From assembly GCA_027024205.1 (NCBI GenBank), contig JALVST010000072.1:1-36383 (forward strand): a stretch of DNA of 36,383 nt, given 5' to 3'. Source of the stretch: Flavobacteriales bacterium. Lineage in GTDB: Bacteria; Bacteroidota; Bacteroidia; Flavobacteriales; Flavobacteriaceae. The position numbers and the translations under genes are program-made. The stretch's first letter is position 1; each line of letters starts with the position of its first letter. Under the pieces are notes generated by a model. The model was given only the letters and a program-made list of their open reading frames with translations. It did not search any database and was not told the origin of the DNA. Below are positions 1 to 36,383 of this stretch, piece by piece.

Positions 1-1
1 G

Positions 2-734
2 CTGGTCAAAGATTTGCAAGTGACCGATATTATGCCGGTCAATAAAGATGAAATGACAAATATTGAAAAGGCTTACGGCAAACTCTGGGAACAATTTGAA
101 AAAGAAATCAAAACTTATTTTGCCGGTTGTCAAACAATTTACCGAACAGATTTCTGTTATCGAATTCCCGGAATTGAAAGATAACCTAACATCAAAAACG
201 TATTTTTTGTTCGGCGAATTTTTGGCAAGAGCGGAATTGTTTTTACTAAATAAAAACTATAACAATTTTGTCCTCAATTTTCAACAATCGCTTGAATTTT
301 TGCTGATATATTTTCTGTTAAACGAAGCTGAAAAAACAGGTTTTACGGATTTGGAAGGCAATAGAGACAATGATAAAGTTACATGTTTTATAAAAAAATA
401 TGATTGCTATTTAGAAAGACCGGATAGTATACCTGCACGGCTTTATACCGCCATCAAAATTGCCAAAGAACAGGAATTATTTAATATTGTCCGGTTGCTC
501 GAACTTTATGCAAAAATTAATGACGGTTATCAAAAACATCATTTAAATAATATTCTTCCTTTTCCCGGTCTCGATGTGCTGAGAAATAGTTTGGTTCATA
601 GAGGTAAATCAGTTAAAAATGATGAAATTAAAGAAATAATAAAGGTTTTTAATGAAATTACCGGATTATTAAATCATAACAAAAACAGCTACACGGATTT
701 AAATAAAATTATTTGCAACAACTTATTTTTATAA
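2..734 (+). pseudogene. HEPN-motif RNase-like protein, frameshifted, 5' end outside window
   Basis: No family is recognised with certainty. An open frame enters from the left edge (from base 2, reading LVKDLQVTDIM...) and stops at 182-184. A second frame, open from base 57, overlaps it and runs to 734 with no convincing start of its own (only TTG at 63). Dropping one base near 115-125 joins the two smoothly, so this looks like one gene with a 1-base insertion or a sequencing error. The C-terminal part is helical and holds LRNSLVHRG; the Arg and His codons at 582-584 and 597-599 give the R-x4-H motif of HEPN RNases. The preceding segment (FLARAELFLLNKNYNNF) resembles the region after the CARF domain in Csm6/Csx1 proteins. 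This is inference: any CARF domain would lie outside the window. An abortive-infection HEPN protein is the alternative. Confidence 0.5.
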
Positions 735-735
735 A

Positions 736-773
736 AAAAACGCCAAATACCTATTCTGGCATTTGGCGTTTTT
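736..773. terminator. Bidirectional intrinsic terminator between HEPN gene and dnaK
   Basis: AACGCCAAATaCC pairs with GGcATTTGGCGTT around a short loop, flanked by an A-tract on the left and a T-tract on the right. It can therefore end both the rightward HEPN transcript and the leftward dnaK transcript. Confidence 0.85.
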
Positions 774-791
774 AATCTATGTAATGCTACT

Positions 792-2708
792 TTATTTCAC
801 TTCTTCAAAATCGACGTCTTGGACATCATCTTCGCCTTGATTGTTTGAGGTACTTGTATCTTGTGTTTGTTGCGCACCGGTATTACCTCCGGCTTGGGCT
901 GCACTCTGAATTTCTTGTCCCAACTTCATCATTAAATCTTCTGCTTCTTTGGTTGCAGCTTCGGCCATATCGGCATCTTGTTTGTCATAAGCTTCTTTGA
1001 GCTTTTTCACCATGTCTTCAACGGCTTTTTTGCTGTCATCGGAGATTTTATCTTTGTGTTCTTCAACCAATTTTTCCAATTGGAAAGCCGTTGCATCGGC
1101 TTTATTGAGTTTTTCAACCCGTTCTTTGGCTATTCTGTCGGCTTCGGCATTGGCTTCGGCTTCTTTTTTCATTCTTTCGATTTCTTCTTTGCTCAAACCG
1201 CTGGAAGCTTCAATACGGATATCTTTGGATTTACCGGTTTTCTTATCCATAGCCGTTACGTGGATGATACCGTCAGCATCGATATCAAAGGTTACTTCAA
1301 TTTGCGGTTCGCCACGACGAGCCGGCGGAATACCGTCCAAGTGGAAACGTCCAATGGTTTTGTTATCTTTGGCCAAAGGTCGTTCACCTTGCAATACGTG
1401 TATTTCAACACTGGGTTGATTATCTTGAGCCGTTGAGAATATTTGCGATTTTTTCGTCGGGATTGTTGTATTGGCTTCAATCAATTTGGTAAATACACCT
1501 CCCATCGTTTCGATACCGAGTGATAAGGGAGTAACGTCAAGCAATAATACGTCATCCACATCACCGGTCAATACGGCACCTTGGATACCGGCTCCTTTGG
1601 CAACTACTTCATCGGGATTCACATTTTTAGAAGCTTTTTTACCAAAGAATTTTTCTACTTCTTCAACCACTTTGGGAATACGGGTAGAACCACCGACTAA
1701 AATTACTTCATCAATATCGGATGGTTTCAAACCGGCTTTTTCCAAAGCTTCTTTTACCGGTTTCATAGCCCGTTTGACCAAATCGTCAGTCAGTTGTTCA
1801 AATTTGGCTCTGGTCAATTTTTTAACCAAGTGTTTCGGACCGGATGCCGTAGCCGTGATATAAGGTAAATTGATTTCGGTTTCGGTCGCCGAAGACAATT
1901 CTATTTTGGCTTTTTCAGCAGCTTCTTTCAAGCGTTGCAAAGCCATCGGATCTTTTTTCAAATCGACACCTTCTTCTTTTTTAAATTCGTCGGCTAACCA
2001 ATCGATAATACGTTGATCGAAATCGTCACCACCCAAATGTGTATCACCGGCAGTTGACAATACTTCGGTAACACCGTCACCTATATCCAAAATAGAGATA
2101 TCAAAAGTTCCACCACCGAGGTCAAACACGGCAATTTTCTTTTCTTTATCAGATTTGTCCAAACCGTAAGCCAAAGCGGCAGCAGTCGGTTCGTTGATAA
2201 TACGACGCACTTTCAATCCGGCAATTTCACCGGCTTCTTTGGTGGCTTGACGTTGGGCATCGTTAAAATACGCCGGTACGGTAATTACGGCTTCTTTAAC
2301 CGGATGGCCCAAATAATCTTCGGCTGTTTTTTTCAACTTTTGTAAAATCATAGCCGAAATTTCTTGCGGCGTATATTGTTTGCCGTTGATTTCAACCCGA
2401 GGCGTATCGTTAGGTCCTTGTACTACTTTATAAGGTACACGTTTAATTTCATCTTGTACTTCCGAATATTTGTTTCCCATAAATCTTTTTATGGAAAAAA
2501 TAGTTCTTTCAGGGTTTGTAATGGCTTGACGTTTTGCGGGGTCACCCACCTTAATTTCGCCTTTATCTGTAAAAGCTACCACTGAAGGGGTAGTTCTGTT
2601 TCCTTCTGCATTGGGAATTACAACCGTGTCATTACCTTCTCTAACGGTTACTACGGAATTCGTAGTTCCTAAATCTATTCCTATAATTTTATTTCCTTTG
2701 TCACTCAT
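792..2708 (-). CDS. dnaK: Molecular chaperone DnaK (Hsp70)
   Basis: Cytosolic ATP-dependent Hsp70 chaperone that, with DnaJ and GrpE, binds and releases unfolded polypeptides. The 638-residue length is normal for bacterial DnaK. The ATPase domain carries the phosphate-1 loop GIDLGTTNS at residue 10, [14 protein letters not shown], and the phosphate-2 loop [13 protein letters not shown] near residue 196. The linker [16 protein letters not shown] precedes the substrate-binding domain. The tail is Gln/Asn-rich and ends [12 protein letters not shown], a typical acidic DnaK C-terminus. It stands alone: no dnaJ or grpE is adjacent, and it is bounded by a terminator downstream. The roughly 200-base upstream gap holds a small palindrome (2827-2839), but I could not define a clean promoter. 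Several long antisense frames inside it reflect codon bias. Confidence 0.98.
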
Positions 2709-2826
2709 AATAATATTTTTTTAATGTTTTTGGTTCATTTTGTTTTTGTCAATGATTGTGCCAATAATAAAAAATATTTTTTTTCATTCATTTTGACAGA
2801 AATTCCGTTTTTTTTGGTTCAATTTA

Positions 2827-2839
2827 TGACACAATGTCA
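2827..2839. repeat. Small palindrome TGACA-CAA-TGTCA upstream of dnaK
   Basis: A perfect 5-bp inverted repeat with a 3-bp centre, about 120 bp before the dnaK start. The half-site TGTCA/TGACA recurs nearby (about 2748 and 2794). It could be an operator, but no regulator is recognised. Confidence 0.3.
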
Positions 2840-2906
2840 GATGTATTGAGAAACTAGAAGCAATATACAATCATCAAAAAAAAGAAGTATTCCATGAAAC
2901 GTAATT

Positions 2907-3701
2907 TTATAAATCATTACGCTGTAAAAACCTTTTGATAACCGCCGGCATCTCGTCTTTGTTTTCAACATAAGACATATGACCTTCACCTAGTTCAATA
3001 TAATCGGTTCCTTTACAATTGGCAGCTAAATCTCTGATAATTTCCAGGTCAATCAACGGATCTTTTTTACCGACAATCCATAATTTATAAAAATTTTGCC
3101 GTTTACAGAACAAATCTGAACGGTCTTTACGCAATTTCATACCTTTGAGAGCCGCTATGATATTTTCGGGCGTCATTTTTAAAGCATCGGTTATCAATTC
3201 ATCTATGTCTTTACGGTATTTATTGCGGTTATCCGGTGCAAAAAAACTGGGGATAGCGGCTTTAACATATGCTTCATAATGGGTTTTAACGGTTTTTATT
3301 GCCCGTTCGCGTGCTTCTTGTTTTTCGGCATTATCAGCAAACGGATGTGAATTAAGCAATCCCAAACCGGTTAATTTTTCGGGAAACATTTCGGCAAAGG
3401 CCAAACTTACATATCCGCCCATACTATGACCTATAAGTGTGGTTTTTAATATTTTATGACGTTGCATCAAATCGTTGACAAGCATAGCTTGTTGTTCCAT
3501 GGTATGGATATCACATACCCCGTCACTTTGTCCGTGTCCCAACAAGTCCAATGTGAAGATTCTATGAGTGTCTTTTAAAGTTTCGACAACACCACACCAC
3601 ATTTTTTGATTTTCCAAAAAACCGTGAATTAAAACAACCGTTTTATCACCCTTTCCGGTTTCACGGTAAGAAACGGATACTTTTTTATAGATATATTTCA
3701 T
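2907..3701 (-). CDS. Alpha/beta-fold hydrolase
   Basis: A 264-residue alpha/beta hydrolase with all expected landmarks: the oxyanion-hole HG motif (VLIHGFLE, about residues 23-30), LDLLGHGQSDG, and the nucleophile elbow GHSMGGY with Ser93. A late acid is likely in WIVGKKDPLID and the catalytic His in GEGHMSYVEN. There is no signal peptide, so it is probably cytosolic. The family includes esterases, C-C hydrolases and MenH-like enzymes, and the sequence alone does not fix the substrate. It is monocistronic. Its upstream side contains a 16-bp perfect inverted repeat (3750-3792) and one copy of a dispersed palindromic repeat. Confidence 0.9.
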   Translation of the reverse strand: MKYIYKKVSVSYRETGKGDKTVVLIHGFLENQKMWCGVVETLKDTHRIFTLDLLGHGQSDGVCDIHTMEQQAMLVNDLMQRHKILKTTLIGHSMGGYVSLAFAEMFPEKLTGLGLLNSHPFADNAEKQEARERAIKTVKTHYEAYVKAAIPSFFAPDNRNKYRKDIDELITDALKMTPENIIAALKGMKLRKDRSDLFCKRQNFYKLWIVGKKDPLIDLEIIRDLAANCKGTDYIELGEGHMSYVENKDEMPAVIKRFLQRNDL

Positions 3702-3749
3702 TTGTTTATTTTTTTATTTTAACATTATGGTCAGATGTAACCTTTGATG

Positions 3750-3792
3750 ATTAAAATAATCATTACGATGTGTGTTTAATGATTATTTTAAT
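3750..3792. repeat. 16-bp perfect AT-rich inverted repeat
   Basis: ATTAAAATAATCATTA (3750-3765) is followed after 11 bases by its exact reverse complement (3777-3792). It lies about 50 bp upstream of the minus-strand hydrolase start. There is no T-tract suited to a terminator of a known gene, so it may be an operator or a cruciform-forming element. The rest of the 3702-4151 gap holds a dispersed repeat copy (3871-3924) and a terminator (4077-4108). Confidence 0.6.
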
Positions 3793-3870
3793 TATGTCGG
3801 TTTCATTATTTCAGATTTAAATTTATAAGAAATCAAATTTATAAAAAAAAATCCTGAATTCCTTTTACAC

Positions 3871-3924
3871 CCGGTTACTTCGATACATTTTTGCTCCTAA
3901 AGTCGCAAAACCACTCAGTGACCT
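3871..3924. repeat. Dispersed palindromic repeat, copy 1
   Basis: A 54-bp element starting CCGGTTACTTCGATACATT and ending CCACTCAGTGACCT. It closely matches copies at 20256-20309 (inverted) and 24940-24990. The ends are partly complementary (GGTnA/TnACC) with an inner TTTTGC/GCAAAA pairing, so it can form a hairpin. It resembles REP-type intergenic repeats. The right flank (about 3925-3990) also shares short AGTGGAAAGTGTCAA-like strings with copy 2. Confidence 0.75.
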
Positions 3925-4076
3925 ATCGCCTGCACTAAGCACTCGGCATTTGACACTTTCCACTAAAATAATCCTCATTTCCTCAATTCCAAAAACGCAC
4001 ATAAGGTATGAAGTAACAAACAAACATCAAAGAAAGTAATACTTTATGAACCGCATAAAATTATCAATTTATCAAA

Positions 4077-4108
4077 AAAAACCGGACTTTACTACAAAGC
4101 CCGGTTTT
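4077..4108 (-). terminator. Terminator of the T9SS protein gene
   Basis: AAAACCGGaCTTT and AAAGcCCGGTTTT form a stem with one mismatch around ACTAC. In the minus direction it is followed by a T-run (plus-strand A7), as expected downstream of the gene ending at 4152. Confidence 0.75.
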
Positions 4109-4151
4109 CAGTCATCAAAAACAAAAAAACAAACAAAATAAACAACCAAAA

Positions 4152-5684
4152 TTATTTTTTTATCAACTGTCCGCTAGCAATTCCTTTACCGGTTTTAATT
4201 TTATAGATATAAATACCTTTATGAATGAATGACAAATTGATATTTTCATTACTTTGATGACTACCTTGATATAACAATTTTCCATCTAATCCGTAAATAT
4301 TTATATCAAAATCATCAGCATCTACTTCAAAATGGATGTTATCTTTAAAGGGATTGGGATAAACTTTGGCCGATATGTAATTATTTTCTTCTACAGCAGT
4401 TACTTGCGTGTAAGTATAAATCTTTTTTTCTACCCCTATCCAATTACCGGATGCCGAAGCTCTACTTAAACTCTCTCTTGTGTTCAGTTGATGGTTCATT
4501 TCATCAAATTTTGGCATTCCATCATCAAATATCATTTCTATTGTCCCAAAATCATTATACATATTAGGTAACACTAATTGACTTTTGGGCACGTTCATAT
4601 CATAAGTTAAGATATCTTTATGTAAATTATCTGCTTCCCAAGCATTGTTTTGCGAATCCCATTGATATATGGCAATTTCTATTTCATTATTATTACCCGT
4701 ATTATAGGAATATATTTTTTTTACTCCCCCTACCAAATTATTGTTCTGATCAAGATAATAATCTTCATGTTGAAATAATTTAAGTGTTTGTAGATCAACA
4801 TCATAAATATACTTTCTATGTAATACCCATGAAGCCGGAGTCATATTAGTATCCCAATTGTATTTTTCCTTGATAATTTGAGTAAAATTACCATTTGCCG
4901 TATAAGTATATTCTTCTTTTTCAGAATTTTCCCAATTTCCTCCATTTATTTCTTGTTCCAATTCTAATATCAAACGGTTGCTAGTATCATAAGAACGGGA
5001 AAAATTCATATAATCAAGCCACATACCACTAACATAAACTTTTACTAAAAGATTTGTAAATGCGTAAGCATTATAAGTAACGATGCCCTTTGCTTGTAGT
5101 TGCCAACTACTACCGTCCCAAGTGTACATTATTATTTCATTTGGAAATACATCACCGGACTGTGCATAAGAATAAGTTTCTTTACTATCATTGACAAATT
5201 GAGAACTTGAAGTGTTATAATTTTGAGAAATATACTCTTGTAACTGTCCGTCATTATTGTAGGAAAATAATTCTTTATCAGTTAGCATCAATGCCTGTGC
5301 ATTAGAGTCATAACTATAATAAGTTATACTCTCAACCTTTCCGTCTGTTGTATAAGTATATTCTGTTTTAAATTGTGTATCATCATACTGATTATTAACG
5401 GTATTCCACATATTATAATCCCACTCCGTATTCCGGTTATCGTTGTTATATGAAAATACGTCTTTTGAAAAATTAATAGAATAGGATTGTGTATTATTAT
5501 CATAATTTTTCGTTTCAATATTCTCAAGACGATACCCGGTCGTATAAGGCTGCCTTTTCTGTAAGCTATGAACAAACTTGTCAAAATGTTTAATTTTTTC
5601 CACAAAAGAATTGATATCAAATTGTGCTTGATTTTTTCCTGCTAAGAGGAACAATACGATTAAATAAAATAGTTTTGTTTTCAT
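4152..5684 (-). CDS. T9SS type A sorting-domain protein with YD-like repeats
   Basis: A secreted protein of unknown function. I place the start at 5684 (MKTKLFYLIVLFLLAG...AQ), because this gives a proper signal peptide and a leader of about 22 nt from the promoter at 5713-5720; the longer open frame to 5771 would run through that promoter. The mature 490-odd residues consist of imperfect repeats with the pattern (E/T)YSYNN-DGqL-E-I, such as EYTYTTDGKVESITYYSYD, which recall YD/RHS-like beta repeats. The last 75 residues (VYPNPFKDNIHFE...INIYGLDGKLLYQG...GIYIYKI) are a type A C-terminal domain. That domain directs export by the type IX secretion system to the cell surface or medium. It is monocistronic, with its own terminator. 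Confidence 0.85.
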   Translation of the reverse strand: MKTKLFYLIVLFLLAGKNQAQFDINSFVEKIKHFDKFVHSLQKRQPYTTGYRLENIETKNYDNNTQSYSINFSKDVFSYNNDNRNTEWDYNMWNTVNNQYDDTQFKTEYTYTTDGKVESITYYSYDSNAQALMLTDKELFSYNNDGQLQEYISQNYNTSSSQFVNDSKETYSYAQSGDVFPNEIIMYTWDGSSWQLQAKGIVTYNAYAFTNLLVKVYVSGMWLDYMNFSRSYDTSNRLILELEQEINGGNWENSEKEEYTYTANGNFTQIIKEKYNWDTNMTPASWVLHRKYIYDVDLQTLKLFQHEDYYLDQNNNLVGGVKKIYSYNTGNNNEIEIAIYQWDSQNNAWEADNLHKDILTYDMNVPKSQLVLPNMYNDFGTIEMIFDDGMPKFDEMNHQLNTRESLSRASASGNWIGVEKKIYTYTQVTAVEENNYISAKVYPNPFKDNIHFEVDADDFDINIYGLDGKLLYQGSHQSNENINLSFIHKGIYIYKIKTGKGIASGQLIKK

Positions 5685-5712
5685 AAGCTGTAATTTTTTG
5701 TAATTTATGAAA

Positions 5713-5743
5713 CAAAAGTAAATCCAAAACAAAAAAATGTAAA
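5713..5743 (-). promoter_or_regulatory. Promoter of the T9SS protein gene
   Basis: Reading the minus strand, TACTTTTG (5720-5713) matches the Bacteroidota -7 box TAnnTTTG. TTTA (5743-5740) sits 19 bp upstream at the -33 position. The predicted start of transcription is near 5706. A 21-bp-phased pair TCGTTGAATG/TCGTCAAATG (5778-5748) lies just upstream. Confidence 0.55.
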
Positions 5744-5851
5744 GATTCATTTGACGAAACCCGGCTTTCATTCAACGAATAACAGAGTTCGTTTGATAAA
5801 AAACTCATGAAAATATCCGGATAAGTGGCATTAAAGCTTCAGACTCTTATC

Positions 5852-6817
5852 TTAAATAGTGGAAGTCTCTTTATTATAAACGGGTAGTAAAAACATACAA
5901 ATCAAACCGAAAAGAATAACGAGGAGCGTTTGTGTAGTCCACATCAACAAGCCGAAAGCCGTCCCGGTCTCTTTGGGAACACCATATAACAACAATGCTT
6001 CGGCTACAAATACAGGATAGACCCCAAAACCACCGTTAGAAATAACCATGGCAATACTGCCGGCAATAAATGATACCAAAACGGCGTCAATACCTAAATT
6101 TTTCGTTTCGGGAAAAGCAAATAAAACGACCCAAAACATGACTAAATACATTATCCAAATAATCAATGTTTGCAAGATAAACCACCATTTGTGTGGCATG
6201 GTCAAAATACTATTCATACCTTGAAACAAACCGCCGGTAAAAATTCTCAATTTTATGATTAACGGATTTTTTGACCGCCACGACCATTTAAATAAAAAAA
6301 TAAATAAAACGGTTACAAGGATTTCGAAAGATAATAAAATAGGATTTTCAGGTAATTTCGGTGCTAATATTTCGAATATAAAATCAAATTGTAAAAACAA
6401 CGCTATAAGTATAAATAAAATCAAAAATATCAAATCTGCTACCCGTTCCGCAACAATGGTTCCGAAAGCTTTGTTAAAATGAACTTCTTTTTCATACTTT
6501 GCCAAAGAAGTCGCTCTTCCGACTTCACCGGCTCGCGGGACTACAAGATTTAAAAGATATGATAAACCGACCGTTAAAATCAGATTACCTTTACGCGGGC
6601 GATAACCCAAAGTTTCCAAAAGGTAATTCCACCGGTATGCTCTGATGATATGACTCAACAATCCCAAAGATAATGACAAAACAACCCATTTATAATCGGC
6701 ATATTTGATACTGTTCCAAATTTCTTGCAATTGTTGATCGGTAAAGTTTGATAAATAATAATATAAAATAAAGGCCCCAAAAAGAAGCGGTAATATGATT
6801 TTCAGTGCCTTTTTCAT
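5852..6817 (-). CDS. UPF0104 / lysylphosphatidylglycerol synthase TM-like protein
   Basis: A 321-residue integral membrane protein with about eight hydrophobic segments. The family-typical stretch LSHIIRAYRWNYLLETLGY and the core LLNLVVPRAGEVGRA...VAERVADLIFL are visible. The fold is shared with the flippase half of MprF and with AglD, but there is no aminoacyl-transferase domain, so it is not itself a lysyl-PG synthase. A lipid- or glycan-handling role in the inner membrane is inferred from the family. It starts 24 bp after panD on the same strand and is probably cotranscribed with it; I see no metabolic link between the two. Confidence 0.85.
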   Translation of the reverse strand: MKKALKIILPLLFGAFILYYYLSNFTDQQLQEIWNSIKYADYKWVVLSLSLGLLSHIIRAYRWNYLLETLGYRPRKGNLILTVGLSYLLNLVVPRAGEVGRATSLAKYEKEVHFNKAFGTIVAERVADLIFLILFILIALFLQFDFIFEILAPKLPENPILLSFEILVTVLFIFLFKWSWRSKNPLIIKLRIFTGGLFQGMNSILTMPHKWWFILQTLIIWIMYLVMFWVVLFAFPETKNLGIDAVLVSFIAGSIAMVISNGGFGVYPVFVAEALLLYGVPKETGTAFGLLMWTTQTLLVILFGLICMFLLPVYNKETSTI

Positions 6818-6841
6818 TTACTTAATTAAAGTATGTTTGAT

Positions 6842-7192
6842 TTATTGCAAACGATTGGTTTCCGTATCGGGAAAAATAATGACCGGTTTGAAGTTTTTAG
6901 CTTCATCCATTTCCATCCACGTGTAAGATATAATAATAATCACATCGCCTTTTTGCACGCGCCGGGCGGCTGGTCCGTTTAAGGTAATCTCACCGCTACC
7001 GCGTTTACCTTTTATAATATAAGTTTCTATACGTTCCCCGTTATTGACATTGACAATCTGTACCTTTTCACCTTCAATCATATTGGCAGCATCCAACAAA
7101 TCGGCATCAATGGTTATACTCCCTATATAGTTCAATTCGGCTCCGGTGACCGTTACACGATGAATTTTGGATTTAAAAATTTGTACCATCAT
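6842..7192 (-). CDS. panD: Aspartate 1-decarboxylase precursor
   Basis: Converts L-aspartate to beta-alanine for pantothenate and coenzyme A synthesis in the cytosol. The 116-residue pyruvoyl-dependent proenzyme carries the self-cleavage site as YIGSIT, Gly24-Ser25; Ser25 becomes the pyruvoyl group. Other family signatures are [14 protein letters not shown] at the N-terminus, [12 protein letters not shown] with the catalytic Tyr, and [15 protein letters not shown]. The start is either 7192 or the next codon, 7189 (MM). A consensus -7 box ends only 7 bases before 7192, so the mRNA is nearly leaderless. No panB or panC is adjacent. The gene leads a probable operon with the UPF0104 protein. Confidence 0.96.
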
Positions 7193-7199
7193 AGCGTTG

Positions 7200-7207
7200 C
7201 AAAGATA
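7200..7207 (-). promoter_or_regulatory. -7 box of panD promoter
   Basis: On the minus strand TATCTTTG, an exact TAnnTTTG match, ends seven bases before the panD ATG. A TTGACA-like string about 23 bp upstream (near 7233) may serve as the -33 element. The leader would be only a few nucleotides. Confidence 0.6.
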
Positions 7208-7374
7208 TATTATTTTTAATAATGTTCTGTCAATAAATATGCCAAAACATATTGTTTGTCAACTCAAACCCGTCATTATCAAATCAAGTCCGTGTTTCAT
7301 TGAAAGATTCTTAACTCAAAACATTCCCAAATTACCTTTGTTACAACGCGTTAAATAATAAAAAATAATTCTGC

Positions 7375-7401
7375 TCCGGTAATCTCATAACCATTACCGG
7401 A
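7375..7401. repeat. 9-bp perfect inverted repeat in the 7193-7495 gap
   Basis: TCCGGTAAT (7375-7383) and ATTACCGGA (7393-7401) flank a 9-base spacer. It lies downstream of the TonB receptor terminator and has no T-tract; its function is unknown. The remaining gap holds the panD promoter and nothing else that I recognise. Confidence 0.45.
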
Positions 7402-7437
7402 AGCGGTCCGTATAATACAAAAACACAAAAGATTATA

Positions 7438-7472
7438 AAAAAGAAGCCTTTTTCCGGAGGCTTCTTTTTTTG
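7438..7472. terminator. Terminator downstream of the Oar-like receptor
   Basis: AAGAAGCCT (7441-7449) pairs perfectly with AGGCTTCTT (7458-7466) around an 8-base loop. An A-run on the left and T7 on the right make it usable in both directions. The natural client is the minus-strand receptor ending at 7496. Confidence 0.8.
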
Positions 7473-7495
7473 TATCAAATTAACAAATAATATTA

Positions 7496-10400
7496 TTAGA
7501 AAATATACCGCAAACCGGCTTGTAATTGCCAACGCGAACGCAAACTGTAATCATTATAAAACGAATGTTGCAAGCCGGTATCAAAACTGTAAACAGGATC
7601 GTCCTTACCGTCACCGTCCACATCGGAGAAACTAACCCCGACAGGTTGTTTGTTGGTCGGTAATTTGACTACCCCCCAATCATTTCTAATAAGGTTGCCG
7701 AGATTTAAAATATTCAAATTAAATTGAATTTTTTGAGCCCCTTTAAGACGATAAGACTGGGTCAACTTCAAATCCACTTTACTACGCCAAGGACTTAAAA
7801 TAGCATAACGTTCCATATATTGTCCGCGATGACTGCTCAAATAGGCATCTTGCGTGATAAAATGATTGAATGCATCTCTTTGCGCTTGTTGTTCAGCCGG
7901 TGTGCCACTAAAATACATTTGATTCAATTCGTTTTGAGTCGGGATGTAAATCAAGTCATTCAGATTAGAACCGTCGCCGTTGATATCTCCCGAATAAGTA
8001 TAAGAGAAGCGGCCACCTTTGGCATATTCATATACAGCTGCCACCGTAGTGCTCCACTCATTGTCATGACCATATTTCCAAATCTTACTGGTAAACCCTA
8101 CAAAACGGTGCTTATCTCCGTAAAGTGACGGTGCCAAATGCGCTTTATTGACATTTCCCAAAGCGGGATTACGCATAAAAGCATCTCCCGTAATCTCAGC
8201 TTCTATAGAATTGGCATCATTGGAGATATTGAAGTTGTATGCCAAACTGGTTCTCAAACCATTTCCGAAATTTTTATTGACTTTGGCTGTAAAGTTAAAC
8301 GAATCACCTAAATCGGTATTGGTAAAAGTATATAAATGTGCGGGAATACCGGCAAAACCACCGTCTTGCATGGTCACATAATCGGCATAGGTATAAACTT
8401 CCCGCCGGTCAATACTGCTATTTAATATACTTGTAGGGGGGGTTAAACCGTAATCACGAACCATCATAGCGTTAATATCTTTGGTATAAGCTACATCGAA
8501 ACTGGTGGTCCAACCGTTTTTAAATTTGTTATCTACACCGATACTGGTGCGCCATACTTGCGGAAATTTAAAATCGGGCGCTACCGGTGTCATATACCAA
8601 CGGCCGACATTCGCAACATGATTGCCTATCCAAACAAAAGGTAAACGGCCTGTAAAGACACCGGTCCCCCCACGGATAACAGCCGATTTGTCTCTACTGA
8701 CATCCCAGTTAAAGGAGAAACGCGGCGACCATAAGATTTTTTGAGAAGGTAAATTTCTGGCACTATAATGTAACGGATTTCCATTTTCATCATACCAAGT
8801 CAAATCTTCCATGATATAATCCGTCCCGGCTTCGGCAATTTTTTCTTCGATATATTTATCCGTGTTAAAATACATCGGTTTGTCAATACGTAGCCCGACA
8901 GCGAATTTAAAATAATCGTTTACTTGAATTTCATCTTGGAAGAATCCTCCGAATTGCCCGACATCCAATTTGGTAATATTCCAATTGCCGGCAGCATCAG
9001 CTGTTTTGGCATAGGCTATTTTTTGAGCAATGGTACCGTCGGCAATGGCATCTCTGAATTGTTGCATCGTATAACTGTTAAACACATCAAATCCGTAACC
9101 GAACAAATTGAAAGAATTGACAAAACTGAATTTTTCAAAATTAAATCCGAGTGTAAAGGTATGATTGTTCAAGTTGTAATTGAAAATATCCGATGCTTGA
9201 TATACTTTTTGGTCCAATTTATTGTGAATGGAAAACGGCTCATGACCGGCAATAATATACGGTTGTCCGTCCTTAAAAATATTGATGACGGGAGCCGGCG
9301 TCGATTTCGGCGTACGATAATCGTCAAAATGGGTATAGCCGGCTTGGAATTTGTTAGACATTTTACCGTCTTTGGAGTTCCAATTGACTTCTGTCAGATA
9401 TGAATCTATATTGTTGTGAATACGGTAACCTGAATTGTAAAACTGCATCACCGTTTTGTCCGGTCCGCGATGCATAATAGCTTCGGGATGGGCATTCAAA
9501 TCACGGTAAGCGTTTAACCGATTGTAGATAAAGGATACCCGCAAGTTATCAGTTGCATTCCAATCCAATTTGGCAATACCTTTATGCGAATACGTATCGT
9601 GCAAATAACCTTCATAAGGACCGGTTTCGTATCCGATACTTTTCAATAGAGCCGACACTTCATCCAAATCGGATTTTAAAACTCTGGAAACATTATCACC
9701 TGTTCTGCCGGGCGCTTTGGCAATATAAAACGAACCCAAATCGGTACGGTCATCAATTTCAGCATTGACAAAAAAGAATAATTTATTTTTGATAATAGGG
9801 CCACCGACACTAAATCCCCCTTGCAATTGTTTCAAATCGGGCTTTAAGGTTGTATTACCCAAATTGACAAGACCCGTCATATCCTGATTACGGTAATATC
9901 CGAAAGCCGTTCCATGGTATGCATTGGTACCACTTTTGGTCACGGCATTGATGGCTGCTCCCGTAAATCCGGATTGAGTCACATCATAAGGAGCTGTCGA
10001 AACTTGTATCTGGTCAATGGCATCCAAAGAAATAGGCTGTGCATTGGATTGCCCTCCGGGAGTGGCAGCATCCAAACCGAAAGGGTTATTAAAAATGGTC
10101 CCGTTCAAAGAAAAATTATTGTATTGGTCATTTCGACCACCGAAGGAGTTCCCACTGGCCGAAGGTTCCAAACGGTAAAAATCTTGTGCAGAACGGGAAA
10201 TTGTCGGTAATGTTTCCAGTTCTTTGTGACCGATACTCGTAACCGGTCCGTTTTTGTCTTTTGCAGCAATTTGCGCATTGTCTTTTACATTGATAACCAC
10301 TTCCTCCAATGCATTGTTGCCCTCTTGCATAACCACTTCGATTTTTTCGGCCTGACCCAATTTCAAATATATATTGTGCAATTCTACCGGTTTGTAACCG

Positions 10401-10645
10401 ACATATTTTATAACAACTGTATAAGGTCCGCCGACACGTAAGTTAGGCAAAATAAAACGACCGTTTTCTTGGGTAACGGTTCCGTTTTTAGTACCGGTCG
10501 GTTCATGAATAACCAATACTTCCGCTCCCATTAAAGGTCCTTCTTTGTCTTTGACAAAACCTTTAAGAGTAGAAGTCGTTACTTGTGCCAATCCTGCTGA
10601 AACAAACAACAGAAATACAATCAGAAAGTTTAGTTTTTTTATCAT
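7496..10645 (-). CDS. Oar-like TonB-dependent receptor
   Basis: A 1049-residue outer-membrane protein. Residues 1-20 (MIKKLNFLIVFLLFVSAGLA) are a signal peptide. Residues about 25-110 form a carboxypeptidase-regulatory-like beta sandwich (LKGFVKDKEGPLMGAEVLV...KYVGYKPVELHNI). A plug domain follows to about 240, with ISLDAIDQIQVSTAPYDV and GFTGAAINAVTKSG. The remainder is a long beta-barrel ending in the aromatic LQAGLRYIF typical of outer-membrane porins. The large size and the QSGFTGAAINAVTKSGTN string are characteristic of the Oar/Cna-B-like TonB family in Bacteroidota. The substrate is not deducible, and no SusD-like partner is adjacent. It is transcribed divergently from the riboswitch-controlled receptor. 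Confidence 0.92.
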   Translation of the reverse strand: MIKKLNFLIVFLLFVSAGLAQVTTSTLKGFVKDKEGPLMGAEVLVIHEPTGTKNGTVTQENGRFILPNLRVGGPYTVVIKYVGYKPVELHNIYLKLGQAEKIEVVMQEGNNALEEVVINVKDNAQIAAKDKNGPVTSIGHKELETLPTISRSAQDFYRLEPSASGNSFGGRNDQYNNFSLNGTIFNNPFGLDAATPGGQSNAQPISLDAIDQIQVSTAPYDVTQSGFTGAAINAVTKSGTNAYHGTAFGYYRNQDMTGLVNLGNTTLKPDLKQLQGGFSVGGPIIKNKLFFFVNAEIDDRTDLGSFYIAKAPGRTGDNVSRVLKSDLDEVSALLKSIGYETGPYEGYLHDTYSHKGIAKLDWNATDNLRVSFIYNRLNAYRDLNAHPEAIMHRGPDKTVMQFYNSGYRIHNNIDSYLTEVNWNSKDGKMSNKFQAGYTHFDDYRTPKSTPAPVINIFKDGQPYIIAGHEPFSIHNKLDQKVYQASDIFNYNLNNHTFTLGFNFEKFSFVNSFNLFGYGFDVFNSYTMQQFRDAIADGTIAQKIAYAKTADAAGNWNITKLDVGQFGGFFQDEIQVNDYFKFAVGLRIDKPMYFNTDKYIEEKIAEAGTDYIMEDLTWYDENGNPLHYSARNLPSQKILWSPRFSFNWDVSRDKSAVIRGGTGVFTGRLPFVWIGNHVANVGRWYMTPVAPDFKFPQVWRTSIGVDNKFKNGWTTSFDVAYTKDINAMMVRDYGLTPPTSILNSSIDRREVYTYADYVTMQDGGFAGIPAHLYTFTNTDLGDSFNFTAKVNKNFGNGLRTSLAYNFNISNDANSIEAEITGDAFMRNPALGNVNKAHLAPSLYGDKHRFVGFTSKIWKYGHDNEWSTTVAAVYEYAKGGRFSYTYSGDINGDGSNLNDLIYIPTQNELNQMYFSGTPAEQQAQRDAFNHFITQDAYLSSHRGQYMERYAILSPWRSKVDLKLTQSYRLKGAQKIQFNLNILNLGNLIRNDWGVVKLPTNKQPVGVSFSDVDGDGKDDPVYSFDTGLQHSFYNDYSLRSRWQLQAGLRYIF

Positions 10646-10864
10646 AGTTTTTGATTTATTTTGGTTTTTGGTTCGCTAAAATAAAAAAAAAGACAGAGTT
10701 CTCTTTATTTAAAATCGTAAAGTTATTAACAATGATTTGATAAAAACATCTTTTTTTAATGATTTGTTCACGGATTAATCCATTTTCTAAAAAAAAATAT
10801 CTGATTTGAAATTTATTTTGCTGTGAAGTCATTTTTTTCATTTTCTGCGTTCAATTAAAAAGCC

Positions 10865-10872
10865 TATCTTTG
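10865..10872 (+). promoter_or_regulatory. -7 box of the riboswitch/TonB receptor promoter
   Basis: TATCTTTG matches TAnnTTTG exactly and lies 15-20 bases before the riboswitch aptamer, placing the transcript start near 10879. At the -33 position there is only a weak T-rich string. The 10646-10864 part of the gap is AT-rich, with no gene that I recognise. Confidence 0.65.
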
Positions 10873-10881
10873 CAAACCGAA

Positions 10882-10956
10882 AAACAGGGGTGCCTTTACA
10901 CAAACGGGCTGAGATCATACCCTTAGAACCTGAACAGGTAATGCTGTTTAGGGAGC
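10882..10956 (+). ncRNA. TPP (THI-box) riboswitch
   Basis: The conserved thi-box blocks occur in order: GGGGTGCC (10887), GGGCTGAGA ending at 10914, ATACCCTTAGAACCTGA (from about 10918), CAGGTAATGCTG (10935-10946) and TAGGGAG (to 10955). These form the pyrimidine-sensor and pyrophosphate-sensor helices of the thiamin pyrophosphate aptamer. It sits in the 5' leader of the TonB receptor starting at 11032, so receptor expression should fall when TPP is plentiful. Confidence 0.95.
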
Positions 10957-11031
10957 TAAATTTGATTGAACACTTCCCTTGTTTTTTACAAAATAATTAT
11001 GATCAAATTAATAATTGTAAAAAGCAAACCA

Positions 11032-13383
11032 ATGAAAAAACTCGTTTTATTATTTTTATTATCCGGGTGGTCCGTATGGGCACAAAACGTCAAAATATCC
11101 GGAATTGTAACCGGCGAAAACAACCAACCGCTTGGCGGCGCTGTTGTTTCCGTCAAGGAAATCGAGCTATACCGGACTACCGGCTTTGACGGTGAATTCA
11201 ATTTTAAAGTTAAGCCCGGCAAATACACTTTGACGGTATCTTATACCGGCTACCGTAGCAAGAAGATAATAGTTGTGGCGCAGCGGGACACTTATCTCAA
11301 AATTCAATTATATCCTGCAACTGAAAAACTGGACGAAGTCATTATTAACGCTGTAAAAGCCACTGCCGATATGCCGTTGGCACAAACTAATGTATCCAAA
11401 CAACAACTGGAAGAACAAAACCTGGGACAAGACGTACCTTTTTTACTTGAAACCCTTCCGGGAGTAGTTGTCACTTCGGATGCCGGTGCCGGTGTAGGAT
11501 ATACAGGTATCAGGATTCGCGGTATCAGTGCCCAACAAATCAATGTTACTTTAAATGGTATTCCTTTTAACGATCCCGAATCACAAAGTGTTTATTGGGT
11601 CGATATACCTGATATTGCTGCCAATACGCAAAGCATTCAAATGCAACGCGGTGTAGGAACTTCTACTTTCGGGACCGGCGCTTTCGGGGCCAGTTTAAAT
11701 CTCCAAACCGACCGAATATCAAAAGAACCCGCAGCTGCCATACAAACCGCATACGGTAGTTTTAACACCTTAAAATACGGAGCCAAAGGCAGCACGGGAT
11801 TGCTCAATAATCATTTTGCATTTACCGGACATTTTTCCAAAACCAAATCGGACGGCTATATCGACAGAGCCTCTTCAGACTTGAAATCATATTATATTTC
11901 TGGCACTTATACAGATAAGAAAAACACCTTAAAAGCGCTGGCCTTCGGTGGACATGAAATTACATACCAAGCATGGTACGGTGTTGACAAACAGACCTTT
12001 GAAACAAATCCTACCTTTAATTATGCCGGGGCTATTTATGATAACAATTGGAATATAATAGACTACTATGACAACCAAGTCGATAATTACAAACAGGCCC
12101 ATTATCAACTGCATTTTAGCCATAAATTTAACAATGATGTCAAACTGAATATAGCCGCCCATTACACTAACGGACGCGGTTATTACGAACAATACAAACA
12201 AAACGAAGACTTTGCCGATTACGGCTTCTCCCCCATTGTTATTAACGGACAAACTATCGACAAAACCGACTTGATCCGTCGCAAATGGTTAGACAACGAC
12301 TTTTACGGCGGCATCGTTTCGATGTCATATCATACCCGGGTTGGAAACTATATTTTAGGATTAGCGGCAAACGAATACGACGGCAGACATTTTGGCCGTG
12401 TCATCTGGGCACAATATGCTTCCGACAGTAAAATACGACACGAATATTACCGGAATACAGGCATTAAAAAATCAATAAACGGGTTTGTCAAATCGGTTTA
12501 TAAAATCAGTCAAGCGTTAAAACTTTTTACCGACATACAATTTAGAAAACTCAGCTATTCCGTAAACGGCACCGTGGCGTGGCAAACCCCTTGGCAATTG
12601 TCCGATGATTTGTTTTTTATCAATCCGAAAATCGGCTTGTATTACGACTTAAATACTTCCAATGATTTTTATATCTCGTTAGCACAAACTCATCGTGAGC
12701 CTAATCGTGATGACTATCAAAATACCGTAACCGGTAAACCAAAACCGGAAACTTTAAACGATATTGAGGCCGGCTGGAAATACCAAACAAACAAACTCAA
12801 TGCCGAAGTGAATCTGTATGCCATGCTTTATAAAGACCAACTGGTTTTGAGCGGCCGTATCACCAATGTCGGTGATCCTATCCGTGAAAATGTCGGAGAA
12901 AGTCATCGTTATGGTATTGAAACACAAGTAAGTTATAGATTAAATGACAAGATAAAGATAGAAGGCAATTTGGCTTTGAGTGACAATCGCAATAAAGAAT
13001 ATGTGACCCGCGAAAACGGACAATTCAAAACATATAAAAATACCGAAATCGCTTATTCTCCCGGTATTGTCGCCGCCGGCATGATGACTTTCAAACCGGT
13101 AAAAAATTTAAAACTCCAAGCCATTACCAAATACGTAGGCAGTCAATATATGGACAATCGCAATATACCTACCTCAAAATTAGATAGTTATTTGATTGAA
13201 AATCTCTTAATGAGCTATCAAACAGGTGCCAACAAATGGTTTAAAAATGCAACGTTTTCTTTAAAACTTAACAATATTTTTAACAAAAAATACGCCTCTA
13301 ACGGCTATATGTGGGGGGATGCCCCCCACTATTTTCCACAAGCGGGTTTTAATGTTTTAGCCGGTTTGAATTTGGCCATTTAG
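11032..13383 (+). CDS. TonB-dependent receptor, probable thiamin uptake
   Basis: Outer-membrane receptor of 783 residues. The start at 11032 (MKKLVLLFLLSGWSVWAQ) gives a clean signal peptide; the longer open frame from 10966 runs through the riboswitch leader. After the signal come a carboxypeptidase-regulatory-like domain (VKISGIVTGENNQPLGGAVV...YTGYRSKKIIV), a plug domain (LLETLPGVVVTSDAG...GIRIRGISAQQINVTLNGI), and a beta-barrel ending NVLAGLNLAI. The TPP riboswitch directly upstream implies a thiamin, or thiamin-precursor, substrate; riboswitch-linked outer-membrane receptors of this kind are established in Bacteroidota. No pnuT or thi genes follow in this window. A 14-bp GC-rich hairpin lies 30 bp downstream. 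Confidence 0.92.
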   Translation: MKKLVLLFLLSGWSVWAQNVKISGIVTGENNQPLGGAVVSVKEIELYRTTGFDGEFNFKVKPGKYTLTVSYTGYRSKKIIVVAQRDTYLKIQLYPATEKLDEVIINAVKATADMPLAQTNVSKQQLEEQNLGQDVPFLLETLPGVVVTSDAGAGVGYTGIRIRGISAQQINVTLNGIPFNDPESQSVYWVDIPDIAANTQSIQMQRGVGTSTFGTGAFGASLNLQTDRISKEPAAAIQTAYGSFNTLKYGAKGSTGLLNNHFAFTGHFSKTKSDGYIDRASSDLKSYYISGTYTDKKNTLKALAFGGHEITYQAWYGVDKQTFETNPTFNYAGAIYDNNWNIIDYYDNQVDNYKQAHYQLHFSHKFNNDVKLNIAAHYTNGRGYYEQYKQNEDFADYGFSPIVINGQTIDKTDLIRRKWLDNDFYGGIVSMSYHTRVGNYILGLAANEYDGRHFGRVIWAQYASDSKIRHEYYRNTGIKKSINGFVKSVYKISQALKLFTDIQFRKLSYSVNGTVAWQTPWQLSDDLFFINPKIGLYYDLNTSNDFYISLAQTHREPNRDDYQNTVTGKPKPETLNDIEAGWKYQTNKLNAEVNLYAMLYKDQLVLSGRITNVGDPIRENVGESHRYGIETQVSYRLNDKIKIEGNLALSDNRNKEYVTRENGQFKTYKNTEIAYSPGIVAAGMMTFKPVKNLKLQAITKYVGSQYMDNRNIPTSKLDSYLIENLLMSYQTGANKWFKNATFSLKLNNIFNKKYASNGYMWGDAPHYFPQAGFNVLAGLNLAI

Positions 13384-13414
13384 TTTGAAATAGAAATTAA
13401 ATTTTATATCCCGA

Positions 13415-13445
13415 GCCCCGGCAGGTTTTTCAAACCTGCCGGGGC
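13415..13445. repeat. GC-rich perfect 14-bp hairpin downstream of TonB receptor
   Basis: GCCCCGGCAGGTTT (13415-13428) and its exact complement AAACCTGCCGGGGC (13432-13445) flank a 3-base loop. It may end the receptor transcript, but no proper T-run follows (TTGTTAATT), and its GC content is far above the surroundings. It may be a mobile palindromic repeat rather than a simple terminator. Confidence 0.6.
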
Positions 13446-13628
13446 TTGTTAATTAATAAAAATCAAACATTTAAAAAACATCTTCACACATTACAATTAT
13501 GCAACCGGTTCGCCCCCGAAGGTGCGAAATAATATTTAACTTTTGTTACATATTATTTACATAAAGATAACAAAAATTACAGAAGATAAAAAAATATTCT
13601 TTTTCGGCAGTATTTATATGAAATTTAT

Positions 13629-13659
13629 TTTGAGATTATCATATTATTGGTTAAATTTG
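13629..13659 (+). promoter_or_regulatory. Promoter of the LytTR response regulator
   Basis: TTTG (13629-13632), a 19-bp spacer and TAAATTTG (13652-13659) match the Bacteroidota primary promoter. Transcription should start near 13666, which rules out the TTG at 13647 as a start codon. The remainder of the 13384-13628 stretch holds the GC-rich hairpin and an imperfect TTCGC/GCGAA hairpin (13509-13528). Confidence 0.7.
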
Positions 13660-13688
13660 AATTAATTAACACAAAACAATCACACAAA

Positions 13689-14498
13689 TTGAACGAATAT
13701 ATTCTTATTGTCGAAGATGAAGCGGTTTTGTACCGGCGAATGAAAAAAATTCTTTCCAAAGAGGGATTTAAAATCGGTGATTATACGCCTAGTGTTGAGG
13801 AAGCTTTGCGTCAAATAGACGAACACCGCCCCGACTTGGTCCTTTTGGACATTAAATTACAAGGCGACCTAACCGGTATCGACTTGGGTAAAATGTTGTA
13901 TAACGATTACCGGATACCTTTCATTTACGTTACGGATTTTGACAATGATATCTTTTTTGCCAAAGCGCTGGAAACTCACCATGAACAGTATTTGGTTAAA
14001 ACCAAGCCCCGGCTCAACGCTACCGAACTGAAACGGGCTATCTATACGGCATTGCAAAAAAAACAAGACAACCAAACCCAAACCGGCAAAGCAGGTAAAT
14101 TCGGAATTGAAGCTTTGGTTAATTATTTGGATACACTAAAAAATTCGGGACATAAAGACATAACCCGTAAAAACATTTTGTTTGAAGATATAGCATTTTT
14201 TACCCGTGATGAAAAATTTTTAAAAGAATATAATACCGGTTTTCGCAAAAACTATATTTGGCTTATAACACGAGATCATAAGATATTTTTTTTAAAAACA
14301 TCATTAAAAAAAATTATTGAAAATTTACCTGATAATTTTGTCAGGGTCAACGACCACTACATTATTAATTTAAAGCCCCCTTTTTTTGAAGGACGTATCA
14401 ACAATAAAACCATTCGCGTTTGGAGCGAAATTATCAACATCGGCGATTCGTATAAAAATGCGTTTAACCGTAAGCTAAAAACTTACTTCTTATCATAG
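13689..14498 (+). CDS. LytTR-family response regulator
   Basis: A cytosolic two-component transcription regulator of about 269 residues. I use the TTG at 13689 (reads MNEYILIVEDE) because a strong promoter occupies 13629-13659 and no ATG lies near; the open frame extends upstream to 13647. The receiver domain shows the acidic pair Glu9-Asp10, the phospho-acceptor Asp54 in DLVLLDIKL, the Thr switch in FIYVTDF and the Lys in YLVKTK, where the usual Lys-Pro is altered. The C-terminal 120 residues fit a LytTR DNA-binding domain: FVRVNDHYIINL corresponds to the FvRvHrSyivN signature, and NIGDSYKNAFNRKL to its last strand. No histidine kinase is adjacent. A LytTR-like operator occurs elsewhere in the window at 26719-26769. 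Confidence 0.88.
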   Translation: MNEYILIVEDEAVLYRRMKKILSKEGFKIGDYTPSVEEALRQIDEHRPDLVLLDIKLQGDLTGIDLGKMLYNDYRIPFIYVTDFDNDIFFAKALETHHEQYLVKTKPRLNATELKRAIYTALQKKQDNQTQTGKAGKFGIEALVNYLDTLKNSGHKDITRKNILFEDIAFFTRDEKFLKEYNTGFRKNYIWLITRDHKIFFLKTSLKKIIENLPDNFVRVNDHYIINLKPPFFEGRINNKTIRVWSEIINIGDSYKNAFNRKLKTYFLS

Positions 14499-14561
14499 TT
14501 TTTTGTGATACCATTCCCATAAATTTGTTACATAAATCACAAACATTTCAAATGTCTTTAA

Positions 14562-14569
14562 TAATTTTG
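14562..14569 (+). promoter_or_regulatory. -7 box of the DUF6588-like gene promoter
   Basis: TAATTTTG matches TAnnTTTG, 20 bases before the ATG at 14590. No clear TTTG is visible at -33. Confidence 0.5.
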
Positions 14570-14589
14570 TACTATAAAAAATTTTTTCT

Positions 14590-15666
14590 ATGAAAAAAGG
14601 CATTCTTATATTATTTCTTGTCATCACAAGTTTGCAAACATCCGGTCAGTTTTTATCCGATACAGGTTCTCTAATACAAGGAGGTATTGACGACGGGAAC
14701 AAATTGGTTGAAGCATACATCAAACCCTTGAATAAAGCTATTGTTTTCGGGCTGTCGGATGTTAATTATTCCAAAATAAAAAGAAAAAGCGATGACGATC
14801 ATCATTTGGAAATCAACATCAAACTGGCTTATATCAAAATTCCACAAAAGGATTGGACTTTTGATGTTTCCAAACTGAATTTAAAAAACTTTGAACCCAA
14901 AGATGCCGATAATGTCATGGCTCAAAGCATTTTCGGAGATTCCATAAAAAGTATCACGCTGGTTTCTAAAGCCAAGGATTTTTTCGGACATCCCTTAATC
15001 GAATTCGATATGCCCACCGGTAGTCAAAAAACAGCGATGCCCTTACCCTTTACCGGGATAACACTTCGTTCCGGACACACCAACTTGTCAGTGAACTTTA
15101 TCCCTTACCTTACCATTCCGGATTCTGATTTTAAAATCGGAATGATTGGAATAGCTTTACAACAAGATTTAGCCGTATTTTTAAAGGCTTTGCAAGATAA
15201 AGCTTACGGTATCAGTCTGCAAGGTAGCGGGACATATTTATACGGAAGTTCGAATTTGAATATCCGGCCGGGACAAATTTATACTCCTATAACACCAACC
15301 GGACATCTAACCGGCCCATATGACAATCAAAAAATCAATATTGCTTATACAAGTTTGTGTTTTAGCACTTATTTTGACTATAATTTTGGGCAACATATCA
15401 ACTTATTTGCCGGAGCCGGTTTCAATTTAGGTTCGTCAAATATCAAAGTTGAAGGTACCTATCCTGTCTATATAGCTGACTCGGCAGGTATGGGGTCTGT
15501 TGTTGCCGAAGATGTTGAAGATCCGTTAGATATAAAAAACAATTTCAGCCGTATTAATATGGATTTTGGCATACGCGGTGATTGGAACCACTGGTTTTTA
15601 CAAGTCAATTATAATCCCGTAACCTACGGAGGACTAGGATTTAACATCGGATATAAAATGTTTTGA
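14590..15666 (+). CDS. Exported beta-rich protein, DUF6588-like
   Basis: Not recognised beyond a likely DUF6588 match. It has 358 residues with an N-terminal signal peptide (MKKGILILFLVITSLQTSGQ) and is probably an outer-membrane or periplasmic protein. After the signal comes DTGSLIQGGIDDGNKLVEAYIKP, then a region with alternating strands and terminal segments such as YFDYNFGQHINLFAGAGFN and FGIRGDWNHWFLQVNYN. It ends GGLGFNIGYKMF, with the C-terminal aromatic typical of outer-membrane beta-barrels. It follows the response regulator by 91 bases but has its own -7 box. The function is unknown. Confidence 0.65.
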   Translation: MKKGILILFLVITSLQTSGQFLSDTGSLIQGGIDDGNKLVEAYIKPLNKAIVFGLSDVNYSKIKRKSDDDHHLEINIKLAYIKIPQKDWTFDVSKLNLKNFEPKDADNVMAQSIFGDSIKSITLVSKAKDFFGHPLIEFDMPTGSQKTAMPLPFTGITLRSGHTNLSVNFIPYLTIPDSDFKIGMIGIALQQDLAVFLKALQDKAYGISLQGSGTYLYGSSNLNIRPGQIYTPITPTGHLTGPYDNQKINIAYTSLCFSTYFDYNFGQHINLFAGAGFNLGSSNIKVEGTYPVYIADSAGMGSVVAEDVEDPLDIKNNFSRINMDFGIRGDWNHWFLQVNYNPVTYGGLGFNIGYKMF

Positions 15667-15728
15667 TAAATTAAAACCGGGATAAAAATTTAAAAAGAGA
15701 ATTTTTTGTAAAAATTAAAAAATAAAAC

Positions 15729-15759
15729 TTTGTCGTATAAAAAATTATTTATAAATTTG
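15729..15759 (+). promoter_or_regulatory. Promoter of the rpmB operon
   Basis: TTTG (15729-15732), exactly 19 bp, then TAAATTTG (15752-15759): the same spacing and -7 sequence as the LytTR promoter. Transcription should begin near 15766, giving a leader of about 30 nt before rpmB. Confidence 0.75.
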
Positions 15760-15794
15760 CACCCACTTTTAAATAAGATAAAAAACACAGCAAG

Positions 15795-16040
15795 ATGTCG
15801 AGAGTTTGCGAAATTACAGGAAAAAAAGTGATGATGGGTAACAACGTTTCTCATGCTCACAATAAAACCAAAAGAAGATTTGATATCAATCTCTTTAAAA
15901 AGAAATTTTATATCCCCGAAGAAGATCGCTGGGTAACTTTAAAAGTTTCCAAAGCAGGATTAAAAATTATTGACAAAAAAGGCATTGCCGCTGCAATCAA
16001 AGAAGCAAAAGCAAAAGGTTATTTAAAAAGAAACGTATAA
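15795..16040 (+). CDS. rpmB: 50S ribosomal protein L28
   Basis: An 81-residue large-subunit protein beginning [27 protein letters not shown], the L28 signature. The basic middle ([15 protein letters not shown]) and the C-terminal [15 protein letters not shown] match the family. Only one Cys (Cys5) is present, so this is the zinc-free form. It leads an operon with rpmG, 13 bp downstream, and the DUF4295 gene. The promoter is at 15729-15759. Confidence 0.97.
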
Positions 16041-16053
16041 AACCGGAAAAAAA

Positions 16054-16242
16054 ATGGCAAAAAAAACAAAAGGAAATAGAGTGCAGGTAATTTTAGAATG
16101 TACCGAACACAAAGATAGTGGTATGCCGGGAACTTCCAGATATATTACCACCAAAAATAGAAAAAATACCCCGGGTAGATTGGAATTGAAAAAATACAAT
16201 CCTATTTTGCGTAAACATACTATACACAAGGAAATTAAATAA
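16054..16242 (+). CDS. rpmG: 50S ribosomal protein L33
   Basis: A 62-residue ribosomal protein ([19 protein letters not shown]...[23 protein letters not shown]). The paired cysteines of zinc-binding L33 are absent (only Cys16), so it is the zinc-independent type. It is the second gene of the rpmB operon; the DUF4295 gene starts 9 bases after its stop. Confidence 0.97.
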
Positions 16243-16251
16243 TATCGAGAC

Positions 16252-16401
16252 ATGGCAAAGAAAACAGTTGCAACCTTACAAACAGGTTCAAAAAAATACA
16301 CAAAAGTAATTCGTCTGAAGAAATCACCTAAAACCGGTGCATATGTTTTTGAAGAAAAAATTGTTAATGCCGATTTGGCAAGAGATTTTTTCAAGAAATA
16401 A
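16252..16401 (+). CDS. DUF4295 small basic protein
   Basis: A 49-residue protein reading MAKKTVATLQTGSKKYTKVI and ending NADLARDFFKK. It is rich in Lys, and its MAKK start resembles that of L33. In Bacteroidota a DUF4295 protein commonly sits between rpmG and ftsY, exactly as here. A ribosome-associated role is plausible from context and composition but is not shown. A terminator follows at 16428-16463. Confidence 0.9.
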   Translation: MAKKTVATLQTGSKKYTKVIRLKKSPKTGAYVFEEKIVNADLARDFFKK

Positions 16402-16427
16402 TAATTTGCAAAATATTCAATATCTTG

Positions 16428-16463
16428 AATCCAATCTTACCAATGAGATTGGATTTTTTTTTG
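16428..16463 (+). terminator. Terminator of the rpmB-rpmG-DUF4295 operon
   Basis: AATCCAATCT (16428-16437) pairs with AGATTGGATT (16446-16455) around an 8-base loop, followed by a T-run. It separates the operon from ftsY. Confidence 0.85.
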
Positions 16464-16491
16464 GTATTTGACATTAAAAATCGTAACTTCG
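16460..16491 (+). promoter_or_regulatory. Candidate ftsY promoter
   Basis: TTTG at 16460-16463, 20 bp, then TAACTTCG (16484-16491), which departs from TAnnTTTG at one base. It lies 25 bases before the ftsY ATG and overlaps the T-run of the preceding terminator. Confidence 0.45.
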
Positions 16492-16516
16492 TCTCGCCTA
16501 ATATTTATTTTTAAAA

Positions 16517-17464
16517 ATGTTAAAAAAAATATTTTCAAAACAAAAAAAAGAAAGCTTGGATAAAGGTTTGGAAAAAACCAAAAAAAGTTTTTTTTCAAAA
16601 TTATCCAAAGCCATAGCCGGTAAATCCAAAGTAGATGATGAAGTACTCGACAACTTGGAAGAAATATTGATAACTTCCGATGTAGGCGTGGATACGACCT
16701 TGAAAATCATTGACCGGATAGAAAAACGGGTTGCCAAAGATAAATATTTAGGCACAAATGAACTAAACAAAATTTTACGGGAAGAAATTGCCGGATTATT
16801 AGCTGAAAATGAAACCGCCAACGCCATAAAATTTTCTCCCGAGACGACTAAACCATACGTAATTATGGTTGTCGGTGTAAACGGTGTCGGTAAAACGACA
16901 ACTATCGGTAAATTGGCGTATAAATATAAAAATGAAGGTAAAAAAGTAATGTTAGGGGCCGCCGACACTTTTAGGGCGGCAGCTATCGACCAATTGCAAA
17001 TTTGGGCTGATCGTATCGATGTCCCTATAATCAAACAAAAAATGGGTAGTGATCCGGCTTCCGTTGTTTTTGATACATTGCAATCGGCCGTAGCCAATGA
17101 TGTGGATGTTGTTTTAATAGATACCGCCGGACGCCTGCACAACAAAGTAAATTTAATGAACGAATTGAGCAAAATCAAAAGAGTTATGAAAAAAATTATT
17201 CCGGATGCACCTCACGAAATTTTGCTCGTATTAGACGGCTCAACCGGACAAAATGCTTTTGAACAAGCCAAACAATTTACCAAAGCCACTAAAGTAAACG
17301 CTTTGGCCGTTACCAAATTGGACGGAACCGCCAAAGGTGGCGTTGTTATCGGCATTTCAGACCAATTTCAAATACCGGTTAAATTTATCGGAGTCGGAGA
17401 AAAAGTCGAAGATTTACAAGAATTTGATAAAAATGAATTCGTTGACTCTTTTTTTAAAGTATGA
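16517..17464 (+). CDS. ftsY: Signal recognition particle receptor FtsY
   Basis: SRP receptor GTPase that docks ribosome-SRP complexes at the inner membrane for co-translational insertion. It has 315 residues with a short basic N-terminal region in place of the long acidic A domain, as in many Bacteroidota. The four-helix N domain is followed by the G domain: G1 GVNGVGKTTT (120-129), DTFRAAAIDQLQIWA, G3 DTAGRLHNK, G4 TKLDGTAKGG, and the closing GVGEKVEDLQEFD. It sits after the ribosomal protein operon with its own likely promoter. Confidence 0.97.
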   Translation: MLKKIFSKQKKESLDKGLEKTKKSFFSKLSKAIAGKSKVDDEVLDNLEEILITSDVGVDTTLKIIDRIEKRVAKDKYLGTNELNKILREEIAGLLAENETANAIKFSPETTKPYVIMVVGVNGVGKTTTIGKLAYKYKNEGKKVMLGAADTFRAAAIDQLQIWADRIDVPIIKQKMGSDPASVVFDTLQSAVANDVDVVLIDTAGRLHNKVNLMNELSKIKRVMKKIIPDAPHEILLVLDGSTGQNAFEQAKQFTKATKVNALAVTKLDGTAKGGVVIGISDQFQIPVKFIGVGEKVEDLQEFDKNEFVDSFFKV

Positions 17465-17558
17465 ATTAGGTTATTGATACAATTTTTTTTTAAATTTAGG
17501 CGTTTTTTAAATTATTATCACGGATTTAAAAAAAATTAAAACAATTAATTTGCATCTT

Positions 17559-18536
17559 ATGAAAAAATTTGTTTTCCTTTCCTTATTAGTTTCTTTAATA
17601 AGTTCTTATCATATAAAAGCCCAGGAAGGCATTCCCACCTATCACGATTATTTGTCCGATAATTTGTATTTGCTACATCCTGCAATGGCTGGGGCAAGCA
17701 GTTGCGCCAAAATACGATTAACCGGCCGTATGCAATGGTTTGATGTTGTCGATAACCCGATGTTACAAACTTTTAGTTTTCATACGCATCTCGGTGAAGA
17801 AGGACAAAACGGAATCGGCACTATTATTTTCAATGATCGTAACGGATATCATTCGCAAAAAGGGATTCAAGTGGCTTATGCCCATCATATCAATTTTGGA
17901 AACGGTGCCGACCTCAATAAATTATCATTCGGTATAGCCGGTACTTTAGTGCAAAACCAATTAGACGAAACCAGTTTTGACCCTAACCGTGTTGACCCTA
18001 TAATCAGTGGTATCGTTCAAAGTGAAATGTATTACAATATCGATGTCGGTTTGTCGTACCACTACAACGGCTTCTTTTTTAACGCCACTTTAAAAAATGT
18101 TTTATTGGCCAGCCGTGATTTATACACGGATTTCGAACCGGTTAATTTGCGTAACCTCGTAGGTTCAATGGGGGTTTATCTCGGTAACCGGAATTTTCAT
18201 GTAGAACCTTCCGTTTTGGTGCAATATAAAGAATTTGCCCAACAACTCATTACCGACGGAAATTTAAAGTTTTATTTTGACCTCAGCAGTAGTAATATGG
18301 TTTATTTCGGTCTTTCTTACAGAAGCGATTGGGAACCCGATGCCAATTTATCTTACTATAAGTCACTTACACCTATTATTGGAGGCAAAATAAGAAATTT
18401 TACCATAGCTTACACCTATACTTACGATATGAACCCTACGCCTATCAGTAATAGTGGTTTTCATCAAATTACCCTCGGTTACAACTTTAATTGTCGTAAG
18501 CAACTGGTCAGATTGGGATGTCCGGAGATTTTTTAA
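17559..18536 (+). CDS. PorP/SprF family type IX secretion membrane protein
   Basis: A 325-residue outer-membrane protein of the PorP/SprF family. Members assist type IX secretion of adhesins such as gliding filaments. The start at 17559 (MKKFVFLSLLVSLISSYHIKAQ) gives the signal peptide. The family hallmark near the mature N-terminus is visible: PTYHDYLSDNLYLLHPAMAGASSCAKIRLTGR-like text with NP-A-AG spacing, then QMFSFH-type strands and an ending FHQITLGYNFNCRK. Usually such genes follow a large CTD adhesin gene; here it follows ftsY, so it may be an orphan paralogue. A TTAATTTG box (17545-17552) lies only 6 bases before the ATG. It converges with the DUF4834 gene with no bases between the two stop codons. 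Confidence 0.88.
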   Translation: MKKFVFLSLLVSLISSYHIKAQEGIPTYHDYLSDNLYLLHPAMAGASSCAKIRLTGRMQWFDVVDNPMLQTFSFHTHLGEEGQNGIGTIIFNDRNGYHSQKGIQVAYAHHINFGNGADLNKLSFGIAGTLVQNQLDETSFDPNRVDPIISGIVQSEMYYNIDVGLSYHYNGFFFNATLKNVLLASRDLYTDFEPVNLRNLVGSMGVYLGNRNFHVEPSVLVQYKEFAQQLITDGNLKFYFDLSSSNMVYFGLSYRSDWEPDANLSYYKSLTPIIGGKIRNFTIAYTYTYDMNPTPISNSGFHQITLGYNFNCRKQLVRLGCPEIF

Positions 18537-18797
18537 TCAATCAACCTCTTCGTAATCTACAAATTCACCTTCATTGTCATCGGTAAGGTGTGTATCTTCT
18601 TCCGGTTTTTTTTCAATAAAAGTCTCGCCTTCTTTTACATTACTTTTTTTATAATAAGGGTTATTGAATTGGTTTTCAAAATTTTCTGCAGCTTTTTCCA
18701 TTATTTTCCTAGCCATCAACGGCCCCAGTAAACGCATGACAAATTTAATGATATAATAGACAAGTATGATGATAATGATTGTTCGTAATAAACCCAT
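18537..18797 (-). CDS. DUF4834 small membrane protein
   Basis: An 86-residue protein with one N-terminal hydrophobic segment (LLRTIIIIILVYYIIKFVMRLL) and an acidic soluble tail ending EGEFVDYEEVD. The pattern fits the DUF4834 family of Bacteroidota. Its function is unknown. Its TGA stop abuts the PorP/SprF stop codon on the opposite strand, and no terminator hairpin fits between them. Confidence 0.75.
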   Translation of the reverse strand: MGLLRTIIIIILVYYIIKFVMRLLGPLMARKIMEKAAENFENQFNNPYYKKSNVKEGETFIEKKPEEDTHLTDDNEGEFVDYEEVD

Positions 18798-18994
18798 AAT
18801 AATAGTTTAAGTCATAAAATTTAATCAGAATTATTCAGCAAATTTAAGCAATTAAATCAAAATATAACAAATCAGGCGATTTTAATGTTTGAAATATTCA
18901 TTGTCAATGGCAGTTTCCAATTATTTATCCATTACAAAATTTGAACGGTTTTTTTTTTTCGCTATTTTGTATCTTTACCCGGAATTAGAATTTT

Positions 18995-20257
18995 ATGTTG
19001 CATCAGCTATTAGACCGGTCAAAACTCAAACTGCTGTTATTGCGGGGGGTATCCATTATTGCCAAATTTTTATTCACAAGCTTGTATTTTCGTTATTCGG
19101 AAGCTGGTTTCGGCGAATACAGTTTGATAGCTACGACTATCCTATTATTGGTATTTTTGTTAGGTATGGATTTTTACAGTTATGCCAACAGAGCGATTTT
19201 AGAACCCGGCAGCAATCCGCAAAAAATAATTTTCAATCAATTTAGTTTATATTTCATACTATATGTTTTATTGTCACCTGTCGTATATCTAATTTTTAAT
19301 GCGGCAGGATTCAACCCTGATTATTTGCCGTTGTTTTTTTTGGTTTTGATAACCGAACATTTAAACTTTGAATTTTACCGTTTGCTCTTTGTATTTAAAA
19401 ATCCATTGGCAGCTAATCTTAATTTGTTTTTTCGCAATGCGTTTTGGGTATTGGCAGCAAGCCTTTGGTTGTTTGTTTATGACCTGATAGATGTCAAAAC
19501 CGTGTTGTGGTTCTGGTTAGCCGGTGATTTGTTAGCACTGCTGTTTTCATTGGGTATCAGCTGGACAAAAAGGCATAAAATATCCTTGCAAAGTTTCAAA
19601 TTGGACAAACAGTGGATTATCAAAGGTTTGGTCGTAAGTTTACCATATATATTAGGATCTTTGGCTTATAAAACCATTGAATTTTCAGATCGTTATCTCA
19701 TCGATTATTTTCTTGACAAACATGCAGTCGGTGTGTATGCCTTTTTCTCAAATATGGCTAATGTACTCAATATCATTTTGTTTACGTTGGTCATATCGGT
19801 TTTGTATCCGGGATTGGTCGAAAGTATCATGCACAAAAAACAAAATGAATTTAAACGGAAATTTAAACAATTTCGTAAAGAAATCTTTATTTACGGCATA
19901 GCCACCGGTGTGATGTTATTGGTGTTGTTGCCGCTGGTTTTATATGTGATTGGAAAGACGCAATATGATGCGCAACTTCATATTTTTATTTTGCTGGTAT
20001 TGTCCAATATGGCTTTAAATTTTTCGTTTTTGTATCATTTTGTTATCTATGCATTCCGTAAAGATTGGCGTATTTTTAAAGCGACCGCTTTGGCGGCTTT
20101 GCTTAATATCGTTTTAAATTGGTTTTTGATTCCGGTTTGGGGTATTGCCGGTGCGGCGATTGCGACATTAGCGAGTTTTGTTTTGATTGCCGTGTTGAAA
20201 TATTTTGATGCTAATAAGTTATTAATGGAAAGTATCAAGTGGAAAGTGCGGATGTAG
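18995..20257 (+). CDS. Polysaccharide biosynthesis flippase (MOP/Wzx-like)
   Basis: A 420-residue inner-membrane protein with about 12 hydrophobic segments. It fits the MOP superfamily of oligosaccharide-lipid flippases, with a typical N-terminal helix (RGVSIIAKFLFTSLYFRYSEAGFGEYSLIAT) and the conserved mid-protein EFSDRYLIDYFLDKHAVGVYAFF. The likely role is flipping a lipid-linked glycan for surface polysaccharide assembly; no glycosyltransferases are adjacent. A near-consensus TATCTTTA box (18970-18977) lies 17 bases before the ATG. The last codons (MESIKWKVRM) and the stop fall inside a dispersed repeat, so the C-terminus appears to have been replaced or extended by repeat DNA. Confidence 0.85.
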   Translation: MLHQLLDRSKLKLLLLRGVSIIAKFLFTSLYFRYSEAGFGEYSLIATTILLLVFLLGMDFYSYANRAILEPGSNPQKIIFNQFSLYFILYVLLSPVVYLIFNAAGFNPDYLPLFFLVLITEHLNFEFYRLLFVFKNPLAANLNLFFRNAFWVLAASLWLFVYDLIDVKTVLWFWLAGDLLALLFSLGISWTKRHKISLQSFKLDKQWIIKGLVVSLPYILGSLAYKTIEFSDRYLIDYFLDKHAVGVYAFFSNMANVLNIILFTLVISVLYPGLVESIMHKKQNEFKRKFKQFRKEIFIYGIATGVMLLVLLPLVLYVIGKTQYDAQLHIFILLVLSNMALNFSFLYHFVIYAFRKDWRIFKATALAALLNIVLNWFLIPVWGIAGAAIATLASFVLIAVLKYFDANKLLMESIKWKVRM

Positions 20258-20309
20258 GTCACTGAGTGGTTTTGCAACGAAAGGTGCAAAAATGTATCGA
20301 AATGACCGG
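20224..20309. repeat. Dispersed palindromic repeat, copy 2 (inverted), overlapping a gene end
   Basis: The core at 20256-20309 is the reverse complement of the copy at 3871-3924 with about eight differences. The adjoining TGGAAAGTATCAAGTGGAAAGTG stretch (from 20226) resembles the equivalent flank of copy 1. Inner TTTTGC/GCAAAA and outer GGTCA/TGACC complementarity allow a hairpin. The flank lies within the flippase reading frame, and the core supplies its TAG stop. Confidence 0.75.
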
Positions 20310-20420
20310 GTTTTAGACCCAGGAAATGAAGATTTGTTAGATTCTGGATTTTTATAGAAGAAAGCACCTGGTGTATGATGTTTAATGGAAAATATGGATT
20401 ACTGTTAAATTTAAAAATAA

Positions 20421-20449
20421 AAAAAGGACACCAGACCGGTATCCTTTTT
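20421..20449. terminator. Bidirectional terminator between flippase and secA
   Basis: AAAAAGGACACC and GGTATCCTTTTT form a 12-bp stem with one mismatch around AGACC. A- and T-runs on either side serve both converging genes. Confidence 0.8.
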
Positions 20450-20476
20450 ATATTTTTTTATGGTATTTGACACATT

Positions 20477-23400
20477 TTAATCTTGAATGACCCATTCGCC
20501 GTTTTGTAAGAACGGCCTGGCTTTTTTGTATTTGATTTGTTTTTTCTCGCCGTTATTAACATTCATAATCGTAACGATTTCATTCCGGCCGTAAGTTTTA
20601 CCTTTACGGATAGGCGATGTAATTTCTTGACGTTGTCCGCCTTGCATAGCTTGACGATTATTTGCTGCCATTTCTTCGAGTGATGGGATATTATCGGTGC
20701 GGCTTTCAGTATATTTGGGTCTGCGGCGTTGCGGTTGACGGGCTTCGCGAACTTGATTGGGGTCTTGTGTCGGTAAGTCACCTTTGAACAAGAACGATAA
20801 GACGTCTTTATTGATTTTGTCTAACATATTTCTAAATAATTCGAAGGCTTCGAATTTGTAAATCAATATCGGGTCTTTTTGTTCGTAAGAAGCCATTTGC
20901 ACGGAAGTTTTCAATTGGTCCATTTTGTGCAAATGTTCTTTCCAAGCTTCGTCAATGATAGCCAGAGTAATATTTTTTTCAAAATCATCAACCAACTTTC
21001 GCCCTTCCGATTCATAAGCTTCTTTGAGGTCGGTAGTCACTCTTATTTCACGTGTTCCGTCAGTAAAAGGAACAACTATCCGTTTGTAACGGTCGCCTTC
21101 ATTTTCATAAACTTGCTTGATGACCGGATAAGCAATTTGTGCTGTCCTGGCAATTTTTTCTTTATAATGTGCCGTAGCCGTTTCGTATAGTTTATCTATT
21201 AATTCACGGTCCGAGAGAGTTAAAAATTCGTCTTTTGTTACCGGTGAATTGATAGCAAAAGTGGTAATCAATTCCCTTTCAAAGGTTTCAAAATTTTTTG
21301 AAGGTTTGGTTTGTTCGACCAAAGTTTCTATCGCTTCATAAATCATATTGGCGATATCCACTTTGAGGCGTTCGCCTTCCAGGGCGTGACGACGGCGTTT
21401 ATAGACCAACTCACGTTGGGCATTCATAACGTCATCGTATTCGAGTAAACGTTTACGGATACCGAAGTTGTTTTCTTCCACTTTCTTTTGGGCACGTTCT
21501 ATGGATTTTGAAATCATGGGATGTTGAATCACATCACCTTCTTTCATACCCAAACGGTCCATGATTTTGGCAATTTTTTCAGAACCGAACAACCGCATCA
21601 AATTATCTTCCAAAGATACATAAAATTGAGAAGACCCGGGGTCTCCTTGCCGGCCGGCACGACCACGAAGCTGTCTGTCCACACGGCGTGAATCATGACG
21701 CTCAGTCCCGATGATAGCCAAACCACCGGCTTTGACTACTTCCGGAGTCAATTTGATATCCGTACCACGTCCCGCCATGTTGGTGGCTATAGTCACCACA
21801 CCGGGCTTACCGGCATCGGCAACTATTTCCGCTTCACGTTTATGATGCTTGGCATTTAATACGTTATGCGGAATTTTAACCAAATTTAACATACGGCTTA
21901 ACAATTCAGAAGTTTCAACCGAAGTGGTTCCGACCAAAACGGGTCTGCCTTGTTGGGTCAGTTCTTGTATTTCTTGGATAATAGCGTTATATTTCTCCCG
22001 TTTGGTTTTGTATATTTTATCGTCTTTATCGATACGTGCCAAAGGTTTGTTGGTTGGAACTTCAACGACATCCAATTTGTAAATATCCCAAAATTCGCCG
22101 GCTTCCGTAATAGCGGTTCCTGTCATACCAGCCAGTTTACGGTACATCCGGAAAAAGTTTTGCAAAGTAATAGTCGCATAAGTTTGGGTGGCATCTTCAA
22201 TCTTGACATTTTCTTTGGCTTCAATAGCTTGATGCAACCCGTCGGAATAACGACGGCCTTCCATAATACGGCCGGTTTGTTCATCCACAATTTTCACTTG
22301 TCCGTCCAAAACCACATACTCCACATCTTTTTCAAACAATGTATAAGCTTTGAGTAATTGGTTCAATGTATGCAAACGTTCGGTTTTGGCGGCGTATTCC
22401 CTGAACAGTTTGTCTTTTTGAGCGGCTTTTTCACTTTCACTGGCATCCGACTTGTCAATTTTACCTATTTCTTCACTAATATTAGGTAAGATAAAAAAGT
22501 CAGGATCGGTATCTTTGGATAAAAATTCGATACCTTTATCGGTCAGTTCAATAGAGTTGTTTTTTTCATCGATGACAAACAACAATTCTTTATCTACTTC
22601 GGGCATTAAAGCATTGTTGTTTTCCATGTATTTGGCTTCGGTTTTTTGTAAAAGTTGCTTGATACCTTCTTCACTAAGAAATTTGATTAAGGCTCTGTTT
22701 TTGGGCAAACCGCGATATACTCTCAAAAGATGAAAACCCCCTTCTTTGGTATTACCTTCTTTAATGAGTTTTTTAGCCAGCAACAATTCCTTGTGCATCC
22801 GGGCTCTTTGTTCTTGAACGATTTTTTCGATGAATGGTTTCAGTTCATTAAATTCGTGACGGTCTCCTTGTTCTACGGGACCGGAGATAATCAAAGGCGT
22901 CCGGGCATCATCAATCAAAACCGAATCAACCTCATCTACTATGGCGTAATTGTGTTCACGTTGTACCAAGTCAGCAGTGGTATGCGCCATATTGTCTCGC
23001 AAATAGTCAAAACCAAATTCGTTATTAGTGCCGTAAGTAATATCAGCTTCATAAGCTTTACGGCGTTGCGGTGTATTTGGTTGATGCCGGTCTATACAGT
23101 CCACACGTAATCCCAAAAATTCAAAAATGGGTCCCATCCAAGCGGCATCCCTTTTGGCCAAATAATCGTTGACAGTTACCAAATGAGCGCCACGCCCGGG
23201 TAAAGCATTGAGATACAAAGGTAATGTCGCTACCAAAGTTTTTCCTTCACCGGTCATCATTTCGGCAATTTTTCCTTGATGTAACACGATTCCTCCCATG
23301 ATTTGCACATCGTAATGCACCATATCCCATACCACTTCTTTTCCTTCGGCATTCCAACTGTTTGACCAGACGGTTTTATCGTCTTCCACCGTGATGTAAT

Positions 23401-23833
23401 CACGTGTTGCCGACAATTCCCGGTCGAGGGGTGTCGTTGTCACTTCAAGGGTTTCGTTTTCTTTAAAACGGCGGGCGGTTTCACGCACGACGGCAAAAGC
23501 TTCGGGCAAAATTTCATTTAAGACTTCCTCTTCTATCTTGTAAATATCATCTTCTATACGGTCAATTTCATCGTAATAACTTTCACGGACATCCAAATCG
23601 CTCTCCTGTTCCGCTTTTTGACGTAATTCGTCTTGTTTGGAACGTAAATCTCCGGTAGCTTCTTTGATTTTATCTCTGAACGTTTGTGTTTTATTTCGCA
23701 ATTCGTCAAAACTTAATTTTTGCATAGCCGGTCCCAAATTGTTCACTTGGTCAACAATTGGCTGTAATTGTTTGATATCCTTGCTTTTTTTGTCGCCTAA
23801 AAAGACTTTAAGTAGCGAATTGACAATTTTCAT
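20477..23833 (-). CDS. secA: Protein translocase ATPase SecA
   Basis: Motor ATPase that drives preproteins through SecYEG. It has 1118 residues, about 200 more than E. coli SecA and typical for Bacteroidota. Walker A is MTGEGKT near residue 193; Walker B/DEAD is [15 protein letters not shown]; helicase-type motifs [12 protein letters not shown] and [30 protein letters not shown] follow. Part of the extra length is a charged segment near residues 60-110 ([14 protein letters not shown]...[14 protein letters not shown]); another lies in the insert around [17 protein letters not shown]. The C-terminal tail is [16 protein letters not shown] and lacks the Cys-rich zinc finger that binds SecB in Proteobacteria. 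Downstream lies a shared terminator. Confidence 0.98.
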
Positions 23834-23922
23834 AATCCGTTTTTATTTATTTTATGGTGCTTTTTGTAAATACTTAAGTTTACAAAATTGTTTTAAATTA
23901 TGCAATTTCAAAAATATAAAAA

Positions 23923-23946
23923 AAAAGTCTCTTTTGAGAGACTTTT
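23923..23946. terminator. Terminator downstream of the DUF2795 gene
   Basis: AAAAGTCTCT (23923-23932) pairs perfectly with AGAGACTTTT (23937-23946) around TTTG. A-runs to the left become the T-run for leftward transcription ending after the gene at 23969. Confidence 0.85.
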
Positions 23947-23968
23947 AGGTATTTATTAACACTAAGTT

Positions 23969-24190
23969 TTAATATTCATCTTCATTCCAAAGAAAATCTT
24001 CTTCGGTAGGATAATCGGGCCAAATGTCTTGAATACTTTCAAAAATTTCTTCTTCTTCTTCAATTTCTTGTAAATTTTCAACAACTTCAAGAGGTGCTCC
24101 TGTTCTGATAGCATAGTCTATCAGTTCATCTTTGGTTGCCGGCCATGGGGCATCACTTAAATAAGAGGCTAATTCTAATGTCCAATACAT
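23969..24190 (-). CDS. DUF2795 domain protein
   Basis: A 73-residue acidic cytosolic protein: MYWTLELASYLSDAPWPATKDELIDYAIRTGAP, then a Glu-rich stretch (EEEEEIF) and DYPTEEDFLWNEDEY. The domain pattern YL-DAPWPATKdELIdYA is that of DUF2795. Small one-domain versions are common in Bacteroidota; their biochemical role is unknown. The gene lies between the cobalamin adenosyltransferase gene (73 bases upstream) and a terminator. Confidence 0.88.
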   Translation of the reverse strand: MYWTLELASYLSDAPWPATKDELIDYAIRTGAPLEVVENLQEIEEEEEIFESIQDIWPDYPTEEDFLWNEDEY

Positions 24191-24263
24191 AGGCTTTGGT
24201 TTTAAAATCTGGCAAAACTAATAAAAAAAGCTTTATACATCAATATTATTTAACTAATTTTTT

Positions 24264-24827
24264 TTATTCAGGAATCCACGGGATTTCTTTAACCTGCAAG
24301 TCTATTGTCAATTTTCGTGCCAAGACAAACAAATAGTCTGATAATCTATTGAGAAATTTTATCAGTTCAGGCGAAACTGTTTCATTTTCATTGAGATAAG
24401 TTACTTTTCGTTCGGCACGGCGACAGACGGTTCTACAAATATGACAAATAGACACTTGTTCGTGTCCACCCGGTAATACAAAATTTGTCATAGGAGGTAA
24501 CAACCGGTCCATTTCATCAATCTTTTTTTCAAGAAAATTAATATCATCCTGTCCGATTGGCTTAATATCCAAACGGGGTTTTCCATTAGCTAACATTTGT
24601 TTTTCAGTATCCAAAGCCAAGAATGAACCGAGGGTAAACAAGCGGTTTTGAATATTGATTAATTCATCATGATATGCTACGGATATTTTATCTCGTAACA
24701 ATCCCAAATAAGAATTCAGCTCATCAACGGTACCGTAAGTTTCTATCTTAATATGGTGTTTGGGGACACGCGTACCGCCAATTAACAGAGTTGTGCCTTT
24801 GTCTCCTGTTTTGGTATAAATTTTCAT
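24264..24827 (-). CDS. PduO-type cob(I)alamin adenosyltransferase
   Basis: Transfers the 5'-deoxyadenosyl group from ATP to cob(I)alamin, making adenosylcobalamin in the cytosol. The 187-residue protein shows the ATP-binding N-terminus YTKTGDKGTTLLIGGTRVPK, the ETYGTVDELNSYLGLLRD helix, and the C-terminal CRRAERKV...LIKFLNRLSDYLFVLAR with its conserved Arg and Asn. No cobalamin synthesis genes are nearby, so salvage of imported cobalamin is the likely context. A dispersed repeat copy lies upstream. Confidence 0.93.
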   Translation of the reverse strand: MKIYTKTGDKGTTLLIGGTRVPKHHIKIETYGTVDELNSYLGLLRDKISVAYHDELINIQNRLFTLGSFLALDTEKQMLANGKPRLDIKPIGQDDINFLEKKIDEMDRLLPPMTNFVLPGGHEQVSICHICRTVCRRAERKVTYLNENETVSPELIKFLNRLSDYLFVLARKLTIDLQVKEIPWIPE

Positions 24828-24939
24828 TTAAGTTGAAGTTTTTTTTTGTAGCAAGTACCAAGTGGTAAGCATCAAGTAGTAAGTAGCTAATGTTAATGTA
24901 TAATTTTGACTTACTTCCTCATTTATACAATTAAAGGGC

Positions 24940-24990
24940 CGGTTACTTCAATACATTCTTCTCCTTTGTCGAAAACCACTCGGTGACCTC
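24940..24990. repeat. Dispersed palindromic repeat, copy 3
   Basis: A 51-bp element starting CCGGTTACTTCAATACATT and ending CCACTCGGTGACCT. It is a slightly shorter relative of the copies at 3871-3924 and 20256-20309. The left flank (about 24848-24890) contains AAGTACCAAGTGGTAAGCA-like direct repeats of a 7-8 base unit. It sits between hemD (its downstream side) and the adenosyltransferase gene. Confidence 0.75.
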
Positions 24991-25013
24991 GTTTTCTCAT
25001 TTCCTCAAAAATA

Positions 25014-25790
25014 CTATCGGCCTCTGTTGGCTCCCCTGATATATTTTTGAAGCGCCATGGTCATGGAAGGCGTTTCGGGAGTCGGGGCCATGATGTCGAT
25101 ACGCAAACCTTTTTCCTCGGCGGCTTTTAACGTCGATTCTCCGTAAACGGCAATCCGTGTTTCGTTTTGTTTAAAATCGGGGAAATTATGATACAGGGAT
25201 TCAATACCGGAAGGACTGTAAAAAACTAAGATATCATAATAAACATCTTTAAGGTCGGATAAATCGCTTATACATGTTTTGAAAAAAACAGCCGATTGCC
25301 AATCAATACCGATTTTATTTAAAGCTTCCGGAATTTCAGGTTTGAGTTTGTCAGACGACGGGAGTAAAAATTTTCCTTCGGGATTTTTATTGATAATATT
25401 GGCTAAATCTTCAATAGTTTTGTTACCATAGAAAATTTTACGTTTACGATAAACAATATATCGTTGCAAATATAAAGCTATGGCTTCCGACTGGCAATAA
25501 TACCGCATGGTGTTGGGTACCGTGTAACGCATCTCCTCTGCCAAACGAAAAAAATGATCAACGGCATTGCGGCTCGTAAAAATAATGGCATTATAATCGG
25601 GTAAAGCTATTTTTTGCTTTCTGATATCTTTTGCCGTAGCCCCCTCAACATGTATAAAAGGTCTGAAATCAATTTTTACCTTTTCATTTTGGGCTAAAGT
25701 AATGTAGGGAGAATTTTCGGAAGTCGGTTCGGGCTGTGAAACTAAAATTGTCTTTACTTTCTTCTTTTTTAGGACTGTTTTTTCACTCAT
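25014..25790 (-). CDS. hemD: Uroporphyrinogen-III synthase
   Basis: Cyclises hydroxymethylbilane to uroporphyrinogen III in the heme/tetrapyrrole pathway. I start it at 25790 (MSEKTVLKKKKVKTILVSQPEP), where the ATG overlaps the TGA of the DUF4271 gene as ATGA; the open frame itself continues to 25850. The 258-residue protein has weak but typical HemD features: the first-domain NAIIFTSRNAVDHFF, and the second-domain YDILVFYSPSGIESL...TRIAVYGESTLKAAEEKGLRI near the C-terminus, ending TPETPSMTMALQKYI. The four-base overlap implies translational coupling with DUF4271. No other hem gene is present here. Confidence 0.9.
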   Translation of the reverse strand: MSEKTVLKKKKVKTILVSQPEPTSENSPYITLAQNEKVKIDFRPFIHVEGATAKDIRKQKIALPDYNAIIFTSRNAVDHFFRLAEEMRYTVPNTMRYYCQSEAIALYLQRYIVYRKRKIFYGNKTIEDLANIINKNPEGKFLLPSSDKLKPEIPEALNKIGIDWQSAVFFKTCISDLSDLKDVYYDILVFYSPSGIESLYHNFPDFKQNETRIAVYGESTLKAAEEKGLRIDIMAPTPETPSMTMALQKYIRGANRGR

Positions 25791-26455
25791 AAAATTTGAA
25801 AAATTATCCATCCGTTTAATAAAATAAACGGTAGAATTTCTGATAGGCAAAGATACAAAATAATTTGATAGGTTTTAAATTCGGTATGTTTACGCAAACT
25901 GACATAAATATTTGCCCATACACCGGCAATCCAAATGACTGATATTGTAATAATTAAGTAGAAAAAAACACGTGATTGAAAAGGAAAATAATAGACCAAA
26001 AAACCGACAAAAAACAAATAAAAAAACGTATAAAACTCATAAGTTGTTCTTATGAACCTAATTTTATTTAAAAAATTGCTTTGTTTTATCAAAAAAACAT
26101 AAAGGGTTTCCAAAATAAATTTCAGTATGAAATAACCGGTCGTTGCCAATACTAGAATTTGCCAATCTATCCTATTTTGGAAAGAGATATTCAGATAGTT
26201 ACGAGCTATTTTAAGGATGGTTACATTATATAATGTATAGGATAATATTTTAAACAAAATAGCATTCAGGTTATATGCCGTAAGAAAATATGCCGACTGT
26301 GATTCGAATTCAAAAATATATACATTCGGTTTTGAAATATTTAAACTCAACCGTTTGTTATACCATAATTTATTTAATACCAAAAAGAATGCCGCTATTG
26401 AATACAATAGGATGAAAGTATTTTGAAAAAAATCCGGTTTTACGAGTTCTTTCAT
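25787..26455 (-). CDS. DUF4271 integral membrane protein
   Basis: A 222-residue membrane protein with about six hydrophobic segments (for example NTFILLYSIAAFFLVLNKLWY, IDWQILVLATTGYFILKFIL, VFFYLIITISVIWIAGVWANIYV). It ends EILPFILLNGWIIFQIL. DUF4271 proteins are found next to hemD in Bacteroidota, and here the two genes overlap by four bases. The conserved pairing suggests a link to tetrapyrrole metabolism or simple co-regulation; the function is unknown. A TATCTTTG box lies at 26617-26610, about 155 bp upstream. Confidence 0.85.
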   Translation of the reverse strand: MKELVKPDFFQNTFILLYSIAAFFLVLNKLWYNKRLSLNISKPNVYIFEFESQSAYFLTAYNLNAILFKILSYTLYNVTILKIARNYLNISFQNRIDWQILVLATTGYFILKFILETLYVFLIKQSNFLNKIRFIRTTYEFYTFFYLFFVGFLVYYFPFQSRVFFYLIITISVIWIAGVWANIYVSLRKHTEFKTYQIILYLCLSEILPFILLNGWIIFQIL

Positions 26456-26609
26456 GGGCAGAAAAACATATTTTTTGTTACAAATCAGACATTATTAATG
26501 TAAGTCCAAAACTATTTTTTTATAATTATTATTATACCGATACGGAATAAAATGAAATAATATGAAATCCAACTATAATGAATTCACAACCGGTATAAAA
26601 AATATTAAA

Positions 26610-26617
26610 CAAAGATA
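26610..26617 (-). promoter_or_regulatory. -7 box of the DUF4271-hemD operon
   Basis: On the minus strand TATCTTTG is an exact TAnnTTTG match. It implies a leader of about 150 nt before the DUF4271 start. No TTTG occurs at the -33 position. Confidence 0.45.
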
Positions 26618-26718
26618 AGTTTTTTTATTAGTTTTTTTGTCTGGCAATACTTTGTATTTTTTCAAAAAAAACCGTTATAAATTTCAAAGAATTGCTGATT
26701 TTCCAAACATTAAAAAAT

Positions 26719-26769
26719 GTCGTTCATGGATAATTTTACGTCGTTTATAAACTTAAACGTGTCGTTCAT
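26719..26769. promoter_or_regulatory. LytTR-like operator: three 9-bp direct repeats at 21-bp period
   Basis: GTCGTTCAT (26719), GTCGTTTAT (26740) and GTCGTTCAT (26761) are separated by exactly 12 bp each. LytTR-family regulators (AgrA, AlgR, YpdB types) bind direct repeats with a GTTnAT-like core separated by about 12 bp. A consensus -7 box begins 33 bases after the third repeat on the plus strand. The regulator is not identified; the LytTR protein encoded at 13689 is a candidate. The remainder of the 26456-26879 gap is AT-rich. Confidence 0.6.
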
Positions 26770-26801
26770 GCATTTTATAACAATTGTAAAAGAAGTTACT
26801 T

Positions 26802-26809
26802 TATTTTTG
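26802..26809 (+). promoter_or_regulatory. -7 box of a plus-strand promoter next to the LytTR-like repeats
   Basis: TATTTTTG matches TAnnTTTG exactly. The -33 position (26779-26782) lacks TTTG, which fits activation by a protein bound at 26719-26769. The predicted start is near 26816. No annotated gene lies downstream on this strand. Confidence 0.5.
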
Positions 26810-26815
26810 TAAAAG

Positions 26816-26910
26816 AAATAAGAGGAAAGTAGTTTTTTTCATATTTCATTGTTTTATTTGTGTTGTTAATTGAGTTAAGCTATTCATGTCCATGAATAGC
26901 TTTTCTTTTT
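26816..26910 (+). ncRNA. Candidate small RNA convergent with the OstA-like gene
   Basis: Inferred from a consensus promoter box (26802-26809) and a plus-strand intrinsic terminator (26877-26910), about 95 nt apart. The interval contains no ATG-started reading frame before the hairpin and has an AGAGGAAAG purine tract at 26821. The last 30 nt are antisense to the 3' end of the OstA-like gene. There is no similarity to a known RNA family that I recognise. Confidence 0.35.
26877..26910 (+). terminator. Intrinsic terminator embedded in the 3' end of the OstA-like gene
   Basis: AAGCTATTCAT and ATGAATAGCTT form a perfect 11-bp stem around GTCC, followed on the plus strand by TTCTTTTT. On the minus strand no T-run follows, so it favours rightward transcripts. 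The stem encodes the final Ala-Ile-His-Gly-His-Glu-stop of the OstA-like protein. Confidence 0.65.
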
Positions 26911-28526
26911 GGTTTCAACTTATCCGGCTCTCTATTTTCATCAACATTTTCGAACAAATTGACCGGTTTCTGTTCGGTTTCTGCTTTGTAAAGTAAAATT
27001 TGCTCACCTATGATATCTTCTTTTCGTTTTATTTGTTCGTCGCCACGCCAATTAAAGGCGTCAAATAATTGACGGGGTTGCTTGATAAAATCTTTATAAG
27101 GAAAAACTATACCTTCGGGTTTGTCATAAAACCGGATTAAAGCTATTTCTCCATCATCAAATTTTATGTATATATGGCTCGATTTGTCTTTTTCTATACC
27201 GGTTAATGTCCCGTCCTCTTCTCTTAAAAAATAGATGACTTCCGTGTTACCGTAAATATCAATGGTTTTCAATTGTTTATTTTCAAATTTTCCCAACAAC
27301 TTTTTACCTTTGATTTGATTGTATCCGACACTATCTTTTTGGATGATAAAAACATCTTTGGGAATAAGCAACGAATCCAGCCGGTTTAATGAATCGTTTT
27401 GCAGCAAAATACGTTCCCCTGTAATTTGACTTTTACCACTCCATACTACCGGATTATTCAAAAGTTTTAACAATTTGCCTGCATCGTCACGATAAAGCGA
27501 ATCAGCCTTACCGGAGAAATCATTGGAGAAAAAACGCACACGGGGATACCCCCAAAGACGACGTTCATCTTGTTTTCCCGCAGCTACAAACTGATTGGCT
27601 CTGATAAAAAGCGTGTCTTTTGCGGAGATAGAAACCACCAAAGGTTTACGGGTCACTTTGATAGAATCCAAATCAATCCAACGTTGGGCATATCCGGTAA
27701 AAATCCAGGTTTTATTAAGCGAATCGTATAAGACGACATGTCGTGATGCCGTAGCATATTCTTTAAGCCGGTCATAATATAAACTATCGCCTTTTATAGT
27801 CGTATGTTTATGTTTGATAAATGCATTTTTGACAAACCACGAGACTTTTTTTTGTGAGTCGTAATGTCCCTTTTCGGCATAGATATAACTTTGGTCGTTA
27901 TAAATTTTGGTCGGACCGAAAAAATTGGAAATTCCCGAATCTGTAAAATAATCCAACTGATATGAATCTAATTGATAATCAGGATTGTCAATATGCACAT
28001 TGTGGATAAACCTGAATCGTTTTTCATTGAGGAAATATTTTCCTATTTGACTATTGAGCGTATTGACACTATCAACAATAACGCCGCCGGAAGTATAATA
28101 AGACACTTGTTTTTTCCGGTCAAAATACAACGTATCCGTTGTTAAACGCATTTTGGGATCTTCAAGAAGTACCTTATCATAGGCTTCGGCAAAACTTTGA
28201 TTACCGTCATATTTTAAGTAACCGGCATTCATTGTGATTGTATCCCCTTGTTGGAGACGTACATTACCTACGGCAATGGCCAAATTTTCTTTTTTATCGA
28301 CGATAGCTTTGTCACAAAAAAGCAAAGCCCCGTTGTGGCTGATTTTTACATCACCCGATAACAACTGTTTTCCGGGATATTTGGCACTGGTTGCCGCATG
28401 GTCAGCATACAAAATTTGAATATAGTCCGACAACGTATCGGTCTTTTGCTGTGCCGACAAACCCGTTATAACAAAAATGAAGACGAATAAAAAACTACTT
28501 TTTGTATAAAACGGCATTATCTTCAA
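26880..28526 (-). CDS. OstA/LptA-like exported protein
   Basis: A 548-residue exported protein with an N-terminal signal peptide (FLFVFIFVITGLSAQ). Two ATGs are possible, 28526 and 28517; both overlap the DUF2807 gene end (32 or 23 bases). The mature part has repeated OstA-like beta-jellyroll units of the form LLSGDVKISHNGALLFCDKA, AIAVGNVRLQQGDTITMNAG and RLTTDTLYFDRKKQVSYYTSGG. This is the LptA/LptD-N fold that carries LPS across the periplasm. It is longer than LptA (about 180 residues) and lacks an LptD barrel, which is typical for the Bacteroidota OstA-like proteins. Upstream lie DUF2807 and kdsA, which supports a role in envelope/LPS biogenesis. Confidence 0.85.
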   Translation of the reverse strand: MKIMPFYTKSSFLFVFIFVITGLSAQQKTDTLSDYIQILYADHAATSAKYPGKQLLSGDVKISHNGALLFCDKAIVDKKENLAIAVGNVRLQQGDTITMNAGYLKYDGNQSFAEAYDKVLLEDPKMRLTTDTLYFDRKKQVSYYTSGGVIVDSVNTLNSQIGKYFLNEKRFRFIHNVHIDNPDYQLDSYQLDYFTDSGISNFFGPTKIYNDQSYIYAEKGHYDSQKKVSWFVKNAFIKHKHTTIKGDSLYYDRLKEYATASRHVVLYDSLNKTWIFTGYAQRWIDLDSIKVTRKPLVVSISAKDTLFIRANQFVAAGKQDERRLWGYPRVRFFSNDFSGKADSLYRDDAGKLLKLLNNPVVWSGKSQITGERILLQNDSLNRLDSLLIPKDVFIIQKDSVGYNQIKGKKLLGKFENKQLKTIDIYGNTEVIYFLREEDGTLTGIEKDKSSHIYIKFDDGEIALIRFYDKPEGIVFPYKDFIKQPRQLFDAFNWRGDEQIKRKEDIIGEQILLYKAETEQKPVNLFENVDENREPDKLKPKRKAIHGHE

Positions 28527-29325
28527 ATGATTTTAATTTTATTTCGGGAGAACCGTAAAGATAGGTTTCAGATTTACCCGAAAGTTTCATCACGACTTGC
28601 TTGGAAACATTAATATGCACGGTGGCTTTAGCGGATACCGTCAAATCCAGCTCCTTAACAGTCAAATTGGCGGCTTTAACTTCCGACTTATCCCCTGCTT
28701 TTAAAACCAATTGATTAATATCTCCTTCCAATTCCCCACTGGCCGATTTGTCGAGTTCTATATTTGCTGTTTTAATATTGATTTTGGCTTTCAAGTTGGC
28801 ATTATTTGTTAATTTGACAGTGCCTTTTTGAGCAAAAACTTCCAAATCCAAATCTGATTTATCAGCAGCTAACAAGTCAAATTTATCTTTAATACGTAAA
28901 TTGAGTTTTGCTTCGGACTTATCGTGAGTTTCCAGGATAAGACTTTTGAATTCCAATTGTTCGTCATTAAAGACCTGCCCCCTTTCAATGAGTTTTATTT
29001 TGTTGAAATCTTCAGGCACATAAACCGTCACACGAAGTCGTTTTTTCTTAACAATTTCCATTGTTGTCCAAAATTTAAGCACTTCATCTTCGACTCTAAA
29101 ATGGATAATATCAAATAAATTATCATCGGTTTCAATAATGATACGGGGCGCATCGTTGGTTTTTAGCAATTTTACTTTAAATTTTTCACCGACTTCAATA
29201 GCGTTGAAAGGGGCTACCGTAAATTTTTTAATTAAAACTTCACGGTTTCCTTTGATTTTTTGTTTTTTTTGAGCCATGATTGGCAATGAAAGGATTGCCA
29301 ACAAAATAAAGATTCGTTTTTTCAT
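28495..29325 (-). CDS. DUF2807 (GIN domain) exported protein
   Basis: A 276-residue protein with a signal peptide (MKKRIFILLAILSLPIMA) and a right-handed beta-helix-like region. The DUF2807 pattern is clear: FTVAPFNAIEVGEKFKVKL near the start, EDEVLKFWTT, then short repeated strands such as LETHDKSEAKLNLRIKD, LLAADKSDLDLEV and VLKAGDKSEVKAANLTV, ending SGKSETYLYGSPEIKLKS. The function is undefined; it is probably periplasmic or on the outer membrane. Its 3' end overlaps the OstA-like gene start, so the two are cotranscribed and perhaps translationally coupled. Confidence 0.88.
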   Translation of the reverse strand: MKKRIFILLAILSLPIMAQKKQKIKGNREVLIKKFTVAPFNAIEVGEKFKVKLLKTNDAPRIIIETDDNLFDIIHFRVEDEVLKFWTTMEIVKKKRLRVTVYVPEDFNKIKLIERGQVFNDEQLEFKSLILETHDKSEAKLNLRIKDKFDLLAADKSDLDLEVFAQKGTVKLTNNANLKAKINIKTANIELDKSASGELEGDINQLVLKAGDKSEVKAANLTVKELDLTVSAKATVHINVSKQVVMKLSGKSETYLYGSPEIKLKSFEDNAVLYKK

Positions 29326-29399
29326 GATGATTTTATTATTTCTAAATTCGCAATTTTCAATTTGTTATAATTCTTCATTTATCAAATACTGAGCCAAAA

Positions 29400-30212
29400 T
29401 CAGATTTTCAATTCGTTAATAGCAATCAATTTTTGCAACAAACTATCGAGCCTGTCCAATGGTAACATATTGGCTCCGTCGGATTTGGCGGAAGCCGGAT
29501 CAAAATGTGTCTCGAGAAAAATACCATCAACTCCCACGGACATTCCGGCTTTGGCAATGGTTTCTATCAATTCAGGACGACCACCGGTAACCCCGCTTGC
29601 CTGATTGGGTTGTTGCAGCGAATGTGTGATATCAAGTATCACCGGAGCAAATTGCTGCATCACGGGTATTCCTCTTAAATCAACGATTAAATCACCATAA
29701 CCGAACATCGTTCCGCGTTCGGTAACCGCCACTTGTGTATTACCCGACTGCACCACTTTATCCACGGCAAACCGCATACTTTCGGGGCTCATAAATTGAC
29801 CTTTTTTCAAGTTAACCGTTTTTCCCGTCTTGGCAGCAGCCACTACCAAATCAGTTTGTCTGACCAAAAAGGCAGGAACTTGCAATACATCGACATATTG
29901 AGCAGCCATACCGGCATCAGACGGCAAATGTATATCGGTAACTACGGGTATGTCAAAACTTTCACCCACTTTTTGAAGAATTTTAAGTGCCTTTTCGTCG
30001 CCAATACCCGTAAAACTATCCAAACGGGAGCGGTTAGCTTTCTTAAAACTACCTTTAAAAATGTAAGGAATTTTATATTTTTCCGACAATTTAACAACAT
30101 GCTCCGCAATTCGCATGGCCATATCCTCGCCTTCAATGGCACAAGGCCCCGCTAACAAGAAAAAATGCCCTGAACCGGTGTGTTTTATTTTGGGAATTAA
30201 ATCCAAATTCAT
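29400..30212 (-). CDS. kdsA: 3-deoxy-8-phosphooctulonate synthase (KDO-8-P synthase)
   Basis: Condenses phosphoenolpyruvate with arabinose 5-phosphate to give KDO-8-phosphate, the first committed step to the KDO of lipopolysaccharide. The 270-residue cytosolic protein shows FFLLAGPCAIEGEDMAMRIAE, IFKGSFKKANRSRLDSFTG (substrate-binding Lys and Arg residues), VVTDIHLPSDAG, VLQVPAFLVRQTDL and TERGTMFGYGDLIVDLRG. The C-terminal DGIFLETHFDPASAKSDG contains the metal-site Glu and Asp. It is the first gene of a leftward LPS/envelope group (kdsA, DUF2807, OstA-like) and is divergent from the EEP protein gene with 36 bp between them. Confidence 0.97.
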   Translation of the reverse strand: MNLDLIPKIKHTGSGHFFLLAGPCAIEGEDMAMRIAEHVVKLSEKYKIPYIFKGSFKKANRSRLDSFTGIGDEKALKILQKVGESFDIPVVTDIHLPSDAGMAAQYVDVLQVPAFLVRQTDLVVAAAKTGKTVNLKKGQFMSPESMRFAVDKVVQSGNTQVAVTERGTMFGYGDLIVDLRGIPVMQQFAPVILDITHSLQQPNQASGVTGGRPELIETIAKAGMSVGVDGIFLETHFDPASAKSDGANMLPLDRLDSLLQKLIAINELKI

Positions 30213-30248
30213 AAATTTATCGTTTTAAAATGATGCAGGTATAAAATT

Positions 30249-31274
30249 ATGAAAAATTTGTCAATCACCAGGAAAATAATTTTGCTGTTTAATTATATCG
30301 CCGCATTGTGGCTGTTTATTGCCTTTTTGACACCTTATTTACCTGTAAATCTTTGGTCATTTTTATCATTTAACAGTCTGATTTTCCCGTTTTTGGTCCT
30401 TGCCAATGTTTTATTTATGCTTTACTGGTTGGTCAAGTTTAAAAAATATGTTTTTGTATCACTACTGATTTTATTGATCAATTATGGCAATCTGAAAGCG
30501 CTCTACCAATGGAAAGGTAAACATATTAACGACCCCGAAGGCTTTTCGGTTATGAGTTATAATGTGCGTTTGTTTAATGCCTATCATTGGATAAAAAAGA
30601 AAGGAATCAATGTGGATATCTCCAATTTGTTGAAAGACCAGTTTCCGGGTATTCTGGCATTGCAAGAATTTAAAGATGATAAACAAACCGACTTTTTACA
30701 ATACCCTTACAAACACATCATTTTGAAAGGTAAAAAACATAAAGCGGGTTTAGCGATATTCTCAAAATACAAAATTATCACACAAGGTAATCTGAATTTT
30801 AAAAATACCTATAACAATGCCATTTGGGCGGATATCGTAATCAAGAAAGATACTTTACGTATATATAATGTTCATTTGCAATCTTACAAGATAGTAAAAC
30901 CTGAAAATTTGGTTGAACAAGATAAATCAGTGGTCGGTAATAAACTACAAAAGGTATTTAATGAACAATATCGTCAAGCAGGAGAGATTGTCAAGCATAC
31001 TACCGGCAGTCCTTATCCGGTTGTGATTGCAGGCGATTTTAACAATACAGCTTTTTCCGCTCCCTACCGTCTTTTAAAAGCAGGCAAAAATGATGCTTTT
31101 GTTGAAGCCGGTAAAGGATTCGGTATAACCTGGCGTTACAAATGGATACCTTTACGAATCGATTTCATTCTACCCGACGAAAATAAATTACAAATTATAC
31201 AATTTAATACTTTAAATCATTTCAGATATTCCGACCATTATCCTATCAAAGCCGTTTTAAAATTTAAAAAGTAA
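30249..31274 (+). CDS. Membrane-anchored endonuclease/exonuclease/phosphatase (EEP) protein
   Basis: A 341-residue protein. Three hydrophobic segments (residues about 10-30, 40-62, 66-82) anchor it in the inner membrane. A C-terminal EEP-fold domain follows, with all core motifs: VMSYNVRLFN (Asn105), LALQE (metal-binding Glu140), YNVHLQS (catalytic His), VIAGDFNNTAFS (Asp and Asn) and FRYSDHYPIKA (terminal Asp-His). The active site is therefore intact. The family includes nucleases, sphingomyelinases and phosphoinositide phosphatases, so the substrate is open. The arrangement of N-terminal membrane helices plus EEP is common in Bacteroidota. Confidence 0.92.
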   Translation: MKNLSITRKIILLFNYIAALWLFIAFLTPYLPVNLWSFLSFNSLIFPFLVLANVLFMLYWLVKFKKYVFVSLLILLINYGNLKALYQWKGKHINDPEGFSVMSYNVRLFNAYHWIKKKGINVDISNLLKDQFPGILALQEFKDDKQTDFLQYPYKHIILKGKKHKAGLAIFSKYKIITQGNLNFKNTYNNAIWADIVIKKDTLRIYNVHLQSYKIVKPENLVEQDKSVVGNKLQKVFNEQYRQAGEIVKHTTGSPYPVVIAGDFNNTAFSAPYRLLKAGKNDAFVEAGKGFGITWRYKWIPLRIDFILPDENKLQIIQFNTLNHFRYSDHYPIKAVLKFKK

Positions 31275-31329
31275 AAGCCGGTTTTAACATTTTTATTCCT
31301 TGAAGCCGATTTTCCTAAGCCATTTATCG

Positions 31330-31337
31330 TATTTTTG
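31330..31337 (+). promoter_or_regulatory. -7 box of the mobA-like/fusion gene operon
   Basis: TATTTTTG is an exact TAnnTTTG match 15 bases before the mobA-like ATG at 31353. No TTTG is seen at the standard -33 distance; the nearest TTG is at about 31300. Confidence 0.5.
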
Positions 31338-31352
31338 TTTAAAATTACAATC

Positions 31353-31916
31353 ATGAAAGTTTCCGGGATAGTTATAGCAGGCGGCCAAAGTTTAAGGATG
31401 GGCATTGATAAACATTCACTGATTTTCAGAAATCAAAGTTTTATAGACCGTGCCGTCGGTTTATTAAAAAACTTTACCCCGGACATTATCATCAGTGCAA
31501 ATGATAAATCTCATTCTTATGCATATAAAACAATACCGGATAGCGTGCCAAATACCGGCCCAATGGGCGGCCTTTACACTTGTTTGCCTCTGATTAAAAA
31601 TGACAGAGCACTTGTAATACCGGTAGATATGCCTTTATTAAGTCCCGAAGTCTTACGATACCTCTTGCAGCAAGCCGATCTAAGTAAAAAAATAACGGTT
31701 TTTCACGCAAATGACCGATTACAGATGTTGGCAGGATTATATCATAAAGGAATCGTTTCTTTTTTGCAAAAACAATTGGCCGCGGGTGATTACAAACTGC
31801 AAAATTTATTAAAAACAATACCGCATCAAATCATTGAAGCGAAAAATTTTTCCCCGTTATTTTTCAATATCAATACACCCGGACAATATAAAAAACTAAA
31901 TTTGGAAAATGGATAA
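31353..31916 (+). CDS. Molybdenum cofactor guanylyltransferase (MobA-like)
   Basis: A 187-residue nucleotidyltransferase. I start at 31353 (MKVSGIVIAGGQSLRMGIDK), which puts the nucleotide-binding loop at residues 5-20 as in MobA. GPMGGLYTCLPLI and the metal-binding VIPVDMPLLSPEVL match the family. MobA adds GMP to molybdopterin to form MGD; related MobA-like proteins include MocA. The protein is slightly short but not truncated. Its stop overlaps the next gene by 8 bases, so the two are probably coupled. No other Moco genes lie in the window, which makes the partner gene of interest. Confidence 0.85.
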   Translation: MKVSGIVIAGGQSLRMGIDKHSLIFRNQSFIDRAVGLLKNFTPDIIISANDKSHSYAYKTIPDSVPNTGPMGGLYTCLPLIKNDRALVIPVDMPLLSPEVLRYLLQQADLSKKITVFHANDRLQMLAGLYHKGIVSFLQKQLAAGDYKLQNLLKTIPHQIIEAKNFSPLFFNINTPGQYKKLNLENG

Positions 31917-33609
31917 CACACAGCAGGATATTTGGTTAAAAGCGGCAGTCATAGGTAGTATTTGGGCTAGTTTTGAAATTGTTTTCGGTAGCTTTTTTCA
32001 CAGTTTACGATTACCTTTTGCCGGTACATTTTTGACTTTTTCGTCCATCGTTTTATTGACAGCCTTCTCTTACAAATGGCAAGATAAAAATCTATATATT
32101 AAAGCCAGCATCATTGCCGCTCTAATGCGTTCGTTGATACCGACTTCCATTATTCTGGGGCCCTTAATCGGGATATTGGTGGAAGCAACTTTATTTCAAT
32201 TATCCGTTAATTTATTCGGACGCCATCTTTTCAGTTTCGCCCTGGCCGGTATTTTGGCTATGTTTAGTGCCATTATACATAAAATTATCAGTATTATCTT
32301 GATATACGGTTTTGATATTATCAAAATTTTAAAAAATTTATATCACATTTTTTTACATATCACTCATCTTGATTTACCACCTGGACAACTTTTTCTGATT
32401 GCCGGACTTGTATATGTTTTACTTGGGATAACGGCTGCACTAACCGGACAATGGACAGGTCAACATTTAACAACAATCACCATCACAAAAGCGTTTACCG
32501 GAGAATCTTGGAATTTAAAAACCGATTTATTTGACGTTGACGGATTCCATTATCATTCCAAATATTTATTTATCCATGTCTTATTATTAATCACATTCCT
32601 TTTCGGTTTGGAATTGTATCCGTTGGTTGATGTGATTTTTCCGGTTTCAATTTATTTATTATTCCTTATAAAACGATATGGTAAATCCCTGCGACGTTTG
32701 AGTAAAATGTTATTCTGGATTCAATTGATCATTATCGTGCTGATATCGGTTTGGTTATGGCAAGATAAAACCGAAGGTTTATTGGTAGGTCTTAAAATGG
32801 TTTTACGGGCTATTTTGGTTGTATCAAGTTTTACAGCCATCAGTGTCGAACTGAAAAATCCGTTAATCAAAGCACTTTTGTATAAAAAGGGTTATTCGCA
32901 ACTGTACGCCACATTATCTTTGGCAACAGCAGTGGTTCCTTTTATTTTAAAATACATCTCAGAAGACCGGAAAATACTATTCAGACCAATAAAAGTATTA
33001 CAAAAAGCCATAGCCTTATCAGATGTTTTGCTGCAAGAATTTAAACGGCAAATTTTTCAACGAAATAATATTTTCATTATTTCCGGAGAAACGAGAAGTG
33101 GTAAAACAACTTTCCTTAAAAAAGTAATAGCCGGTATAAAACACAAATATCCCTCGGCAAAAATAGGAGGGATAATAGCCCACGGCACGGATTTCAGAGG
33201 AGAACGTTACGGTTTTCATGTAGAAAATATAATTACGGGCGAAAAACAGCATTTGTGTAGTCGTGACCCGGCAAATGATGACGATATCAAAACAGGTCGT
33301 TTTTACTTTTATAGAAGTGGCCTCGATTTTGGCAACCAAGCAATTTTGGAAAATTTGGATACATTGGACCTTTTGGTTATTGACGAAATCGGTTATTTGG
33401 AACTCAAAGGAAAAGGTTGGTTTGAAGCTATTGAAAAAGCTATGAGCAAAAAGAAATTGGATATGATATTTGTCGTCAGAAAACGAATTTTGGAAAACGT
33501 CTTAAAATTATGGCAAAACAAACATTTTATTGTAGTTGATATTACCAATAACCGCCCGGAGTTTGTTGTAAATCATCTGATAAAAAGTTTCCAAAATAAA
33601 TCCTCATAA
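31909..33609 (+). CDS. ECF-like membrane protein fused to THEP1-like NTPase
   Basis: A 566-residue three-part protein. Residues 1-190 have about six hydrophobic helices, similar in pattern to ECF substrate-binding (S) components. Residues 215-380 contain more helices and a CbiQ/T-component-like run (GLKMVLRAILVVSSFTAIS, then YATLSLATAVVPFILKYISED...RPIKVLQKAIALSDVLLQEF). Residues 385-566 are a P-loop NTPase of the THEP1 type: Walker A GETRSGKTT (393-401), KIGGIIAHGTDFRGERYGF, Walker B LLVIDEIGYLELKGKGW (488-504) and FVVRKR. THEP1 proteins are nucleoside-triphosphatases, not ABC ATPases: no ABC signature LSGGQ is present. The ATG overlaps the MobA-like stop. The assignment of the membrane parts is inference; the NTPase call is stronger. 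Confidence 0.7.
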   Translation: MDNTQQDIWLKAAVIGSIWASFEIVFGSFFHSLRLPFAGTFLTFSSIVLLTAFSYKWQDKNLYIKASIIAALMRSLIPTSIILGPLIGILVEATLFQLSVNLFGRHLFSFALAGILAMFSAIIHKIISIILIYGFDIIKILKNLYHIFLHITHLDLPPGQLFLIAGLVYVLLGITAALTGQWTGQHLTTITITKAFTGESWNLKTDLFDVDGFHYHSKYLFIHVLLLITFLFGLELYPLVDVIFPVSIYLLFLIKRYGKSLRRLSKMLFWIQLIIIVLISVWLWQDKTEGLLVGLKMVLRAILVVSSFTAISVELKNPLIKALLYKKGYSQLYATLSLATAVVPFILKYISEDRKILFRPIKVLQKAIALSDVLLQEFKRQIFQRNNIFIISGETRSGKTTFLKKVIAGIKHKYPSAKIGGIIAHGTDFRGERYGFHVENIITGEKQHLCSRDPANDDDIKTGRFYFYRSGLDFGNQAILENLDTLDLLVIDEIGYLELKGKGWFEAIEKAMSKKKLDMIFVVRKRILENVLKLWQNKHFIVVDITNNRPEFVVNHLIKSFQNKSS

Positions 33610-33702
33610 AAATCAAAAAAAAAAAAAAATTTATTACAATTTTAAAGCTTTTATTAATAAATTTATTAAATTGCAATAATCAACATTAAACATTCGATAT
33701 AT

Positions 33703-34287
33703 ATGAAAATCCTGTTAATTTTTACACTTACATTGAGTTTAAATTTATCTTGTGGTAATGAAAAATCCGTTGGCCGGCAAGACTATCAACAACAACAAGC
33801 AACCGGCATTGTTAAGAATGATCGTCATGCAGATACCGGTTATCAAACAGTCAAGAAATACGGTTTTCAATTTCAAATTCCTGACAATTGGCAATTGCAA
33901 ATGAATGATTTCAAAACAAAAAATCTGAAAGGCGACCTAAAAACCATAGAAACTTCTTATGTTGACAATGTTAACAATAGCCATATCAGATTGGTTTATC
34001 ATCCCGGAAATTCAGGTCTGACTTTATATCGTTATTATGCCGATAATAACCCGGAAAAAACCGGAAAAACCAAAATAGGACAGTCAGATGCCATTAAAAG
34101 GGATGAAATTTTGACCCGCGACGGAAAAGGACATTTGTTATCCAAACCTGTCATCAGGCATAAAATCTATGTTGTAGCTCCCGGACAGAAAGGCGTATTG
34201 GAAATTGTTTATGATTTACCTAAGGACGATGATAAAGCCGGAGAGGTTTATAATAATTTCATAAAAGGCATAAAATCTATCGAATAA
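33703..34287 (+). CDS. Putative lipoprotein of unknown function
   Basis: A 194-residue protein with a lipoprotein signal: MKILLIFTLTLSLNLSC, lipobox Cys17 followed by GNEKS. A short Gln-rich linker (QDYQQQQ) leads to a compact domain beginning KKYGFQFQIPDNWQLQ, which resembles the opening of PsbP/DUF1795-like folds. It ends KGVLEIVYDLPKDDDKAGEVYNNFIKGIKSI. The family is not recognised with confidence. It lies 35 bases upstream of the GH25 lysozyme start, so cotranscription is possible. It is probably anchored to the periplasmic or outer membrane. Confidence 0.7.
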   Translation: MKILLIFTLTLSLNLSCGNEKSVGRQDYQQQQATGIVKNDRHADTGYQTVKKYGFQFQIPDNWQLQMNDFKTKNLKGDLKTIETSYVDNVNNSHIRLVYHPGNSGLTLYRYYADNNPEKTGKTKIGQSDAIKRDEILTRDGKGHLLSKPVIRHKIYVVAPGQKGVLEIVYDLPKDDDKAGEVYNNFIKGIKSIE

Positions 34288-34322
34288 CCGGTTTGTCATC
34301 TTTTTTATTAAAACTTTTTCAT

Positions 34323-35261
34323 ATGAAAAAAATCATTTACCTTACAGGGTTATTTTTCTTCTTAAAAATAGCATCAGCTCAAAACATACTCGGTATTGAT
34401 GTATCACACCATCAAGGGAATATCAACTGGCAATTGGTGGCAAACGACGGAAAGGTTTTTGCTTTTTGCAAGGCTACCGAAGGTATGACCTATCAGGATC
34501 CTCTTTTTACTACCAATATGACCAATGGCATGAATGCCGGTGTTGTAATGGGCGCTTATCATTTTGCCCGTCCGGACAACAACACGGCCATACAAGATGC
34601 AGATAATTTCATTGCACACGCCGGTAATTATATCGGCAACGGTTTTTTACCGCCGGTTTTGGATTTGGAAGATCCGAATGCTTCTACACATTTAGACCAA
34701 ATTTTCACTTCATCGCAATTAACGGCTTGGGTACAAGCCTGGCTCAACAGAGTTGAAAATCAAACCGGCGTCCGCCCTATTTTGTATTTAAATTCCAATT
34801 ATGCGTATTTTTTAGACAATTCCTTAACCACTTACGGCTTATGGATTGCAAAACCAGGCACTTCTCCCACCACACCGCCAAACAATACCGGAAATTGGAA
34901 CGATTGGCTATTTAAACAATATTCGTGGTACGGAAGTGTCAACGGTATTTCCGGTAACGTCGATTTAGACGTCTTTCACGGCTCTACTTCCGATTTCAAT
35001 ACATTGGTCAGTGTGCAAGAATATAAATCTTTAAACTTTTCATTTTATCCCAATCCGGCTCACAACTACCTTTATATAAAATCTAAAAATGAATTTCACC
35101 CCGTCTCGGCAAAGATTTTCGATTTAAACGGACGTTTACTTAAACGATATGATGAGAATGTTTCAAAAATTGATATCAGTAACTTGACAAACGGTATTTA
35201 TCTGTTACAAGTTACTTTTGACAATTCGCAAAGTAGCATTGTGAAGTTTATCAAATTCTAA
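34323..35261 (+). CDS. GH25 lysozyme with T9SS sorting domain
   Basis: A secreted muramidase of 312 residues. The start at 34323 (MKKIIYLTGLFFFLKIASAQ) gives the signal peptide. The glycoside hydrolase family 25 core (residues 22-225) shows IDVSHHQGNINW (Asp26), FCKATEGMTYQDP, GAYHFARP, the catalytic DxE in PPVLDLEDP (Asp114, Glu116), RPILYLNSNY and GNVDLDVFHG. The last 80 residues (FSFYPNPAHNYLYIKSK...AKIFDLNGRLLKRYD...GIYLLQVTFD) are a type A sorting domain for type IX secretion. It likely cleaves the MurNAc-GlcNAc backbone of foreign or own peptidoglycan outside the cell. A terminator follows at 35271. Confidence 0.93.
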   Translation: MKKIIYLTGLFFFLKIASAQNILGIDVSHHQGNINWQLVANDGKVFAFCKATEGMTYQDPLFTTNMTNGMNAGVVMGAYHFARPDNNTAIQDADNFIAHAGNYIGNGFLPPVLDLEDPNASTHLDQIFTSSQLTAWVQAWLNRVENQTGVRPILYLNSNYAYFLDNSLTTYGLWIAKPGTSPTTPPNNTGNWNDWLFKQYSWYGSVNGISGNVDLDVFHGSTSDFNTLVSVQEYKSLNFSFYPNPAHNYLYIKSKNEFHPVSAKIFDLNGRLLKRYDENVSKIDISNLTNGIYLLQVTFDNSQSSIVKFIKF

Positions 35262-35270
35262 TCAATTAAC

Positions 35271-35307
35271 AAAAAATCCCTTTCATAGTTGAAGAAAGGG
35301 ATTTTTT
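35271..35307. terminator. Bidirectional terminator between lysozyme and rpoD
   Basis: AAAAAATCCCTTTC (35271-35284) and GAAAGGGATTTTTT (35294-35307) are exact complements around a 9-base loop. It serves the converging lysozyme and sigma factor genes. Confidence 0.9.
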
Positions 35308-35328
35308 GTAAGATTTTTTTTTTTAATT

Positions 35329-36192
35329 TTATCCGAGATAAGATTTTAAAATTTTGCTTCTGGAAGTATGTTTCAACCGGCGAATGGCTTTTTCTTTGAT
35401 TTGCCGGACACGTTCGCGGGTTAAATCAAAGGTTTCACCTATTTCTTCCAAAGTCATCATGTGATTCCCGTTCAATCCGAAATACAACTTAATCACATCG
35501 GCTTCACGAGGCGTTAAAGTATTCAAAGCCCGCTCTATTTCAGTTCGCAATGATTCTAGCATTAAGGTTTTATCGGGGCTGGGCGATTCACCGGAACGCA
35601 AAACATCATACAAATTGGACTCTTCACCTTCTACCAAAGGAGCATCCATAGAAATATGTCGTCCGGCATTTTTAAGTGAAATTTTAACATCATTGATTGA
35701 CATATCCAAAGCTTTGGCCAATTCTTCTGGTGAAGGCGGTCGTTCGTTTTCTTGTTCCAGTTTGGCATACATCTTATTTATTTTATTGATAGACCCGATT
35801 TTATTTAAGGGTAAACGAACGATACGGGATTGCTCGGCCAATGCTTGCAAAATAGATTGGCGAATCCACCAAACAGCATAAGAGATAAATTTAAAACCGC
35901 GTGTTTCATCAAAACGTTTGGCTGCTTTAATCAAACCGAGATTACCTTCATTGATTAAATCCGGTAATGACAAGCCTTGATTTTGATATTGTTTGGCAAC
36001 AGACACGACAAAACGCAAATTGGACTTTACCAATTTTTCCAAAGCTTTTTTATCGCCCGCTTTGATTCGTTGCGCCAATTCGACTTCCTCATCGGCGGTT
36101 ATCAAATCAACCTTACCGATTTCTTGCAAATACTTGTCTAACGAAGCGGTTTCTCTGTTGGTAACCTGTTTGGTAATTTTAAGTTGTCTCAT
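35329..36192 (-). CDS. rpoD: RNA polymerase primary sigma factor (RpoD/SigA type)
   Basis: A 287-residue primary sigma factor in the short form typical of Bacteroidota, which lacks region 1.1. Region 1.2 is [25 protein letters not shown]. Region 2 is [38 protein letters not shown] and [20 protein letters not shown]; region 3 is [11 protein letters not shown]...[13 protein letters not shown]. Region 4 ends in a helix-turn-helix ([30 protein letters not shown]). In this phylum the protein recognises TTTG at -33 and TAnnTTTG at -7, and the promoters noted in this window follow that rule. Confidence 0.95.
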
Positions 36193-36300
36193 AATATTAT
36201 CGGGATTTGTTTTAGGTTTTCAAATACTATTACGCAATAATCCGAAAAAGGTTACAAAAAAAATTAAAGTTTTGTATTTTTACGGAAATTGCATTCCTGT

Positions 36301-36383
36301 ATGACCAAAAATTCTCTAAAATTCGGATTGTTACTTTTTCTTTTATTGATAATGCTTATCATCAATATGAGTTTAGGGTCCGT
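36301..36383 (+). CDS. N-terminus of a probable FecCD-family ABC permease (partial)
   Basis: Only 27 codons are present before the right edge: MTKNSLKFGLLLFLLLIMLI, then IN, MSLGSV. A charged start, one hydrophobic helix and a closing LGSV are typical of the first helix of FecCD/BtuC permeases for iron-siderophore, heme or cobalamin. A TATTTTTA box (36275-36282) lies upstream. The call rests on this short segment alone. Confidence 0.5.
   Translation, partial: MTKNSLKFGLLLFLLLIMLIINMSLGS

Follow-up and report, generated by a model that had tools for sequence, protein, structure and literature searches.

Two overlapping genes encode a MobA-like protein and a three-part fusion protein

The window, that is the whole 36,383-nucleotide stretch of DNA analysed here, comes from contig JALVST010000072.1 of a Flavobacteriales bacterium (assembly GCA_027024205.1). 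Near one end it carries two genes, both of whose reading frames check out at the coordinates given below together with the parts of the second protein, which we call S, T and K.

31353..31916, + strand: MobA-like nucleotidyltransferase, 187 aa from its ATG, with the canonical start motif AGGxSxRMGxDK
31909..33609, + strand: S-T-K fusion protein, 566 aa
31909..31916, + strand: overlap of the two genes, 8 bases, ATGGATAA, read from the sequence
31915..32484, + strand: S-like part, residues 3-192, ECF S-component fold, match to 5edl
32539..33060, + strand: T-like part, residues 211-384, EcfT-like transmembrane bundle (211-315) and additional helices
33067..33585, + strand: K part, residues 387-559, THEP1/NTPase_1 P-loop NTPase (PF03266, 1ye8)
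33085..33108, + strand: Walker A, residues 393-400 (GETRSGKT), from the K alignment
33370..33387, + strand: Walker B with catalytic glutamate, residues 488-493 (D492 E493), from the K alignment

An in-frame TTG lies at 31335, ahead of the ATG of the first gene. In a Pfam search its product matched PF12804 (E 2.4e-28), and the best of the MobA NCBIfam models gave an E-value of 8.7e-32 and 110.2 bits against an equivalog cut-off of 164, as every match to these models stayed under its cut-off. Judged by its sequence, the protein is therefore MobA-like and not a certified MobA, though both PF12804 and the start motif are present. This motif is retained in most of 11 MobA homologues linked to the module and eroded in one (L082).

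The first-pass annotation had described an 8-base overlap between the two genes, and the sequence bears this out. The same overlap recurs in relatives, for example at locus L033 (mobA at 7427-8008, fusion gene at 8001-9695), and at two loci (L035 and L067) mobA and the S-T-K gene are joined in-frame into a single 754-aa reading frame, MobA-S-T-K. Because of this conserved overlap and in-frame fusion, translational coupling of the two genes is predicted as likely. At 33703-35261, 3' of the pair, the window holds a lipoprotein-like gene and a lysozyme-like gene with no visible link to the molybdenum cofactor (Moco); both also follow the pair in several members of the genus (L033-L036).

Within the genus, 12 of 13 genomes encode the fusion protein, with identities of 61-78%, the thirteenth genome being 83% complete, and full-length S-T-K relatives with 26-30% identity occur in two other families (L053 and L054). 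Conservation of the protein across the genus and as a full-length fusion in two other families indicates that the S-T-K arrangement is more than a chance joining.

The membrane parts adopt the folds of ECF S and T components

The same annotation had proposed that S-like, CbiQ-like and THEP1-type parts are combined in one chain. When the three segments were searched separately, only residues 385-566 matched a family, as described below; residues 1-200 and 210-380 gave no family match of meaningful score in Pfam and NCBIfam. PF02361 from Pfam was matched neither by the window protein nor by the scanned members, and profile searches of the PDB with the S-T and T alignments returned no ECF chain. 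A Pfam scan of the members gave weak matches only, the most frequent families being PF09819 (5 members) and PF09605 (4 members, best E 2e-4), both of which we take to be ECF S families.

The assignment of the membrane parts relies on structure comparison. An AlphaFold model of residues 1-384 was built from 40 relatives (pLDDT 87.6, pTM 0.85). For this S-T model, the list from Foldseek alone was dominated by MFS transporters with poor TM, and ECF proteins emerged only after realignment with VIA-align, which re-scores the list of chains from Foldseek and is not a search in itself. Among the 998 solved chains realigned, the best row was the YkoE S-component (5edl), which covered residues 3-192 (Z 11.8, rmsd 3.1, 162 aligned), followed by an EcfT chain (8bms_C) covering residues 211-315 (Z 6.9, rmsd 3.6, 101 aligned); all other rows had Z <=5. 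The two matches fall along the chain in the expected order, S-component first and EcfT second. In the alignment of the 40 relatives, E23, G27, H31, P36 and G39 of the S part are invariant in the 39 rows covering them, and in the T part R300 is kept in 34/34 and P344 in 32/32 covering rows.

Structure comparison and PF03266 thus agree with the proposed composition of the chain. An ECF transporter is expected to combine an S-component fold, an EcfT/CbiQ-type T-component and two ABC ATPases with the LSGGQ signature. The S-fold requirement is met by the model against 5edl; that for a T-component is met by fold only, since the sequence searches gave no link to CbiQ/EcfT, so that homology of the modelled T part to these proteins is not proven. 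Only the membrane bundle of EcfT from the solitary ECF module (8bms_C) superposes on residues 211-315, whereas the ABC-ATPase-binding region of EcfT is unmatched.

The last part of the chain is a THEP1-type NTPase

Residues 385-566 matched PF03266 (NTPase_1/THEP1) with an E-value of 7e-22 and 78.4 bits, against a gathering score of 23.9. Residues 387-559 superpose on THEP1 structure 1ye8 (Z 17.6, rmsd 2.7, 161 aligned) and on 2i3b, also a THEP1 (Z 16.1), and the full-length model matched only THEP1 in structure comparison. G398 and K399 of Walker A, as well as D492 and E493, are present in all 23 K sequences, and R524 in 22 of them. The K part therefore satisfies what defines a THEP1/NTPase_1 domain, namely PF03266 above its gathering score, the RecA-like fold, Walker A and a DE Walker B, and it shares the whole-domain fold of the THEP1/COG1618 family.

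The absence of an ABC signature from the chain, also pointed out in the first-pass annotation, held in our scan, in which no LSGGQ-like motif was found in the window fusion protein. Likewise, no ABC ATPase gene was seen in the split S-T operons as read. The third ECF requirement is thus not met, and since the ABC ATPases are absent the fusion protein is not an ECF transporter by ECF's own criteria, but it probably works like one.

The module varies in layout and often adjoins molybdoenzyme genes

The S, T and K parts were found in four arrangements:

Type A: S-T-K fused (window, L033-L041, L053, L054)
Type B: S, T and a TonB-dependent receptor as separate proteins, plus K where found (L043-L050)
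Type C: S and a shortened T joined in one protein, with K as a second protein (L051, L052, L057-L062)
Type D: K ahead of S in one protein (L055, L056)

The clearest operon, L044, encodes a molybdopterin oxidoreductase, an Fe-S subunit, a NarJ-type chaperone, a CMD protein, S, T, a TonB receptor, K and MobA. The TonB receptors of the split operons scored best with B12 (BtuB) and haem receptor models, below cut-off, and no TonB receptor adjoins the type A loci. Most fetched neighbourhoods of the module contain genes for DMSO-reductase-family (DMSOR) or XDH enzymes, mobA, fdhD or MOSC genes. The proposal would have fallen if neighbours elsewhere were unconnected to Moco or transport; relatives in fact adjoin genes for molybdoenzymes, MobA, FdhD, XDH and TonB receptors.

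Several further features of these neighbourhoods were recorded. L058 carries at 7319-8380 a THEP1-MobA (K-MobA) fusion adjoining FdhD and an FdhF/YdeP-family oxidoreductase, while L083 has at 9789-10905 a THEP1-like gene that neighbours one for a MOSC-domain protein and has no S-T gene in its vicinity. The Fe-S subunit of the L044 molybdoenzyme (12269-13360) bears a Por secretion C-terminal sorting domain (PF18962, E 4.8e-6), and a carboxymuconolactone-decarboxylase-family gene directly adjoins the module in L044, L051, L052, L060 and L062.

Many module genomes encode Mo enzymes and lack cofactor synthesis genes

Co-occurrence was surveyed in 395 genomes of the phylum (Bacteroidota), of which 39 have the module; weak matches in family f18, confined to some 90 residues near the K start, were excluded from the module count. 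A search of 80 module-free genomes with profile A4 gave no match; it was run without a positive control, and in a local test this profile recovered unseen S-bearing members at E 1e-39 to 1e-84. MoaC (PF01967) was found in 228/395 genomes. Synthesis-gene absence was judged on MoaC, MoaE and MoeA, with MoaA, MoaD and MogA outside the survey. Partial PF01568 matches of about 1000 and 700 aa were considered as Mo enzymes and dropped from the counts, being judged likely complex-III-type or other subunits.

The window genome, which is 97% complete, has no detectable MoaC, MoaE, MoeA or ModB. On another of its contigs (C52) it encodes a Mo-enzyme operon whose alpha subunit is closest to thiosulfate reductase PhsA, with Fe-S and NrfD-type subunits; the gene beside it encodes, as read, a YeeE-like protein. 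A single missing contig could hide the whole moa/moe set in one assembly, since a genus member with the module (G495) carries the synthesis genes together in one full cluster. This cause is unlikely, because nine further genomes of the genus also lack MoaE and MoeA.

All three synthesis proteins are absent from 24 of the 39 module genomes, 20 of which encode a DMSOR- or XDH-family enzyme. What would be expected of users of a Moco importer, Mo enzymes without de novo synthesis genes, is thus met by the window genome and by 20/24 of these genomes. Among the MoaC-negative genomes tested for both, a Mo enzyme occurs in 23 of 27 with the module and in 1 of 20 without it. A within-family permutation on this contrast gave p 0.001, and p = 0.036 once low-scoring MoCoBD_1 proteins were counted (four more module-free MoaC-negative genomes). 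The module-free genomes are a chosen subset and not a random sample. MoaE was missing in 48/51 module genomes and detected in 71/80 MoaC-positive controls; the model does detect MoaE in this phylum, and the contrast is no unbiased test, as the controls were selected for having MoaC.

Some genomes fit poorly. About ten of the genomes with the module retain MoaC and MoeA without MoaE, and in such genomes molybdopterin synthase is missing or very divergent. This combination, with no detectable MoaE, was noted in G148, G188, G393, G294, G236, G047, G062, G035, G074 and G333, and also in G345, G156 and G160. Two type D genomes (G016 and G119) have MoaC, MoaE and MoeA, as does G495 with its full cluster, and four module genomes have no Mo enzyme by the DMSOR and XDH families. 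Conversely, G009 has XDH, is MoaC-negative and lacks the module; ABC permease and ATPase genes lie a few genes upstream of its XDH (L080, 4638-6156, on contig C14) and are possibly an alternative supply route. A few module-free genomes may be counterexamples to the importer reading.

The fusion protein as a putative importer of ready-made Moco

Domain identities, model folds, operon linkage and the missing synthesis genes in Mo-enzyme genomes were observed. Mo enzymes without synthesis genes, together with an importer-like module tied to MobA, indicate cofactor uptake by indirect reasoning. We consider it reasonably likely that the fusion protein imports ready-made Moco in an ECF-like manner and feeds MobA, with transport, substrate and the motor role of THEP1 being inferred. 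That these elements form a bacterial salvage pathway for ready-made Moco, consisting of a TonB receptor, an ECF-like S-T importer powered by THEP1, and MobA, is a proposal towards which we lean only slightly.

The substrate would most likely be Moco in finished form, either Mo-molybdopterin or one of its dinucleotide derivatives, that other organisms release. In the split versions, a BtuB/haem-type TonB-dependent receptor would carry it across the outer membrane. The S part would catch this large cofactor in the inner membrane and the T part would link S to the cytoplasmic K, which would stand in for the two ABC ATPases of classical ECF transporters, supplying NTP energy or gating release. K might drive the S-T cycle as a RecA-like NTPase, perhaps in a dimer of chains, which is an inference; alternatively, K could trap the cofactor or serve MobA. 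Coupled or fused MobA would then add GMP, yielding the guanine dinucleotide form for DMSO-reductase-family enzymes. NTP-driven uptake, the exact substrate and its binding, energy coupling and the hand-over to MobA are inferences only. There are no uptake data, and how one THEP1 per chain would drive S-T remains unexplained, classical ECF needing two ABC ATPases.

The first-pass annotation had suggested molybdate, tungstate or a pterin as substrate. Its Moco link stands, and molybdate or tungstate is unlikely because most module genomes lack the genes for turning molybdate into cofactor. Molybdate import had been our first candidate, given module genomes without ModB, and was demoted once MoaC, MoaE and MoeA proved absent. 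An ECF-like importer of molybdate or tungstate replacing ModABC, itself similar in supplying Mo but of unrelated architecture, would agree with the linkage to mobA and Mo enzymes and with the distribution of ModB, which exceeds its family cut-off in 132/395 genomes, namely in 0/39 module genomes versus 132/356 others. However, one ModB-rich family (f18) confounds this comparison, and molybdate imported by the 24 genomes without MoaC, MoaE and MoeA could not be converted to cofactor. Known S-components take vitamin-sized ligands, and a BtuB/haem-type receptor fits a large one. We thus hold this explanation to be improbable. We are equally doubtful that metal-free molybdopterin, or a pterin precursor from earlier in the pathway, is imported and receives its Mo later: three MoaC-negative module genomes (G051, G353 and G006) do keep the Mo insertase MoeA, but MoeA and ModB are also missing in most auxotrophs, the window genome included, so that the imported form probably already holds Mo, and import of cPMP is hard to square with the missing MoaE.

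The protein could also be no importer but a membrane-bound maturation or insertion factor handing Moco to molybdoenzymes, with K as a MobB-type GTP adaptor for MobA. The tight coupling and fusion to MobA and a weak match of K to MobB (E 0.03) would suit such a factor, which nonetheless fits poorly with the ECF S and T folds, the TonB receptor in the split operon and the absent synthesis genes, and appears very unlikely to us. Finally, import of an unrelated vitamin such as thiamine, suggested by YkoE being a thiamine S-component, deserves hardly any credence, since the module is linked or fused to MobA and Mo enzymes repeatedly, in varied forms, across several families and correlates with Mo enzymes among MoaC-negative genomes.

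Compared with known systems, the putative Moco importer resembles the group I ECF transporter YkoEDC, sharing the YkoE fold and dedicated, co-encoded S and T parts; it differs in having one THEP1 in place of ABC ATPases, S, T and K in one chain, and links to MobA and Mo enzymes instead of thiamine genes. ECF transporters work by toppling of the S-component in the membrane, with a module that hydrolyses ATP powering the cycle (PMC7145868, PMC4820897). THEP1 from Aquifex stands alone as an NTPase, with no known in vivo function (PMC1079890), whereas K is joined to or co-encoded with membrane parts. In the accepted view, cells needing Moco must make it; C. elegans does take up ready-made dietary Moco from other organisms, but is an animal (PMC9793310). 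Molybdopterin uptake via an unrelated outer-membrane family has been the subject of speculation (PMC12282271). Our literature searches on Moco, molybdopterin or THEP1 transport returned no such system and no description of a bacterial Moco importer, in keeping with the initial impression that the layout was undescribed.

If the proposal is true, ECF-type S and T parts can run on a non-ABC motor, the THEP1 family would gain its first physiological role, and the importer would be a tool for Moco study. It would also explain the nitrate, sulfur-compound and purine-oxidising enzymes of these Bacteroidota without synthesis genes, and Moco would be an exchangeable, shared, vitamin-like commodity, like B12.
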